Shown here piece after piece: positions 1 through 64,000 of a stretch of DNA of 64,000 nucleotides. The stretch's first letter is position 1. Each line of letters begins with the position of its first letter. The notes beneath the pieces were generated by a model. That model searched no databases. It saw only the letters and a list, made by a program, of their open reading frames with translations, and was not told where the DNA came from. The translations under genes were made by a program, and so were the position numbers. Source of the stretch: Deltaproteobacteria bacterium (GTDB taxonomy: Bacteria > Desulfobacterota > Binatia > Binatales > Binataceae); NCBI GenBank assembly GCA_021780225.1, contig JAJXZF010000029.1, forward strand, positions 1 through 64,000. Direction: 5' to 3'.

Positions 1-2
1 TC

Positions 3-245
3 GGTCTGTTGCGGCAGGCGGAAGTTGAACTGGCGCAAGGCAAGCGGGTCGGCGAGGTCTGTCGGGGCCTGGGGATTTCGGAACAGAGCTATTACCACTG
101 GCGCAGCGGGTACGGCGGCCTGAAACTCGAGCAGGCGCGGCGGATGAAAGAGCTGGAGAAGGAGAACGGCCGGCTCAAGAAGGCGGTGGCCGAGCTGACC
201 CTGGACAAGCAGATTCTGAAAGAGGCGCTTGAGGGAAACTTCTAA
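3..245 (+). CDS. IS3-family transposase OrfA, 5' end outside window
   Basis: The reading frame is open from the window edge, so the true start lies upstream. The visible 80 or so residues carry the OrfA pattern: a helix-turn-helix (GEVCRGLGISEQSYYHWR), the YGGLK linker and a leucine-zipper-like coiled coil with LEKENGRLKK and LDKQILKEAL. In IS3 elements OrfA binds the terminal repeats and is fused to the OrfB integrase by a -1 frameshift. The stop is at 243-245, and OrfB remnants follow in the -1 frame. The element is a remnant, because OrfB is cut off after about 35-45 residues. Confidence 0.85.
   Translation, partial: GLLRQAEVELAQGKRVGEVCRGLGISEQSYYHWRSGYGGLKLEQARRMKELEKENGRLKKAVAELTLDKQILKEALEGNF
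233..239 (+). promoter_or_regulatory. Probable -1 ribosomal frameshift heptamer of the IS3 element
   Basis: The heptamer GGGAAAC is read as G_GGA_AAC in the OrfA frame, one codon before the OrfA stop. It fits the X_XXY_YYZ slippery rule, and the OrfB remnant downstream is in the -1 frame, as IS3 OrfAB fusion requires. The function is inferred from position and frame only. Confidence 0.5.
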
Positions 246-388
246 GCCCCGAACGCCGACGTCAGTGTGTAGCCCATCTGCAGCAGCGGCTAGGCGTTTC
301 AGAGCGACGCGCCTGTCGTACGATTGGCCAGCCTCGCTCGACCCAGCGCAAAGCGCGCCAGGCGCGCGATGACGAAGCGGCGCTGGGC
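246..388 (+). pseudogene. IS3-family OrfB (integrase) 5' remnant
   Basis: In the -1 frame relative to OrfA the sequence reads SPERRRQCVAHLQQRLG, then VSERRACRTIGQPRSTQR and ARDDEAAL, the typical N-terminal segment of IS3 OrfB. Similarity stops near 385-388. Beyond this the opposite strand reads as a cas6-like gene. The catalytic DDE domain is absent, so the element cannot encode its own integrase here. The boundary is estimated from where each reading loses family similarity. Confidence 0.75.
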
Positions 389-891
389 GCGGCGCCGCGC
401 ACGAGATTCTCCGCGGCCTCATAAACGGGGCGTGATTCGCCGTTGAGTGATAGCGCATCAATGCGTCGCAACTCGACCGCGCGCTGGCCACGGCCGATCC
501 GATCCACTTCTCGCAGCGCCACAACGAAGTAAGGGGAAAATTCCTGAGCGCGGCCAATCAGGACCAGTTCGAAAGAAACTTCATCGCCCGCCCGGAATGT
601 TCGTCTGTTTCCCGCAGCGTTTGCGTCGGGCACTTCCGGAGAAATCACGAACGGCCTCGGTATCTCCTCGTGAGTTCGTAGCGCTTCGGATCCCGGTGGC
701 GGCGAGGTCTCGAAGATGAGGTGATACGGGCATAGCGTTGGGATGGGGCAATCCATCCCGCGTGGCGCTGGGCACGCCACCGCGCGGAAGGCGTGACTAA
801 AAGCGCCGCGCAAGGTCGAGCCTAGATATGCCGGCAGATCGAGCGGCTCGACCGCCTCGAAAGTCACCCGATATCGCGCGCACGACAGCAT
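262..891 (-). pseudogene. cas6: Cas6-type CRISPR RNA endoribonuclease, truncated by IS3 remnant
   Basis: The first 170 or so residues look like the RAMP-fold Cas6 of type I/III CRISPR systems: LPAYLGSTLRGAFSHAFRAV, a Cys-containing stretch ending CPYHLIFE, a PRPFVISP segment, FELVLIGRAQEFSPYF, then GRGQRAVELRRIDAL. Cas6 cuts pre-crRNA. Intact members of this type run to about 250-300 residues with a second RAMP half. Here the 39 C-terminal residues are read from antisense IS3 OrfB sequence, so the C-terminal half is lost. ATG start at 891, 24 bp behind the NucS-like gene. No repeat array or other cas gene is visible. Confidence 0.7.
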
Positions 892-915
892 GATCTACTG
901 AGCCGAGGGCCGCCG

Positions 916-1617
916 TCAGAGTGGCTTCGAAGATACGGTGCCGAGCTGTTTTATCGATTTGAGGTGAAACTCAACTTCATACTCGAAGAGGCTTACGTTG
1001 GGTACGACCGAAACGGCGTAACGCAAATTCTCGCTGATCTCTTTGGCTACAATGATTCCATGTACGCCGCGATCTTTTCCGATCGTTTGGCGTGCCCAGC
1101 CCATATACCGAGTGAGTTGGCCTATTGCATGGTCAGGGCTGCGCGCGCGTTTCAGTTCGAAGACGAAAAAATCGCCAGCCTCGTCAGCAGCTAAGATATC
1201 GATTGGGCCGACCGCCGTCGGGTATTCGATGCCGTCTCGTCCAGTCGGATCGACGTACAGGCGCAGTCTCTTACCATCTACGTCAACGGCACCGATGTTC
1301 TGGGCGAGAAAGTCACGCAGTTGATACTCGAGACCAAACGCGATGTCGGCGCTTTCTTCTTCATCGGATTCCGGCAGAGTGCTTTCGACGAATGCCTGAG
1401 TTTCCGAGCTGCCCGGCGGGATCAATCGCACCTCGCTGGGGGTGTCGTGAACAGACCAGCCGGCGCGCCGCAAAGCGTCTCGCAGCTGATGGGACGTGCT
1501 ATTTGTCGGGTCGAGACCCTGCGGAAGATGCTGCGGGTGCTGTCGAAGCCATTCCTTCATCGGATAGACCTCGACGCCCCCGTCCTCTCTCGCCACGACT
1601 ATGTTAAATCGCTTCAC
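916..1617 (-). CDS. NucS-like (DUF91, PD-(D/E)XK) nuclease
   Basis: 233 residues. The C-terminal 140 carry the NucS/RecB-like nuclease core: GLEYQLRDFLAQNI, then VGPIDILA (metal-binding Asp), FFVFELKR (the E-x-K pair) and AIGQLTRYMGW. NucS enzymes cut branched or mismatched DNA. The N-terminal 85 residues (MKRFNIVVAREDGG, a basic YPMKEWLRQHP segment, then GWSVHD and VRLIP) do not look like the usual NucS N-terminal domain and may bind DNA or a partner. GTG start with a good AAGGAG site 7 bp upstream. It probably shares a transcript with the truncated cas6 24 bp downstream. Confidence 0.75.
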   Translation of the reverse strand: MKRFNIVVAREDGGVEVYPMKEWLRQHPQHLPQGLDPTNSTSHQLRDALRRAGWSVHDTPSEVRLIPPGSSETQAFVESTLPESDEEESADIAFGLEYQLRDFLAQNIGAVDVDGKRLRLYVDPTGRDGIEYPTAVGPIDILAADEAGDFFVFELKRARSPDHAIGQLTRYMGWARQTIGKDRGVHGIIVAKEISENLRYAVSVVPNVSLFEYEVEFHLKSIKQLGTVSSKPL

Positions 1618-1770
1618 GCGCGTCTCCTTCGGCAGACGATCTGGGTTTTCTGCTTTGCTTTACGCGAGGGTCCCAGCGCTCTAGCTCTCCTTTCGATGAG
1701 CGGCGCATGTTTACCCTCGGCTGATAGCCGGCCGGTTATGCGTCATCCACAGGAGGCTAGATTTTAGCGA

Positions 1771-2166
1771 TTAATCAGGATTTGCCCGTGCCAGTGGGCA
1801 GTCGCGAGCGTTACAGATGTGGTTGGCGTATGGCCTTTCTCCTTTTCGCGCCTGAGTTATCCAGCTCTTGAGCCTTGCCCTTGCGATCTCAAGCTCCGCC
1901 CTCGTGAATAGCGCGCGCCATGGCGGTTGGAGCACCAGGTGTTCAATTGTCACGTCGAGGCAGCTTTCTCTTCGAAGCCCTCGGAAACCCGATTGTGGAC
2001 TGCCGTTCAACAGAAGTTTAGCAGTCGCTAAACCGCCATGTTCGATCAGCATCTTCCGCAACACCTTCGCATCGAATCCTGTGCGCGCTTTCACAGCGTC
2101 ATACACGTCGCTGACGAGCGCGCCGTAAAACCGCATTGCAAGGTCAGGGTCGATTCGTCCGCTCAT
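1771..2166 (-). CDS. Conserved hypothetical protein
   Basis: 131 residues, no named domain recognised. The middle resembles a widespread small family in which an EHGG-x-xx-AKLLL segment is followed by LD-x-TIEHLVL and LFT-x-AELEIARARL. Here these read LIEHGGLATAKLLL, CLDVTIEHLVLQ and ALFTRAELEIARARL. The C-terminus has CNARDC. No signal peptide or membrane segment. ATG start at 2166 with only a weak upstream site. Its position between the nuclease/cas6 scar and tRNA-Val suggests accessory DNA, but that is inference. Confidence 0.55.
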   Translation of the reverse strand: MSGRIDPDLAMRFYGALVSDVYDAVKARTGFDAKVLRKMLIEHGGLATAKLLLNGSPQSGFRGLRRESCLDVTIEHLVLQPPWRALFTRAELEIARARLKSWITQARKGERPYANHICNARDCPLARANPD

Positions 2167-2304
2167 TCGCGTTTAAGGCTCCGGGTGCCCAAATCGACTA
2201 ATTGGCATACCGAGTGAGCCGGAGGAGCAAAAACCCAACCGGCACCAAAACCGGCACTAGACGATCCGGCGAAAACCGCGAATCGCGTAAGTGCCTGATT
2301 TTAT

Positions 2305-2379
2305 TGGTGGGCGGTGCAGGTTTCGAACCTGCGACCCCCGGCTTGTAAGGCCGATGCTCTACCGCTGAGCTAACCGCCC
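2305..2379 (-). tRNA. tRNA-Val (anticodon TAC)
   Basis: On the minus strand the cloverleaf folds completely: acceptor GGGCGGT/ACCGCCC, D-arm GCTC/GAGC, anticodon stem TCGGC/GCCGG with loop CTTACAA giving anticodon TAC, T-arm GCAGG/CCTGC with loop TTCGAAA, discriminator A and an encoded CCA (2305-2307). It lies between the accessory genes and hup. tRNA genes are common integration sites, but no duplicated 3' tRNA end is seen in the window. Confidence 0.95.
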
Positions 2380-2455
2380 GATTCGTTGTGCGCGAATGTG
2401 CGACGCCGCGGCCGTGCGTTTCGTTCCGACGCCGCCGTCAAGCCAGCAGTGTCGA

Positions 2456-2770
2456 TTATCCTGCCGCCGGCCCGGATGACGGCGCGGCGCCATCGGCTTC
2501 GTTGAGCGAATCCTTCAACTGTTTGCCAGGTTTGAACTTGGCGGAACGGCTGGCCGAAATCTGAATGGTTTCGCCGGTCTTGGGATTGCGGCCCGTGCGC
2601 GCGTGACGCGTCGATACCGAAAAGGTGCCAAAGCCTGAGATATTTACCCGTTCGCCCTGCTTGAGCGCGTTGATAATGTCGTCGAGGACGATGTTGACGG
2701 CCTTTTCGGCTTCGCCCTTATGAAATCCCAGCTTGTTCGCCAAATCGTCCACTAGGTCGGCCTTGGTCAT
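2456..2770 (-). CDS. hup: HU/IHF-family DNA-binding protein
   Basis: 104 residues. Small nucleoid protein that bends DNA as a dimer. The family signature is clear: MTKADLVDDLANKLG at the N-terminus, GERVNISGFGTFSVSTR and the DNA-arm GRNPKTGETIQI, then a basic FKPGKQLKD. A 14-residue Ala/Ser/Pro-rich tail extends the usual 90-residue form. It follows lon on the same strand after a strong hairpin, the order seen in many proteobacteria. Confidence 0.93.
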   Translation of the reverse strand: MTKADLVDDLANKLGFHKGEAEKAVNIVLDDIINALKQGERVNISGFGTFSVSTRHARTGRNPKTGETIQISASRSAKFKPGKQLKDSLNEADGAAPSSGPAAG

Positions 2771-2813
2771 GGCGTCGCTCCGGCGTCTAATTTGTTCCGA
2801 CAGTTAATAATGT

Positions 2814-2847
2814 CGCCGGCGGATCGTCAAGTAACGATCCGCCGGCG
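2814..2847 (-). terminator. Strong intergenic hairpin between lon and hup
   Basis: A perfect 14-bp stem (2814-2827 with 2834-2847) and a 6-nt loop sit between the lon stop (2872) and the hup start (2770). On the minus strand it is followed by ACATTATT rather than a clean U tract, so it may be a weak terminator, an mRNA 3'-end stabiliser or an attenuator limiting read-through into hup. Confidence 0.6.
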
Positions 2848-2871
2848 ATGATGAAGAAAAGCCTAGCTAAA

Positions 2872-5340
<2,469 letters not shown>

Positions 5341-5363
5341 TTCCGTGAATCCCGATCTCCTCG

Positions 5364-6614
<1,251 letters not shown>

Positions 6615-6632
6615 ATTGCCGCCTCCCGCGGA

Positions 6633-7229
6633 TCACTTGGAGGGCCTCCGATTCACGATTACCTCATCGATAAGTCCGTATTCAACGGACTGTTCGGGGG
6701 TCAGGAACATATCGCGATCGGTGTCCTTTTCGATTTTTTTTAACTGCTGTCCCGTGTGCCGCACGATGATGGCGTTGATTTCCTCCCGTACGCGCAGAAT
6801 CTCCCGCGCCTGGATTTCGATATCGCTCGCCTGGCCCTGCGCGCCGCCCAACGGCTGATGGATCATGATGCGCGAGTGCGGCAGCGCGTAGCGCCGTCCC
6901 TTATGGCCCGCCAGCAGCAGCAGGGCGCCCATGCTTGCCGCCTGGCCCAGACACAGCGTCGAGACCGGCGGCTTGATGAACTGCATCGTGTCGTAAATCG
7001 CGAGTCCCGCGGTGACCGAACCGCCGGGCGAATTGATGTAGAAGTTAATCTCTTTTTCAGGATCCTCGGATTCGAGGAACAGAAGCTGCGCCGTGACCAG
7101 GTTCGCGACTTCATCCGTCACTGGCGTGCCAAGGAAAACAATCCGGTCTTTGAGCAGGCGTGAATAGATATCATACGAGCGTTCGCCACGCCCCGTCTGC
7201 TCCACGACCACTGGCACAAAGCTGCTCAT
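6633..7229 (-). CDS. clpP: ATP-dependent Clp protease proteolytic subunit ClpP
   Basis: 198 residues, the usual ClpP length. Forms the double-ring serine protease chamber used by ClpX. The catalytic serine is in GQAASMGA (Ser99) and the histidine in IMIHQP (His124). The NSPGGSV oxyanion segment is at about 66-72. Next in line on the minus strand is clpX. A strong terminator separates it from tig upstream, so clpP probably has its own promoter in 7230-7340. Confidence 0.98.
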
Positions 7230-7337
7230 CGGTCCTCAACTTCTCCGAACGAAGCCGCGCAGCGAAACAAAACCTATTCACCACGCTTTCAAATTCTAAC
7301 CCGTTTGCAACATATCGGCAACCTGACTGTCGCGTAA

Positions 7338-7382
7338 GGGCGCGAAAACAAACGCCGCCGCTGCAGCGCAGCGGCGGCGTTT
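7338..7382 (-). terminator. Rho-independent terminator after tig
   Basis: A 14-bp GC-rich stem (7350-7363 with 7369-7382, 5-nt loop) lies 23 bp beyond the tig stop. On the minus strand the stem ends in GTTT followed by GTTTTCG, a reasonable U tract. It separates tig from clpP. Confidence 0.8.
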
Positions 7383-7404
7383 GAGCAATTACGCGAACCG
7401 CGGC

Positions 7405-8742
7405 TCAACCGCCGGCTTCCGGCTCTCCGGATGCGCTCGCGGGGGCCGGCTCGGCGGCGCCTGCGGCCCCTTCGCTCTGCGCGCGCTCGAGCAGGCGATC
7501 GAGCGTCTGTTCGCGGCGCATCGTCTGTTTCAACGCCGTGCGATTTTCCTCGCTGCGATAGTGCTCCGCGATCTGCTCGCGCGCCCGTCCGGCGTAGGTC
7601 ACGATCTGCGCGATCCGTTCGGCGACGTCGTCGTCGCTGACCGCGACGCCCTCCTGATCCGCGATCGCATCGACCACCAGCGCGCTGCGCGCGCGTTTTT
7701 CGGCGCGCGTTTTAATCTCCTCGGCGCTTTCCCGCGCCTTGGCGTGCGCCTCTTCATGGCCTAGGCCGGCGGCCTCGAAATTCGACGCGAGTTCGTGTTC
7801 CACGCTGCGGGTTTCGCGCGCCACCAGCGAATCGGGCAGCTCGACCGGGTTGCGCTCGATAATCAGATCGAGCAGTCCCTGGCGGGCGCGCGCATTCGCC
7901 TCGGCGCGGGCCCGGGCGGTCAGCGTCTCGCGCACGCGCACGCGCAGCGCATCGAGGTTCTCGAAGCCTTCGTCCTTCGCGAATTCCTCGTCGAGTTGCG
8001 GAATTTCGTGCGTATAGATTTCCTTGACCGTCGCCCGCCATTCGACGTTCTTGCCGGCGATTTCCTTCTCCGCGTAGTCGGCGGGATAGTTCCGCACGGC
8101 GCGCGTTTCCCGTCCCGCCTCCGCGCCGGCGAGCGCTTCGTCAAGCCCGTGCGCGAGCGTCTCCTTCGAGACTTTCAGCAGCCGGTCTTCGACCTTGGTG
8201 CCCTCGATCGGCTTGCCGTCCTCGAAACCCTCGAACGCCGCGATTACGAAATCGTTCTCGGCTACGGCGCTGCGCCCCTCGACCTTCTTGAGCACGCCGC
8301 GCCGCTCGCGCATCCGCGCCAGCTCCGCCTCGATCTGCTCGCCGGTCACGTCGATTTGCGCGGGCTGGACCTTGAGGTCCTGGTAATCCTTGACCGCGAG
8401 TTCGGGCTTCAGATCGAAAATCGCGCTGAACTTGAGCGCCTTCGTGAGGTCGGTTTCCTCGGTCACGATCTCGGGCTCGACCACCGGCGTGAGCGAATTT
8501 TCCTCCAACGCCTTGTCGGTATATTCCTTGACCAGCTTGCGGATCACTTCGCCGCGCACCTGATCGCCGAAAAAGCGTTCGAGCAGGCTGCGCGGCGCGC
8601 GCCCGGGCCGGAAGCCCTTGAGCACGACCGATCGCTTCAGTTCGCTGTACGAGCGGTCCAGTTCCCGATTGATTTCGTCGGGTTCGACTTCAATGGTGAG
8701 CTTGCGCCGAAGCGCGGAACTACTTTCGATAGATACGTTCAT
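7405..8742 (-). CDS. tig: Trigger factor (ribosome-associated chaperone/PPIase)
   Basis: 445 residues from the chosen ATG (8742, MNVSIESSSALRRKLTIEV), which matches the usual N-terminus. A longer frame from 8820 would add 26 residues of no similarity. The ribosome-binding signature GFRPGRAP is near residue 45, followed by an FKBP-type PPIase domain (EGFEDGKPIEGTKVED) and a long helical C-terminal arm rich in Arg/Glu/Ala. It binds nascent chains at the ribosome exit. It lies upstream of clpP-clpX-lon, a widely conserved neighbourhood, but a terminator separates them. Confidence 0.95.
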   Translation of the reverse strand: MNVSIESSSALRRKLTIEVEPDEINRELDRSYSELKRSVVLKGFRPGRAPRSLLERFFGDQVRGEVIRKLVKEYTDKALEENSLTPVVEPEIVTEETDLTKALKFSAIFDLKPELAVKDYQDLKVQPAQIDVTGEQIEAELARMRERRGVLKKVEGRSAVAENDFVIAAFEGFEDGKPIEGTKVEDRLLKVSKETLAHGLDEALAGAEAGRETRAVRNYPADYAEKEIAGKNVEWRATVKEIYTHEIPQLDEEFAKDEGFENLDALRVRVRETLTARARAEANARARQGLLDLIIERNPVELPDSLVARETRSVEHELASNFEAAGLGHEEAHAKARESAEEIKTRAEKRARSALVVDAIADQEGVAVSDDDVAERIAQIVTYAGRAREQIAEHYRSEENRTALKQTMRREQTLDRLLERAQSEGAAGAAEPAPASASGEPEAGG

Positions 8743-8987
8743 GGCCGTCCGTCCAGATAACCATACGCATGCCGCGACGATCAACATCGCGGGCGTTCCG
8801 GCGCGATCGCGCGGCGGCATATCATGCGCCGCTTATGCGCGGCCGCGGATGCTGGACTTCACGGTCCGGAAAACCTAAACTGCGCCAGATATTCGGCGTT
8901 CGTATTCGCGTCGCCAGGAAAAGATGCTTCGATGGCGTACCGGATGTCGCCAATCGAATCCATAAAATATTGGGAGACTGAAGTTCG

Positions 8988-11273
8988 ATGAGCGAGGCAA
9001 AAATCGTTCTTCCAGCCTTGACCGGCGCCCAGCTTACAATCCTGTGGTGCGTGCTGGGCTCGGCGTTACTGTCGCTCGCCTACGGCGGATGGCTGGTGCG
9101 GGTGGTGCTCAACGCGGATCCCGGACCCAAATCGATGACCGACGTCGCCGACGCGGTGTACGAAGGTTCGATGGCGTACCTCAGGCGGCAGGTGAAGACG
9201 ATGATCATCTTCGTCATCATCATCGCCGCCGCGCTGTTCCTGATGTACCGCTCGGTCTATCCGACCCGGCTCGATCTTTCGCTCGGCATCGCCGTCGCCT
9301 TTTTTCTCGGCGTCAGCGCCTCCTATGGCGCCGGCTTCGTCGGGATGTGGCTTGCGGTCAGGGGCAATGTGCGCAGCGCCAACGCCGCGCTCACCAGCTT
9401 CAAGGACGCGATGGAACTGGCGTTCAAGGCCGGCGGCGTCTCGGGCATGTTCACGGTCGGCCTCGGCCTGTTCGGCGCGACCGTGATTTTCCTGTACTTC
9501 CAGCAGGATGCGATGAAGGTCCTCGTCGGGTTCGGCTTCGGCGGCTCGCTCGCGGCGCTGTTCATGCGCGTCGGCGGCGGCATCTACACCAAAGCCGCCG
9601 ACGTCGGCGGCGACCTCGTCGGCAAAGTCGAAGCGGGCATTCCGGAAGACGATCCGCGCAACGCCGCGACGATCGCGGACAACGTCGGCGACAACGTCGG
9701 CGACTGCGCCGGGATGGCGGCCGACGTCTTCGAGTCCTACGAGGTCACGCTGGTCGCGGCGATTATTCTCGCCGCCTATGCGCTTGAAGATCCCAAGTTC
9801 GTCGCCACCTATGGCGGGGCCGCGGCGGCGGGCGCATTCGCGATGAAGATGATCATCTTCGCCCTGATTCTGCGCGCGGTCGGCGTGGTGTCGTCGATTC
9901 TCGGCATCATGGCGGTGCGCGTGCCCGCGGGCTCCGCGATGCGCGATCCGATGAAGCCGATCAACGCGGGCTATTACACTTCGTCGATTACCTCGGTCAT
10001 CGGTTTCTTCATCGTCAACTATTTTTATATGACCGGCCCCGACGGCAATCCCGACTGGCGCTTCGCGATCACCGCGACGCTCGGCATCGTGCTGTCGGTC
10101 CTGACGCTCTGGCTCACCAACTTTTTCACCCATCCCGACTACGGTCCGGTCACTGAGACCGCCAGCGCCGCGCGGACCGGCCCGGCGACCCTGATTCTGT
10201 CCGGCCTCGGCGAAGGGCTCGAGTCGTCGGTCTGGGCGCTGCTGGTAATCGTCGGCGTGATTATCGGCGCGGTCGTGATCTTCCGCGAATCCACGGCGCT
10301 GCAATTCTATGGAATCGCGCTGACCGGCCTCGGCCTGCTCACCACCACCGGTTTCATCCTTGCGATGGACACCTACGGGCCGATTACGGACAACGCCCAC
10401 GGCATCTTCGAGATGGGCGGCGTGCATCAGGAAGAGGCGTCGCGCACGCTCTCCTGGATGGACGCGATCGGCAACACCACCAAGGCGCTGACCAAGGGAC
10501 TCGCGATCGCGACCGCGGTTATCGCGGCGGTCTCGCTCTTTCGTTCCTTTATCGATGAAGCGCATCTCGGCATCGCCGGCGTGCAGATCAACACGCCGAC
10601 CGTGTTCGTCGGCCTGCTGATCGGCGGCGCGGTGCCGTTCCTGTTCAGCTCGTTCGCCATCAAGGCGGTCGGCCGCGCGGCCTATCAAGTTGTGTTCGAG
10701 GTGCGCCGCCAGTTCCGCGAGCATCCCGGAATCATGGAAGGCAAGGAGTTGCCCGACTACGGCCGCTGCGTCGATATCGTCACGGCGACCGCGCAGAAAG
10801 AGCTGCTCAGTCCGGCGATCCTCGCGGTCTTCGCGCCGCTGCTGGTCGGTTTCGGCCTCGACGCGGGCGCGCTCGGCGGGTTCCTCGGCGGCACGATCCT
10901 CACGGGTCAGTTGCTGGCCGTGTTCATGTCTAACGCCGGCGCGAATTGGGACAACGCCAAGAAGAAGGTCGAAGACGGCTTTCTCGGCGGCAAGGGCACC
11001 GATGTCCATAAGGCGACCGTCGTCGGCGACACCGTCGGCGATCCCTTCAAAGACACCGCCGGACCGGCGCTCAATCCGATGATCAAGGTCATGAACCTGG
11101 TCGGAATCCTCGCGGCGCCGTTTACCACCGTTCACGTCGGAACGGTCAGCGCCACCAGCCTGGGCGTGACGATTCTGGCGCTGGTCGCACTGTCGATCGC
11201 GGTGATTCTCTCCAAGCGCGGCTCGATTGCCGAGGAGGGCGCTGGCGGAGGTCAAGCCAAAGCGGCAGCCTGA
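8988..11273 (+). CDS. hppA: Membrane-bound proton-translocating pyrophosphatase, K+-independent type
   Basis: 761 residues with about 16 membrane helices. Couples pyrophosphate hydrolysis to ion pumping across the inner membrane. The substrate site reads KAADVGGDLVGKVE, then DDPRNAATIADNVGDNVGD, and near the C-terminus GTDVHKATVVGDTVGDPFKDT. The segment GNTTKA at 495-500 has Lys (Lys499) where K+-dependent enzymes have Ala, and Thr follows in LTKG, the pattern of the K+-independent class. GGGAGA 12 bp upstream may be the ribosome site. Divergent from tig and followed by a terminator. Confidence 0.95.
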   Translation: MSEAKIVLPALTGAQLTILWCVLGSALLSLAYGGWLVRVVLNADPGPKSMTDVADAVYEGSMAYLRRQVKTMIIFVIIIAAALFLMYRSVYPTRLDLSLGIAVAFFLGVSASYGAGFVGMWLAVRGNVRSANAALTSFKDAMELAFKAGGVSGMFTVGLGLFGATVIFLYFQQDAMKVLVGFGFGGSLAALFMRVGGGIYTKAADVGGDLVGKVEAGIPEDDPRNAATIADNVGDNVGDCAGMAADVFESYEVTLVAAIILAAYALEDPKFVATYGGAAAAGAFAMKMIIFALILRAVGVVSSILGIMAVRVPAGSAMRDPMKPINAGYYTSSITSVIGFFIVNYFYMTGPDGNPDWRFAITATLGIVLSVLTLWLTNFFTHPDYGPVTETASAARTGPATLILSGLGEGLESSVWALLVIVGVIIGAVVIFRESTALQFYGIALTGLGLLTTTGFILAMDTYGPITDNAHGIFEMGGVHQEEASRTLSWMDAIGNTTKALTKGLAIATAVIAAVSLFRSFIDEAHLGIAGVQINTPTVFVGLLIGGAVPFLFSSFAIKAVGRAAYQVVFEVRRQFREHPGIMEGKELPDYGRCVDIVTATAQKELLSPAILAVFAPLLVGFGLDAGALGGFLGGTILTGQLLAVFMSNAGANWDNAKKKVEDGFLGGKGTDVHKATVVGDTVGDPFKDTAGPALNPMIKVMNLVGILAAPFTTVHVGTVSATSLGVTILALVALSIAVILSKRGSIAEEGAGGGQAKAAA

Positions 11274-11301
11274 TCGCGCGCGCCAGTCGTTCTGAAAACC
11301 G

Positions 11302-11340
11302 CGGCCGGAGACTCTTTGCAGCCTCCGGCCGTTTTCTTTT
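11302..11340 (+). terminator. Rho-independent terminator after hppA
   Basis: Perfect 9-bp stem CGGCCGGAG (11302-11310) with CTCCGGCCG (11323-11331), a 12-nt loop, and then TTTTCTTTT. It is placed about 30 bp after the hppA stop. Confidence 0.9.
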
Positions 11341-11470
11341 CGCGCGCTCCTCGGAGGTAGCCGGCGTTATCCCGACTGGCGCATTCAGTCCCAATTTTGC
11401 TCCGAAAAGCCGACCATTGCGCAACTGTGGCTGATTGGACAATGACGTTGCGCTCTTGCAACGATTTAGC

Positions 11471-11507
11471 GATTTTGACACTAAAATACGTTCAAATTGT
11501 CAAAAAT
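11471..11507. promoter_or_regulatory. Inverted repeat in an AT-rich promoter region
   Basis: TTTTGACA (11473-11480) and TGTCAAAA (11498-11505) form a perfect 8-bp inverted repeat with 17 bp between. It sits in an AT-rich stretch (11440-11580) unlike the surrounding GC-rich DNA. The left arm contains a consensus -35 (TTGACA), but the hexamer 17 bp on is not a good -10. It may be an operator for the gene at 11612. The rest of 11341-11611 shows no gene. Confidence 0.4.
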
Positions 11508-11611
11508 CACAAGTAATTTAATGCTTGATATGTTTGGCATGAAAAACGCATCTTCTGTTTAGCTATATTACCTCCTGATTCTTCGGCGGCGCTAAGCGGA
11601 GGGTTTGCACG

Positions 11612-12277
11612 ATGGAAGTTCGATTGATTCGCAGAAACGGATTTTTCATTCGCGACGGCAACGACGACATCCTCTTCCTGCCATCTCCGGCAGCCGATTT
11701 CGGCTATGTCGTGAACGAAATTGCGGAAATGGAAGGCGTGATGAGATTCAGCCGCCGATGGGGCTGGGCGGAGGTGGCTGGCGTTCTGCTGATCGCCGTC
11801 ATGGCGCGCCATCTCGGACCGCTCGCGATGTTCGCGGGAGCGGCTGCGAGCCTCGTTGGGTCGGCTTGTCTCTACCGCGCGGCGCTGGAACGTATGCTGG
11901 CGGGAAAGCGGCGCGTGCAACGAACCCCGCCCTCGGCCGCGGAGCCTATTCGCTTTGGCGTCGGGGCGCTGGAACGCGCCGCAACCGAGGCGCCGCCCAG
12001 CCTATTTTGGATTTCGGGCATTTTTTCGACCGCGTTCACGGTCGCGGCGATAGAATTCGCCGCGCATGTCCGATCGGCGGATCAGATGGTCGCCGCATGC
12101 GGCGGAATCGTGCTGTTCGGCTCGATGGCCATGATCAGCGCATGGCTTCTGGCGCGGCGGCGGCACGCTCTGGCGCCGCTGCGGATGGCCTCTGTCGTGC
12201 AAGCCAAGCCGCTGGTTCGGCCGGTCGAAAAGGCGCCCAACCGTTCAATCGTCAACGCGTGGACCGAGGGCGAGTAA
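11612..12277 (+). CDS. Hypothetical membrane protein
   Basis: 221 residues, not recognised. The N-terminus (MEVRLIRRNGFFIRDGNDDILFLPSP) looks like a small soluble domain. A hydrophobic hairpin at about 50-85 (WAEVAGVLLIAVMA, then LAMFAGAAASLVGSACL) follows, and a second pair lies at about 130-180 (ISGIFSTAFTVAAIEF, GGIVLFGSMAMISAWLL), giving about four membrane segments. GGAGGG lies 11 bp before the ATG. The last 33 bp overlap the 3' end of thiE on the other strand. Confidence 0.6.
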   Translation: MEVRLIRRNGFFIRDGNDDILFLPSPAADFGYVVNEIAEMEGVMRFSRRWGWAEVAGVLLIAVMARHLGPLAMFAGAAASLVGSACLYRAALERMLAGKRRVQRTPPSAAEPIRFGVGALERAATEAPPSLFWISGIFSTAFTVAAIEFAAHVRSADQMVAACGGIVLFGSMAMISAWLLARRRHALAPLRMASVVQAKPLVRPVEKAPNRSIVNAWTEGE

Positions 12278-12868
12278 CGCCCGCACTTTCGCCGCCGGAT
12301 CGGCCGCGCCCACCACGTCGGTTATAATCGCGGCGGCGTCGGCGCCGGCGGCCAGCACCGCCGGCATCGTCGTTTCGGTGATTCCGCCAATCGCGACGAT
12401 CGGAATGCCCACCGCGGCGCGCACCGCGCGCAGCCGCTCGAGACCCTGCGCATTCGCGACGTTCTTCAGGCCGCCGGCATAAATCGCACCGAAACCGATA
12501 TAGTCGGCGCCGTCCGCCTCCGCCGCGCGCGCCTGTTCGACGCCGTGGGTGGAAACGCCGACGATGCGGCCGGGACCGACGATTGCGCGCGCCATCCGGG
12601 CGGGCAGATCTTCCTGCCCGACGTGCACGCCGTCGGCCTCCGCCAGCCGTGCGATATCGGCGCGATCGTTCACTATCGCCAGCGCCCCGCGCGCGCGGCA
12701 CATCCGCACGATTTCGCGCGCGGCGGTGAGAAATTCGCGGCTCGACGCGTCTTTGAGCCGGAGCTGAAGAATGCGCGCGCCCGCGTCCAGCAGCAGCGCG
12801 GCGAGCGCGGCCGGTTCGTGACCGCCCGCCGGATCGACCATCGCATAGTAGGTTGACGGCATCTTCAT
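12245..12868 (-). CDS. thiE: Thiamine-phosphate synthase
   Basis: 207 residues. Joins HMP pyrophosphate and thiazole phosphate to make thiamine phosphate. Motifs typical of ThiE are LQLRLKDASSREF, IVNDRADIA, DGVHVGQEDLP, GVSTHG, DYIGFGAIY and IVAIGGIT. The ATG at 12868 overlaps the ntrC stop as ATGA, so translation is coupled to the regulator. A longer frame (to 13249) would run inside ntrC and is rejected. No TPP riboswitch-like leader is possible directly upstream, since ntrC occupies it. Confidence 0.93.
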   Translation of the reverse strand: MKMPSTYYAMVDPAGGHEPAALAALLLDAGARILQLRLKDASSREFLTAAREIVRMCRARGALAIVNDRADIARLAEADGVHVGQEDLPARMARAIVGPGRIVGVSTHGVEQARAAEADGADYIGFGAIYAGGLKNVANAQGLERLRAVRAAVGIPIVAIGGITETTMPAVLAAGADAAAIITDVVGAADPAAKVRALLALGPRVDD

Positions 12869-14361
12869 GGCTGCGGCTGAGCCTTCTGCGGCACGATCCG
12901 ATGCTCGGTCAGTTTTTTGCGCAGCGTGTTGCGGTTCAGGCCGAGAATCCGTGCGGCGTGCACCTGGTTTCCGCCGGCCCGTTCCAACGCCTGTTCGATT
13001 AGCGGTTTTTCCAGTTCGGCGATCAGCTTTTGATAGAGGTCGCGCGCTTCGGCGCCGTCGCGGTCGAGCATCTCGCCGATCCGGCGGGAAATCAATTCCG
13101 CAAGCGGCGTATCGCTTTCGGCGGCGCGGACCAGGGCGCGCGCGCCGCCGCGGCCCAGTTCGATATCTTCGGCCCGAATCGTATTGCCCGGCGCGAGCAG
13201 GGCCGCGCGCAAGACCGAATTTTCCAGCTCGCGCACGTTTCCCGGCCAATCGTACGAATACAGGCGGGCGCGCGCCTCGGGACTGATAAAGCGCGCGTTC
13301 GCGCCCATCTCGCGCGCCGCCTTGCTCGCGAAATAGTCGGTCAGTTCGGCGATGTCTTCGCGGCGCTCGCGCAGCGGCGGCAAATCGATCGGTATCACCC
13401 GCAAACGGAAATAAAGGTCCTCGCGGAATTTTTTGGCCGCGACCGCCGCCTCCAAATCCTGGTTGGTCGCGGCGATAATCCGCGCCTGCATCTTGAGCGT
13501 TTCGAACCCGCCGACGCGCGCGAATTCCCGCTCCTGCAGCACGCGCAACAGCTTCGGCTGCAATTCGACCGGCAGGTCGCCGATTTCGTCGAGGAAGAGC
13601 GTTCCGCCCGCCGCCTGCTCGAATTTGCCCGGACGCCGCTCGGTCGCTCCGGTAAAGGCGCCGCGCTCATGGCCGAACAGTTCGCTCTCCAGCAAGCCAT
13701 GCGGAATCGCCGAACAATTGACCGCGACGAACGGTCCGCGCCAGCGCGGCGACTTGTAATGGATCGCGCGCGCGACCAATTCCTTGCCGGCGCCGGTTTC
13801 GCCGCGCAGCAGCACGGTCGCGTCATTGTTAACCACCCGGCCGATCAGCTTGTAAACCTCCTGCATCGCCGGGCTTCGGCCGATAATCTCCCCGCCGACC
13901 AGTTGCCGGTTGAACTCGTCCTTGAGCCGCGTCAGGTCCGCCGTCTGCGCCGCGATTTCGACCGCGCGCGCCACCGCGGCGGCCACCAGATCGAGATTTT
14001 CGAACGGCTTGGTGAGGTAATCGTGCGCTCCGCGCTTCATCGCCTCGACCGCGTTGTTCATCGTGCTCGCGGCCGTAATCACGATGATGAGCGTGCGGAC
14101 GCCGTCGTTGCGCGCCTCGCTCAGCACTTCCAATCCGCCGGCGCCCGGCATCATGATGTCGAGCAGGGCGACGTCGTGGCGGTTGCCAATCAGCGCCGTC
14201 AGCGCGGACGGGCTGTCCGCCGCCTCTTCGACGGCGTAACCGGCCGCCTCAAGCCGATGGCGCAGGACCAGCCGGATGGCCGGGTCGTCATCGGCTATCA
14301 GCACGGAGGCGCGGCGCGATTCCGCTCCGCCTGCGAGTTCTTTCTGATCTTCGGCGGCCAT
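12865..14361 (-). CDS. NtrC-family sigma-54-dependent response regulator
   Basis: 498 residues from the ATG at 14361 (MAAEDQKEL). A TTG at 14451 would add 30 residues. Receiver domain about 20-135 with phospho-acceptor Asp68 in LLDIMMPG. The AAA+ sigma-54 activation domain carries GETGAGKE, RGAFTGAT (the sigma-54 contact loop) and LFLDEIGDL. The C-terminal Fis-type helix-turn-helix reads AGGNQVHAARILGLNRNTLRKK. It pairs with the kinase just upstream. NtrC-like length and kinase type suggest nitrogen control, but the target genes are not in view. Confidence 0.92.
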   Translation of the reverse strand: MAAEDQKELAGGAESRRASVLIADDDPAIRLVLRHRLEAAGYAVEEAADSPSALTALIGNRHDVALLDIMMPGAGGLEVLSEARNDGVRTLIIVITAASTMNNAVEAMKRGAHDYLTKPFENLDLVAAAVARAVEIAAQTADLTRLKDEFNRQLVGGEIIGRSPAMQEVYKLIGRVVNNDATVLLRGETGAGKELVARAIHYKSPRWRGPFVAVNCSAIPHGLLESELFGHERGAFTGATERRPGKFEQAAGGTLFLDEIGDLPVELQPKLLRVLQEREFARVGGFETLKMQARIIAATNQDLEAAVAAKKFREDLYFRLRVIPIDLPPLRERREDIAELTDYFASKAAREMGANARFISPEARARLYSYDWPGNVRELENSVLRAALLAPGNTIRAEDIELGRGGARALVRAAESDTPLAELISRRIGEMLDRDGAEARDLYQKLIAELEKPLIEQALERAGGNQVHAARILGLNRNTLRKKLTEHRIVPQKAQPQP

Positions 14362-14461
14362 CTTGTGCGATGCGAATCCTTCTTTATCGTTCAGGACCAA
14401 GCGCGCGCTCCCCGGCGCCGCGATGGCGGCGGCTCGATCCGTGTATTTCAATCGGGCGCAT

Positions 14462-15709
14462 TCATTCCGGTCCGATCGGCAAAGTTACACAAAAGGTCAT
14501 CCCGGGCGGAATCGCGCCGGCTTCGGAGTCGCCGTGGTCGCCTGCGCGGGAGCGCCCGTGCGCGATTTGCGCCACCGCGGCCGTCCCCTCCGTGCGCTGG
14601 CGGATTCCACCCCGTTCCGCCCACAGTTTGCCGCCGTGCAGCGCGACAATCCGTTGACTCAACACCAGGCCAAGCCCCGTTCCCGACGGCTTGGTCGTGA
14701 AAAATGGCGTAAATAATTGTTTGGTCTCGTCCTCGGTCATGCCCTTGCCGTTGTCCGCGATTTCCACTCTCAGGTATTGGCGGCGCCGGCCGTGGGCGCT
14801 CAGCCGGAATTGCGTCTCGATCGCGGTGCGCAGGTGAATCACGCCGCGCGCCATAGTCGCGGGCAGCGGCGCGTTCCCGGTCGCGGCGCGCGCGGCCGCC
14901 GGATGCATCGCGGGTCCGTTGCGGCGCGCCGCCGCGACCGCCTCGCTGGCATTGCGGATGAGGTTGAGGAAGACGCGCTCCAGCGCCGTGGCGTCGCCAT
15001 AGACTTCCGGCAGGCTCGGGTCGAACTGCTGTTCGATCGCGACGTCGCCAAGACCGCTCCGGTCCACGGCCGGGAAAATGCCTGCGATTCTAAGCGCCTG
15101 ATGGAGCACCTGATGGATATTGACCGGGGCGCGCTTGAGGCGCTGCGGGTTGGAGACTGCCAGCACCTGCTCAACCAGCCCGGCGATGCGATTGACGCCG
15201 TCCTGGATCAGGCCGCAATACTGCTGCGCGCGCGCATCGCCGGGAAACATCGCGCCCAGCAATTCCGCCGCGCCTTTGATTCCCGTCAGCGGATTTTTGA
15301 CCTCGTGCGCGAGTCCGGCCGGCGACAAGCGCAACACGTTCTCGCCCATCTCGAAGGCCTGCTCGGCGCTCTTCTGATGCGACAGGTCGTGGAAAAGCAG
15401 GATTGCGCCAGCGAGCCTGCCTGAAGAATCGATGAGCGGCGAAACTTCAGCGCGCACGATCAGCGAACGACGTTCCAGCGTCAACGTGGCTTCGGGATTG
15501 TCGAGGGTCTGCCCGTTTGAGAGGCAGTCGTCAACCATGCGGCGCAGCCATTGGTTGCCCTTCAGCACGCGAGCGACCAACGATTTGCCGACTCGGGACG
15601 CCTCCAGCATCGCCTCCGCCGCGGCGTTGACGGCGAGCGGTTCTCCTGCCGCGCTGAGCGCAATTACAGCGTCGCTCAGATTGTCGAAGATTTCACGCCA
15701 TAGCTCCAC
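14462..15709 (-). CDS. NtrB-like sensor histidine kinase
   Basis: 415 residues, soluble (no membrane segment). PAS domain about 5-110, dimerisation/phospho-acceptor domain with His135 in GLAHEVKNPLTGIKG, and an ATPase domain with NLIRNASEAV, IADNGKGM, FTPFFTTKPSGTGLGL. The AHEVKNPL box is characteristic of GlnL/NtrB. About 25 residues in the ATPase domain (AARAATGNAPLPAT region) and a segment near the end (TEGTAAVAQIAHGRSRAGD) look inserted compared with E. coli NtrB. It is the first gene of the ntrB-ntrC-thiE unit. Confidence 0.9.
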   Translation of the reverse strand: MELWREIFDNLSDAVIALSAAGEPLAVNAAAEAMLEASRVGKSLVARVLKGNQWLRRMVDDCLSNGQTLDNPEATLTLERRSLIVRAEVSPLIDSSGRLAGAILLFHDLSHQKSAEQAFEMGENVLRLSPAGLAHEVKNPLTGIKGAAELLGAMFPGDARAQQYCGLIQDGVNRIAGLVEQVLAVSNPQRLKRAPVNIHQVLHQALRIAGIFPAVDRSGLGDVAIEQQFDPSLPEVYGDATALERVFLNLIRNASEAVAAARRNGPAMHPAAARAATGNAPLPATMARGVIHLRTAIETQFRLSAHGRRRQYLRVEIADNGKGMTEDETKQLFTPFFTTKPSGTGLGLVLSQRIVALHGGKLWAERGGIRQRTEGTAAVAQIAHGRSRAGDHGDSEAGAIPPGMTFCVTLPIGPE

Positions 15710-15966
15710 GCGGATTCGGAAAAGATAGGCTTTCCTGACAGGTTAGCACAGCGGGTTAAGCCAACTAAGCGCGTGCAATTGGTTTTGTCCGACCGCAAAG
15801 TCGCGGTGGTTGCGCGCGGGATGGGCGGCGAAAATGCAAAGACCTAGGTGTGGATATATGTCGCGCTTGTTAATTTCTTTTATCTGAAATTAGAATTTTT
15901 AATTCAAAAGGGGTTGATCGAGCTGTTGTCGGCGGTTAGGGTAGGCGGCGGTCTGGAAAGGAACCG

Positions 15967-16944
15967 ATGCGGGGTATAAAGTTAAAGCATACTTTTTTAG
16001 TATCGTTTGTCGCCTTGCTTGCCTTGATGGTCGGTGGATGCACGCAAGCGGTTAGCGTTCAGTCTGACCCCGACGCGGAGATGAGCGTCAGTGGTCAGGG
16101 GGCGATGGCTCTCTCGTCGGTTCAGAACCGCCCGGGCGATGCGAGTCAGTTCGTGATGCTGCCCGAAAACGAAATGCCGTTTGTGCGCAGCCAGCCCAAA
16201 GCGGTCGCTCCTTTCCCATTGGTGCTCAACCGCACCGTTCAGCATTACGTCAATGAATATATCGATCAGCCGCAAGGGCTGAAACAATCGTTTCGGCGCA
16301 GCCGGCCCTTTATGGGCCAGATGGTCCAGGTGCTGGAAAGCGAAGGCCTGCCGCCGGATCTAGTCTATCTTGCGTTCGCCGAGAGCGGTTTTTCGCCAGA
16401 GGGCGACGGTCCCTGGCAGCTCAGCCGCGCGACCGCCCGCCGCTACGGTCTGGTGATCAATAAGTGGGTTGACGAGCGTCGCGACCCGATTAAATCGACC
16501 CGCGCCGCGGCCGAATATCTCGCGACGCTGCACGACGAAGCCCATTCCGACTGGCGGACAACGCTGGTCGCGTGGAACAACGGCGACGCCAGGATCGATC
16601 GTTACCTGCGGCTGCGCAAGGCCAGCTACGATAAGTTGATGACCCATCTGCCGCGGCATACCCGCGCGCTGATGAATCGTTTCATGGCGGTCGCGATGAT
16701 CGCTCACCACGCGCAAGACTACGGTCTGACGGACGTAACGTACGTCGAGCCGCTGCACTATCATGTGGTGAGATGTTCCGGCGGAACTTCGCTCAGCCAG
16801 ATCGCGGCGCGTACCGGCGTATCGACGGCGTCGCTCCGCGAGGCGAACCCAGCGCTGTTGCGCGACCGCGTTCCGCCCGAATTCGCGACCTACGAGATCC
16901 GTATTCCCGACGACGAATTGCAGGCCCAGCTCGCCGAATTCTAA
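15967..16944 (+). CDS. MltD-like membrane-bound lytic transglycosylase lipoprotein
   Basis: 325 residues. Lipoprotein signal with lipobox LMVGGC (Cys25). The SLT domain (about 95-235) has the catalytic glutamate in FAESGFSP (Glu139), then DGPWQLSRATARRYG and VAWNNGD. The C-terminal segment YHVVRCSGGTSLSQIA with TGVSTASLREANP resembles one LysM-like peptidoglycan-binding repeat. It cleaves peptidoglycan glycan strands at the outer membrane. GGAAAGGA lies 7 bp upstream of the ATG, in an AT-rich leader (15850-15915) that probably holds the promoter. Confidence 0.88.
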   Translation: MRGIKLKHTFLVSFVALLALMVGGCTQAVSVQSDPDAEMSVSGQGAMALSSVQNRPGDASQFVMLPENEMPFVRSQPKAVAPFPLVLNRTVQHYVNEYIDQPQGLKQSFRRSRPFMGQMVQVLESEGLPPDLVYLAFAESGFSPEGDGPWQLSRATARRYGLVINKWVDERRDPIKSTRAAAEYLATLHDEAHSDWRTTLVAWNNGDARIDRYLRLRKASYDKLMTHLPRHTRALMNRFMAVAMIAHHAQDYGLTDVTYVEPLHYHVVRCSGGTSLSQIAARTGVSTASLREANPALLRDRVPPEFATYEIRIPDDELQAQLAEF

Positions 16945-17039
16945 CCGTCGCGAGCGCTCCCCGGCGCTCGGATTTTTCAAAAAAGCCGTAAATTTTCCAA
17001 TTTCCGCACGCGAGGTTTAAGTTTGCGCGATGCGGCGAT

Positions 17040-18317
17040 ATGCTCGATTGCGTCATGATTAGCGCCGACCAAGCTCTGCGGATAGTCCTCGAAAATGTCA
17101 CGCCAATCCATCCGGAGCGAATCGCGCTGACCGCGGCGCTGGGACGGGTGCTGGCCGAGGAAATTCATTCCCCGCGCGATATTCCCGCTTTCGACAACTC
17201 CGCCATGGACGGTTACGCGGTGCGTGCCGCCGACGTTGCGCAGGCGTCGGCGGACAATCCGATCCGGCTGATCGTGGTGGAGACGGTCGGGGCGGGCGTG
17301 ATGCCCGCGCGGCGGGTCGAGCCGGGCCAGGCGATTCGCACGATGACCGGCGCGCCGATCGCGGCCGGCGCGGACGCAATCGTGCAGGTCGAGCGCACCC
17401 GCGAAGCGGGCGGCGGCGCGGTCGAAATCCTCGCGCCAGCCACGTCGGGACAGTTCGTCCGGCCGCGGGGCGAAGACGTGAAATTGGGCGAACCGCTGAT
17501 GGCGCCCGGCCGCGCCCTGACGCCATCGGACCTCGGGATGTTGGCCTCGCTAAACCGCGCGATGCTTGACGTTTATCGGCGCCCGCGAGTCGCGATCGTC
17601 GCGACCGGCGATGAGCTGGTCGATATCGATACGCCGCCTGTCGGCGCCCAAATCGTCAATTCAAGCGCTTACGCGCTCGCCGGGGCGATCGCCGAAGCGG
17701 GCGGCGAGCCGGTGATGCTGCGGATCGCCCGCGACCGTCCCGAGGCGGTCCGGGAACGATTGGAAGAGGCGCTCGGATGCGACGTCGTGTTGACCACGGG
17801 CGGCGTTTCAGTCGGACAATTCGATCATGTGAAAGTGGTCATGGACGAGCTTGGCCTGCGTCAACATTTCCACGGAGTCGCGCAGCGGCCGGGCAAGCCG
17901 CTCAAGTTCGGAACTTTGCGCGGCCGGCCGGTTTTCGGGTTGCCGGGAAATCCGGTCTCGACCATGGTCTGTTTTTATCTTTATGTGCGCCCGGCGTTGA
18001 TTAAAATCGGCGGGCGGCCGGCTGCGGGGCTGCCGCGCGCGACCGTCAGATGCGCCTGCGATATCCGCACGGCGGCGAATCTCACCGAATTCGTCAGGGT
18101 GCGGTTGAGCCGGCGCGACGGCGAAATTTATGCCGCGCCGACCGGGAATCAAAGCTCGGGCGTGCTGAGTTCGCTCTCGCGCGCGGACGGATTGCTGATC
18201 GGTCCGGCGGCGTCGGAGGTTCTTAGGGCCGGCGATCAGGCGGAGGTGCTGCTGCTCGCGCCGGGCGCGGGAGCGGATTGCGCCACCTGCTTCGAACCGC
18301 GGCTCTTGCGCCAGTAA
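17040..18317 (+). CDS. moeA: Molybdopterin molybdenumtransferase
   Basis: 425 residues. Inserts molybdate into adenylated molybdopterin in molybdenum-cofactor synthesis. MoeA motifs: IPAFDNSAMDGYAVRA, VGAGVMP, IRTMTGAPI, VRPRGEDVKLG, VAIVATGDELV, NSSAYALAGAIAEAGGE, LTTGGVSVGQFDHVK, RPGKPLKFG and FGLPGNPVS. ATG at 17055 (MISADQALRI) is an equally good start. No other moa/mob gene is in view. The 3' 82 bp overlap the small membrane protein on the other strand. Confidence 0.94.
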   Translation: MLDCVMISADQALRIVLENVTPIHPERIALTAALGRVLAEEIHSPRDIPAFDNSAMDGYAVRAADVAQASADNPIRLIVVETVGAGVMPARRVEPGQAIRTMTGAPIAAGADAIVQVERTREAGGGAVEILAPATSGQFVRPRGEDVKLGEPLMAPGRALTPSDLGMLASLNRAMLDVYRRPRVAIVATGDELVDIDTPPVGAQIVNSSAYALAGAIAEAGGEPVMLRIARDRPEAVRERLEEALGCDVVLTTGGVSVGQFDHVKVVMDELGLRQHFHGVAQRPGKPLKFGTLRGRPVFGLPGNPVSTMVCFYLYVRPALIKIGGRPAAGLPRATVRCACDIRTAANLTEFVRVRLSRRDGEIYAAPTGNQSSGVLSSLSRADGLLIGPAASEVLRAGDQAEVLLLAPGAGADCATCFEPRLLRQ

Positions 18318-18517
18318 TATTGGATAATCAGCGTAAGCGCCGCGCCGACAATCATGGAGGCGACGACGATCGTCGAAACCTTAAGCTCCGGCTGAACGAG
18401 CCAGGGAATAATATGAATCGTTACAAGCTGGGCGAGGTTGGAGCCGATTACGTAGGCGAGCCATAAGATCGCAATCACGGCGGCCCAGAATTTCGGCTGC
18501 TTCCAGAACTGGGGCAT
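18236..18517 (-). CDS. Small two-helix membrane protein (LapA/DUF1049-like)
   Basis: 93 residues. Two hydrophobic segments, WAAVIAILWLAYVIGSNLAQLV (about 11-32) and STIVVASMIVGAALTLIIQYY (about 47-67), then a short basic and Ala/Pro/Ser-rich cytosolic tail. The arrangement resembles the LapA domain family, whose members tend to sit near envelope genes. GGAGGA lies 6 bp upstream of the ATG at 18517, which decides the start over the longer frame to 18802. Its 3' end overlaps moeA by 82 bp. Confidence 0.65.
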   Translation of the reverse strand: MPQFWKQPKFWAAVIAILWLAYVIGSNLAQLVTIHIIPWLVQPELKVSTIVVASMIVGAALTLIIQYYWRKSRGSKQVAQSAPAPGASSSTSA

Positions 18518-18616
18518 CGGGGTTCCTCCGGAAAGATAAGTTAAAAGCTTGGAGGCTTGCCTCCGCCAAGTCAACTTTTGGCCGCGGGACGGTGGGCGAA
18601 CGGAACGAAGCGAATC

Positions 18617-19096
18617 ATGAAAATGCGGGCAGGGCAGGGTTTCGATTTTCATCCTTTGGAAAAAGGCCGCCGGTTGGTGCTCGGCGGCGTCGAAATTCCC
18701 CACGACGCGGGCCTGCGCGGCCATTCGGACGCCGACGTCGCGGCGCACGCGCTGGCCAACGCGATTCTGGGCGCGCTCGCGCTCGGCGACCTCGGACAGC
18801 ACTTCCCGGACAACGATCCGCGCTACCAGGACGCCGACAGTATCGCGCTGCTCGAAACAGTATGGAAACGCGCGTGCGACCTTGGCTGGCGGCTTGCTAA
18901 CGCCGACGTGACGATCTTCGCCGCGCGGCCGAAGCTGGCCGCATATCTGCCGGCGATGCGCTCGCGATTGGCGGCGGCGCTGGGCGCGCCGGAGGCGGAG
19001 ATGAACGTCAAGGCGTCGAATCCCGAGGGCCTCGGCGCTTTGGGCCGCGGCGAAGGGATGGCCGCCGCCGCAATCGTGATGCTGGCGCGGGAATAG
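18617..19096 (+). CDS. ispF: 2-C-methyl-D-erythritol 2,4-cyclodiphosphate synthase
   Basis: 159 residues, the normal length. Makes the cyclic diphosphate intermediate of the non-mevalonate isoprenoid pathway. Metal ligands are seen in GFDFHPL and LRGHSDADVAAHA. GALALGDLGQHFPDNDP and the C-terminal NVKASNPEGLGALGRGEG segments are signature. The ATG at 18617 matches the family N-terminus (MRAGQGFDFH). ispD, often adjacent, is not here. Confidence 0.95.
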   Translation: MKMRAGQGFDFHPLEKGRRLVLGGVEIPHDAGLRGHSDADVAAHALANAILGALALGDLGQHFPDNDPRYQDADSIALLETVWKRACDLGWRLANADVTIFAARPKLAAYLPAMRSRLAAALGAPEAEMNVKASNPEGLGALGRGEGMAAAAIVMLARE

Positions 19097-19190
19097 TTGA
19101 TGCGGTCAAAGCCCGGCGTGCTTTTTTTCCCGGTTGATCCAACTATTGCGGGAAGCTTGAGAGCGAAGTGCGCTTAAAGGAGATTTCGAG

Positions 19191-20351
19191 ATGAATCCGA
19201 CCGCGGAAGAAATCCGCCAAAACGTCGCTGAAATTGCGCCCGCGCTGAGCGAGCGGGCCGCCGCATGCGTGAGCGCGCGCTGCGTGATTCCGGAAAGCAT
19301 GGCGGCGATGGTCGCGGCGGGACTGTTCCGCGTGCCGCAGCCGGCGCGGGTGGGGGGCTACGAGATGCCGCTCGGGGTGCTGACCGAGGCGGTGACCGCC
19401 GTTTCCGAAGCTTGTCCATCAAGCGGCTGGGTGCTGATGGTGATGGGCGGCCATCATTTTTGCCTCGCGTCATGGCCGGAACGGGCGCAGGAAGACGTTT
19501 TCGGCGGCGGCCGCGACGGGCTAGTCGCGGGCGCGCTCTCATGGCAGGGCAAGGCGCGCAAGGTTGACGGCGGCTATCGCGTGGAGGGGCGCTGGCAGTT
19601 TTGCAGCGGCGTCGATCGCTCGGACTGGGTGATGCTTGGATGCGCCGACGCGGAAGCGGGCGGTCCGGGCGTGCATGTCGTGGCGCCGCGCGAAGAAATT
19701 ATCGTGGACGACACCTGGCAGGTGCTCGGATTGCAGGGCACGGGCAGCAAGGACGTGCTGGCGCGCGACCTGTTCGTGCCGGCGCATCGCGCGATCGACA
19801 GCCGCGCGATGATCACCGGCGCCTCGCCCCATCTGATGAATCATCGGACGAAGCATTTTCGGGTGGCGGCGGAATCGATGCTGGCGACAGTTGGAACCTC
19901 GGCGATCGTCGGCTCGGCGCGGTTCGCGCTGGAGAAATTCATCGAACGCACGCGCGAGCGGCGGGTGATTATCACCGGCGCGCGCAAGGCCGAGCATGCG
20001 CCGACGCGAATCCGGCTGGCCGAAGCGGCGGGCGAAATCCAGTGTGCGGAACTGCTCCTGCGCGACAGTCTGGAAGTGATCGGCCGGGTATGCGAAAGCG
20101 GAATCAATCCGACCGAGCCGGAATATCGCGCACGCGTGAAATGGCAGACCGCCTATGCCGTCGAACTATGCCGGCGCGCGGTATCGCGGCTCTACGCCGG
20201 ATCGGGTGCGCACGCGGTGTACGATTCGAGCCCGCTGCAGTTGGCGTTCCGCAACGTCAACGTCGGCGCGCAGCACGCGACGCTAGATTTCGAAACAGCC
20301 GGAGAAATCTACGGCAAGCTGCGGCTTGCGGCGGCGGACGCGGCGCGATAG
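19191..20351 (+). CDS. Acyl-CoA-dehydrogenase-fold flavin monooxygenase (HsaA/HpaB-like)
   Basis: 386 residues. The three-part acyl-CoA dehydrogenase fold without the acyl-CoA catalytic glutamate context: AEIAPALSERAAA, then VPQPARVGGYEMPL, SGWVLMVMGGHH, GGYRVEGRWQFCSGVDRSDWVMLG, and WQVLGLQGTGSKDVLARDLFVP. The last three are typical of reduced-flavin-using aromatic or steroid hydroxylases such as HsaA. The substrate cannot be told and no partner flavin reductase is adjacent. AAAGGAG lies 9 bp before the ATG. It converges with the SDR gene. Confidence 0.8.
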   Translation: MNPTAEEIRQNVAEIAPALSERAAACVSARCVIPESMAAMVAAGLFRVPQPARVGGYEMPLGVLTEAVTAVSEACPSSGWVLMVMGGHHFCLASWPERAQEDVFGGGRDGLVAGALSWQGKARKVDGGYRVEGRWQFCSGVDRSDWVMLGCADAEAGGPGVHVVAPREEIIVDDTWQVLGLQGTGSKDVLARDLFVPAHRAIDSRAMITGASPHLMNHRTKHFRVAAESMLATVGTSAIVGSARFALEKFIERTRERRVIITGARKAEHAPTRIRLAEAAGEIQCAELLLRDSLEVIGRVCESGINPTEPEYRARVKWQTAYAVELCRRAVSRLYAGSGAHAVYDSSPLQLAFRNVNVGAQHATLDFETAGEIYGKLRLAAADAAR

Positions 20352-20402
20352 TCGCTTACTATTGCCGCGACCATCGCGCCGCGCGGATCGTTCGGCGGAT
20401 CG

Positions 20403-21167
20403 CTAGCGGGCGACCCAGCCGCCGTCGATCGCCAGCGGATGGCCGGTGACGAACGACGAAGCGTCGGAGCAGAGCCAGACGGCGCCTTCGGCGATCTCTT
20501 CCGGCTTGCCCATCCGGCCCACCGGCTCGCCCGCTTCGAGTTCGGTCTTGCCGTAGTCGGGGCTGGAATCCATCAGCCGTTCGACCATCGGCGTATGGAT
20601 AACGCCGGGGCATACGCAGTTCACGCGGATATTTTTGCGCGCGAACTCCAGCGCCGCGGCGCGCGTGAGTCCGACCACGCCGTGCTTCGACGCGGTGTAC
20701 GCGGAAAGTCCGGCGAAGCCCGCCAGGCCCGCGACCGACGCGGTGTTGACGATCGCGCCGCCGCCCTGCTTGAGCATCTGCGGAATCTGATGCTTCATGC
20801 AGAGCCATACGCCCTTGAGGTTGATCGCGATGATGCGGTCGAAATTGTCCTCGGTGCAGGCGACGGTGTCGGTCGCTTTGCCCTCGATTCCGGCGTTGTT
20901 GAACGCGCAATCGAGCCTGCCGTAGGTCTCGACCGTCTTCGCGATCATCATCTCGACCTGCCTGGGAACCGAGACGTCGGCGTGGATGAAGGCGGCGTCT
21001 CCTCCCTTGGCTTTGATCTCCTTGACGGTGCGTTCGCCGCCGTCGGCGACGTAATCGGCGATCATCACCTTGGCGCCTTCGCGGGCGAAAGCGTGCGCGG
21101 TGGCGCGGCCGATTCCGGAGCCGCCGCCGGTGACGAGAGCGATTTTACCTTGAACTAATCCGGCCAT
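20403..21167 (-). CDS. SDR-family NAD(P)-dependent oxidoreductase
   Basis: 254 residues. Classical short-chain dehydrogenase: cofactor loop VTGGGSGIGRA, DVSV in the adenine site, NNAGIEG, catalytic serine in VNTASVAGL, YTASKHG (Tyr and Lys), and CPGVIHTPM. The substrate is unknown. It may be the last gene of a minus-strand run tatD-fmdB-SDR, but a 114-bp gap precedes it. Confidence 0.9.
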   Translation of the reverse strand: MAGLVQGKIALVTGGGSGIGRATAHAFAREGAKVMIADYVADGGERTVKEIKAKGGDAAFIHADVSVPRQVEMMIAKTVETYGRLDCAFNNAGIEGKATDTVACTEDNFDRIIAINLKGVWLCMKHQIPQMLKQGGGAIVNTASVAGLAGFAGLSAYTASKHGVVGLTRAAALEFARKNIRVNCVCPGVIHTPMVERLMDSSPDYGKTELEAGEPVGRMGKPEEIAEGAVWLCSDASSFVTGHPLAIDGGWVAR

Positions 21168-21281
21168 GATTCAATCCCCCTGGAATTGGTTGAAGATCCC
21201 GAGGGCTGTTATTGATCCGGCCGCCGTTGCATTGCAAACCGGCGGTTCGCCCGGACGCGCGGGTTGGGGAATGAAGCGGCG

Positions 21282-21647
21282 CTAGAGATCGTCGCCGCCG
21301 CCTTGATCGCCGCCGTCGCCGTCGAGGTCGCCGGTCGCCTCCATCTCGTCAATCGCTTCGTTGAAATCGTCGCCGGCGAATTCTTCGCCCATCTCGCGGC
21401 CCATCCTGCGCATCATCCGGGCGACGCTTTTCGGATCGTTTTCGTCGAGATCGCCGAGTCGCGAAGGATCGGCGAGCGCGTCGAGGCGCGCCTCTTCGCT
21501 CTTCGGCATCGCAAACCGCGACAGCACGCGGCGCATCGCGGCCGATCCGCAATGGCGGCACTTGGCGTCCGCGCGTTCGCTGATGCGCATCGTCAGCACG
21601 CTGGTGAGCTTGCGGCATTTTTCGCATTGATATTCGTAAATCGGCAT
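21282..21647 (-). CDS. FmdB-family zinc-ribbon protein
   Basis: 121 residues. The N-terminus MPIYEYQCEKCRKL, with Cys8, Cys11, Cys30 and Cys33, is the FmdB regulatory-protein zinc ribbon. The C-terminal half is acidic (DLDENDPKSVARMMRRMGREMGEEF and a Gly/Asp-rich tail), an extension seen in some members. Its role is unknown. The ATG overlaps the tatD stop by one base (TGATG), indicating translational coupling. Confidence 0.85.
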   Translation of the reverse strand: MPIYEYQCEKCRKLTSVLTMRISERADAKCRHCGSAAMRRVLSRFAMPKSEEARLDALADPSRLGDLDENDPKSVARMMRRMGREMGEEFAGDDFNEAIDEMEATGDLDGDGGDQGGGDDL

Positions 21648-22519
21648 CAGACACCCCGGCGACGCTCAATGGCGCTTGGCGTCGGATACAAATTTAACGC
21701 GCCGCAAATCGCAGGCAACCCGGTCGCGGGCGGCTGAATCGCGCGGTGTGGTGCGGGATGGAAGCGGAAAGTCGCGATCGCGTTGGCGGTGGTGGCGGCG
21801 CGCAGGGCTGCCGGCGTATCGCCGACGATGAGCGCGATCGCTTCGAAAGTCCGCGCAATCATCCACGGCTCAGTCACACATCCGGCGAACGGTCCGCGAT
21901 GGGGCGCGGGGCCGTCGCTTTCTACCAGCAGATTCGAAAGCGGAACGAAGCGCACGAGGTCCTGATCGCGATCGCGATAGACCGTCTCGGGGGTGAGCGA
22001 GATCATGTAGCCGGCGTCGAGGATTGCGCTGGTGACGCGGCGTTCGGCTTTGTGCCAGTGGAAGACCGCCCGCCTGACGCCCGCGGAACGGACGATTTCC
22101 AGAGCCGGGCCGGCCGCGCCATGCGGCGCGTGCAGAATCATGGCAAGGTCGTAACCGGCCGCGGCGCGCGCGAGCGCGGCCAGATGGTCGCGCGCGGCCG
22201 GAGTCGCGGCGGCCGCGCGGCCGCCGTACCACGGCAGTCCAACCTCGCCGACCGCGCAGATCCGGAGGCGATTATCGTGAATCTGCGCGAGCGCCAGCTC
22301 CAGATCGGATTCGTTCAGATCGCAGGATTCAGGATGGAAGCCCAGGGCGGAATGGACGAAGCCGGGATAAGCGGCCGCAAGCGCAAGCACGCGCGCGTTC
22401 GATTCCGGAGAAACGCCGGGCACAACGATACCGCGCACTCCAGCGGCGCGCGCCCGCGCGATTACTTCACCGGGCGCATCGTATTGCCGGGCGTCGAGAT
22501 GAATATGGGTATCTATCAT
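21647..22519 (-). CDS. TatD-family metal-dependent hydrolase
   Basis: 290 residues, TIM-barrel hydrolase with two metals. Ligands visible are DTHIHLD (His5, His7), AVGEVGLPW (Glu), MILHAPHG (His), AVFHWHKA (His) and VESDGPAP (Asp). In canonical TatD the fourth element is H-x-R and the loop after Glu is GLDY-like, so this is a divergent member. Family enzymes act as 3'-5' DNases or in RNA and peptide quality control. Start ATG 22519. First gene of a coupled pair with fmdB. Confidence 0.82.
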   Translation of the reverse strand: MIDTHIHLDARQYDAPGEVIARARAAGVRGIVVPGVSPESNARVLALAAAYPGFVHSALGFHPESCDLNESDLELALAQIHDNRLRICAVGEVGLPWYGGRAAAATPAARDHLAALARAAAGYDLAMILHAPHGAAGPALEIVRSAGVRRAVFHWHKAERRVTSAILDAGYMISLTPETVYRDRDQDLVRFVPLSNLLVESDGPAPHRGPFAGCVTEPWMIARTFEAIALIVGDTPAALRAATTANAIATFRFHPAPHRAIQPPATGLPAICGALNLYPTPSAIERRRGV

Positions 22520-22656
22520 GGCGGCTGGATACCCCCATGCGCATTTGTAACACTGCGCGCGGAGGATCGGGTAACGAAATCGCTTGCCCCGAACTGATCC
22601 ACTCCTGATCTTAGCGCATCGGTAGCGTATGCCAACGAAAAACCCGGGTTCGCACG

Positions 22657-23442
22657 ATGCATGAGTTGCGCCTGATGTGGCGCAACACGCGGATGGTCGT
22701 GCTGTGCGCGATATCCGCGGCGCTGTATGCGGCGGTGCTGGTGCCGTTCAAGGTGGTGCCGTTGATTCCGGGCGTGACGGAACTGCGCCCGGCCAACGCG
22801 ATACCAATCGTCTGCTCTTTTTTGTTCGGGCCGGCCGCGGCGTGGGGCTCGGCGATCGGCAACATGATCGGCGATTTCTTCGGCGGCGTCGGGCCGGGCG
22901 ACATCTTCGGCTTCGTCGCCAATCTGATGTACGGCTATATCCCGTATAAAACCTGGAGAATTATCGCGGACGGCCAGAGTCCTGTCATGCGCACGCCGGC
23001 GAATATCGCGAAGTACGTGGCCGTCTGTCTCGCGGCGAGCGTGCTCTGCGCGGATCTGGTCGGATGGGGCGACAATTTGCTCGCCTTTCGCCCCTTCAGC
23101 ATCCTCGGCAACATCATAATCTTCAACAATATGGTTTCGGCGCTCGTGCTTTCGCCGCTGATTCTGTACGGCGTGTATCCGCGCGTGCGCGCCGGTCGGA
23201 TGCTCTATACCGACATGATGCCGGAATTGGCCGAGCGGCCGCGCGCGACCCGTATCGCCGGCCTGACGATGCTGCTTGCGGGAGAGATCGGCGCGTGGGC
23301 GATGGGCAACCTGGTTTCCACCGGTTACTGGATGCCGTCGTTTCTGCCGGCCAGTTTCGCAATCTCGCCGTATGACAAAGCGATCGCCGTGACCGTCAGT
23401 CCGCTGATATTTATCGCACTCGCGGGAGCCTGGTTGATGTGA
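22657..23442 (+). CDS. ECF transporter substrate-binding (S) membrane component, QueT-like
   Basis: 261 residues with about six membrane helices. It is the vitamin-capturing subunit of an energy-coupling-factor importer. The segment ELRPANAIPIVCSFLFGPAAAWGS, followed by IGNMIGDFFGGVGPGDIFGF, resembles the QueT family (predicted queuosine-precursor uptake). That substrate is only a family guess, and the protein is longer than small QueT proteins. Its stop overlaps the ATPase start. I saw no preQ1, TPP, B12 or other riboswitch in the 137 bp upstream. Confidence 0.75.
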   Translation: MHELRLMWRNTRMVVLCAISAALYAAVLVPFKVVPLIPGVTELRPANAIPIVCSFLFGPAAAWGSAIGNMIGDFFGGVGPGDIFGFVANLMYGYIPYKTWRIIADGQSPVMRTPANIAKYVAVCLAASVLCADLVGWGDNLLAFRPFSILGNIIIFNNMVSALVLSPLILYGVYPRVRAGRMLYTDMMPELAERPRATRIAGLTMLLAGEIGAWAMGNLVSTGYWMPSFLPASFAISPYDKAIAVTVSPLIFIALAGAWLM

Positions 23443-25277
23443 TGGCGCGCGGCGATTCGCAACGAGATCGCGCGATGGCGGCGCGGAGCGGGACGCCGTT
23501 CGCGCGCGCGGACGCGACCGCGCAAACCGCGACGCCGGACGGCGCGGCGCGCGCCGGAGCGCCGGTCGCGGCGCTCGAGGAGGTGACTTTCGCGTATGCC
23601 GGAACCGAACGCCGGGCGCTCGACGGCGTGACGCTGAAACTTTGGCGCGGCGAAACGATCGGCGTGATGGGGGCTTCGGGCGCGGGAAAATCGACGCTGG
23701 CGAAATGCCTGAACCGAATCGTGCCGGCATTCGAGGACGGCGATTTTCGCGGGCGGGTGGCGATCGGCGGCCGCGCGATCGACGGATCGCCGGTATCCGA
23801 ACTGGCGCCGCGGGTAGGGATGGTTTTTCAGGATTTTGAGGCGCAACTGTTCTCGACCAATGTCGCCCACGAGGTGGCGTTCGCGATGGAGCAGGCGGGG
23901 CTGGCGCGCGAGGAAATCGCGGCGCGAATCGGACCGGCGCTCGAAGCGGTTGGGCTGAAGGGTTTCGACGATCGCGATCCAACCTCGCTTTCGGGCGGCG
24001 AAAAGCAACGGCTCGCGATCGCGTCGGTGCTGGCGCTGCGGCCCGATCTGATCGTGCTGGACGAGCCGACCACCGATCTCGATCCGGAAGGGCGGGCGGA
24101 AGTCTTCGCCTTGATCCGGCGGCTGCGCGAGGAGGGACGCACCCTGCTCGTGATCGAGCACGAAGCGGAAGAGCTGCGCGGATGCGATCGGATCGCGATC
24201 CTGCGCGACGGCGCGATTGTCGCGGAGGGCGAACCGGCGTCGGTGATGGGGCGGCTCGCGCTGCTCGAAGCGTCGGGTGTGCATCCGCCGGATTTGAATC
24301 GGCTGCTTGGGATGCTTGAAATTCATGAGCACGCGGAGTCAATCGACCATGCGGAAGCGCTGATCCGGGCGCATTTTCCGCAATTGCCGCGGGTGGAACG
24401 TTCGGAATCGGAAGCGGCCGGGATGGTCGCGGAGATTCGCGCCGGCGCCCGGACCGACACGGCTGCCGCGCGTCCGGAGCCGATCGCGCAACTCGAGCGC
24501 GTCAGCTATTCGTACCCCTTCGGGCCGCGCGTGTTGGACACGGTGGATTTGGCGATCGCGCCGGGCGAATTCGTGGCCGTAATCGGCCAGAACGGTTCCG
24601 GCAAAACGACTCTCGCCAAGCATCTGGTGGGGTTGCTGCAACCTGAAACGGGCCGCGTGCTCGTCGCCGGGCGCGATCGCGCCGGCCTGGCGCCCGCGGC
24701 GACGGCGCGCGAGGTCGGCTACGTCTTTCAAAATCCGGACCATCAGATTTTCGCCGCTACGGTCGAGGAGGAGATCGCGTTCGGACCGCGCAATCTCGGG
24801 CTGGATTCCGGAGAGATCGGCCGGCGGGTCGCGGAAGTGCTCGGAGCGGTGAACCTTGGCGCGATGCGCGGGAGCGATCCCTTCCTGCTCAGCAAGGGCG
24901 AGCGGCAGCGGCTGGCGGTCGCGAGCGTGCTCGCGCTCCGGCCGCGGCTTTTGATCCTCGACGAGCCGACCACCGGGCTCGATTATCGCGAGCAGCGGAA
25001 GATGATGGCGCTGGTGCGCGAGCTTAACCGCGAGGGCATCGCGATCATGATCATCACGCATACGCCGTGGCTGGTCGCCGAATTCGCGCAGCGGGCGGTG
25101 CTGATGCGGCGCGGGCGGGTGCTGTTCGACGGCGCGGTGCGCGAAATTTTTACGCACGAGGATTTGCTGGCCGGCTCGTCGTTCCGCATGCCCGAGGCGA
25201 CCGCGCTCGCCCGGCGCTTCGGCTTCGTCGCGCTCAGTCCCGCGGAGCTTGCCGCGCGGATTCGCGAGTCCGCCTGA
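23442..25277 (+). CDS. ECF transporter ATPase, two ATP-binding domains fused (EcfA-EcfA')
   Basis: 611 residues. Two ABC domains in one chain. Domain 1 (about 45-275) has Walker A GASGAGKST, LSGGEKQRL and VLDEPTTDLD. Domain 2 (about 345-575) has GQNGSGKTT, VFQNPDHQIFAA, LLSKGERQRLA and ILDEPTTGLD. The signature of domain 2 is LSKGE rather than LSGGE. ECF importers usually use two separate ATPases, and fused forms are known. ATG at 23442 overlaps the S-component stop (TGATG). A GTG at 23439 is an alternative. It ends in TGATG with ecfT. Confidence 0.92.
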   Translation: MARGDSQRDRAMAARSGTPFARADATAQTATPDGAARAGAPVAALEEVTFAYAGTERRALDGVTLKLWRGETIGVMGASGAGKSTLAKCLNRIVPAFEDGDFRGRVAIGGRAIDGSPVSELAPRVGMVFQDFEAQLFSTNVAHEVAFAMEQAGLAREEIAARIGPALEAVGLKGFDDRDPTSLSGGEKQRLAIASVLALRPDLIVLDEPTTDLDPEGRAEVFALIRRLREEGRTLLVIEHEAEELRGCDRIAILRDGAIVAEGEPASVMGRLALLEASGVHPPDLNRLLGMLEIHEHAESIDHAEALIRAHFPQLPRVERSESEAAGMVAEIRAGARTDTAAARPEPIAQLERVSYSYPFGPRVLDTVDLAIAPGEFVAVIGQNGSGKTTLAKHLVGLLQPETGRVLVAGRDRAGLAPAATAREVGYVFQNPDHQIFAATVEEEIAFGPRNLGLDSGEIGRRVAEVLGAVNLGAMRGSDPFLLSKGERQRLAVASVLALRPRLLILDEPTTGLDYREQRKMMALVRELNREGIAIMIITHTPWLVAEFAQRAVLMRRGRVLFDGAVREIFTHEDLLAGSSFRMPEATALARRFGFVALSPAELAARIRESA

Positions 25278-26062
25278 TGCCGATTTATCTTTACATCGAC
25301 CGCCGCAGCGCGATTCATCGGCTCCATCCGACGGTCAAGGTCTTCGCGCTGTTCGTGATGTTCTGGTCGGTTTACTGGGTGGACCATCCGCTGGCGCTGC
25401 TGCCGCTTGGGGTGCTGATGGTCGCGCTGGCGCAGGCGACGGGCTCGTGGCCGAATTTTTATCGTCTGCGCTGGCTGTTTATTTTGCTGATCTTTTTTAC
25501 GACGCTGGCGTGGATGGTGTTTTATCGGCGCGGTCCGGCGCTGATCGACCTGCCGATTATCCATCTCAGCCGCGCGTCGCTGGTCTTCGGTTTCGGCCGG
25601 GGGCTGAAACTTGCGGAATTGCTCGCGACCTCGGTGCTGTTCCTGTCGACGACCAAGGTCGAGGAATTCACCGCGGGACTGCAACGGATGGGCGTGCCGT
25701 ACCGGGTGGGATTCGCGATCACGCTGGCGTTCCGGCTCGCGCCGCTGTTTATCGATTCTGCGCTGACGGTGGTGCAGGCGCAAAGCCTGCGCGGCTACGA
25801 TTTCGATCGCGGCGGGCCGATCGCCCGTGCGCGACGCTACGTGCCGGTGGTGATTCCGGTCTTCATGGGCGCGCTGCGCAAGGCGAACAACATGGCGATG
25901 GCGCTGGAGGCGCGCGGCTTCGGAATCCGCGCCGCGCCGACCAGCTATATCGATTTTCCGCTGCGCCCGCGCGACCGGCTGGCGTTCGCGATCGTGGCGG
26001 GAATCGGCGTGCTCTACTTCGCCATCTACTACTTCGGTTACGGCGCGATCGCGGTGAGTTAG
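25277..26062 (+). CDS. ecfT: ECF transporter transmembrane (T) component
   Basis: 261 residues with about five membrane helices. It links the S subunit to the ATPases. The T-component coupling motifs are present: QAQSLRGYDFDRG and MALEARGFGIR (the two A-R-G helices that contact the ATPases). The ATG at 25277 overlaps the ATPase stop (TGATG), so the long frame from 25067 is rejected. The S, A-A' and T genes form a complete, tightly coupled operon. Confidence 0.93.
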   Translation: MPIYLYIDRRSAIHRLHPTVKVFALFVMFWSVYWVDHPLALLPLGVLMVALAQATGSWPNFYRLRWLFILLIFFTTLAWMVFYRRGPALIDLPIIHLSRASLVFGFGRGLKLAELLATSVLFLSTTKVEEFTAGLQRMGVPYRVGFAITLAFRLAPLFIDSALTVVQAQSLRGYDFDRGGPIARARRYVPVVIPVFMGALRKANNMAMALEARGFGIRAAPTSYIDFPLRPRDRLAFAIVAGIGVLYFAIYYFGYGAIAVS

Positions 26063-26152
26063 GCCGCGGCCGCCGCGGCGCGTGCCGTGCTGGAGCGCGG
26101 CGGCGCGAGCGTGCTACGGTTGACGAAGCATCACGCGAAGGGGTCGTGCACG

Positions 26153-26422
26153 ATGCTCTACGTGATAATCGGACATGACGGACCGACTGGAGCGGCGCTT
26201 AGACCAAAGGTCCGGCCTGCGCATCTCGAAAATATCCGGCCGCTGGTCGAGCGTGGACAGGTGTTCGTCGGCGGGCCGTTTACGGACGGCAGCGGCAGCC
26301 TGATGGTGATCGATTTTCCCGATGAAGCCGCCGCGCGGGCGTTCGCGATGAGCGATCCATACGTCAAGCAGGGCGTATTCGAGCGCGTCGAAATCAAACC
26401 ATTCCGCAAGGTCGTGCCCTAG
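26153..26422 (+). CDS. YciI-like protein; stop codon lies in a MITE end
   Basis: 89 residues, single YCII-related ferredoxin-like fold. MLYVIIGHDG, RPAHLENIRPL (the conserved His), GQVFVGGPFTD and a C-terminal DPYVKQGVFERVEIKPF are typical. Function in this family is mostly unknown, and some members bind small acids. Start chosen at ATG 26153, where similarity begins. The stop TAG (26420-26422) is also the first three bases of repeat copy 1. If the element is excised, TAG is restored. Confidence 0.85.
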   Translation: MLYVIIGHDGPTGAALRPKVRPAHLENIRPLVERGQVFVGGPFTDGSGSLMVIDFPDEAAARAFAMSDPYVKQGVFERVEIKPFRKVVP

Positions 26423-26626
26423 TGTGGTGTTCCGGAAATAACTTCCACCTGATGCCTTATCAGCCCGGCGCGCAGGGTCGCCCAGCGCGGGGCGACCAGG
26501 GATGGATTGCCGGGTCCATGCCCGGCAATGACGCACAGCGTTGGTCATGCCCGGACTTGCTCCGGGCATCCACGCCGAGCGCAAGATAGACGCGCAGTGC
26601 AAACTTATTCAGGAGACGCCACACTA
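26420..26626 (+). mobile_element. MITE-like element, copy 1
   Basis: 207 bp, non-coding. It starts TAGTGTGGTGTTCC and ends GGAGACGCCACACTA, imperfect terminal inverted repeats. If the outer TA at each end is a target duplication, the pattern fits a Tc1/mariner or IS630-type mobilised element. Four hairpins inside: 26449-26463 (5-bp stem), 26476-26497 (8 bp), 26506-26529 (9 bp) and 26547-26569 (9 bp). The left end is the stop codon of the YciI-like gene. Copy 3 has the same orientation, copies 2 and 4 the opposite. No transposase is encoded in it. Confidence 0.88.
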
Positions 26627-26659
26627 GCAGCGCGGCGGGCGGCGGAGAACGGAGAGACG

Positions 26660-27871
26660 ATGGCGGGAGCGTTAGCCAGCCTGAAAATTGTCGAGATCGG
26701 CGAACTGGCGTCGGCGCCGTATGCGTCGAAGCTGATGGCCGACATGGGCGCCGAGGTGATCAAAATCGAGCGGCCCGGCGCGGGCGATCGGGCGCGGACG
26801 CGCGGGCCGTTCCCCGGCGGCGCGCCGCATCCCGATAAAAGCGGATTGTTCCTTTACCTTAACGCCAACAAGCTCGGCGTCACGCTCGATATCGCGCGGC
26901 CGGAAGGGATGGAGCTGCTCGAACGGCTCGTGGCGCAGGCCGATGTCCTGATTCACAACGTATGGCCGCCCGAGATGGATCGCGCCGGATTGAGTTTCGA
27001 GCGCATGAGCAAGATCAATCCGCGGCTGGTGATGACCTCGATCACCCCTTTCGGATTGACGGGACCAAAGCGGAATCTGCGCGCCGAGGAGTTGACGATC
27101 TGGTCGGCGGGCGGCGTCTGCGTGCTCAACGGCGCCGGCCCGGAGCATCCGGAGTTGCCGCCGCTGAAAACCTTCGGCAGCCAGGCGGGATATCAGGGCG
27201 GCGTCCACGGCGCGGTCGCAACGATGGGCGCGGTGCTCGCGGCGCTGCGCGACGGCGCGGGCCAGCAGATCGACGTATCCTGCCAGGAGGCGATCGCGTC
27301 CCAGCTCGAAATGACCTTCGAGTACTGGCCGTATATGAAAATGATTGCGACCCGGCTCGGCAAGAAACCGCTGCAGCCGGTCGAATCGATGCAGTGCAAG
27401 GACGGCGGCTGGATCTATTTGTGCTGCATCGAGGAGCATCAGTGGAAGGCGTTCGTCGATTTGATGGGTAATCCCGATTGGGCCGGCGAGGAGATTTTTT
27501 CCGATCGATTGAAGCGCGGCGACAACTGGGAAGCGCTCAAGATTTTTCTGGAAGAGTACGTGAGCCGGCAGACCGTGCTGGATTTGTATAAAAAGGCGCA
27601 GGCGCGGCGGATTCCGTTCGCTCCGGTTTCGACGATGGGCGACCTGCTCAATTCCGAGCATCTGAAGGCGCGCGGTTTTTTTGTCGAGATTGCGCATCCC
27701 GTGGCCGGCGCCTGCAAATTTCCGGGCGCGCCGCTCAAGTATTCCGCGACGCCATGGGAATTGCGGACGCCCGCGCCGACGCTGGGGCAGCATAATCAGG
27801 AAATCTTCGGCGGCCGGCTCGGACTTTCCGCCGCGCGGCTCGACGAACTTAAACGAACGGATGTGATTTAG
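26660..27871 (+). CDS. CaiB/BaiF-type CoA transferase, subunit lacking the catalytic Asp
   Basis: 403 residues, family III CoA transferase. LKIVEIGELASAPYASKLMADMGAEVIKIERP and the GVHGAVATMGAVLAALRDGAGQQIDVS region are diagnostic. The family's catalytic Asp sits four residues before the G of the G-(V/M)-H segment. Here that position is Gly (AGYQGGVHG) and no Asp is nearby, so it may be a non-catalytic partner of the next gene, which keeps the Asp. ATG 26660 follows GGAGAG. The stop abuts the next ATG with no gap. Confidence 0.88.
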   Translation: MAGALASLKIVEIGELASAPYASKLMADMGAEVIKIERPGAGDRARTRGPFPGGAPHPDKSGLFLYLNANKLGVTLDIARPEGMELLERLVAQADVLIHNVWPPEMDRAGLSFERMSKINPRLVMTSITPFGLTGPKRNLRAEELTIWSAGGVCVLNGAGPEHPELPPLKTFGSQAGYQGGVHGAVATMGAVLAALRDGAGQQIDVSCQEAIASQLEMTFEYWPYMKMIATRLGKKPLQPVESMQCKDGGWIYLCCIEEHQWKAFVDLMGNPDWAGEEIFSDRLKRGDNWEALKIFLEEYVSRQTVLDLYKKAQARRIPFAPVSTMGDLLNSEHLKARGFFVEIAHPVAGACKFPGAPLKYSATPWELRTPAPTLGQHNQEIFGGRLGLSAARLDELKRTDVI

Positions 27872-29119
27872 ATGGCGCGACCACCGCTCGACGGCGTGCG
27901 TATCGCCGATTTTACCTGGGTCTGGGCGGGTCCCTACTGCACCCTGCAACTCGCTCATCTGGGCGCGGACGTGATTCGCATCGAAACCAAGACGCGGCCG
28001 TGCGTGACGCGGCTTCTTCCGCCATGGCCCGGCGGCAAGCCGGTCGGTTTGAACCGCTCGGGCTACTTCAATCAGTACAATCAGGGCAAACGGTCGCTGA
28101 CGCTCAACTTCAAGGATCCGGAAGCGCACGAGGTCGCGCGGCGGCTAATCGCTAAGAGCGACGTGGTCGTCAATAATTTCGCTCACGGCGTGATGGACCG
28201 GATGGGCTTCGGCTATGAGGCCGTCAAGAAAATCCGTCCGGACATCATCATGGTCTCGCTGACCGGCTACGGCGATACCGGTCCGTATCGCGATTATATT
28301 GCTTACGGTCCCGCGCAGGTGCCGCTGTCGGGTCTGTCGGCGCTGACCGGATATCGCGGCTGGCCGCCGATGCACGCGGGATTCAGTTACGCCGATCCCA
28401 ACGCCGGCGTTCACGGCGCGTTCGCGATTCTGACCGCGCTGTTCTATCGGGCCAAGACCGGGGAGGGGCAATATATTGATATGAGCCAGTGGGAGTGCGC
28501 GATGGACCTGCTGGCGGAAGGCCTGCTCGAATACACGATGAACGGCTGCGAGCCGGAGCGGGCCGGCAACGAGGATCCGTGGATGGCGCCGCACGGAATC
28601 TATCGATGCCTCGATCGGCCCGAACCAGTGATGGGCGTGACGGTCGATCAGTGGATCGCGATCGCAATCGCCGACGACGCCGAGTTCGCACGTTTCGCCG
28701 CGGCGATCGGCCAACCCGAGCTCGCGTCGGACGCCAGATATGCGACTTTCGCCGCGCGCAAGGCGCATGAAGAAGATCTCAACGGCCTGATTTCCGCGTG
28801 GACGGCGGCGCGGCGCGCCGACGATGTCGCCCGTTCGCTCCAGCAGGCCGGAATCGCCGCCGCGGTCGTTGCCGACAGCCGTTACCTTTCCGAAGAAGAT
28901 GAACACATCAACGGCCGCGATTACTTTGTCCGCCGCGAACATCCGGAAGTCGGGACCATGCAACATTGCGGGATACCATGGAAGATGAGCCGGACCGCGA
29001 CCAGCGTGCGCGCGGCGGCGCCCGGTATCGGCCAGCATACTGATGAGGTCCTCAGCGGCTTGCTCGGCTACAGCGCCGCCGACGTTTCGCGTCTGCGCGC
29101 CCAAGGCGCTCTGGAGTAA
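27872..29119 (+). CDS. CaiB/BaiF-type CoA transferase, subunit with the catalytic Asp
   Basis: 415 residues. VRIADFTWVWAGPYCTLQLAHLGADVIRIE opens the fold. The catalytic segment YADPNAGVHGAF has Asp in the expected place, followed by TGEGQYIDMSQWE. It starts directly after the previous stop. A back-to-back pair of unequal CoA transferases suggests a hetero-oligomeric enzyme, as in the anaerobic benzylsuccinate CoA transferase. That parallel is inference, and the acid substrate is unknown. Confidence 0.9.
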   Translation: MARPPLDGVRIADFTWVWAGPYCTLQLAHLGADVIRIETKTRPCVTRLLPPWPGGKPVGLNRSGYFNQYNQGKRSLTLNFKDPEAHEVARRLIAKSDVVVNNFAHGVMDRMGFGYEAVKKIRPDIIMVSLTGYGDTGPYRDYIAYGPAQVPLSGLSALTGYRGWPPMHAGFSYADPNAGVHGAFAILTALFYRAKTGEGQYIDMSQWECAMDLLAEGLLEYTMNGCEPERAGNEDPWMAPHGIYRCLDRPEPVMGVTVDQWIAIAIADDAEFARFAAAIGQPELASDARYATFAARKAHEEDLNGLISAWTAARRADDVARSLQQAGIAAAVVADSRYLSEEDEHINGRDYFVRREHPEVGTMQHCGIPWKMSRTATSVRAAAPGIGQHTDEVLSGLLGYSAADVSRLRAQGALE

Positions 29120-29182
29120 GACGCGGAAGAACGGCCCGGAGTGAAAACTTAAGCGCTACTTTAGATTGCGCGAGGCGCTGAC

Positions 29183-30025
29183 ATGGACGAATTTAAAGTA
29201 TTACTTGATAATCTCGCTTTCCCTGAAGGTCCGCGCTGGCGCGACGGGAAACTCTATCTTTCCGACATGCATGCGCATCAGGTGCTGGCTGTCACGCTCG
29301 ACGGAAAGGCCGCGGTCGTTGCCGAGGTTCCGACCTGGCCGTCGGGCTTGGGATGGCTTCCGGATGGCCGCATGCTGATCGTCTCGATGACCGATCGCAA
29401 GTTGCTGCGTCAGGATGCCGGCGGGCTTAAGGTGCATGCGGATTTGAGCAAGCTCGCGTCGTTCCACTGCAACGACATGGTGACCGATGGGGCGGGCCGT
29501 TCTTACGTCGGAAATTTCGGCTACGACCTGCTGACCGGTGCGCCGCAAAAGCCGGCGGAGATCGTGTTGGTCGAACCGGACGGACGCGCGCGCGTCGCCG
29601 CGACCGGCCTCGACTTTCCGAACGGCGCGGTGGTGACGGCTGACGGGCGCACGCTGGTCGTCGCCGAATCGATGGGCCATCGGTTGACCGCATTCAGCGT
29701 CGCCGCGGACGGCGCGCTTTCCAACCGTCGCGTATGGGCTGAACTTGGCGAAGCTGTGCCCGACGGCATCGCGCTCGACGCCGACGGCGCCATCTGGGTC
29801 GCCTCGCCGTTCACTCGGGAGTTGCTGCGTGTTCGCGACGGCGGCGAAATCGCGGAACGGCACAAGTTCGAGGCGATGCCGATCGCTTGCGCGCTCGGCG
29901 GTCCCGGCCGGCGAACGCTTTTCGTGCTGACTTCGGAAAGCATCAATCCGGACGAATGCCGGGCGAAGCGCAGCGCCAAGGTATGGACGCGCGAGGTTGC
30001 GATCGGCGGCGCAGGATGGCCGTAG
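29183..30025 (+). CDS. SMP-30/gluconolactonase-like protein
   Basis: 280 residues, six-bladed beta-propeller hydrolase. Metal ligands of the SMP-30 family are visible: Glu in FPEGPRW, Asn in LDFPNGAVV, and Asp in VPDGIALDADGAIWVA. Members hydrolyse lactones. It lies 63 bp after the CoA-transferase pair on the same strand and may share its pathway. Start ATG 29183. Confidence 0.88.
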   Translation: MDEFKVLLDNLAFPEGPRWRDGKLYLSDMHAHQVLAVTLDGKAAVVAEVPTWPSGLGWLPDGRMLIVSMTDRKLLRQDAGGLKVHADLSKLASFHCNDMVTDGAGRSYVGNFGYDLLTGAPQKPAEIVLVEPDGRARVAATGLDFPNGAVVTADGRTLVVAESMGHRLTAFSVAADGALSNRRVWAELGEAVPDGIALDADGAIWVASPFTRELLRVRDGGEIAERHKFEAMPIACALGGPGRRTLFVLTSESINPDECRAKRSAKVWTREVAIGGAGWP

Positions 30026-30147
30026 GCGCCATACAGGACCGTCGCGCGCCGCGGCCGCGCAAACGCCGTCCGGGTCAATCATGGGATCGATGATTCAAGC
30101 GGCCTGAAGCCGCGCCCGCGGTCCGCCGAGCCGGTATACTCAAACTT

Positions 30148-31467
30148 GTGAACGCTACATCGAATCCTGAAATTTTCGCCGAGCGGCGCCGCCGTTTCCT
30201 TCAAGCGATCGGGGAGGGCGGAGTCGCGATTTTGCCTTCGGCGCCAGTCGCGCTGCGTTCCGGCGACGTTGAATATATTTTTCGCCAGGACAACGATTTT
30301 TATTATCTGACCGGATTAACCGAACCGGAAGCGGTCGCGGTGTTCGCTCCCGGCGAGAAAGAGGAGTTCATCCTCCTGGTTCGTCCGCGCGATCCGGAGC
30401 GCGAAACCTGGACGGGCCGGCGCGCCGGACTTGAAGGCGCCGTCGCGGATTTTCGCGCGAACCGCGCCTTTCCGATCGACGACGTCGACCCCGTATTGCG
30501 CCGTTATCTGGAAAAAGCCGAGCGCGTCTACTTTCCGCTCGCAGTTAACGAACGAATGAGCGTGCGCGTGCTGGAACTGGTCCGTCATGCCCAGGCGATG
30601 CGGCCGCGGCTCGGCAGCGGTCCGAATGCGATTCTGGATCCGCGCGCGATTATCCACGAAGAGCGCGTGCGCAAGCGGCCCGAAGAGCTCGAGGCGATGC
30701 GCCGCGCGATCGCGATTTCCGCCCAAGCGCATCGTGCGGCGATGGCGCGGGCGCGCGGCGCGATGATGGAATGGGAGATCGAAGCGCTGGTCGATTACGA
30801 ATTCCGCTCGCGGGGCGCGGCCGGTCCCAGTTATCCGTCGATTATCGCCTCCGGGCCGAACGCCGCGACCTTGCACTACATCAACAACGATCGCCGGATG
30901 GAGGCGGGCGAACTGCTGTTGATCGACGCGGGATGCGAATATCAATTTTACGCCTCCGACGTTACCCGCACATTTCCAGTCGGCGCGAGATTCTCCGCGT
31001 TGCAGCGGGATTTATACGAGATCGTGCTCGCGGCGCAGCGCGCGGCGATCGAGGCGATCCGGCCGGGCGTCAAGTTCGACGATCCTCACGACGCCGCGGT
31101 CGGAATCCTGGTGGAAGGGATGTGCCGCATCGGCCTGCTGAACGATTCGCCCGAACAGGCGATGAAGGAAGGTTCGTGGCGCCGCTACTACATGCATCGC
31201 ACCAGCCACTGGCTCGGGATGGACGTGCACGACGTCGGCTTGTACCGGCTCGGCGGCGAATCGCGCACGCTTGAGCCGGGGATGGTTTTGACGGTCGAGC
31301 CGGGACTATACGTCGCGCCGCATGACGATCGCGCGCCGGAGCGGTTTCGCGGAATCGGCATCCGGATTGAAGACGATGTGTTGGTCACGCCCGAAGGTCG
31401 CGAAGTGATGACCGCGGCCGTGCCGAAAAGCGTCGCGGATATCGAAGCGTTGACCGCTTCCGCGTAG
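30148..31467 (+). CDS. pepP: Xaa-Pro aminopeptidase (aminopeptidase P)
   Basis: 439 residues. Releases N-terminal residues before proline. The N-terminal AMP_N domain (about 10-140) includes YIFRQDNDFYYLTGLTEPEA. The pita-bread catalytic domain has all five metal ligands: LLIDAGCEYQFYASDVTRTFP (two Asp), HRTSHWLGMDVHD (His), LTVEPGLY (Glu) and GIRIEDDVLVT (Glu). GTG start at 30148. Confidence 0.93.
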   Translation: MNATSNPEIFAERRRRFLQAIGEGGVAILPSAPVALRSGDVEYIFRQDNDFYYLTGLTEPEAVAVFAPGEKEEFILLVRPRDPERETWTGRRAGLEGAVADFRANRAFPIDDVDPVLRRYLEKAERVYFPLAVNERMSVRVLELVRHAQAMRPRLGSGPNAILDPRAIIHEERVRKRPEELEAMRRAIAISAQAHRAAMARARGAMMEWEIEALVDYEFRSRGAAGPSYPSIIASGPNAATLHYINNDRRMEAGELLLIDAGCEYQFYASDVTRTFPVGARFSALQRDLYEIVLAAQRAAIEAIRPGVKFDDPHDAAVGILVEGMCRIGLLNDSPEQAMKEGSWRRYYMHRTSHWLGMDVHDVGLYRLGGESRTLEPGMVLTVEPGLYVAPHDDRAPERFRGIGIRIEDDVLVTPEGREVMTAAVPKSVADIEALTASA

Positions 31468-31493
31468 ATGCGCGCGCCGCCGGCCGGTCCGGG

Positions 31494-32384
31494 TTAGAAC
31501 TCGATCGCGCTCGCCGTGCCGACGATCGTTTTCGTTCCGTCGGCTTTCTCGGTCCAGACTTCCACGGTCGCTCGCGTGCGATCGCCCTCAGGCCGCCGTT
31601 CGATGATCCGCCCGCGCGGCCCGGAAGCCTCTTCGGCCCACAAGACGTTAACCAACCTCAGATCGAGTTTTCCGCCGACCATAAAGCCGAGTCCGAACCG
31701 CCGCGTCATCATTTCGCCGATCAGGCATGCCGACCACATCCCTTGCACCACTATTTCGGGAAAACCGAGCTTGCGCGCCTCTTCGGCGTCGGTGTGATAG
31801 TTGCGGCCGGGCCCCGAGAACGCCATGCACATGGCCTGCGAAATCGGCCGCATCGGCGCTTCGATCGGCTCGCCGCCGCGCTCGCCGACGTGAAAGCTGC
31901 GTCCGGCGGATTTTTCGCGCTCGCGATCGACCGCGAAGCTTGCGCCCGCCGCCGCGCGATCGGCGTCAAGCAGGAAGCTCTGATGCGTCCGGCTGCGTTG
32001 GGCGATCTTTCCGTCCGAGCCGAACAGCAGAACCTCGTTCACTACATATTCGCGGTCGCGCTTGATATAGCGATCGACCACGACCGCGCGGGAGCGAATC
32101 GTCTCGCCAACGCGGATCGGAGCGAAACCTTCCCATTCCTGGCGCGCGTGCAAGTTGCCGAAGATTTTCGGCAGATACCAATCGCGCGTGCGGAAGACGA
32201 CCGAATGCAGGATCAGCGCGGGCGCGATCGGGCCGCCGAGCGGAGTGGCGCCGCGATACCATGGATTGTCGTCGCCAGTCGCCGCGATATAGTTCTCGAC
32301 CGCGTCGGGCGAGATGGCGAATTCCTCGCCGCCAAAATCGCGTCCGACGTAAACTTCCTTCGCGTCAAAGATTCCCGAGCCCAT
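31494..32384 (-). CDS. MaoC-like / FAS1-like dehydratase protein
   Basis: 296 residues made of two hot-dog halves. The N-terminal half (about 15-135) resembles the FAS1-type dehydratase domain: FAISPDAVENYIAATGDDNPWY and GGPIAPALIL. The second half (about 170-295) has FSGPGRNYHTDAEEARKLGFPEIVVQGMW and LRLVNVLWAEE. The family hydrates or dehydrates 3-hydroxyacyl or enoyl thioesters. First of three minus-strand genes lying close together with the isomerase-like and thioesterase genes, though transcription order runs from 33465. Confidence 0.78.
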   Translation of the reverse strand: MGSGIFDAKEVYVGRDFGGEEFAISPDAVENYIAATGDDNPWYRGATPLGGPIAPALILHSVVFRTRDWYLPKIFGNLHARQEWEGFAPIRVGETIRSRAVVVDRYIKRDREYVVNEVLLFGSDGKIAQRSRTHQSFLLDADRAAAGASFAVDREREKSAGRSFHVGERGGEPIEAPMRPISQAMCMAFSGPGRNYHTDAEEARKLGFPEIVVQGMWSACLIGEMMTRRFGLGFMVGGKLDLRLVNVLWAEEASGPRGRIIERRPEGDRTRATVEVWTEKADGTKTIVGTASAIEF

Positions 32385-32419
32385 TGCGCCGCCCTCCGTA
32401 TATCTTCGCGCCCGTTATC

Positions 32420-32821
32420 CTATGGTTTGGCGGCCGCTTTCGCCGCGAGGCGTTCGTCGAACTTCGCCCGCGGCGCCATCGCCCGCACATGCGTGCCGTT
32501 GCCGATTTCGTCCTTTTCGTCGAAAGCGCGCACCTTGAATTCGACTTTGCGCGCGTCCGCGCCGACGACTTCAGCCTCGGCCCTCACGCGCCATCCCACG
32601 GGCGTCGCCGCGATGTGATTCACGTTGACAATCGCGCCGACGGTCATTTCGCCCGGCTCCATGTAGGGCTTGAGCGCGTCCATCGCCGCCATTTCCATCG
32701 CAAGGCTCATGAAGCAAGTCGCCAGCACGGGCGGCAACGATGGTTCGAGAGTTCCCGCGAGTTGGTCGCGTCCGACCACGAATTCGTAAGCGCCTTTGGT
32801 TCCGATCGGCGGCTGACGCAT
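32420..32821 (-). CDS. FlK-like hot-dog acyl-CoA thioesterase
   Basis: 133 residues. Single hot-dog domain. The Thr/Glu/His triad of fluoroacetyl-CoA thioesterase relatives is in place: LATCFMSLAMEMAAM (Thr, Glu) and NVNHIAATPVGW (His). The substrate is more likely a short or aromatic acyl-CoA than fluoroacetyl-CoA. ATG at 32821 follows GGAGAT, so the longer frame from 32899 is rejected. Between a DsbA-like isomerase gene (17 bp) and a MaoC-like gene (35 bp), likely one operon. Confidence 0.82.
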   Translation of the reverse strand: MRQPPIGTKGAYEFVVGRDQLAGTLEPSLPPVLATCFMSLAMEMAAMDALKPYMEPGEMTVGAIVNVNHIAATPVGWRVRAEAEVVGADARKVEFKVRAFDEKDEIGNGTHVRAMAPRAKFDERLAAKAAAKP

Positions 32822-32838
32822 TGAGTATCTCCGTTGTT

Positions 32839-33465
32839 TCAGCGCGCGGCCGCGGCTTCCCGCCGCAGTCCCATCGCGTCCAGTTTTTTGATTGCCCACT
32901 CGATTCTATCGTTGCCCCAGAACGGTTCGCCGGCGACGATCAGAGTCGGCACGCCGAACACGCCGTCCCGCTCGGCTTGCTCGTAGGCGCGGGCGAGATC
33001 GTCGCGGCCTTCGAAAGCGGCGTAGCGCGCAAAATCGTCGGCGTCGAGTCCCGCCTCATGCAGCACGCCGGCCAGCGCGGCGGGCTCCTCGATATTCAAT
33101 TCGCGTTTGAAGAACCGCGCGAAGACGAGCGGAGCATATTCGCGAAACCGTTCGTGTTTCTCCGCGTATATTCCGCTCATCATCGCGAGCCGCGAATCGA
33201 ACAGTTTTTGCGGTCCCCGGATGATCATGCCGCGCTCGTTGGCGAAGCGGCGCGCATCGGCGTACAGGTAGCGCACCTTGTCCCAATCGCGCTGACTCCG
33301 CTTCTCGAGTTCCCCGCCATAAGCAAGCCGCGGTTCGAAATCGCGCGGAATAAAGCGCAGCCGAACCCGATGGGTCCGTTCGAGCGCGCCGGCCGGCTCC
33401 AGCGCCAGATAGCTGAAGGGGCTTTTAAAATCGTAGTAGAAACGAATTTCTTCGACGGCGTCCAT
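32839..33465 (-). CDS. 2-hydroxychromene-2-carboxylate isomerase-like (DsbA/GST-kappa fold) protein
   Basis: 208 residues. IRFYYDFKSPFSYLALEPAGAL, with the active-site Ser in place of a Cys pair, then FIPRDFEPRL, FDSRLAMMSG and GVFGVPTLIVAGEPFWGNDRIEW, are typical of HCCA isomerase relatives. These use glutathione in naphthalene-type aromatic breakdown. Other members have unrelated roles. It is the first gene of the isomerase-thioesterase-MaoC group. Confidence 0.85.
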   Translation of the reverse strand: MDAVEEIRFYYDFKSPFSYLALEPAGALERTHRVRLRFIPRDFEPRLAYGGELEKRSQRDWDKVRYLYADARRFANERGMIIRGPQKLFDSRLAMMSGIYAEKHERFREYAPLVFARFFKRELNIEEPAALAGVLHEAGLDADDFARYAAFEGRDDLARAYEQAERDGVFGVPTLIVAGEPFWGNDRIEWAIKKLDAMGLRREAAAAR

Positions 33466-33536
33466 CGCGGCTCCCGCTCGATTGAATAGCGGAATTCGGC
33501 GCGCCGCAAAAGCCGCCGGCCGCGCCGGCGTTCACG

Positions 33537-36362
33537 TTAGCGGAGCCGGACGCCGTCCGTCGCGAGCGCGGGATTATCGTGGCCGGCGTGCGGAAACTGA
33601 AGCGTGACGGTCGAACCTTCGCCTTTGCGGCTTTCGATTTTCAGGCTGGCGTTATTCAAATCCAGAAATCGGCGGGCGAGCGCCAATCCCAGACCGGCGC
33701 CCTCGAACTTCCGGGTGTAGCCGGAATCTTCCTGCGAGAAAGGTTCGAGCAGCCGCGAAAGGAATTTCGGGTCGATGCCGACGCCGGTATCGGCCACGAT
33801 CACCCGCGCTCCCTGGTTGGGCGCGGGGCGTTCGACGCGCACCGCCACGCCGCCGCGATGGGTGAATTTGATGGCGTTGTCGAGCACCTGGCGCACCGCC
33901 TGAGCGACGCTGTATTCGTCGGCTTCGGCGGTCAGATCGGGCGCGCCGATCTCAAGCTTGAGCGCAAGGCCTTTCTCGGCCGCGGGTTCGCGGGCGTCTT
34001 CGACCTCGCGCGCGACGATTTCGGCGAGCCGCAACGGCCTTCGGTCGAGCTGGAAATTTCCCGACTCGAGCCGCGAATAGTCCAGGATGTTGCTGATCGT
34101 ATGGAGCAGCCGGCGCGACGCTCGCGAAATCGCGTCCAGATACTCGGTTTGGCTCGTGTCGCCGCGCTCGAGCAGGTAGCTGCCGATCAAATCGCCATAC
34201 CCAAGGATGATATTGATCGGGGTGCGGATTTCGTGGCTCATGTTCGCCAGAAACGCGGATTTGAGGCGTGTGGCCTCCACCGCGGCGTCGCGCGCCCGTT
34301 TCAATTCGGCTTCGGCCCGCTTGTGTTCGGTGATGTCGCGAGCGATCGCGGCGACGCCGATTACAGCGCCGTCGGAATCGCGAATCGGCGACAGCGCGAC
34401 GGAAACGACGATCGTCGTGTAATCGCCGCGCAGCCGCTTGGTTTCGTAATGATCCTCGGTCGCACCGGCCCGGAACCGCGCGAATCTTCGCTGCAAGTCC
34501 GCAACTTCGTCGTATGAAAGCAGGGATTCGATGTTGCGGCCAAGTATGCGACTTGCCGGATGGCCGTAAAGGCGCTCGGCGCCGCCGTTCCAGCTCGTGA
34601 CCATTCCGTCAAAGGTGAAGCTCATTATCGCATCGTCGGAAGCGGCGACGATCGATGCAAACAAGGCGTAATCGCGTTCGGCCGCGCGGCGATCGGTGAT
34701 ATCGCGAAGATTCACCAACAGCGCTGGCGCCCCGCCGATTTGGTCGATCGTGCGGGTCACGATTTCGCACACGCGCCAGCCGCCGTCGCCGCCGAGCAGC
34801 CGCAATTCGCATCGCGCCGGCACGCCCGGATGCGCCCGCGCGAAGGTGAAATTTTGATCGCGGAGCGGAAGGTCCTGCGGATGCACGAAGTCGCCGCCGA
34901 CTCGGCCGACCATGCTTTCGGATGACTGGCCGAACATCCGCGCGCCGGGTTCATTGATAAAACGGATTCGATTTTCGTCGTCCAAAACCACTATGACGTC
35001 GGTTGAATTTTCGATCAGCGTGCGCAGGTAACTTTCATTTTCGCGCAAGCGGCTTTCGCCGCGCGACCGCTCGATTGCGACAGCGAGCACATTGGCGAGC
35101 GAGCGGACGAAGCCAGCGTCCTCGCGCGTGTAGCTTCGAGGCGAGCGCGAATAGGCCGAGAGCGCTCCGAAATTGGCGTTGCGCGAGTGGATCGGCGCCG
35201 AAACCACGCTGCGCGCGCCGCGCTCGAGCAAACGGCGATGCGCCCGAAACCGCGCATCCGCCGAGATATCCTGCGAAATCACCGGCTCCCCGCCGTTCAG
35301 CACGAGCTTCCAGAGCGTGCTTTCTTGCTCTCCGCTGAGAAGGTTCAAATATTCGGAGGCGTCGTCGCCGGTGGTCGCGCTCAACCGCATGCCGCGGCTG
35401 GCTTCGTCGTATTCGAGCACTGATGCGAAATCCGCCTGCAAGCCCGCCCGCGCGCTCTCGGCGGCTTCGGCCAGCAGCTCGCCGAGGCTTGCGCCCTCCA
35501 GTGCGCGCGCCGCGAGATGGGCCGTCGCTTCATGCTGGCGCATCCGCACCAGCAGTTCGTTCTCCGCGCTGATGCGTGCGGTGATGTCGGTATTGACGCC
35601 GAAGGCGCCCGTGATTTCTCCGTCCGCGTTGCGAATCGGGCCGCGCCAGACTTCAAGGTAATGACCATTGATTTCGGTCTCGGCAACGCTCTCTTCGCCG
35701 GCCAGCGCCGCTTGCATCCCTTCGATTAAGCGCGGCCGATCGCGATGAACGGCATACGCCGAGCGTCCGACGATCGCGCCGGGATTGGCGGAAATCAGCT
35801 TCGCGCCGCGACCCTGCATGAGAATGTATTTGCCGTCGCGATCGATCGCGCTGATTATCAACGGCACATGATTGATAATTTCGCGCAGACGGCTTTCCGT
35901 TTCGCGCAGCGTGAATTCCGCACGCCGCAGATCGGTGATATCGCGGGCGATCGACAACCGGCAGCGCCGATCTCCCAGCCGCAATTTCACCGCGGACCAC
36001 AGCACCGTAAGCGTGCGGCCGTTGCGGAGTTTCATCGGTATTTCGACATTGCGAATCGCGCCCGTTGATTTGAGCGCCTCCGCGATGCGCGCGAGCGTGT
36101 CCTGGTCGAATTCGAGTCCCAAGTCCGCCGGCCTGCGACCGAGAACTTCGGTGCGCGAATAGCTGGTAACGCGCAGGAATTCATCGTTGACGTCGATATA
36201 ACGTCCCTCTGACGTATCCATCAGCGTCAAAACGTCGGTGCTGTGACGGAAGACGGCTTCGAACGGATCGATATTGGACAGGTCGTCGAGTGATTCCTGA
36301 GAACGCGGAGATTCCTGATCTTTGACGATCGGCAGATTGCCGTTTTTAGCTGATGCCGACAT
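33537..36362 (-). CDS. Multi-PAS/GAF sensor histidine kinase
   Basis: 941 residues, no membrane segment. PAS domains at about 30-140 and 160-275, a GAF domain at about 290-435 (SLGELLAEAAESARAGL), and two more PAS domains at about 445-565 and 575-695. The phospho-acceptor domain has His710 in FLANMSHEIRTPINIILGYG. The ATPase domain has VLDNAIKFTHRGG, VADTGVGID and GAGLGLALARRF. It ends without a receiver and no response regulator is adjacent, so its partner is unknown. Upstream lies the second kinase on the same strand. Confidence 0.92.
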   Translation of the reverse strand: MSASAKNGNLPIVKDQESPRSQESLDDLSNIDPFEAVFRHSTDVLTLMDTSEGRYIDVNDEFLRVTSYSRTEVLGRRPADLGLEFDQDTLARIAEALKSTGAIRNVEIPMKLRNGRTLTVLWSAVKLRLGDRRCRLSIARDITDLRRAEFTLRETESRLREIINHVPLIISAIDRDGKYILMQGRGAKLISANPGAIVGRSAYAVHRDRPRLIEGMQAALAGEESVAETEINGHYLEVWRGPIRNADGEITGAFGVNTDITARISAENELLVRMRQHEATAHLAARALEGASLGELLAEAAESARAGLQADFASVLEYDEASRGMRLSATTGDDASEYLNLLSGEQESTLWKLVLNGGEPVISQDISADARFRAHRRLLERGARSVVSAPIHSRNANFGALSAYSRSPRSYTREDAGFVRSLANVLAVAIERSRGESRLRENESYLRTLIENSTDVIVVLDDENRIRFINEPGARMFGQSSESMVGRVGGDFVHPQDLPLRDQNFTFARAHPGVPARCELRLLGGDGGWRVCEIVTRTIDQIGGAPALLVNLRDITDRRAAERDYALFASIVAASDDAIMSFTFDGMVTSWNGGAERLYGHPASRILGRNIESLLSYDEVADLQRRFARFRAGATEDHYETKRLRGDYTTIVVSVALSPIRDSDGAVIGVAAIARDITEHKRAEAELKRARDAAVEATRLKSAFLANMSHEIRTPINIILGYGDLIGSYLLERGDTSQTEYLDAISRASRRLLHTISNILDYSRLESGNFQLDRRPLRLAEIVAREVEDAREPAAEKGLALKLEIGAPDLTAEADEYSVAQAVRQVLDNAIKFTHRGGVAVRVERPAPNQGARVIVADTGVGIDPKFLSRLLEPFSQEDSGYTRKFEGAGLGLALARRFLDLNNASLKIESRKGEGSTVTLQFPHAGHDNPALATDGVRLR

Positions 36363-36678
36363 CAGTTGCTACCGACTGTACTGAAGCGCGCGCCAATTTT
36401 CCGGCGCCAATTTTTTGCCGCATGGCGGCGCAAGCGCTTCGAAGCTCTCACGCTTCACGCACCTTCGCGCGAAATTCCACTCGCGGCGCAAACGGATTTA
36501 ATCAAGTCAGCAACCATGGCGCCATCAAGACCGTGTCCTGTCGTGCTACAAAATGTCGTATTTATGCGACGGTGGGCGAAACTTCGCGATCCGCCCGATC
36601 GCCGCGGCTCGCCGCCCGGTCTAATTTGCGATTTGACGGCCGATGTCCCGCCGCGCGCATCCAGATTGACTTGAAGCG
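36363..36678. other. Intergenic region between two kinase genes
   Basis: 316 bp with no convincing gene on either strand. It must hold the leader of the PAS/GAF kinase. I see no clear terminator after the hybrid kinase stop and no clear promoter hexamers. CGCCAATTTT is repeated twice (about 36390-36415). Confidence 0.5.
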
Positions 36679-38562
36679 TCACAACCCTTCGCCGAACACA
36701 GCCGCCGCGGATTGGTCCGATTCCTGTTCTTCCGAATGGTCGCGCCGGGCGGGTACGTCGGAAAGGATGTTCTGCAACGCTTGCAGAAGCGTTGAACGTT
36801 TGACCGGTTTGCTTACATGTGCGTCGCAACCGGCCTCCAGGCTTTTCCGCACCGCGTCTCCGAACACCGAAGCTGTCAGCGCAATTATCGGCGTGCGCCG
36901 GCGGCGCTGTTCATTCTCCCACGCGCGAATCATTCGCGTGGTTTCATAGCCGTCTCTGACCGGCATCTGGATGTCCATCAGCACCGCGTCGAATTGACTG
37001 CCGACAAATTTCTGGTAGGCGATGTCGCCGTTCTCGGCGAATTCGAGCGTATAACCCGAACGGCGCAGAAATGCGTCCAGCAGCATGCGATTGTCCGCCG
37101 AGTCGTCGACGATGAGAATCCGCCGGCCTGTTCCCGGCGCGGCGCCGCTTTCAGGCCCGAGCGCGGCCGGCGCCGGATCTGGCTCGCGCATCGGATGCGC
37201 TTCCGGCGATGCGGCGTCGAGCGGAACGGTCAGATGGAACGCGCTGCCGTGGCCGACCTCGCTTTCCAGCCGGATTCCGCCGCCCATCAGTTCCGTCAGT
37301 TGCTTCACGATTGCGAGCCCAAGGCCCGAGCCGCCATATTGCCGCGCGGTCGACGATTGAGCCTGGGAGTAGCTGTTAAAGATCAAACCTTGCTGATCAG
37401 CGGGAACGCCAATGCCCGTATCGGCGACGCGGAGATGCAAGGATCGGGGGTCGTTCCCGGCGCGCGATATATCGAGCGCGATTTCGCCGCGTTCGGTGAA
37501 CTTGAGCGCGTTGCCCAGCAGATTGATCAGAATCTGCCGCACGCGCAAAGAGTCGCCGTTGACGATGGCGGGCACATCCGGCGCGATTCGAAGCGTCAGC
37601 TTCAAGCCCTTCTGGCGGGCTTTGGCCGCGATCGTTTCAACCGCGTTTTGCGCCAGTTCCGCCAGATTGAAGTTCGCGGCTTCAAGCGTCAGGCGACCGC
37701 TCTCGATCCGGGCGAGGTCGAGAATTTTGTTGATTAGTTCGAGCAGATCCGCGCCGTTGTTCATCATGACGCTGAGATATTCGCGCTGCTCGCGCGCGAG
37801 CTGGGTTTCGTTCAGCAATTCCGCCATGCCGAGTATCGAATTCATCGGCGTGCGGATGTCATGCGACATTTGCGACAGAAACTCAGACTTGGCCCGCGAG
37901 GCCGCCTCCGCCGCTTGACGTGCCGCGACAAGTTCCGCTTCGTTATCGCGGATCGCGCGCATCAGCGCTTCACGGCGCCTGCGGTCTCCTTCGTTCAGCG
38001 TTACGGCGAATTGGGCCAGCGCCGCCGCTATGCCGAGCGCGACCCATTGAAAGAGCAACATGACGCCCTGATCGGGAATCACGATCGAGATTACGCCGAT
38101 CGCCGCAAGGCAAAGCGTGGAAAATCCGCATTGAAAATAGGGGCCCCATTGTACCACGATCGCGGAGCCCAGGCACAAGAGCAGCAACGCGATGAAAAAG
38201 ATGATCTGCCCATGAGAAATGATTGCGCTGGCGCACGCCATGGCGACCAGAATCGCATTGTATGCGAACATCATAAGTCGCCAGCGGCGCCGATACCATC
38301 CGCGCCACGTGCTCCAGAGCGCGGCGGCCGTGACGGCGGACAGAAATTCAAAAATTGGCGCGAGCGGCTTACTCAGATCAGGAGTGAAATAGACAACGAA
38401 AAGCCAGTTCAGCGTTTGATATATAAATACAGCGATTATGCCGCCCCGAATTAGCCGAAGCCGCTGACGCTCGTCGCCGGCCGCGCTCGCCGCCGGCATC
38501 GCCGTGCCGATCGGTTCGCGCGGCTCATTGATTGGCCGGGTATCGGTAACGCCAGGAGACAT
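36679..38562 (-). CDS. Membrane hybrid sensor histidine kinase with receiver domain
   Basis: 627 residues from ATG 38562 (a TTG at 38583 would add 7). Five to six hydrophobic helices at about 40-185 (GGIIAVFIYQTLNWLFVVYF, IIFFIALLLLCLGSAIVV, VMLLFQWVALGIAAALA). A coiled coil leads to the phospho-acceptor domain with His234 in LSQMSHDIRTPMNSILG, the ATPase domain with LLGNALKFTE, VADTGIGV and GSGLGLAIVKQL, then a receiver domain with Asp530 in VLMDIQMPV. There is no phosphotransfer domain, so an external one is expected. Confidence 0.92.
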   Translation of the reverse strand: MSPGVTDTRPINEPREPIGTAMPAASAAGDERQRLRLIRGGIIAVFIYQTLNWLFVVYFTPDLSKPLAPIFEFLSAVTAAALWSTWRGWYRRRWRLMMFAYNAILVAMACASAIISHGQIIFFIALLLLCLGSAIVVQWGPYFQCGFSTLCLAAIGVISIVIPDQGVMLLFQWVALGIAAALAQFAVTLNEGDRRRREALMRAIRDNEAELVAARQAAEAASRAKSEFLSQMSHDIRTPMNSILGMAELLNETQLAREQREYLSVMMNNGADLLELINKILDLARIESGRLTLEAANFNLAELAQNAVETIAAKARQKGLKLTLRIAPDVPAIVNGDSLRVRQILINLLGNALKFTERGEIALDISRAGNDPRSLHLRVADTGIGVPADQQGLIFNSYSQAQSSTARQYGGSGLGLAIVKQLTELMGGGIRLESEVGHGSAFHLTVPLDAASPEAHPMREPDPAPAALGPESGAAPGTGRRILIVDDSADNRMLLDAFLRRSGYTLEFAENGDIAYQKFVGSQFDAVLMDIQMPVRDGYETTRMIRAWENEQRRRRTPIIALTASVFGDAVRKSLEAGCDAHVSKPVKRSTLLQALQNILSDVPARRDHSEEQESDQSAAAVFGEGL

Positions 38563-39063
38563 TTCCACTAGCGGTCTGATCAATCGAACCGCGCCGATTG
38601 CGAGAGCCGTCCGCGATCGATGGGAGCGGCGCAGTAATCGTCTTTGCGCTTGTTGGATTCTCAGTCAATTAGAGGCGATAGTCAATTCAAATCCTATTTT
38701 CCGGCGCATTTTGTCGCCGTCAGGATGGCGGAGCGCGAAGTTTTGCTCGATTTTGGCGATCGGCGAGAAGTGTGCGTCAGATTGACACCCCCCGTTCGAG
38801 GCCGGCGATGGTTTCGCGATGCGAATCCGCGATTGTCGCGCACGCCGGCGCGCATCGTTCGCTTTGGCGATTCTTGTGCGGCGGTGACCGCTCAAATTGG
38901 GAAAGAGCGCGCGAAAACGGCATCGCCATCGCCTGCCAGTGGACGCTTTCGGCAACTCGCCGCCGCCGATGATCTTGCGCCAACCACCAACCCGGAACTC
39001 GACCGCGGCGTGGTTGTGCGGGCGATCCGCGGCCGGCGCGGGAACCGGGCGGGATTCGGGACT
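38563..39063. other. Intergenic region between hybrid kinase and Flp pilin
   Basis: About 500 bp without a supportable gene. Short open frames exist on both strands, but none has a recognisable domain, ribosome site or membrane pattern. The kinase promoter should lie near 38563-38700, where base composition is more AT-rich. Confidence 0.5.
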
Positions 39064-39243
39064 TCAGGAAGCGACAATACTACTGTTGGTCTGGTTCACG
39101 TTGCTGGTAAGGTTGCGCCCCAACAGCGCATAGGCGGCGACCGCGACAATCGCAATGGTTCCAACGATCAGAACGTATTCGGCCATGGTTTGACCGCGCC
39201 GGTTCCGGTGCGGTTGCCGTGCTGCAAGCGTCGAAATGGTCAT
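39064..39243 (-). CDS. Flp-type (class IVb) pilin
   Basis: 59 residues from ATG 39243, which follows GGAAGAGG by 7 bp. Prepilin-type end: basic leader, then RRGQTMAEYVLIVGTIAIVAVAAYALLG, where cleavage after Gly and the Glu-Tyr pair are Flp pilin hallmarks. These pilins build thin adhesive or tight-adherence pili with the Tad machinery, none of which is in the window. The frame runs open to an ATG at 39360. That 39-residue extension has no pilin-like features. Confidence 0.8.
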   Translation of the reverse strand: MTISTLAARQPHRNRRGQTMAEYVLIVGTIAIVAVAAYALLGRNLTSNVNQTNSSIVAS

Positions 39244-39483
39244 GCCAGCGCCTCTTCCGTCGGCGGCGCAACTACCTTGCCGGCCGGCGAAACGACTTTG
39301 CGCCAATGCGCGATAGCGCCTATTTCTGCCGAAACCATCGTAATATGTCAATTCTTTCATTTTTTGATCCCAATCAGGTTCGGATATGATCGTGTTCGCA
39401 ATTCGCTCCGCGGTGAGGAGTGAAATTGATTCGATAAGGATTCGTCCGCCTTGCGGCCGCCGGCTGCGAGCGAGGGACTAACC

Positions 39484-39846
39484 ATGGAAAAATCTGAATC
39501 ATACGAAGCAATCCGGGGTTTCCACGCCCACATTTACTATGACGGCGAATCGCGCGGCCGCGCCGCCGGGTTGCGCGAACGGATCGAGGGTAACTTCAAT
39601 GTCGTGATGGGCCGCTGGCGGGATCAGCCGGTCGGGCCGCATCCGCAGGCGATGTATCAGATCGCGTTCGCGCCGGCCGAGTTTGCGCGGATTGTTCCAT
39701 GGCTGATGTTGAATCGCGATGGCCTCGTCGTCCTGGTTCATCCCGAAACCGGCGACGACTACGCCGACCACGCCGAGCATGCGCTTTGGATGGGGCGCAA
39801 GCTCGATTTGAAACTCGATTTCCTGCGCAATCTCCCGCGCCGGTAG
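39484..39846 (+). CDS. DOPA 4,5-dioxygenase family protein; stop codon in a MITE end
   Basis: 120 residues. Small single-domain ring-cleavage dioxygenase relative: FHAHIYYD (metal-site His pair), GPHPQAMYQIAF, MLNRDGLVVLVHPETGD and DHAEHALWMG are conserved in the family. Likely substrate is a catechol, and DOPA itself is not implied. The ATG at 39484 begins the similarity. The stop TAG (39844-39846) is the first three bases of repeat copy 2. Confidence 0.85.
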   Translation: MEKSESYEAIRGFHAHIYYDGESRGRAAGLRERIEGNFNVVMGRWRDQPVGPHPQAMYQIAFAPAEFARIVPWLMLNRDGLVVLVHPETGDDYADHAEHALWMGRKLDLKLDFLRNLPRR

Positions 39847-40049
39847 TGTGGCGCCCCCTGAATAAGTTTGCACTTTGCGTTTATCTTGCGCTCGGCGTGG
39901 ATGTCCGGATCAAGTCCGGGCCTGACCAACGCTGTGCGTCATTGCCGGGCCCGGACCCGGCAATCCATCCCAAGTCGCCCCGCGCTGGGCGACCTGCGCG
40001 CCGAGCTGATCAGGCGTCAGGCGGAAGTTATTTGCGGGACACCACGCTA
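39844..40049 (-). mobile_element. MITE-like element, copy 2 (inverted relative to copy 1)
   Basis: 206 bp. Starts TAGTGTGGCGCCCCCTG and ends GGGACACCACGCTA. Reverse-complement match to copy 1 along its whole length, including the CTTATTCAGG-side end now on the left. The hairpin ATTGCCGGG/CCCGGCAAT is kept with a different loop (CCCGGA), and GTCGCCC/GGGCGAC is kept. The hairpin near 39900 is partly decayed. Its left end is the stop codon of the dioxygenase-like gene. Excision leaves CGG TAG. Confidence 0.88.
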
Positions 40050-40071
40050 GCGGAGTGCGGCGTAAACCGGG

Positions 40072-40836
40072 TCAGGCGGCGGGCGCGGAATCCGGTCCGG
40101 CCAATTGCTGGCGCAGCGCCCGCCGTTTTTCGCGCAGAGTGGCGACGAGCTTGTCGAACCCTTCGGCGTTCATCGCGTGATTGAATTGATTTCGATAGTT
40201 TGCAATCACGTCGATCGAAGCGATCGTCAAATCATACACGCGCCATTCGCCATTCACGCGATGCATCAGATAGTTGACCGGAATCGGGTCCTTTTGCTCG
40301 GGCAGGAAAATATTGCTGTAGACCGTCGCGTAGTCGGCGCCGTCGAACGCCTCGCGGGTGTAGTTGAAGCGTACCGCCGGTAATTCCGCCTGCACCTTTT
40401 TCACCACGTAATCCTGCATCTTGGTTAGATAGACGTCCTTGATGAAGCCGGTGAACAGCGGCGCGAATTCCGCGCGTTGCGCCGGCGTCAGGTTGCGCCA
40501 GTTATAGCCCATCACCGATCGCGCCATCGCGGTGAAGTCGAAATATCGGTCGGCCAGCGCGCCGAGTTTTTTCCGGCGCTCCCCGAGCGGCATCGCTTGA
40601 TCGCGAAAAACCGCGATCACGTCCGCGACGCCCATCCGCACGCGCGCCATCGGATCTTGAGCCTCGGGTTGCGCCGAATCCGCGCTCGCGCCGGCGATCG
40701 CGCTCCGCGGTTCGGACGCCTGCACCAACGCGGGCGAGCCGGCGATCAGGGCCAGCAGAATGAGCGCTCCGATGCGCTGCGCGAAATTATCGAAACGGTC
40801 GTGAACCATCGGTCCGCGATCGCTTGAGCGTTGCAT
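40072..40836 (-). CDS. mlaC: MlaC-type phospholipid-binding ABC transport protein
   Basis: 254 residues. Signal peptide-like N-terminus (RIGALILLALIAGSPALVQA). The mature part has RRKKLGALADRYFDFTAMARSVMGYNWRNLTPAQRAEFAPLF and DYATVYSNIF, PIPVNYLMHRVNGEWRVYDLTIASIDVIANYRNQF, all typical of MlaC/Ttg2D. It carries phospholipid across the periplasm between outer- and inner-membrane Mla complexes. The mlaEFD genes are not in this window, so it is an orphan here. Confidence 0.88.
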   Translation of the reverse strand: MQRSSDRGPMVHDRFDNFAQRIGALILLALIAGSPALVQASEPRSAIAGASADSAQPEAQDPMARVRMGVADVIAVFRDQAMPLGERRKKLGALADRYFDFTAMARSVMGYNWRNLTPAQRAEFAPLFTGFIKDVYLTKMQDYVVKKVQAELPAVRFNYTREAFDGADYATVYSNIFLPEQKDPIPVNYLMHRVNGEWRVYDLTIASIDVIANYRNQFNHAMNAEGFDKLVATLREKRRALRQQLAGPDSAPAA

Positions 40837-40920
40837 GATCGCAGTTTATCCGATCGCGCGGCGCCGCATGCGCCAGGCGCCGCAATTCCGCGCGCGCCAA
40901 TCCGATCGCCGCCGGGCGAA

Positions 40921-42900
40921 TTATTCTTCCAGCCGCGGGATGCCGGCGAGCGCGTTGGCGTTTTCCAGCGCGGAGAGATCGCCGGGATCCTTGCCCAGAT
41001 GGACCGCGCGCACCACGCGCCGCATGATTTTCGCGTTGCGCGTGCGCGGCAAATCGGCGACGAAATGGACTGCCTGCGGACGCAAGGGTTTGCCCAGCGC
41101 CTCGGCGACTTTGTCAGCGATCCGGCCCGCGAGCCGGGCGGACGCGGCCGCGTCCGGTTTGAGCACCACGAACAACACCGGAGCTTCGCCTTTGGTCGCG
41201 TGCGGCACGCCAATCGCGGCAGATTCCTTGACTTCGGGAATTTCTCCCGCCGCGGATTCAACTTCCGCCGGCCCGAGCCGCTTGCCCGCAATCTTCAGGG
41301 TATCGTCCGAACGGCCGAGCAGCATCCAGTCGCCGTCCTCGTCGATCATGGCCCAGTCGCCGTGCACCCAGACGCCGTCGAAGCGCCGCCAGTACGCGTC
41401 GAGATAGCGTTCCGGATCGTTCCAGAAACCTTTGGTCATCCCCGGCCAGACATTCAGCGCCGCCAATTCTCCGACCGAACCGGTAACCGGCCGGCCGCTT
41501 TCATCAAGCGCGGCGGCATCGATTCCGGGAACGGCGCTGTTGAAGCCGCAGGCCTTGATTGGCCGCATGACGACGCATCCGAGCAGTCCGCCAGCGATTT
41601 CGGTGCCGCCGGAATAATTAATGATGGGAATGCGTTTGTCGCCGGCATGTTCGAACAGCCAATTCCAGGCCTCGGGGTTCCAGACTTCGCCGGTCGAGCC
41701 AAGGATTCGCAGCGACGACAAATCGTGCCGCTTGATATGTTCCGCGCCGCTTGGAATAAGCGCGCGCACCAGAGTCGGCGAGATGCCGAGGTGGGTGATG
41801 CGATGGCGCGCGATTATGCCCCAAATGCGGTCCGGCGCCGGAAAGTCCGGCGCGCCTTCATAGAGGAACGCGGTCGCGCCGAGCGTTAACGCGCCGACGA
41901 TCAGCCACGGGCCCATCATCCAGCCCATGTCGGTGAACCAGAAAATCCGCTCGCCGGGCCGGACGTCGAAGAGATGCGCCATGTCTTGGGCGCCTTTGAG
42001 CGGAAAGCCGGCGTGATAATGCACGGTGCCCTTCGGCCGTCCGGTAGTGCCGGAGGTGTAGATGATCATGAACGGATCCATGCTTGCCATCGCGGCGACG
42101 GGCGCCGTGGCGCTTTCCGCGCCGACGATTTCGTCCCACGCCAGCGCGCCGGTGAGCGGCTGGCCGGGCGCCATCCGGCGCACCGCGACGATCTTCTCCA
42201 CGCATCCTGCCAGTTCGGCGGCGGCGCGCGCCGTGGCGAGCAGATTGACGGGCTGGCCGCGGCGCCAGAAGCCGTCGGCGGTGATGAGCAGTTTCGCGTC
42301 GGCGTCGCGCAGGCGAACCGCAGCGGCTTCGGCTCCATAGCCGGAGAAGATCGGAATCAGGATTGCGCCGATCTGTGCGATTGCAAGCGCGGCTACCGCC
42401 GTCTCCGCAAGCATCGGCATAAACACGCCGACGCGGTCGCCCGCGCTCACGCCGAGCCGGCCGATCGCGTTGGCGGCGCGTCCAACAGCTTGCGAAAGGT
42501 CCTTATAAGAGAGCGCGACGACGGCGCCGTCTTCGCCCTCCCAGATGATCGCCGGATCGTGCGCGCGCGCATTGCGGGCATGGCGATGGACGGCGTTGTG
42601 GGTCAGGTTGAGCCGCCCATCGACGAACCAGGACGGCCATTGCACGCCTTTGGACGTATCGACCACTCGTGTGTAAGGCGTGAACCATTCGACGCCCAGC
42701 AGGTCCAGCGTCGCACGCCAGAATTTTTCGGGATCGCCGATGCTGAGTTTATAGAGCTCCGCATAACCGGCTTCGGGCGCGGCGGGATCGATCGCGATTC
42801 CCAGCGCCACCGCAAGGTTTTCCAAATGGCTGCCGCGCACGTAGCCCGGATTGGGAAACCATACAGCTTGCCGATTTGCGCCAAATTCGCCGCGATCCAT
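40921..42900 (-). CDS. Acyl-CoA synthetase (acetoacetate/propionate-type AMP-forming ligase)
   Basis: 659 residues from ATG 42900, which follows AGGGAG. A longer frame to 43032 adds unrelated residues. Adenylating enzyme of the acetyl/acetoacetyl-CoA synthetase type: N-terminal ACAS domain (FWRATLDLLGVEWF), the P-loop-like IIYTSGTTGRPKGTVHYH, GSTGEVWNPEAW, WVHGDWAMIDEDG, LLGRSDDTLKIAGKRLGPAEVES and the catalytic Lys in LPRTRNAKIMRR. The acid is unknown. Divergent from the MarR regulator. Confidence 0.9.
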   Translation of the reverse strand: MDRGEFGANRQAVWFPNPGYVRGSHLENLAVALGIAIDPAAPEAGYAELYKLSIGDPEKFWRATLDLLGVEWFTPYTRVVDTSKGVQWPSWFVDGRLNLTHNAVHRHARNARAHDPAIIWEGEDGAVVALSYKDLSQAVGRAANAIGRLGVSAGDRVGVFMPMLAETAVAALAIAQIGAILIPIFSGYGAEAAAVRLRDADAKLLITADGFWRRGQPVNLLATARAAAELAGCVEKIVAVRRMAPGQPLTGALAWDEIVGAESATAPVAAMASMDPFMIIYTSGTTGRPKGTVHYHAGFPLKGAQDMAHLFDVRPGERIFWFTDMGWMMGPWLIVGALTLGATAFLYEGAPDFPAPDRIWGIIARHRITHLGISPTLVRALIPSGAEHIKRHDLSSLRILGSTGEVWNPEAWNWLFEHAGDKRIPIINYSGGTEIAGGLLGCVVMRPIKACGFNSAVPGIDAAALDESGRPVTGSVGELAALNVWPGMTKGFWNDPERYLDAYWRRFDGVWVHGDWAMIDEDGDWMLLGRSDDTLKIAGKRLGPAEVESAAGEIPEVKESAAIGVPHATKGEAPVLFVVLKPDAAASARLAGRIADKVAEALGKPLRPQAVHFVADLPRTRNAKIMRRVVRAVHLGKDPGDLSALENANALAGIPRLEE

Positions 42901-43254
42901 TTCGTTCGCTCTCCCTGATCCACGCGCATCAGGCGCGTATAATCCCGACCAGTATAGGGACTTGGCCGAGGAATGGTCAGCGCGTCGCAAAAAACGGACG
43001 GCTCTAGTATCGCTCATTGCACCCTGATGCACCTATGAAGCGACAAATTCGGCGGTTCCGTACTGGGGTGACTTGTTCTCGGGAGCGCGATAGAACTCTT
43101 TACAAACTGCTTGTTCTGCGTCACGGATTTTATAGGGACATCAAAACCGGCCAATTCCAAACTTGTTTAGAAAGTGGCCGGGACAAAAAGGGGAGAGAAC
43201 AGTCGCTTGGCCATCAAAACGTCAATATCATCCAATAGCGACACACAGATAGCC
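42901..43254. promoter_or_regulatory. Divergent control region between synthetase and MarR regulator
   Basis: 354 bp, no gene seen. It must drive both flanking genes. AT-richer stretches occur at about 43085-43200. Elements such as TTTACA (about 43102) and TTTATAGG (about 43129) are visible but too far apart for a standard promoter, so I do not assign one. The usual MarR operator would be an inverted repeat here, and I did not find a convincing one. Confidence 0.4.
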
Positions 43255-43758
43255 ATGGAAACTATCGAGCCATCGTCCGTGGAAGCGGTCGATTGGGATT
43301 CCGTATCGCTCTTCAAACAGCCCGAGGACAGCCTCGGCTATCTGCTCTGGCAGACCGCGCACGGATGGATGCGCCGTCTCAACAGCGCGCTGCTCGAAGC
43401 CGGGATGACGCATCTTCAATATATCGTGCTCGGCTCCGCGCTATGGATCACGCGCAACGAGAAGCCGCCGTCGCAGGCCAAGCTGGCTCAGTTCTGCGCG
43501 ATGGATCCGATGCTGATATCGAAGGTGGTGCGCGCGCTGGAGCGCAAGCACGCCATCCGCCGCGCTCCCGATCCGCGCGACACCCGGAGCAAGCTGCTCA
43601 CGTTGACGGACGAGGGCGTCGAGATCATCCTGCGCTGTATTCCGTTGGTGGAACGCGCGTACGAAGAATATTTCTCCGTGATCAGCGAAGAGGAAAAGCA
43701 GCTCCACGGCATTCTGATGCGGCTGTTCCGTACCTTGAAACCCGAAGACAACCTTTAA
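43255..43758 (+). CDS. MarR-family transcriptional regulator
   Basis: 167 residues from ATG 43255. GYLLWQTAHGWMRRLNSALLEAGMTHLQYIVLG, then the winged helix-turn-helix (SQAKLAQFCAMDPMLISKVVRALERKHAIRRAPDPRDTRSKLLTLT). The DPRDTRSK wing is the MarR signature. These repressors respond to small ligands. The divergent position points to control of the acyl-CoA synthetase. An upstream in-frame TTG (43205) after GGGGAGA is a possible alternative start. Confidence 0.9.
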   Translation: METIEPSSVEAVDWDSVSLFKQPEDSLGYLLWQTAHGWMRRLNSALLEAGMTHLQYIVLGSALWITRNEKPPSQAKLAQFCAMDPMLISKVVRALERKHAIRRAPDPRDTRSKLLTLTDEGVEIILRCIPLVERAYEEYFSVISEEEKQLHGILMRLFRTLKPEDNL

Positions 43759-43770
43759 CCAGCGCGCGCG

Positions 43771-44385
43771 TTACGGCGCTGGGTGCGGGCCGCGGCCTCG
43801 GCCCGGCCAGCGCCGGAAGAAGCCCCATCGCTGGCGCGCCTGATTGCGTTGATCGGGCGTCATGTGCTGCCAACGCTGATAATTGCGCATCATGTGCTCG
43901 CGCTGCTCCGGGGGCAGTTGCTGAAAATGTTGATAGCGCTGCATCAGTTCGCGGCGCTGGTCCGGCGGCATTTGGCGGAAATGATCGTACTGGGCGCGCA
44001 TCCGCTCGCGTTGCTCGGGCGGCAAGTCGCGCCATTGCCGCATCCCTTCCAGCACCTGCCGGCGCTGGTCGGGGGGAAGATTGCGGAATTGCTGAAAATT
44101 CCGGCGCGCGGCCTGGCGCTGTTCGGGCGTCATTTGCCGCCACGCCCGATAGTTTTCCTGCAAACGCTGACGCTGCTCGGGATTCAACCGCGACCATTGA
44201 TCCGGATAGCGCTGGATAAAGGCGCGAAAGTCAGGGTTCTGATAAGGCGGTCCCGCCTGCGCATGGCTCCGCGCCGGAGTCGCGGCGAGCGCCAGCGACA
44301 GCGCGAAAAATCCCGCCAGTGCGCGACCCGTCCAAGCCGCCGATGCGCGCCTTGCGGCGCCATTTGATGTACGCGGCGTGGTCAC
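43771..44385 (-). CDS. DUF3106-type secreted repeat protein
   Basis: 204 residues. Signal peptide (GRALAGFFALSLALAATPARSHA) followed by seven tandem 18-residue repeats of the form (L/M)xP(E/D)QR...(F/Y/W)R, for example MTPEQRQAARRNFQQFRN and LPPEQRERMRAQYDHFRQ. Rich in Gln, Arg and Pro, and predicted long and helical in the periplasm. DUF3106 proteins have no known function. GTG start overlapping the previous stop as GTGA, so it is coupled. Last gene of the ECF sigma operon. Confidence 0.85.
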   Translation of the reverse strand: MTTPRTSNGAARRASAAWTGRALAGFFALSLALAATPARSHAQAGPPYQNPDFRAFIQRYPDQWSRLNPEQRQRLQENYRAWRQMTPEQRQAARRNFQQFRNLPPDQRRQVLEGMRQWRDLPPEQRERMRAQYDHFRQMPPDQRRELMQRYQHFQQLPPEQREHMMRNYQRWQHMTPDQRNQARQRWGFFRRWPGRGRGPHPAP

Positions 44386-44696
44386 TCTACCGGCTCCGAT
44401 TCGTCGCCGGAGGGCGGCGCGGGAGAGGAATAAGGATTTGGCGCGGGCTGATTCCGATCCGAACCGGCGCCGGACTTCCGCTGTCCGCCTAAAAAGCCCA
44501 GGGAGCGGAGCGTGCGAATTTGATCGACCAGAGATTCCGGCTGTCGATCGGACGGTTCGGCGCCGGAATCGCGGCCCGACGCGGCGAACAGGTCGAGATT
44601 CAGCAGCATCCGCGGGTCCGGCGGCGGTTCCTGCGCGAGCGCGCGCGCAATTGCGGACAGGAGCAGGACGCTTGCGAGCGTAGCCGAGGCCAGCAT
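44382..44696 (-). CDS. Small secreted protein of the ECF sigma operon
   Basis: 104 residues from ATG 44696, one base after the anti-sigma stop (TAG G ATG). Signal peptide (LASATLASVLLLSAIARALA), then LLNLDLFAASGRDSG, a conserved-looking LVDQIRTLRSLGFLGG and a disordered Pro/Ser/Gly tail. No domain recognised. Its place between the anti-sigma factor and the DUF3106 gene, with overlaps on both sides, ties it to the same envelope response. Confidence 0.7.
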   Translation of the reverse strand: MLASATLASVLLLSAIARALAQEPPPDPRMLLNLDLFAASGRDSGAEPSDRQPESLVDQIRTLRSLGFLGGQRKSGAGSDRNQPAPNPYSSPAPPSGDESEPVE

Positions 44697-44697
44697 C

Positions 44698-45249
44698 CTA
44701 CGACGACGTCGGTCCGCCGCCGTCGGGCGCGGATGACGGCAATTGGTCAAGATGCTCGATGACATCGTAATTTTCGAACATATCGAGATGGGCGACGAGC
44801 GGATAGTTGCGCATCAGATCGAGATTGACGTCGGTCAATTCGCCGGCCGCGGCGAGCTGATCGGGCGGCGGCGCGGGAATTTCGCCAATCATCGAATTGC
44901 GCAGCATCACGCCCATCGCGACGATTGCGACGATCGCGAACGCCCCCAACGGCGCCATCATGATCCACACGCTCCAGGGAACTTCGAGCTCGCGATCATC
45001 GTCCTGCCCGGGCGCCTGGGCTTTTGCGATACGCCGCCGCAACTGCGCCCGATAAGCGGTCCAGTCGGGCGCGGGCGCGGGGCTCAATCCGGCGCGCAGC
45101 GAAGCGGCGGTTTCCGTCAGTCCGGATGCGGTCGCGCGGCAGCGCGCGCAGCCTTCCAGATGCGCGGCGACGCGGGCGTGTTCTTCGCCCTCCAGTTCGC
45201 CTCGCAGCAGCGGCGCAAGGGCGGTTTCAGGATGACGTGAAAATTTCAT
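44698..45249 (-). CDS. Anti-sigma factor with zinc-finger (ZAS-like) domain
   Basis: 183 residues. N-terminal zf-HC2 domain with His and Cys ligands in HLEGCARCRAT and a single membrane helix at about 95-117 (WSVWIMMAPLGAFAIVAIVAMGVML). The C-terminal part would lie in the periplasm (LDMFENYDVIEHLDQLP). It starts one base after the sigma factor stop, the usual sigma/anti-sigma pair. The domain should hold the sigma factor at the membrane until a signal releases it. Confidence 0.88.
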   Translation of the reverse strand: MKFSRHPETALAPLLRGELEGEEHARVAAHLEGCARCRATASGLTETAASLRAGLSPAPAPDWTAYRAQLRRRIAKAQAPGQDDDRELEVPWSVWIMMAPLGAFAIVAIVAMGVMLRNSMIGEIPAPPPDQLAAAGELTDVNLDLMRNYPLVAHLDMFENYDVIEHLDQLPSSAPDGGGPTSS

Positions 45250-45250
45250 C

Positions 45251-45823
45251 TTAAGCCTCCCTCGCCATCAGTTTGCGCAGTTCAATCAGTCCGCGATGGA
45301 CATGGACGCGCGCCGTGCTCTCCTTGCATCCAAGCACCGCGGCGATCTCCCGGCTGCTTAATCCCTCCTGCACCTGCATCACCACCGCGATGCGCTGTTT
45401 CGGCGCGAGCTGGGCCAGCGCGGCGCGGACGCGGCGATGCTCTTCGCCGCGCATGGTTTGTTCTTCCGGGCCGTCGTCTTCAGCCGGCGGATCGATCGCT
45501 TCCTCATCGTCCGGGTCGGCGCCGGGTCCGGCCAGCGGCACAAATTTCCGCCACCATCGCGAGCGGCGTTGGTGGTCAATACATAGATTGACCAGAATCC
45601 GATGGAACCAGGTGGTGAAGCGCGCCCGCCGGTCGAAACGATGGGCGAACTGCAGGAGGCGCATGAACGCCTCCTGCGAAACGTCGCGCGCTTCGGCGTC
45701 GTTGCCGAGAATCGCCGCCGCGACGCGCCATGCGCGCTCCTGATGCCGGTCGAGCAGCAACTCAAACGCGGCTCGATCGTTCGCGGCGACCCTTGCGCAC
45801 AACTCCTCATCTGAAGGCTCCAC
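45251..45823 (-). CDS. ECF-type RNA polymerase sigma factor (first copy)
   Basis: 190 residues. Region 2: AFELLLDRHQERAWRVAAAILGNDAEARDVSQEAFMRLL and TWFHRILVNLCIDH. Region 4: LAPKQRIAVVMQVQEGLSSREIAAVLGCKESTARVHVHRGLIEL. An acidic linker (ADPDDEEAIDPPAEDDGPEE) is longer than usual. GTG start at 45823. Leads the operon sigma/anti-sigma/secreted/DUF3106, which may sense envelope or metal stress (inference). I could not find its own promoter pattern upstream. Confidence 0.93.
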   Translation of the reverse strand: MEPSDEELCARVAANDRAAFELLLDRHQERAWRVAAAILGNDAEARDVSQEAFMRLLQFAHRFDRRARFTTWFHRILVNLCIDHQRRSRWWRKFVPLAGPGADPDDEEAIDPPAEDDGPEEQTMRGEEHRRVRAALAQLAPKQRIAVVMQVQEGLSSREIAAVLGCKESTARVHVHRGLIELRKLMAREA

Positions 45824-46076
45824 CAGGCTACGGTCTGCTCCGTTCGGAATTGGCCACTATGTTCGCGTACGTCGCCCGGAATGGCGGCGCATGGGCCGTT
45901 ACCCGATGCTAGCTGAACCTATGTACGAAGCTAAGCGCTCAAACGTTTACCGGCGTCGGAAAATTTCCGGCCGGCGCGCGGATCTTTATCATCGCCGCGG
46001 CGAAACGAATTTTCGCGGGCGGACGTAAACGGATCTGTACGCTGGCGCGTCTAATAAGCCAGAGAGGCGGACTTCG

Positions 46077-46388
46077 ATGAAAACCGCAATTATTGCGAGC
46101 GAATCGAGGCGGCGGGGAGCGCGAATTCTGGCCATGATGCTTGCCGCGGCATTCGCCGCGTCGATCGCCGGATGCACGGCGATGAATCCGCAAGGCGCGG
46201 CCGAGCAGGCGGCGCCCAGCTATTACAATGAGCAATACAGCCAGTTGACGCCGCAGCAGAAGATGCAGCTTGAAGACCATCTTGCGAACCAGGACAACGC
46301 GGCATGGCGGACCACGGCCTCGGTCGTATCGAGCGTCGGCACGCTGGCCGGCGGCACCGGCTTCTTGATCTGGGGCATCAAGCGTTAA
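46077..46388 (+). CDS. Small lipoprotein, function unknown
   Basis: 103 residues. Lipobox SIAGC with Cys33 after a hydrophobic LAMMLAAAFAA. The mature part is Gln-rich (YYNEQYSQLTPQQKMQLEDHLANQDN), then a second hydrophobic stretch at the C-terminus (VVSSVGTLAGGTGFLIWGIKR) that could cross a membrane. Site GAGAGGCGG lies just before the ATG. The next gene is also secreted. No family recognised. Confidence 0.6.
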   Translation: MKTAIIASESRRRGARILAMMLAAAFAASIAGCTAMNPQGAAEQAAPSYYNEQYSQLTPQQKMQLEDHLANQDNAAWRTTASVVSSVGTLAGGTGFLIWGIKR

Positions 46389-46459
46389 TCAGGCGCAAGC
46401 CGCCGCTTCAAAGCGGCATTTGATGGTTTAACCCAAAGGGCAAAGAGGAAAGGAGCCAT

Positions 46460-47050
46460 ATGGGAATGCGGAGGTATGTAATCGGAGCGGCGATCGCGGG
46501 TCTTGCGATCGCGGGCATGGGGAGCGGTTCGGCGTTGGCGCGGCCGTCGAAGCCGACGCCGAGCGGCAATATGAACCTTAAGTTTCAGGGTTCGGAATAC
46601 GCCCTGGTCTCGTCCGAAGCGACCACCATCCAGATTGACGGCCTTGGCCAGCTAATCGCCGACAAACAAGGCAATTTGAGCGGCGCCGAGACCTTCACGG
46701 CGGTGAATTCCGACAGCCAGACCGAAAATGTCTGCAGCGGTTCGGTTTCGGGATCGATCACGCCGCCGAGCGGAAATTTCGGTTCCGGCGCGGGTTCGTT
46801 CACGGCCAATCTGACCTTCACCCCGGGCGGCAATTCCGGCGCCTATTGTTTTCCGTCGGGCACGACCAGCATGGCGCTGCTGTGCAATCGCACGCTGCTG
46901 CATGAGAACCTGGCGAGCGAGCTTGACGCCGGCACGTATCGATGCGTCGCGACGGGAGTGAGCGTGAGCGGCGGTTCGGACTCGATCAACGCCGCGACGA
47001 TGGGTGCGCGGATCGGAATCACGCGCGGCAACAACGCGCCGAACAGCTAA
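46460..47050 (+). CDS. Secreted hypothetical protein
   Basis: 196 residues. Signal peptide (RRYVIGAAIAGLAIAGMGSGSALA), then a Ser/Thr/Gly-rich beta-like body with four cysteines (ENVCSG, AYCFPSG, LLCNRT, YRCVATG) that could form two disulphides. AAAGGAG sits 5 bp before the ATG. Unknown family. It follows the small lipoprotein by 71 bp, where GCCGCT/AGCGGC (46402-46417) could form a weak hairpin. Confidence 0.65.
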   Translation: MGMRRYVIGAAIAGLAIAGMGSGSALARPSKPTPSGNMNLKFQGSEYALVSSEATTIQIDGLGQLIADKQGNLSGAETFTAVNSDSQTENVCSGSVSGSITPPSGNFGSGAGSFTANLTFTPGGNSGAYCFPSGTTSMALLCNRTLLHENLASELDAGTYRCVATGVSVSGGSDSINAATMGARIGITRGNNAPNS

Positions 47051-47246
47051 TCGCGCCTGAGCATCGGGCGGATTGAGCGGGCGGTCGCGTTGGCGATCGC
47101 CCGCTTCGCATTGGCGCCGCGCCAGCCTCGCGCCCCGCGATCGGTTGCCATCAATCGGCCTGTTCATTAGCGTTGCCGGAGAGCCCGGGCGAATTTCGCT
47201 CGGCGCGCCGGCTCAGTTGCCGGAAAGTCTTCAGGAGAATTCAGCA

Positions 47247-48404
47247 ATGAAAGTTTCGCTTTTTTACCTTCCTTCGGTGGGCAGCCGTGCGGAAATCGAG
47301 CGCGGGATGGTTGGGTTGCGCGGCGAGGTTTACGACCGGATGCTGCGCGAGGTCACCGAGCAGGCGCAGTTGGCCGACGATCTGGGTTACGACTCGATCA
47401 GCTTTACCGAGCATCATTTCCACGCCGAAGGATTCGAGATGTCGAACAATCCGGTGATGCTCGATCTGTATATCGGGATGCAGACCAAGCGTTTGCGCGT
47501 CGGCCAGCTCGGAATCGTGCTGCCGGCCAACAACCCGATCCGGGTGGCCGAGGATATCGCGATGCTCGACCACATGACGGGCGGACGCGCCAACGCCGGC
47601 TTCGCGCGCGGCTATCAGCGGCGATGGGTCGATATCATGGCGCAGCAGACCCACGGCATCCACGGCGCGCAGCCCCATCAGCACGACGCGATCGACGACG
47701 CGAATCGGGCGGCGTTCGAGGAGTGCTACCGGATTATCAAGCAGGCGTGGACCGAGGAGATGCTGTCATACGAGGGCCGCTACTGGCGCGTGCCGCCCGG
47801 CGAAACGCCGTGGAATATCGAGGCGACTCAGAAATGGGGCCGGGGCGTTGAAAACGGAATCGTGAAGGCGGTCAGCGTGGTGCCGAAACCGGTGCAGAAA
47901 CCGCATCCGCCGATCTTTCAGCCCTTCGCATCATCGGAGCGGAGCATCCGCTGGTGCGGAGAAGAGGGCGTGACCGCCGTCATCCCGCCGCTGTTTCCCG
48001 ACTACGAAAAGCATCTGGCGGAACTTTACGCCTCGGTCTCGCACAAACCGGTGGGCGAGGGCTTCGGCGTGCTGCGCGACGTGATTATCGCGGACACCGA
48101 CGACGAGGCGCGCGACATGTGGCGCCAGAGCGGCTACTTCTGCGGGCACGAATGGTTCGAGCCGTTCGGCTTCTCCAAAGCGATGCAGGATCCCAAGACC
48201 GGCGAAACCCCCGATATCTTCGAGAACAGCCTCGCGCTGGTCGGATCGATCGATACGGTCACGCGCCAGCTTGAGCGTTTGCAGAAGCGGCTGCCGCTCA
48301 AGTGGATATTCGCGTGGATGTACAACGGGCTGATTCCGCACGAGCGCAACCTCAAGATCCTCGAGCAGTTCTGGACCAAGGTCGTGCCGCGCGTCGCCGC
48401 GTAG
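47247..48404 (+). CDS. LLM-class flavin-dependent oxidoreductase
   Basis: 385 residues. Bacterial luciferase-like TIM barrel using reduced FMN or F420: LADDLGYDSISFTEHHFHAEGF, LGIVLPANNPIRVAEDIAMLDHMTGGR and NAGFARGYQ are family signature. EKYWRVPP-like text is present as GRYWRVPPGETPW. Substrate unknown, possibly an alkane, ether or alcohol. Start ATG 47247 after CAGGAGA. The longer frame from 47073 is rejected. Confidence 0.9.
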   Translation: MKVSLFYLPSVGSRAEIERGMVGLRGEVYDRMLREVTEQAQLADDLGYDSISFTEHHFHAEGFEMSNNPVMLDLYIGMQTKRLRVGQLGIVLPANNPIRVAEDIAMLDHMTGGRANAGFARGYQRRWVDIMAQQTHGIHGAQPHQHDAIDDANRAAFEECYRIIKQAWTEEMLSYEGRYWRVPPGETPWNIEATQKWGRGVENGIVKAVSVVPKPVQKPHPPIFQPFASSERSIRWCGEEGVTAVIPPLFPDYEKHLAELYASVSHKPVGEGFGVLRDVIIADTDDEARDMWRQSGYFCGHEWFEPFGFSKAMQDPKTGETPDIFENSLALVGSIDTVTRQLERLQKRLPLKWIFAWMYNGLIPHERNLKILEQFWTKVVPRVAA

Positions 48405-48429
48405 TCCCGAGAGATCGCCGCGGCGCGCC

Positions 48430-48635
48430 TGGTGTGGCGGCTCGTAAATAACTTCCATCTGATGCCTTATCAGCGCGGCGCGCAGGTCGCCCGCCGCGGG
48501 GCGGCCAGGGATGGATTGCCGGGTCTGGGCCCGGCAATGACGAACAGAGTGTGTCATGCCCGGACTTGATCCGGGCATCCACGCCGAGCGCAAGATTGAC
48601 GCGGAGCGAAAACTTATTCAGGGGACGCCACACTA
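48430..48635 (+). mobile_element. MITE-like element, copy 3 (same orientation as copy 1)
   Basis: 206 bp. Starts TGGTGTGGCGG (outer TA mutated to TG) and ends GGGGACGCCACACTA. Hairpin stems ATTGCCGGG/CCCGGCAAT and ATGCCCGGA/TCCGGGCAT are intact with different loops. The right end TAG on the minus strand (48633-48635) is the stop codon of the unknown gene at 48633-49553. Excision would leave GTT TAG. Confidence 0.87.
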
Positions 48636-49553
48636 AACCCCCAGCTCGCTCAGAAAGACGTGCTGGGTCGCCTTGCGCGCCGCGGTTCCGGCATACGCGC
48701 CGGCGGCGGCCGTGACGATCGCATTGCCCTGGAACTGCCCGATGCCGCGCAGGGTCTCCTCGACCGCCGACATCACGCCCGCCTCGGCCATCGCGCCGAA
48801 GCCGCCGAACCATCGCATCACGGCGTCATGGCGGGCCGGCGCGAAGAGCGCCAGCGCGCGCGCCAATCGATCGCGCAGGCCATATTGGATGTTGCCCGCC
48901 GCCTCGACGATCACGGCAATCAGATCGCGCACATAGCGGTCGGCGTTGCGTTGGCTCAATAATCCGCCGGCCGGATCGGCGCCGGAGGCGACTGGCGGAC
49001 GCAGATGAATCGCGTCGATCGTCGTGTAGCCGCCGGCGGCGAAAAAATATTCCAGGCAGGCGTCGCCAATCGCGCGCGGCAGCGCCGGATCGGCGAGATT
49101 GCGCAGCGTCGTGGCCAGCGACAGCGCGATTCCGAACTGTCCTTCAAGGAACGAACCGAGCGTTTTCGCCAGATCGGCGCGGCCCGGATCGATCGTGAAA
49201 AACTCCATCAGCCGCGCGAAGATCGCCGCCGGATCGGGTGTGGCGCCGGCCGGATCGTTGGCCATGAAGATGCGCCGCAAGGCGCCGGCCGGATCGGCGA
49301 TGGCGTTGAGCGCCGACGACAAGCCGAACCCCGCGTCGCCGAGGCGCGGCAGATGGATCAGGTCGAGCAGCGGCGAAAAATCGATCGTGAGGTTGCGCGG
49401 CAGCGGCTGGCCTGAGTCAAGATTGTGCTTGAGCGAAGTTCCGTCGGCCGCCTTGATCGCCGCCAGCGGCATCCGTCCCGCGAATCCGCCTGCGATCGCT
49501 TCCTGGATCATCGCGACCACCGCGTAAGAGTCGCGATTTTGCGTCGTGACCAT
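48633..49553 (-). CDS. Hypothetical protein bracketed by two MITE-like copies
   Basis: 306 residues, no domain recognised. Mostly helical with many Ala, Leu and Gly. No signal peptide or clear membrane helix. Notable segments are LTIDFSPLLDLIHLPRLGDAGFG, FARLMEFFTIDPGRADLAKTLGSFLEGQFG and the C-terminal MRWFGGFGAMAEAG, then AAAGAYAGTAARKATQHVFL. The N-terminus (TQNRDSYAVVAMIQEAIAGGF) starts at ATG 49553. Its own stop is in copy 3, and copy 4 lies 43 bp upstream of its start. It may be cotranscribed with the metallophosphoesterase gene. Confidence 0.55.
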   Translation of the reverse strand: MVTTQNRDSYAVVAMIQEAIAGGFAGRMPLAAIKAADGTSLKHNLDSGQPLPRNLTIDFSPLLDLIHLPRLGDAGFGLSSALNAIADPAGALRRIFMANDPAGATPDPAAIFARLMEFFTIDPGRADLAKTLGSFLEGQFGIALSLATTLRNLADPALPRAIGDACLEYFFAAGGYTTIDAIHLRPPVASGADPAGGLLSQRNADRYVRDLIAVIVEAAGNIQYGLRDRLARALALFAPARHDAVMRWFGGFGAMAEAGVMSAVEETLRGIGQFQGNAIVTAAAGAYAGTAARKATQHVFLSELGV

Positions 49554-49596
49554 TTTCCGTTTTCTCCTCGCGCTTTGCGCGTGGCGCGCCGCCGCT

Positions 49597-49803
49597 TAGG
49601 GTGGCGTCCCCTGAATAAGTTTGCACTCCGCGTCGATCTTGCGCTCCGGTGTGGATGCCCGGATCAAGTCCGGGCATGACCAACGCTGTTCGTCATTGCC
49701 GGGCCCGGACCCGGCAATCCATCCCAGGTCGCCCCGCGGCGGGCGGCCTGCGCGCCGAGCCGATCAGGCATCGGGCGGAAGTTATTTGCGGGACACCACA
49801 CTA
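49597..49803 (-). mobile_element. MITE-like element, copy 4 (inverted relative to copy 1)
   Basis: 207 bp. Starts TAGGGTGGCGTCCCCTG and ends GGGACACCACACTA. ATTGCCGGG/CCCGGCAAT and ATGCCCGGA/TCCGGGCAT stems are intact (loops differ from copies 1 and 3). Its right end supplies the TAG stop (49801-49803, minus strand) of the metallophosphoesterase gene. Removing it leaves TTC TAA. With copy 3 it brackets the unknown 306-residue gene as inverted repeats. Confidence 0.88.
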
Positions 49804-51078
49804 GAAGTTCGACCAGCGCAGCCGGCCGAGTTCGTCGTAGAATTGTTCGTGCAGCTCGGCGCCGCTCAGCGTCAGCATCACGAAGCCGTTGGGCGCGCGC
49901 CGCGCGTCGCCGCCGTGGCGCGCGAGATCGGTCTCCGCCCACGCCACGCGCACCGTGCCGTTGCCGAGCTTCTCCAGATTGCGCATCCACGGCAGATAGG
50001 GAATCGCGCCGTGTCCGACGCATCGCGCCGTCATCGCCGCGTTGTTGGCGAAGAAGATCCGTTCGTAAGCGATGCCCGCGTGCACGTGGCCCCAGTACCA
50101 CCACCAGTCGTGCGCCGCGCTCATCGCGCCGGTCACTTGACCATAGAGCGGCTTCGGCGTGACCGCGCCGGTGACGGGATGGACGTCGAAACCGTCGTGA
50201 TGGGTCAGCAAGATGACGCGTTTGCCCGGATGGCGCGCGAGCAGGCTGACGAACCATTCCAACTGCGCCATTCCGTTCAGTTCGCGCCGCGGGTCCGGTT
50301 CGAACAGCGATCCGTTTTCGTAAAGCAGGCTCTGGTAGTAGGCGAAATAGGCCGTATCCAGTCCGACGATCAGCCAATGCTCGTTGCTCAGCGCGAAGTA
50401 GCTGAGGCCTTGCTGCAACTTCCGGAAACGCGGATCGTCGAGCAGAGTTTCGAAATAGCCCTTGCCGCCGCAATACATCTCGTGATTGGAGTTGAGCGTG
50501 TAGCCGCCTTCGCTGCCGTGCGGCCACGCCGCCAGGAACTTCCGCTGTTCCTCATTCGGCAGGCCGGAGTAGTAAACGTCGCCGAGATGGATGGTGTAGT
50601 GCGGTTCGAGCTTCTCCATCTGAGCGGCGACCGCCCGCGCCGCCGGTTCGCCGGTGCCCCAATCGCCGGCGATCGCGATTCTGATCGAAGACGCGGCGAT
50701 CAGTCGGCGCTCCGGATCGATCGCCGGCGTGGAATCGCTGTGCAGTCTGAAGGGCGTGCGATTTTTGCCGGTGCGGTAGTAATTCAGCAGGCTCTCCGCC
50801 CAGTGCGGATCGAATTCCTCGTACGGCGCGCCGCCGGCGATCTCGCGGATGCCGATCGCTTCGGCGACGGCGTCGCCCGCGCGCAGATTGCCGAGCGCCG
50901 CCGCGATTTCGGCCTCGCCGGCGCCGTCGGACACATTCACGCCGCCGGCGGCCGCCTCCTGTTCGGCTTGGCGCAGCGCGTTAAGCAGATTGGTTCGGCT
51001 GCCGGTATCGACCGTGTTGGCAATCTGCGAGATGTTATCGATCAGACCCTTGAGATGGGCCGCGAGCGATTCCGCCAT
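49801..51078 (-). CDS. Calcineurin-like metallophosphoesterase
   Basis: 425 residues from ATG 51078. N-terminal 100 residues are helical (LAAHLKGLIDNISQIANTV). The phosphoesterase core has every metal motif: IAIAGDWGTG, IHLGDVYYSG, SNHEMYCGG, LLTHHDGFD and WGHVHAG. The Asn-His segment reads SNHE rather than GNHE. Soluble, no signal peptide. Substrate unknown, and whether it acts on nucleotides or phosphoproteins cannot be told. The start codon follows a G-rich run (GGGGGG). Stop codon in MITE copy 4. Confidence 0.85.
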   Translation of the reverse strand: MAESLAAHLKGLIDNISQIANTVDTGSRTNLLNALRQAEQEAAAGGVNVSDGAGEAEIAAALGNLRAGDAVAEAIGIREIAGGAPYEEFDPHWAESLLNYYRTGKNRTPFRLHSDSTPAIDPERRLIAASSIRIAIAGDWGTGEPAARAVAAQMEKLEPHYTIHLGDVYYSGLPNEEQRKFLAAWPHGSEGGYTLNSNHEMYCGGKGYFETLLDDPRFRKLQQGLSYFALSNEHWLIVGLDTAYFAYYQSLLYENGSLFEPDPRRELNGMAQLEWFVSLLARHPGKRVILLTHHDGFDVHPVTGAVTPKPLYGQVTGAMSAAHDWWWYWGHVHAGIAYERIFFANNAAMTARCVGHGAIPYLPWMRNLEKLGNGTVRVAWAETDLARHGGDARRAPNGFVMLTLSGAELHEQFYDELGRLRWSNF

Positions 51079-51280
51079 ATCCCCCCCTGTTTTGCTTGAC
51101 GTGCGACTCAAGCAACTTCAAAAATGCTGACTAACGCACCTGTGGGCAATTTCTTATTAGTTGATGCGCGCCTGACGACGCAAGCCGCGCCACGCGGCGG
51201 GCGGCAAACTCTCAATTCCTTTACGCGGCGGCCGTCGCGAAGCATGATAACGTTCGATCTTGGTTTGCGATGAGGATGCG

Positions 51281-52048
51281 ATGAATCTGAAAGATGCGGT
51301 TGCGATCGTTACTGGCGGCGGCTCGGGTCTGGGCGGAGCGACGGCGCGCGCGTTTGCCGACGCGGGCGCCAAGGTCGCCATTATCGATTTACCCAATTCG
51401 CCCGGCGCAAAGGTTGCGGAAAGCTTCGGCGAGCGCGGACTTTTTACTCCGGCCGATGTCGTATCGGGCGAAGAGGTTGAAGCGGCGATCGCCGCGGCGG
51501 TCAAGCAATTCGGCACGCTGCATATCGCGGTGAATTGCGCCGGAGTGGGCCGCGCGATGCGCACGATCACGCGCGAAGCGCCGCATTCGCTCGACCTCTT
51601 CGCCAAGGTGATACAGATCAACCTGATTGGAACCTTCAACGTAATCCGGTTGGCGGCGAACCAGATGGCGAAGAATTCGCCGAACAGCGAAGGCGAGCGC
51701 GGCGTGATTATCAATACCGCCTCGATCGCCGCGTTCGACGGTCAAATCGGACAGGCCGCCTATTCGGCGTCGAAAGCGGGCGTGGTTGGGATGACGCTGC
51801 CGATCGCCCGCGACCTCGCGTCGTTCGGCGTCCGCGTCTGCACGATCGCGCCCGGAACGTTCGATACGCCGATGCTGGCGCTGCTGCCGGAGCCGGCGCG
51901 CAAGGCGCTCGGCGCGCAGATTCCGTTTCCGTCGCGGCTCGGCCGTCCGGAGGAATACGCGTCGCTCGCGCAGGAGATCGTGCGCAATGCGATGCTGAAC
52001 GGCGAGACGATCCGGCTCGACGGCGCGCTCCGCATGGCCCCGCGCTGA
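51281..52048 (+). CDS. SDR dehydrogenase, 3-hydroxyacyl-CoA dehydrogenase type 2-like
   Basis: 255 residues from ATG 51281 (a longer frame from 51260 adds 7). [82 protein letters not shown] is the pattern of 17beta-hydroxysteroid/3-hydroxyacyl-CoA dehydrogenase type II. The [14 protein letters not shown] text is especially close. Likely oxidises 3-hydroxyacyl-CoA with NAD. A perfect terminator follows. Confidence 0.88.
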
Positions 52049-52080
52049 CGGCGTGCTCCGCGGCGCAATCGATCAAGCGG

Positions 52081-52120
52081 CGGCCTTCGCTCATCGATGA
52101 GCGAAGGCCGTTTCGTTTTT
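52081..52120 (+). terminator. Rho-independent terminator with perfect 30-nt palindrome
   Basis: 52081-52110 is a perfect palindrome (arms CGGCCTTCGCTCATC and its complement), followed by TTTCGTTTTT. It ends the SDR transcript. The last bases are also the stop codon of the convergent gene at 52119. Confidence 0.93.
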
Positions 52121-52712
52121 AATGAGAGGGAAGCGGGGAGGGGGCCGAAGCTGACGCGGGTTGCGCGACGCTGGGCTGGGCCGCCTCTTCGGGCGCGGCC
52201 GGCGCAACCGGCGGCGCGTTCAATTTTCCGTTTTCGTCCGGCGCGTCGGTCGTGACGGTGGTGATCAGCATCCCCTGCTGATAGCGCGGTCCGCCCACGA
52301 TCAACATCCCGTGGTTCATCAGCTTCAAATCGGTCGACATGATTGGCCGCGCTCCGTCGAAGAGAATCAGCTCCATCGCGATCATGCCATCCTCGATCGC
52401 GCGCGGCGCGATATGCAGGATCCGTCCGCCCGGCAGCGTGAACGCGACCATCCGGCCGCATACCGTGTTCTGCTCCTGCTTGGCGATCAGCCGGTAGGTG
52501 CTGAATTCGAAAAGCGACTGCAGCCGCTCAGCCATCGGCGTGCGCGCGATCCGCTGATCCATCCCTTCGGCGGTGTTTGCCGCGAGCACCGATTCGACTT
52601 TGATGCGCACCGCGCGCCTTGCGTCGTGGGCAAAAGCGGTGGCGGCGAAGGCGCCAACGAGCATCAGCGAGTAGAGCGGAAACAGGCGTCCGACAGCGCG
52701 GCGAACATTCAT
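52119..52712 (-). CDS. Secreted protein of the second ECF sigma operon
   Basis: 197 residues. Signal peptide (RLFPLYSLMLVGAFAATAFA). The body begins RIKVESVLAANTAEGMDQRI and continues ERLQSLFEFSTYRLIAKQEQNTVCGRM, then RILHIAPRAIEDGMIAMELILFDG and MSTDLKLMNHGMLIVGGPRYQQGMLITTV, which reads as a compact beta domain. Pro/Ala-rich tail. No named family. It starts 2 bp after the anti-sigma stop, so it belongs to the same transcript as the sigma factor and anti-sigma factor. Confidence 0.7.
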   Translation of the reverse strand: MNVRRAVGRLFPLYSLMLVGAFAATAFAHDARRAVRIKVESVLAANTAEGMDQRIARTPMAERLQSLFEFSTYRLIAKQEQNTVCGRMVAFTLPGGRILHIAPRAIEDGMIAMELILFDGARPIMSTDLKLMNHGMLIVGGPRYQQGMLITTVTTDAPDENGKLNAPPVAPAAPEEAAQPSVAQPASASAPSPLPSH

Positions 52713-52714
52713 AG

Positions 52715-53356
52715 CTAACGCGATTGATCAGGCACCCAGATCACAGTTGTGTCATTTTCAGGCTCGCTCCAGACCGCAACCGAAGGACTGTCGGCCTCAA
52801 GCCGAGAAATGACCGCGCTCGGGCGTCCCGAAACGCTCTGATTGCCCAAAAAGACTTGCGCCGCTCCGGACGAAGGGGCGGAATTGCTCGGCGCCGCGCT
52901 CGCGATTTGCGTTGGCGCCGCCTTGGCTGGGGCGGCGGCCGGAGCACGCATCGCGACCTGCTGAGCTTGCGGCGCCTGATGGCGATCGGCAATGAACTGT
53001 CGGGCGTACGGAGTGATCAATACCGCAGTGACGATCGCGACGGCCGCACCCGCGAGACCGCCCATAATCGCGCCGCCCAGATTCTCGGTCATAGAGCCGA
53101 GATAATTCCTGATTCGTGCAAAGAAAGGCGTCGGCAACCGATCGATTCGCGCGACGATTTTAGCGGCGAAGCCGTTCAGATTCGGCAGCGGCGAAGCGCC
53201 CCGCAGGGCCACGCCGAACTGACGGTAATCGTTAAGTTCGGCTTCGCAGGCGAGACACTGAACCACATGACGCGCCACTTCCTGCATCTCGTGCGGCTCA
53301 AGCTCGCCGTCATCAAAGGCGCCAAGCAGCAAACCGATCTCCTCGCATCGTGCCAT
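52715..53356 (-). CDS. Anti-sigma factor, zinc-finger type (second copy)
   Basis: 213 residues. N-terminal zf-HC2 motif EVARHVVQCLACEAEL with His and Cys ligands, a membrane helix at about 95-115 (IMGGLAGAAVAIVTAVLITPY), then a Pro/Ala-rich periplasmic part and a C-terminal SVAVWSEPENDTTVIWV. Begins 6 bp after the sigma factor stop. The usual role is to hold the sigma factor at the membrane. Confidence 0.85.
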   Translation of the reverse strand: MARCEEIGLLLGAFDDGELEPHEMQEVARHVVQCLACEAELNDYRQFGVALRGASPLPNLNGFAAKIVARIDRLPTPFFARIRNYLGSMTENLGGAIMGGLAGAAVAIVTAVLITPYARQFIADRHQAPQAQQVAMRAPAAAPAKAAPTQIASAAPSNSAPSSGAAQVFLGNQSVSGRPSAVISRLEADSPSVAVWSEPENDTTVIWVPDQSR

Positions 53357-53362
53357 TGCGGT

Positions 53363-53941
53363 TCAATCCCCGTTGAGGTCCTTGAGGATGGAGCGCAGGC
53401 GGCCGCGCGCATAATGCAGCCGGCTCATCACGGTTCCGCGCGGAACATCAAGCGTTTCGCTTATTTCGTCGTAAGACAGGCCTTCCACTTCTCGTAGCAG
53501 TATCACGGCGCGATGTTCCGCCGTCAACTGTCCCAAAGCTTCTGTGAGCCGTTGATGCAATTCGCCGCGAGCGGTCTCCTGAAAAGAATCGCCCCGGCCG
53601 CTCGGTATCCGTTCAATTTCACTTTCCGCATCATCGCCGCGCAATACAACATGGCGTCCCTCGCGACGGCGGAAATCGATCGCGAGGTTCGCCGCAATCC
53701 GATAGAGCCAGGTCGAGAAGCTCGAGCGCGATTCGAACTTGCCGATATTCTCATAGGCGCGAACGAAGGTCTCCTGAGCCAACTCCACTGCGTCATCGGG
53801 GTTATGCACCACCGCTTGCGCGACGCCCACCACCCGCCGCTGATATCGTTCGACCAACGCGCCAAAAGCCTGCGTGTCGCCCTGTTGGGCACGCCGGATC
53901 AGTTCGGTTTCGTTGGCCTCCGCGGGCGTTGGTTTACTCAA
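53363..53941 (-). CDS. RpoE-type ECF sigma factor (second copy)
   Basis: 192 residues. Region 2: DTQAFGALVERYQRRVVGVAQAVVHNPDDAVELAQETFVRAYENI, then STWLYRIAANLAID. Region 4: LTAEHRAVILLREVEGLSYDEISETLDVPRGTVMSRLHYARGRL. Closer to the RpoE group than the copy at 45251. TTG start (53941), with no ATG nearby. Head of the operon with anti-sigma factor and secreted protein. Confidence 0.92.
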   Translation of the reverse strand: MSKPTPAEANETELIRRAQQGDTQAFGALVERYQRRVVGVAQAVVHNPDDAVELAQETFVRAYENIGKFESRSSFSTWLYRIAANLAIDFRRREGRHVVLRGDDAESEIERIPSGRGDSFQETARGELHQRLTEALGQLTAEHRAVILLREVEGLSYDEISETLDVPRGTVMSRLHYARGRLRSILKDLNGD

Positions 53942-53994
53942 GAGGTTTAGACGGTAGTTTTGCGCGGAAATTCACGGGAAATGGCTGGTTGATT

Positions 53995-56592
53995 TTATTC
54001 GGACTTCAACTCCGCCCAATTCGGTCCCGATTTCAATTCGACGCGGAGCGGCACGCGCAATTCGGCCGCGCCTTCCATCTCGCGCCGCACCGCGGCGCCG
54101 GCCTGCGCGAGACCGTCGGCGGCGATCTCCAACAGCAGTTCGTCATGCACTTGCAGCAAAATTCGCGCCGGTAGCTTGCGATCGCAAATTACCGCATCGA
54201 GCCGCACCATTGCGAGCTTGATCAGATCGGCCGCACCGCCCTGGATCGGCGTATTGATCGCGATTCGCTCGGCCTGCGCGCGCGCACCGCCCTGCGGACC
54301 ATTCAAATCCGGCAGATAGCGCCGCCGTCCGTACATCGTGGCGACGAAACCCCGTTCGCGAGCTTCGGCCAGCGTTTTCTCGAACCAGTCGCGGACGCCG
54401 GGCAGCCGCTCGAAATAACGCTTGATGTAATCCGCCGCCTCATTTTGCGAAATGCCAAGCTCGCCCGCCAGGCGCTGCGGACCCATCCCGTAAATGATGC
54501 CGAAATTGATCACCTTGGCCAGCCGGCGCGATTCCGGATCGAGCCGCTCGGGCGCCACGCCGAGCAGTTCGCTGGCGGTGCGCGCATGGATGTCTTCGCC
54601 GCGGGCGAAGGCGTCGAGCAGGGTCGCATCGGCCGAAAGATGCGCGAGAATCCGCAAATCAATCTGCGAATAATCGGCGGATAGCAGATAATAGCCGGGC
54701 GGGGCGATGAAGGCGCGCCGGATACGCCGGCCCTCCTCGGTACGGGTCGGGATATTCTGCAAATTGGGCTCGGTCGAGCTAAGCCGGCCGGTGGCGGTCA
54801 ACGCTTGATGAAAACTGGTATGCAGCCGGCCGTCGGCGGGATCGATCAGCGCCGGCAGAGCGTCGGAATAGGTCGATTTAAGCTTCGCCAGCGCGCGATA
54901 CTCCATGATCAATCGCGGCAGCGGATGGACCGCGGCGAGCTTTTCGAGCGCGTCGGCGTCGGTGGAATAGCCGCTTTTGGTCTTCTTCAGCCCTTTTGCC
55001 GTCAGCTTGAGCCGATCGAACAGAACCTCCCGCAGTTGATTTGGCGAATTCAGATTGAACGGGCCGCCCGCCATTTCGTGGCACTGGCGTTCCAGACGCT
55101 CCAGATGGCCGCCAAATTCCGCCGAAATGGCGCCCAGCGCGGCCGCGTCCACCGCGATGCCGGCGGCTTCCATCCTGGCCAGCACCCGTGCGACCGGAAT
55201 CTCGATCTCGTTGAACAGGCGTTCAAGCTCCTGCTCGTGCAGACGCGGCGCGAGCGCAAGCCGCGCCGCCTCGACCGCAGCCGCTTCGGCCCCCGGTTCG
55301 ACCGCGCCCGCCGGGATCGATCCGAGCCGCGCCAAATCTTCAAGTGATGGTTCAGGTTTGGCCGGATTGACGAGAAACCCCGCGAGCATCGTGTCGAAAT
55401 CGACGCCGTTTAGCTCGCTCCCGAGCTTTTGCGCGACCTTGATGTGACGTTTCAGGTCGTGGCAGGCTTTCGGCGGGCTTGGCGCGGCCAGCAATGGCCC
55501 AACCTCAGTGAGCGCCGCGCCTGAAAAAACCCAGATATGGTCGTCGTCCTCAGCTTTGACTGCGAGCGACGCTCCGGCCGTTTCGACCGCATCCGCAAGA
55601 TGCACGGCCAGCCTTTTGGCGCCTCGCAGTGTCCGGAGCGCGTCCGCGACGCCGTCGCGCGTTACCTGACGCACCGGATGATGGTTCGCCGCGGCCGGTT
55701 CCGGCGCCGCCGCGCCACCGCCGAGTTCGGCGAGCATCGTATGGAACTCAAGTTCCGCGAGCAGCGCGCGCATCGCGGCGACATCGATTCCCGGCCAGGC
55801 CAGTTCGCCGGGACCGAATTCGAGCGGAACGTCGGTTTCGATCCGCACCAGCTTGCGCGCGAGTTCAACGTCGCCGCGATGGGCGGCGATGCGCGCCGCC
55901 AGATCTTTCGGAATCCGCCCCTTCACTTCGCCAAGCCGGTCGAGGCCCGCGAGCAGGCTGGCGAGGCTGCCGAAATGCTGAATCAAGGCGGAGGCGGTCT
56001 TTGGGCCGACGCCGGGCAAGCCCTTGACGTTGTCGATCGCGTCGCCGGTGAGCGCCATGATATCGACCACGGCGGGCGGCTCGACGCCGAACTGTTCGCG
56101 CACTTCGGGGACGCCGACGCGCCGGTCGTTCATCGTGTCCCAGAGCGTGATCGCGGGCGTGACCAGTTGCTTGAAGTCCTTGTCGCCAGTGACGATGACG
56201 GCGTTCATTCCGGCGCGCGCGGCGCGGGTTGCGAGCGTGCCTATAACGTCGTCGGCTTCAACGCCCGGAATCACGATTGGCCGGATGCGCATCGCCTCGA
56301 CCGCGCGATGGATATACGGAATCTGCGGGGAGAGATCGGGCGGCGTCGCGGCGCGGTTGGCTTTGTACGGTTCAAACAAATCGTCGCGGAAGGTTTTGCC
56401 GGCCGCGTCGAAGACCACGCCGATATGCGTCGGACGGACATCCTTGAGCAGCTTAAGGAGCATCCGGATAAATCCGTAGGTTGCGCCGGTCGGCGTGCCT
56501 TTGGAGTTGCTGAGCGGCGGCAGGACGTGAAACGCGCGGAAAATTATCCACGTGCCGTCGACCAGATAGAGCGTGCGATCCGGGTCAGCCAT
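53995..56592 (-). CDS. polA: DNA polymerase I
   Basis: 865 residues from ATG 56592 (MADPDRTLYLVDG). 5' nuclease domain about 1-290 with FDAAGKTFRDDLFEPYKANR, EADDVIGTLA, TGDKDFKQLV and LTGDAIDNVKGLPGVGPKTA. The middle 3'-5' exonuclease-like domain (about 310-450) lacks the catalytic residues: the first motif is KRLAVHLAD rather than D-x-E, and the second reads CHDLKRHIKV. The polymerase domain is intact (SADYSQIDLRILAHLS, KVINFGIIYGM, LQVHDELLLE). So replication and repair synthesis should work, probably without proofreading. Confidence 0.95.
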   Translation of the reverse strand: MADPDRTLYLVDGTWIIFRAFHVLPPLSNSKGTPTGATYGFIRMLLKLLKDVRPTHIGVVFDAAGKTFRDDLFEPYKANRAATPPDLSPQIPYIHRAVEAMRIRPIVIPGVEADDVIGTLATRAARAGMNAVIVTGDKDFKQLVTPAITLWDTMNDRRVGVPEVREQFGVEPPAVVDIMALTGDAIDNVKGLPGVGPKTASALIQHFGSLASLLAGLDRLGEVKGRIPKDLAARIAAHRGDVELARKLVRIETDVPLEFGPGELAWPGIDVAAMRALLAELEFHTMLAELGGGAAAPEPAAANHHPVRQVTRDGVADALRTLRGAKRLAVHLADAVETAGASLAVKAEDDDHIWVFSGAALTEVGPLLAAPSPPKACHDLKRHIKVAQKLGSELNGVDFDTMLAGFLVNPAKPEPSLEDLARLGSIPAGAVEPGAEAAAVEAARLALAPRLHEQELERLFNEIEIPVARVLARMEAAGIAVDAAALGAISAEFGGHLERLERQCHEMAGGPFNLNSPNQLREVLFDRLKLTAKGLKKTKSGYSTDADALEKLAAVHPLPRLIMEYRALAKLKSTYSDALPALIDPADGRLHTSFHQALTATGRLSSTEPNLQNIPTRTEEGRRIRRAFIAPPGYYLLSADYSQIDLRILAHLSADATLLDAFARGEDIHARTASELLGVAPERLDPESRRLAKVINFGIIYGMGPQRLAGELGISQNEAADYIKRYFERLPGVRDWFEKTLAEARERGFVATMYGRRRYLPDLNGPQGGARAQAERIAINTPIQGGAADLIKLAMVRLDAVICDRKLPARILLQVHDELLLEIAADGLAQAGAAVRREMEGAAELRVPLRVELKSGPNWAELKSE

Positions 56593-56800
56593 AGATGCGT
56601 CCAACCAGCGTAACGAAACCTGCGGGCAATGCAAAAGTAGAACTCATTTAATCAACCAATATTGACAGTTTGGTCTTCCGTGTCTTAACTGATCGTTTCG
56701 ACCAGCCATCGCATGTGAATCAAACCCAGGCTGTAACGTCATTTCGGTTGACGCTGCCACGCCGCGGGCGACCCGCGGCGACGGCAGAGCGGACGGGCGG

Positions 56801-57571
56801 ATGATAGACGTCAAGCATTTAACCAAAGCATACGGCAGTTTTGTCGCGGTCAAGGATGTTTCGTTCAAGGCCGAAAAAGGCCAGATTCTTGGCTTCCTTG
56901 GACCCAACGGAGCCGGCAAGACCACCACGATGCGGATCATTACCGGCTTCATGCCGGCGACCGCGGGCACCGTGGAAATCGACGGCCTCGACATTTTCAA
57001 CAATTCGCTCGAGGCGCGCCGGCGAATCGGCTACCTGCCGGAAAATCCTCCGCTCTACGTGGACATGCGGGTGGAAGGCTATTTGCGTTTCGTCGCCAAG
57101 CTGCGGGGGGTGAAGCGCGCGGAAATCGACGGCGCGGTGGACCATGTCGTGCAGGTGACCGGCTTGAGCGACATGACCGGCCGGATTTGCGGACAGCTTT
57201 CAAAAGGCTATCGGCAACGGGTGGGCCTGGCGCAGGCGCTGGTGCACAATCCGCCGGTGCTGGTGCTGGACGAGCCGACGATCGGCCTCGATCCGCGCCA
57301 GATTCATGAAATCCGCGAGCTGATCCGCGGGCTGGCGGGCGATCGCACGATCGTGCTCTCGACGCATATCCTGCCCGAGGTCTCGCAAATCTGCGACAAG
57401 GTCGTAATTATCAACGACGGCCGGGTCGCGCTGGAAGAGATGATCAAAGATATCCCGGAGGGAACTTCGCTCGAAGAGGTTTTCCTGCACGCGATTGCGC
57501 GCGAGGGACACGCCGCGGAAGCCGGCGCCGAAGAGACGCTGGAGGAAGTGGGGGCCGGCCACAGCGCCTGA
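56801..57571 (+). CDS. ABC transporter ATP-binding protein (GldA-like)
   Basis: 256 residues. Walker A GPNGAGKTT, signature LSKGYRQRVGLAQAL, Walker B LVLDEPTIGLDP, H-loop STHILPEV. Together with the next three genes it makes a GldA-GldF-GldG-type export module. In Bacteroidetes this set is needed for gliding; in other phyla its cargo is unknown. Begins the run at ATG 56801, with GGGCGG before it. Confidence 0.92.
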   Translation: MIDVKHLTKAYGSFVAVKDVSFKAEKGQILGFLGPNGAGKTTTMRIITGFMPATAGTVEIDGLDIFNNSLEARRRIGYLPENPPLYVDMRVEGYLRFVAKLRGVKRAEIDGAVDHVVQVTGLSDMTGRICGQLSKGYRQRVGLAQALVHNPPVLVLDEPTIGLDPRQIHEIRELIRGLAGDRTIVLSTHILPEVSQICDKVVIINDGRVALEEMIKDIPEGTSLEEVFLHAIAREGHAAEAGAEETLEEVGAGHSA

Positions 57572-57605
57572 CCGGTGCGGGGACGGCCCGGAAAAATCGG
57601 AACAG

Positions 57606-58379
57606 ATGCGTAACACAATTACGATTGCGGGCAAGGAGCTGGCCGGCTACTTCGTGCAGCCGGTAGCCTACGTCGTGCTGACCGTTTTCGTCCTGCTCGG
57701 CGGATGGTTTTTCTTCGCGATGCTGCGGCAGTTCGACGAGATGGTGCAGTTGGTGCAGATGATGGGGCAGCCGGACACGCTGCGCCAGATGAATCTGAAC
57801 ACGCGGGTTATCGATCCGCTGCTGCACGACCTGTCGGTGGTGCTGGTGATCGTGATGCCGGCGCTGACGATGCGGGTGTTCGCGGAGGAGAAACGCTCCG
57901 GGACCTACGAGTTGCTGCTGACCGCGCCGATTCGCACCGGCGAAATCGTGGCGGGCAAGTTCCTCGCCGCCGGTGCGTTCACGCTGGTGATGGTGGCGCT
58001 GGCGTGGATCTTCCCGCTCATTCTGATCGTCTTCGGCAATCCCGAAGTCGGCGTGATGTTCGCCGGCTATCTGGGCCTGTTCCTGCTCGCGCTGTCGTTC
58101 GTCTCGGTCGGATTGTTCACCAGCTCGCTGACGCAGAATCAGATTATCGCGGCGATCAGTTCGTTCGGAATCCTGATCCTGCTGTTCGTGATTTCGTGGC
58201 CGGCCGAGGCCGGCGGCGGAGTGGTGTGGGCGCTGCTCAAGTATCTGTCGCTGCCGGAGCATTTTTCGACGATGGTGCGCGGCGTGATCGACACCAGCGA
58301 TGTCGTGTTCTTTCTCAGCGTGGTTGGAACGGCGTTGTTCCTGACCCAACGTTCGGTTGAATCGGCGCGGTGGCGCTAG
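57606..58379 (+). CDS. ABC transporter permease (GldF-like)
   Basis: 257 residues, six membrane helices. ITIAGKELAGYFVQPVAYVVLTVFVLL, EEKRSGTYELLLTAPIRTGEIVAGKFLAA and SLPEHFSTMVRGVIDTSDVVFFLSVV are typical of ABC2-type permeases next to GldG. ATG at 57606 begins the similarity and an upstream 37-residue frame is rejected. It starts 34 bp after the ATPase stop. Confidence 0.9.
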   Translation: MRNTITIAGKELAGYFVQPVAYVVLTVFVLLGGWFFFAMLRQFDEMVQLVQMMGQPDTLRQMNLNTRVIDPLLHDLSVVLVIVMPALTMRVFAEEKRSGTYELLLTAPIRTGEIVAGKFLAAGAFTLVMVALAWIFPLILIVFGNPEVGVMFAGYLGLFLLALSFVSVGLFTSSLTQNQIIAAISSFGILILLFVISWPAEAGGGVVWALLKYLSLPEHFSTMVRGVIDTSDVVFFLSVVGTALFLTQRSVESARWR

Positions 58380-58395
58380 AAGGGCGAAGCGTGGC

Positions 58396-59964
58396 ATGAA
58401 GCGGTCTTCGGCGCTGTCGGGAGTAATCGGACTCGTCCTGTTTTCATTCGGATTGCTTGGCTATCTGCTGACGGCCGGCGGATTCGCGCGGCTTTTCAGC
58501 GGAATCAACCTGGTCGGCGGCGCGATCGCGCTGATCGGATGGCTGGCGTCGAGCGGCAGCTCGATCGGCGAAATGGCGGGCGCGCGCCGCACGCGTTACG
58601 GCGCCAACGCGGCGATCTACACGGCCGCGTTTCTGGGCGTGCTGGTCGCGGTCAACTATCTCGCCGCCAAACATCACCGGCAATTCGACATGACCGGCGA
58701 AGGAGCGTTCAGCCTTTCGCCGCAATCGCTCAAGGTGCTCAGGAGCCTCAAGCGGCCGGTCAAGCTTTACGGTTTTGTCGAGGGCGGCCGCGATCCGCGC
58801 GCCGACGCGCTGTTCGAGGAATACAGCTACGCGTCGCCGCTGGTCAGCTATCGGCTGATCGATCCGACGCGCCATCCGGAGCTTGCCGAAAAGTACAAGG
58901 TCACCGTGATGAACACCACCCATATCCAGTACGACGGGGATAGCGGGGCGGGCACCAACGTGACCGACATGACCGAGCAGGCGATCACCAACGGAATCGT
59001 GAAGGTCACCAAAACCAGCCAGGCGACAATCTGCTTCCTGACCGGCGAGGGCGAAGACGATCCCAGCGAGGCGACGGCCGGAACCGGAATGGGGCAGTTC
59101 AAGGAGTCGCTGCAGGGCGAAAGCTACGTCATCAAGAAGGTCAATCTGGTGACCGAAAATGACGTGCCCGGCGAGTGTTCGGTGATGGTCGTGGCGGGAC
59201 CGACGCGGCCCTTGGCGCCGCACGTGCTCGATGAGCTGACCGACTTTATGAAAAAGGGCGGGCGCGCGCTGATCATGCTGCGGCCGCCGCGGCCCGATCA
59301 ATCGATCGACGAAACGGCGCTGGTCGGTTGGCTCAAGGATTGGGGCGTGGCCGCCGGCGACAACGTGGTCGTCGATCAGGTGGTGCGCCTGTTCGCCGGT
59401 CCGGCGCTGGGCTTGAATCCGCTCGTCAACAGCTATGGATCGAGTCCGATCACCGCCGGCTTCAACCAGCAGACGGTTTTCCCGATGGTGCGCACGGTGG
59501 CGCCGAGCGAGCCGCCGGTGCCGGGGATCGAAGCGATCGCTTTGGCGAAGACCAGCGACACGTCGTGGGCCGAGACCGACCTCGCGGGCATCTTCAAGCG
59601 CCAGGAAGCCAAGTTCGATTCGAACGATCAAAAGGGTCCGGTCAGCGTCGCGGCCGCCGTGACGGCGAATCTCGACGCGCTGAAACTGGGCCATGGCGAG
59701 GCGCGGCTGGTGGTGTACGGCGACACGGATATCGCCAACAACAGCTATATCGGGAATTTTTTCAACCGCGACTTCGTGATGAACACGATTGACTGGCTCG
59801 CGGGCGAAACGTCGTCGATCACGATCCGGCCGCGCGGCCTGCGCGCCTCGCGGTTCAGCCTGACGGTCGCGCAATTCGACGTCGTTTTCGTGCTGTCGGT
59901 GCTGCTGCTGCCGGAACTGCTTTTAATCGTCGGTATCGCGGTGTGGTGGGAGCGCCGGAGTTGA
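58396..59964 (+). CDS. GldG-family ABC transporter auxiliary protein
   Basis: 522 residues. Two N-terminal membrane helices (SGVIGLVLFSFGLLGYLLTAGG; YGANAAIYTAAFLGVLVAVNYLA), the ABC_transp_aux domain (FDMTGEGAFSLSPQSLKVLRSLKRPVKLYGF, then MVVAGPTRPLAPHVLDELTDFMKKGGRALIML) and a C-terminal helix (VVFVLSVLLLPELLLIVGIAV). The family stands beside GldF-type permeases. Starts 16 bp after the permease stop. Confidence 0.88.
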   Translation: MKRSSALSGVIGLVLFSFGLLGYLLTAGGFARLFSGINLVGGAIALIGWLASSGSSIGEMAGARRTRYGANAAIYTAAFLGVLVAVNYLAAKHHRQFDMTGEGAFSLSPQSLKVLRSLKRPVKLYGFVEGGRDPRADALFEEYSYASPLVSYRLIDPTRHPELAEKYKVTVMNTTHIQYDGDSGAGTNVTDMTEQAITNGIVKVTKTSQATICFLTGEGEDDPSEATAGTGMGQFKESLQGESYVIKKVNLVTENDVPGECSVMVVAGPTRPLAPHVLDELTDFMKKGGRALIMLRPPRPDQSIDETALVGWLKDWGVAAGDNVVVDQVVRLFAGPALGLNPLVNSYGSSPITAGFNQQTVFPMVRTVAPSEPPVPGIEAIALAKTSDTSWAETDLAGIFKRQEAKFDSNDQKGPVSVAAAVTANLDALKLGHGEARLVVYGDTDIANNSYIGNFFNRDFVMNTIDWLAGETSSITIRPRGLRASRFSLTVAQFDVVFVLSVLLLPELLLIVGIAVWWERRS

Positions 59965-59992
59965 GTCCGGGGCGTACGGTTGGAAGTCGGGA

Positions 59993-61453
59993 ATGAACAC
60001 GCGCAAGACGTGGCTGGCGCTGCTGGCGCTGGCGATTATCGGCGGCTATGCCTATTACTCGAGCCTGCGGCCTGAGCCTTCAAAAAACCGCAAGGTTTTT
60101 GAGCTCAAGCCCGATCAGATCGAACAAATCGAACTGAAAGGCCCGGCGCACGACGTCGTAATCGAGCGCGGCAAGCCGGGGCTTTGGCGAATCGTCAAAC
60201 CGGTCGAGGCGGACGCCGACAATACGTCGGTCGATGCGCTGGCGAGCGCGCTTGCGGACCTGCAGACCACCGATACCGTCGATGCCAACCCGCAGGACCT
60301 GGGCAATTTCGGCCTCGCCGACCCTTCAGCGACCATCTTTATTACGACCAAAGACGGCAGGAAGCTGCCGGGCGTGATGATCGGCAAGGACACGCCGGTC
60401 GGCGCGAGCACCTATCTCAAAATGACTGACGCGCCCGCCGTGATGTTGGCCGACGCGGGTTTTTCGGCGGAAGCGCTGAAGTCGCTGGACGACTTGCGCT
60501 CCAAAGTTTTGCTCGGCTTTACCGCGGACCAGATGAATCGAGTGGTGTTGACCAAGTCCGACGGTTCGACGCTCGAACTGGCGCGCAAGGACAAGACCTG
60601 GTCGATCGTGAAGCCGCAAGCATACCCCGCGGATCCCGGAGCGGTGAACCAGCTGCTCGATACGATCGCCGCGGCGCGCATCGCTCAGTTCGTCGACGAC
60701 CATCCGGAAGATTTGAGCCGCTTCGGCCTGGCGGCGCCGTCGCTCAAGCTGCAGGTCTTCGGGGGCAAGGACAACGCCGAGGAGTCGTTGCTGTTCGGTT
60801 TCGAGCAGTCCAAAGCTTACGCCAATGCGGTTTATGTCCGCCGCGGCGAAGGCGATCAGCCGGTCTGCACGGTGGCTGAATACGTGGTCAAGGAGTTGAG
60901 CAAGGGCTTCGACGATCTGCGCGACAGAACCGTGCTGCGCTTCGATCCAAAGGACGTCGCGCGAATTCTAATCGCCGGCGGGCCGGTGCAAATCGTGATC
61001 GAGAGCGCGGGCAAAGACAAATGGACGGTGACCGGCGCCGGCCATACGGTTCCGGCCGAAACTCCGGTGGTCGCGAGCCTGCTCGACCAATTGCGCCAAT
61101 TGAAGGGCAGCAGCATCGTCGAAGATCCTATGACCGACCCGGCGCGCTTCGGGATGGCCGAGCCGACGCTGAATTTCACGCTGTACGACGCCGCGGGCAA
61201 GACGATCGGCGTGATTCATGCGTCGCAGGTCGAGGAAACGGCGCCGTCGCCGAATCCCTCCGCCAAGCCGATGACGCTGAACAAAGGCTACGCGATTTCG
61301 AGCGCCGGCCAGGCGGTCTACGAAATTCCGACGGCGGCCATCAGGGATTTGGAGACCACGGCGACGCGCCTGCATAGCGACGCCGAGCCGGCGCCGAGTC
61401 CGGGCGCGCCGCCGGCGAAACCCGAAGGCTCCGCGACTCCGGCCGCGAAATAA
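59993..61453 (+). CDS. DUF4340 domain-containing periplasmic protein
   Basis: 486 residues. One N-terminal membrane anchor (WLALLALAIIGGYAYY), then the DUF4340 pattern: FELKPDQIEQIELKG, WRIVKPVEADADNTSVDALASALADLQT and WSIVKPQAYPADPGAVNQLLDTI, a two-fold internal repeat, followed by a third related segment (RILIAGGPVQIVIE). DUF4340 is almost always encoded after GldG-type proteins. It ends one base before the acpS stop on the other strand. Confidence 0.88.
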   Translation: MNTRKTWLALLALAIIGGYAYYSSLRPEPSKNRKVFELKPDQIEQIELKGPAHDVVIERGKPGLWRIVKPVEADADNTSVDALASALADLQTTDTVDANPQDLGNFGLADPSATIFITTKDGRKLPGVMIGKDTPVGASTYLKMTDAPAVMLADAGFSAEALKSLDDLRSKVLLGFTADQMNRVVLTKSDGSTLELARKDKTWSIVKPQAYPADPGAVNQLLDTIAAARIAQFVDDHPEDLSRFGLAAPSLKLQVFGGKDNAEESLLFGFEQSKAYANAVYVRRGEGDQPVCTVAEYVVKELSKGFDDLRDRTVLRFDPKDVARILIAGGPVQIVIESAGKDKWTVTGAGHTVPAETPVVASLLDQLRQLKGSSIVEDPMTDPARFGMAEPTLNFTLYDAAGKTIGVIHASQVEETAPSPNPSAKPMTLNKGYAISSAGQAVYEIPTAAIRDLETTATRLHSDAEPAPSPGAPPAKPEGSATPAAK

Positions 61454-61852
61454 TCAATCGTCGCGTTCGGCGATCACGTGGGCGATCGCCGAATCGGCGG
61501 TGTGCGTGATGCTCAGATGGAAGCGCGCGATGCCGCGGCGCGCGGAAAATTCCGCGGCCTTGCCGCTGAGACGGATGGTCGGCGCGCGGCCGCGCTCGCG
61601 ATAGACTTCGATCTCGTTCCAGCCGACGTTGCGGTTCCATCCGGTGCCCAGCGCCTTCATCGCCGCCTCTTTGGCGGCGAAGCGGGCGGCATAGCTCTGA
61701 TAACGCGCGCGGCCGCGCGATTCGCAGTAGGCGATCTCTCCGGGGGTATAGACACGGACGCGAAAGCGCGCCCCGGTGGCGGCTCGCTCGAGCGCCTGCC
61801 TGACGCGGTCCACTTCGATTACGTCGATTCCGGTTCCCGCAATACGAGCCAT
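61454..61852 (-). CDS. acpS: Holo-[acyl-carrier-protein] synthase
   Basis: 132 residues from ATG 61852. Transfers the phosphopantetheine arm from CoA to ACP. IAGTGIDVIEVDRVRQAL (metal-site Asp), ARFAAKEAAMKALGTG (Glu/Lys) and HLSITHTADSAIAHVIAE are the AcpS pattern. An upstream in-frame ATG at 61891 would add 13 residues. Converges tail-to-tail with the DUF4340 gene. Confidence 0.93.
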   Translation of the reverse strand: MARIAGTGIDVIEVDRVRQALERAATGARFRVRVYTPGEIAYCESRGRARYQSYAARFAAKEAAMKALGTGWNRNVGWNEIEVYRERGRAPTIRLSGKAAEFSARRGIARFHLSITHTADSAIAHVIAERDD

Positions 61853-61956
61853 CGCGGATCGCAGCAAAGTATGAAATCGGCGCGCGCGCAAGCGGCGGCG
61901 CCGCTTGCCGTGCCGCCGCCCGCGACATTATTCTTTTAAACAAACGGGAGGCCGGC

Positions 61957-62187
61957 ATGGCGAAGCTCACGGTCACGGTGAATAAGGGAAAATGTATCGC
62001 GAGCGGCGATTGCGTCGAGACGGCGCCGGGAGTGTTCAGGCTTGACGCGGACGAGAAGTCCGAGGTGTACAATCCGGCGGGCGCGGCCGGCAACGTAATC
62101 GTCGCGGCGGCGCGCGCCTGTCCCGCGAAGGCGATCACGGTGGTCGACGCCGAGACGGGAGCGCAGCTATTCCCGATCAAAAAATGA
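61957..62187 (+). CDS. 3Fe-4S ferredoxin
   Basis: 76 residues. Three cluster cysteines only: Cys13, Cys19 (KCIASGDCVETAPGVF) and Cys55 (ACPAKAI), the pattern of cytochrome P450-partner [3Fe-4S] ferredoxins. Acts as a small electron carrier. No P450 is adjacent. GGGAGG lies close before the ATG. Confidence 0.88.
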   Translation: MAKLTVTVNKGKCIASGDCVETAPGVFRLDADEKSEVYNPAGAAGNVIVAAARACPAKAITVVDAETGAQLFPIKK

Positions 62188-62207
62188 GCTTGCGGCGGCG
62201 CTGAGGG

Positions 62208-62705
62208 ATGCGGGTAGCGGCGAAAAAAATCCGCCGGACACGCGCGCCCGGCGCGCTTGCGATCGAGCAGACCGCCGACCGCGAATTGATTGCGCGGATG
62301 CTCAATGAGGCGGCGATCGCGCCGGCGCCCGACGCGCCTGGAGCCTGCTTTGTCGTCGCGTATCTCGGCGACGAGGCGGTTGGACTGGCCGGCGTCGAGT
62401 GCAAGGTCGATGTTGCGATGATGACGGCGCTGTGGGTGCGCGCACCGCTGCGCGGGCGCGGAATCGGAACGGCGCTGCTGGCGGCGGCGCGTCTTGCGGC
62501 GCATACGCGGGGCGCGCGGCGGCTCTATGCGATCGCGGAGGAACTGGCGGGCGGCTGGCTCCTCCGGCGCGGATTTTCGGCGGCGCCGGCGGCAACGATC
62601 ATAGCGGCGATGGCTGGCGCGGCCCGCGCCGGCGCCATGACCGGCGAAATCGTCTGGCGCGGATTCGCGCTGGATATTTCCGGCGACGGAATAATCGAAC
62701 GCTAG
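62208..62705 (+). CDS. GNAT-family N-acetyltransferase
   Basis: 165 residues. Core motif ALWVRAPLRGRGIGTALLAAARLAA (acetyl-CoA loop R-G-x-G-I-G) and RRLYAIAEELAGGWLLRRGF. The short AVGLAGVECKVDVAMM segment resembles ArsN2-like members, but no arsenic genes are nearby. Starts 20 bp after the ferredoxin stop. Confidence 0.8.
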   Translation: MRVAAKKIRRTRAPGALAIEQTADRELIARMLNEAAIAPAPDAPGACFVVAYLGDEAVGLAGVECKVDVAMMTALWVRAPLRGRGIGTALLAAARLAAHTRGARRLYAIAEELAGGWLLRRGFSAAPAATIIAAMAGAARAGAMTGEIVWRGFALDISGDGIIER

Positions 62706-62802
62706 GCGTCCGCCATCGCCGGCGTTCGATGACGGCGGAGCGAAACAGCTGAATACCGGCGGCGCGATCGCGAGAGCGCGCCGCCGGCATTTGCGGCGGA
62801 AA

Positions 62803-63102
62803 TTATTTGCGGTCCAGCTCGGTCAGGAGTTCGATTTGCGGCGCGCCGTCGAGCAGGTCCTTGATCCTGCCACCCATCTCGCGCATGTGCTCGGTCTTGC
62901 GATGGGCGTCGAAGGCGGCCTGGTCGGCGTAGGTTTCGTACCATACGAACTGGGTGGCGTCGTTGTTGGCGCGGTGCAGGATGTAGGCTTGGCATCCGGG
63001 TTCGGCGGCGCGCACCTTTTTGATCATATCGCGGAAGGCCGCTTCGAGCTGGCCTTCGCTTCCCGCTTTGGCTTTGATTTTGGCGATCAGCGTGACGGAC
63101 AT
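62803..63102 (-). CDS. Antibiotic-biosynthesis-monooxygenase (ABM) family protein, putative quinol monooxygenase
   Basis: 99 residues from ATG 63102, which follows AGGGAG. Ferredoxin-like ABM fold: MSVTLIAKIKAKAGSEGQLEAAF, PGCQAYILHRAN, FVWYETYADQAAFDAHRKTEHMREM. Such proteins include the quinol monooxygenase YgiN. Dimer expected, no cofactor needed. Substrate unknown. Confidence 0.88.
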   Translation of the reverse strand: MSVTLIAKIKAKAGSEGQLEAAFRDMIKKVRAAEPGCQAYILHRANNDATQFVWYETYADQAAFDAHRKTEHMREMGGRIKDLLDGAPQIELLTELDRK

Positions 63103-63184
63103 GGCAAATCTCCCTGTTCGATAGTTGAGTTCGCCGCGGACGCGGCGGTTTCGTTCGCAGTCATAATCGCGCGGGCGCGGCAAT

Positions 63185-63364
63185 TCAAGCCAAACGCCCG
63201 CGCGGCCGCATGATTATACGAACGTCGAGGCGGAATTGTCGCGCGAGACGGGGGTTTTGCGCGTTTCCGTTCAGCGCGGCGGCCGCGAGCGCGAAAGTGT
63301 CCTCGGAAATGATTCCGGCGCGGCGGCCGCGAAGAATCCGCCTGAATTCGGAATCCCTGTTCAT
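63185..63364 (-). CDS. Small hypothetical protein, doubtful
   Basis: 59 residues from ATG 63364 (MNRDSEFRRILRGRRAG), with AAGGGG about 8 bp upstream. Basic, with no recognised domain. It could be spurious in this GC-rich DNA, and its only support is the ribosome-like site and the gap it fills. Confidence 0.25.
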   Translation of the reverse strand: MNRDSEFRRILRGRRAGIISEDTFALAAAALNGNAQNPRLARQFRLDVRIIMRPRGRLA

Positions 63365-63550
63365 CGCGGCCGGTCCCCTTGGTTTTGCTCGCGGCTCCCA
63401 GTCCATCCGATTCCTAGCATGAAACGGCCGGCCTTGGTTAGCGGCCAAATGCCGGCCGATTGGAGAGAACCGGGGAGCCGCTCAACCGTTAACAGCGCGC
63501 GCGGCGGCTGTTAGTCTGCTCGATTAAATTGGCCAAGATGGGGAACTTCG

Positions 63551-64000
63551 ATGATCGGCTTCGATCTTACCGACGAACAACGCGAACTGAAGGCTCTGGC
63601 GCGGCGCTTCGCGGAGCAGGAGATGATTCCGCGCGCCCGGGAATATGACGAGAAGGAAATTTTTCCGCGCGACGTATGCGAGAAAGCGCATCGCGCCGGC
63701 CTGATGAACTTCGCCGTGCCGCGCGAGCTGGGCGGCGCCGGGATGGGCGTGCTCGACACCTGTCTAATCCAGGAGGAACTGAATTACGGATGCGCCGGGA
63801 TGTCCAACGCGATCAGCGCCAACGATCTTGGCACGCTACCGATTCTGATCGCCGGCAATCCCGCGCAGCAACGCGAATACCTGGGCATGCTCGTCGAAAA
63901 ACTTTCCTTTTGCGCCTTCGCGATTACCGAGCCGGGCGCGGGATCGGACGTGGCCTCGATGGCGGCGACGTACCGGCGCGACGGCGACAGTTTCGTCCTG
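63551..64000 (+). CDS. Acyl-CoA dehydrogenase, 3' end outside window
   Basis: The first 150 residues are visible and the frame runs off the edge. FDLTDEQRELKALARRFAEQEMIPRAREYDEKEIFP, FAVPRELGGAGMG, ELNYGCAGMSNAI and CAFAITEPGAGSDVASMAATYRRDGDSFVL are typical of medium/short-chain acyl-CoA dehydrogenases (FAD; the TEPGAGSD motif binds the flavin). It introduces a trans double bond into acyl-CoA. ATG 63551. Confidence 0.92.
   Translation, partial: MIGFDLTDEQRELKALARRFAEQEMIPRAREYDEKEIFPRDVCEKAHRAGLMNFAVPRELGGAGMGVLDTCLIQEELNYGCAGMSNAISANDLGTLPILIAGNPAQQREYLGMLVEKLSFCAFAITEPGAGSDVASMAATYRRDGDSFVL

Follow-up and report, generated by a model that had tools for sequence, protein, structure and literature searches.

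Two adjacent genes for family III CoA transferase subunits lie on the plus strand of the window, that is, the whole 64,000-nucleotide stretch of DNA analyzed here. The upstream gene (26660..27871) encodes P1, an E-type (BbsE-like) subunit of 403 amino acid residues, and the downstream gene (27872..29119) encodes P2, an F-type (BbsF-like) catalytic subunit of 415 residues. Both proteins matched the Pfam family PF02515 (CoA_transf_3) over the full length, P1 with 316 bits (E = 3.8e-94) and P2 with 356 bits (E = 4e-106), the cut-off being 23.3 bits. The TAG stop codon of P1 (27869..27871) is followed directly by the ATG codon of P2, which starts at 27872, and the junction (27869..27874, plus strand) stays in one frame; thus, the zero spacing given in the preliminary description was confirmed. 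Read-through of the TAG codon from P1 into P2 was considered and set aside; other orthologues show TGA or TAA at the junction, or out-of-frame overlaps.

The catalytic position in P1 and P2

The preliminary description stated that only the second protein has the catalytic Asp, and our alignments bear this out. The motif in P2 is A-D175-P-N-A-G-V-H-G and the counterpart in P1 is G177-Y-Q-G-G-V-H-G. Asp175 of P2 (codon 28394..28396, plus strand), the predicted nucleophile, shares the column of the Asp residues of YfdW/Frc and BbsF, and Gly177 of P1 (codon 27188..27190, plus strand; residues counted from 26660) falls in that same column when aligned to BbsF, YfdW, and the 41 family III domains of the same genome. 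We also listed all Asp residues of P1, as another Asp at the catalytic position would have spoken against the description. The list jumps from residue 107 to residue 198, so that there is no nearby Asp able to substitute (residues 108-197 do not include any), and no Asp of P1 aligned with the catalytic column. P1 is therefore a member of family III by descent and fold that lacks the catalytic residue.

The same arrangement was found in close relatives. At the 33 loci with at least 56% identity in which the column was covered, the residue was Gly in 32 and Glu in one, and the downstream partner, present on the contig in 31 of these loci, had Asp in all 31; the 33 loci include near-identical genomes and hence do not represent 33 independent events. 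A 34th locus (L091), a fragment without the catalytic column, is outside this count. The pattern of Gly in P1 and Asp in P2 is not due to chance.

Family III domains in the same genome

The genome that carries P1 and P2 (3.8 Mb) gave 42 matches to PF02515, from which 41 domains were obtained, one of them (C46) partial; a 59-residue fragment below the cut-off was dropped and two fused open reading frames (ORFs) were split. The catalytic column contained Asp in 34 domains and another residue in seven: Gly in P1, Glu in C33 and C36, Tyr in C55 and C72, Trp in C96, and Gly in the N-terminal half of the C115 fusion. All seven are either upstream in a tandem or the N-terminal half of a fusion, and the partner has Asp in each case. 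The chance of all seven falling in the nine first-of-tandem positions, which were defined after the fact, is 1.6e-6.

In terms of the clades described below, this genome contains seven E/F pairs, six of which have a dead (Asp-less) E subunit. The remaining one (C103:23278-25665, locus L035) is an E-F fusion of 801 residues with Asp in both halves, the sole such pair in the genome. Across the seven pairs, the distances within E correlated with the distances within F (r = 0.893; 10 of 5040 permutations were as high).

Another fusion of two family III domains (C115:28111-30345, locus L037) is 776 residues long, with Gly in the N-terminal half and Asp in the C-terminal half. In the tree it sits outside both the E clade and the F clade, and the live/dead arrangement may have arisen separately in it.

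E and F clades among relatives

For the first sample, genome contigs were scanned with P1 and the best 80 of 360 relatives were retained. These best 80 of 360 loci contained 147 family domains, and the closest relatives among them were from Binatota (Binataceae and 'Candidatus Binatus soli') and other Binatia, which makes Binatota the most likely phylum for the organism of the window. Two records labelled as Klebsiella pneumoniae metagenome-assembled genomes (L061 and L062) had Binatota-like copies of P1 (58-59% identical) and are probably mislabelled or from a mixed bin.

A tree of 185 sequences was built after relatives shorter than 330 residues and any sequence shorter than 300 residues had been excluded and three references added. 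The E clade (70 sequences, support 0.996) included P1 and BbsE, and the F clade (70 sequences, support 0.997) included P2 and BbsF, while 45 sequences belonged to neither. The catalytic residue was other than Asp in 60 of the 70 E sequences; it was Asp in all 70 F sequences and in 44 of the 45 others. By locus, 67 E-F pairs were matched, one of which was BbsEF; E was upstream in 60 and F in six of the 66 genomic pairs. In 47 dereplicated pairs, the E distances correlated with the F distances (r = 0.896), a value reached in none of 5000 permutations. This co-divergence could be caused by the genome trees, but the seven pairs within one genome also correlate (r = 0.893, as described above).

For the second sample, we searched 118 genomes of the phylum with a profile built from E sequences. 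The profile matched in 86 of the 118; it also recognizes other family members, so the figure does not give the number of genomes with an E subunit. From the listed matches we chose 35 stretches (mostly the best matches and fused frames) and added a Rhodococcus opacus plasmid locus, which together gave 78 domains, 77 of them of sufficient length. A tree of 262 sequences was built without the catalytic column; in it the E clade had support of 1.0; the node with all F sequences had only 0.352, so the border of F is less certain. The new E sequences (35) included 31 without and four with Asp, and Asp was present in all 34 new F sequences and all eight others. For both samples together, the E position was non-Asp in 91 of 105 sequences, with ten different residues (Gly, Tyr, Glu, Gln, Trp, Ala, Leu, His, Ser, and Pro; 11 types including Asp), and F had Asp in 104 of 104. 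Because 14 of the 105 E sequences carry Asp, its loss is a tendency of the E subunit and not its definition. Changes between Asp and non-Asp on the E tree were weakly clustered (seven, against a mean of 9.5 and a minimum of six in shuffled data).

In the second sample, E and F were joined in one ORF of 765-880 residues in 14 cases. Besides these, a Bordetella petrii isolate has a natural E-F fusion (L113, 4986-7523), in which the E half has Leu and the F half has Asp. A 2598-base gene on a Variovorax plasmid (L162, 3977-6574) is long enough for an E-F fusion, and its E half is 60% identical to that of L113; the gene adjoins those for HMG-CoA lyase, acyl-CoA dehydrogenase, and a MaoC protein. 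In the genome of another relative (L154, G048:C6:34000-46000), two E/F pairs are located inside 12 kb, which suggests local expansion of the pair. These results support a matched pair, as had been proposed from the spacing of the two genes: P1 and P2 belong to the BbsE and BbsF clades, and E/F partners co-diverge, are usually adjacent, and are often fused.

Selection, conservation, and predicted structures

Against four close orthologues, dN/dS was about 0.07, 0.09, 0.09, and 0.17 for P1 and 0.07, 0.08, 0.13, and 0.14 for P2 (in this set, L096 repeats L048). Purifying selection on P1 is about as strong as on P2, and P1 is not decaying. P1 was complete in nearly every close orthologue with a contig spanning the gene; the gene appears to be interrupted in one distant orthologue (L077). 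Sixteen columns were invariant over 48 aligned E sequences, and G42, R46, P50, K71, D248, and G250 of P1 were kept in all 48.

The N-terminal large domains of E and F were equally conserved on average. From the idea of a composite site we had predicted that the small domain would be better conserved in E than in F, and the large domain better in F, and this was not observed: with domain borders transferred approximately, the mean entropy of the small domain was 2.42 in E and 1.93 in F (p = 1e-4). A new guess prompted by this result is that differences in substrate could reside in the E small domain.

An AlphaFold2 model of P1 made from 48 E sequences had a pLDDT of 90.2 and a pTM of 0.87, with Gly177 near the start of a helix (residues 175-198). 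The best fold matches of this model, human SUGCT (Z = 42.2) and BbsE (Z = 41.9), were about tied. A single-chain proxy for P1-P2, modelled from nine sequences, had a pLDDT of 78.2 and a pTM of 0.82, with four stretches below a pLDDT of 50; the model fits a definite packing of the two halves.

Genomic context and substrate

Downstream of P2, a gene for an SMP-30/gluconolactonase-like protein (29183..30025, plus strand; PF08450) was found. Among the best 80 of 360 related loci, 13 had a related gene near P2, and all 13 belonged to the closest loci; in Binataceae the gene possibly shares one transcript with P1 and P2. The region upstream of P1 (22657-26062) contains an operon for an ECF transporter whose S component is of the QueT/riboflavin type, and the T component was near the pair in nine of the same 80 loci. 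A luciferase-like monooxygenase (PF00296) at 47073-48404 is unrelated to the pair.

The SMP-30, Xaa-Pro aminopeptidase, MaoC-like, FlK thioesterase-like, and ECF transporter neighbours of P1 and P2 were kept only in the closest group. In more distant orthologues (L064, L066, and L072), an amidohydrolase was nearby instead, and the neighbours of the other E/F pairs in the same genome had no common theme. We dropped the assignment of a substrate from gene context, since the neighbours vary outside the closest group. No match to PF02901 or PF01228 was found in the genome, which is 96.9% complete, and the controls were detected. As no glycyl radical enzyme, the sign of benzylsuccinate synthase, was found there, the toluene pathway is unlikely from the gene content, and P1 and P2 are probably not its CoA transferase. 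By analogy with BbsEF, the substrate would most probably be a carboxylic acid degraded through CoA esters, and the donor would be succinyl-CoA or a similar compound.

Discussion

The best matches of P1 and P2 among sequences in the Protein Data Bank (PDB) were the two chains of one entry: 9fn0_A (BbsE; 1.7e-49) for P1 and 9fn0_B (BbsF; 1.1e-84) for P2. The Asp of BbsF aligned to Asp175 of P2 counts as residue 178 in chain B, and the title of PDB entry 9FOL includes 'D178-CoA adduct'. BbsE (chain A) has Tyr, residue 171 by the same count, in the catalytic column. Tyr171 of BbsE and Asp178 of BbsF mean that the pattern of P1 and P2 already exists in a solved enzyme. BbsEF, the benzylsuccinate CoA transferase, thus resembles P1/P2 in having two family III subunits with the Asp present in F and absent from E. 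P1 is 31-32% identical to BbsE in structural alignment, although the catalytic column differs (Tyr in BbsE, Gly in P1), and P1/P2 differ from BbsEF in the absence of a detected glycyl radical enzyme from the genome and in their neighbours (the SMP-30 protein, the aminopeptidase, and the ECF transporter).

From the residues, the clades, the gene pairing, the co-divergence, and the selection observed here, we consider that P1 and P2 are the non-catalytic E subunit and the catalytic F subunit, respectively, of a heteromeric CoA transferase that belongs to family III (Frc type) and to the BbsE/BbsF lineage, with a probability of about 0.8. In such an enzyme, Asp175 of P2 would attack the acyl-CoA donor to give an acyl-aspartyl anhydride and then an aspartyl-CoA thioester, from which the CoA would be handed to the acceptor acid. 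We infer a P1-P2 complex with a composite site and half-site catalysis: by analogy, the working site would consist of the large domain of P2 and the small domain of P1, and the pocket on the P1 large domain, which has Gly177, would be unable to form the covalent intermediate, so that each P1-P2 heterodimer would have one working site. The role of P1 would be structural, in completing and shaping the site of P2, possibly with a second binding site. Some E/F pairs may have two working sites, as 14 of the 105 E sequences and the E half of the C103 fusion carry Asp.

The preliminary description had proposed a heteromer with a structural or regulatory first subunit. The heteromer is supported because E/F partners co-diverge and occur as natural fusions, and because P1 and P2 fall in the BbsEF clades; the first subunit may be either structural or regulatory. 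One form of the latter, a catalytic heteromer in which the pocket on the P1 large domain takes an active part in regulation or acceptor binding and is not a scaffold only, is possible but rather unlikely in our view. In the N-terminal large domain, E is on average as conserved as F, perhaps beyond the need of a pure scaffold, but folding and interlocking also explain equal conservation.

That P1 and P2 are two separate homodimers encoded side by side, P2 being a normal transferase and P1 an enzyme that needs no Asp because its CoA chemistry is non-covalent (like that of an isomerase, racemase, or lyase), seems improbable. Racemases share the fold (AMACR was among the fold matches), the solved family III structures listed are as a rule of single-gene enzymes, and P1 has strongly conserved residues of its own, such as the six given above. 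However, E and F co-diverge, are adjacent over very distant genomes, and have been fused repeatedly, and the nearest solved relatives, BbsE and BbsF, make one enzyme. The 11 residue types at the E position, Asp included, also give no sign of a new conserved catalytic residue. It is very improbable that P1 is a functionless duplicate heading for loss. The catalytic residue has been lost and varies freely among relatives, and the distant orthologue L077 looks interrupted, but the low dN/dS (about 0.07-0.17), the full length in nearly all the close orthologues covered, the 16 invariant columns, and the confident predicted fold argue against decay.

Other known enzymes resemble the proposed heteromer in part. 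YfdW/Frc, CaiB, SUGCT, and Mct are like P2 in fold and in the chemistry of Asp175, but they are encoded by one gene and have the Asp in every subunit, whereas P1 lacks it. SmtAB (malate) is a two-subunit family III transferase, and both SmtAB and SptAB (phthalate) are like the enzyme proposed for P1/P2 in being family III enzymes of two subunits. SptAB is named in one report (PMC11659651), and two others describe a composite active site and the chemistry of Asp165 in Mct (PMC9196870, PMC9813914). BbsCD is described, in a title cited by a further report, as a heterotetrameric dehydrogenase with inactive pseudoenzyme subunits (PMC10818641). It shares with the proposed P1-P2 complex the idea of combining an active subunit with an inactive paralogue, but it belongs to the unrelated short-chain dehydrogenase family and has another reaction. 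No paper on the structure of BbsEF or on Asp-less family III subunits was found in a search that covered only a minority of subscription papers.

The live/dead kind of enzyme is known from BbsEF; its frequency, with seven E/F pairs in a genome of 3.8 Mb, is less expected. We tentatively suggest that 'one live, one dead' family III heteromers are a large, old, and expanding subfamily, in which the nucleophile position of E drifts while F is locked to Asp, each pair in this genome probably has its own acid substrate, and the dead half may enable the diversification of substrates via the E small domain. The high variability of this domain fits substrate diversification through E, with the chemistry retained by F.

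CaiB/BaiF proteins abound in the genomes of soil and ocean organisms, their substrates are mostly unassigned, and they are usually annotated gene by gene. If a large share of them work only as E/F pairs in which one subunit is catalytic, either gene alone, expressed or annotated, would mislead. The E/F pairs, with many residues (including Asp) at the E position and with fusions, are a natural series for probing the role of a dead subunit in a dimeric enzyme whose two sites are each shared between the subunits.
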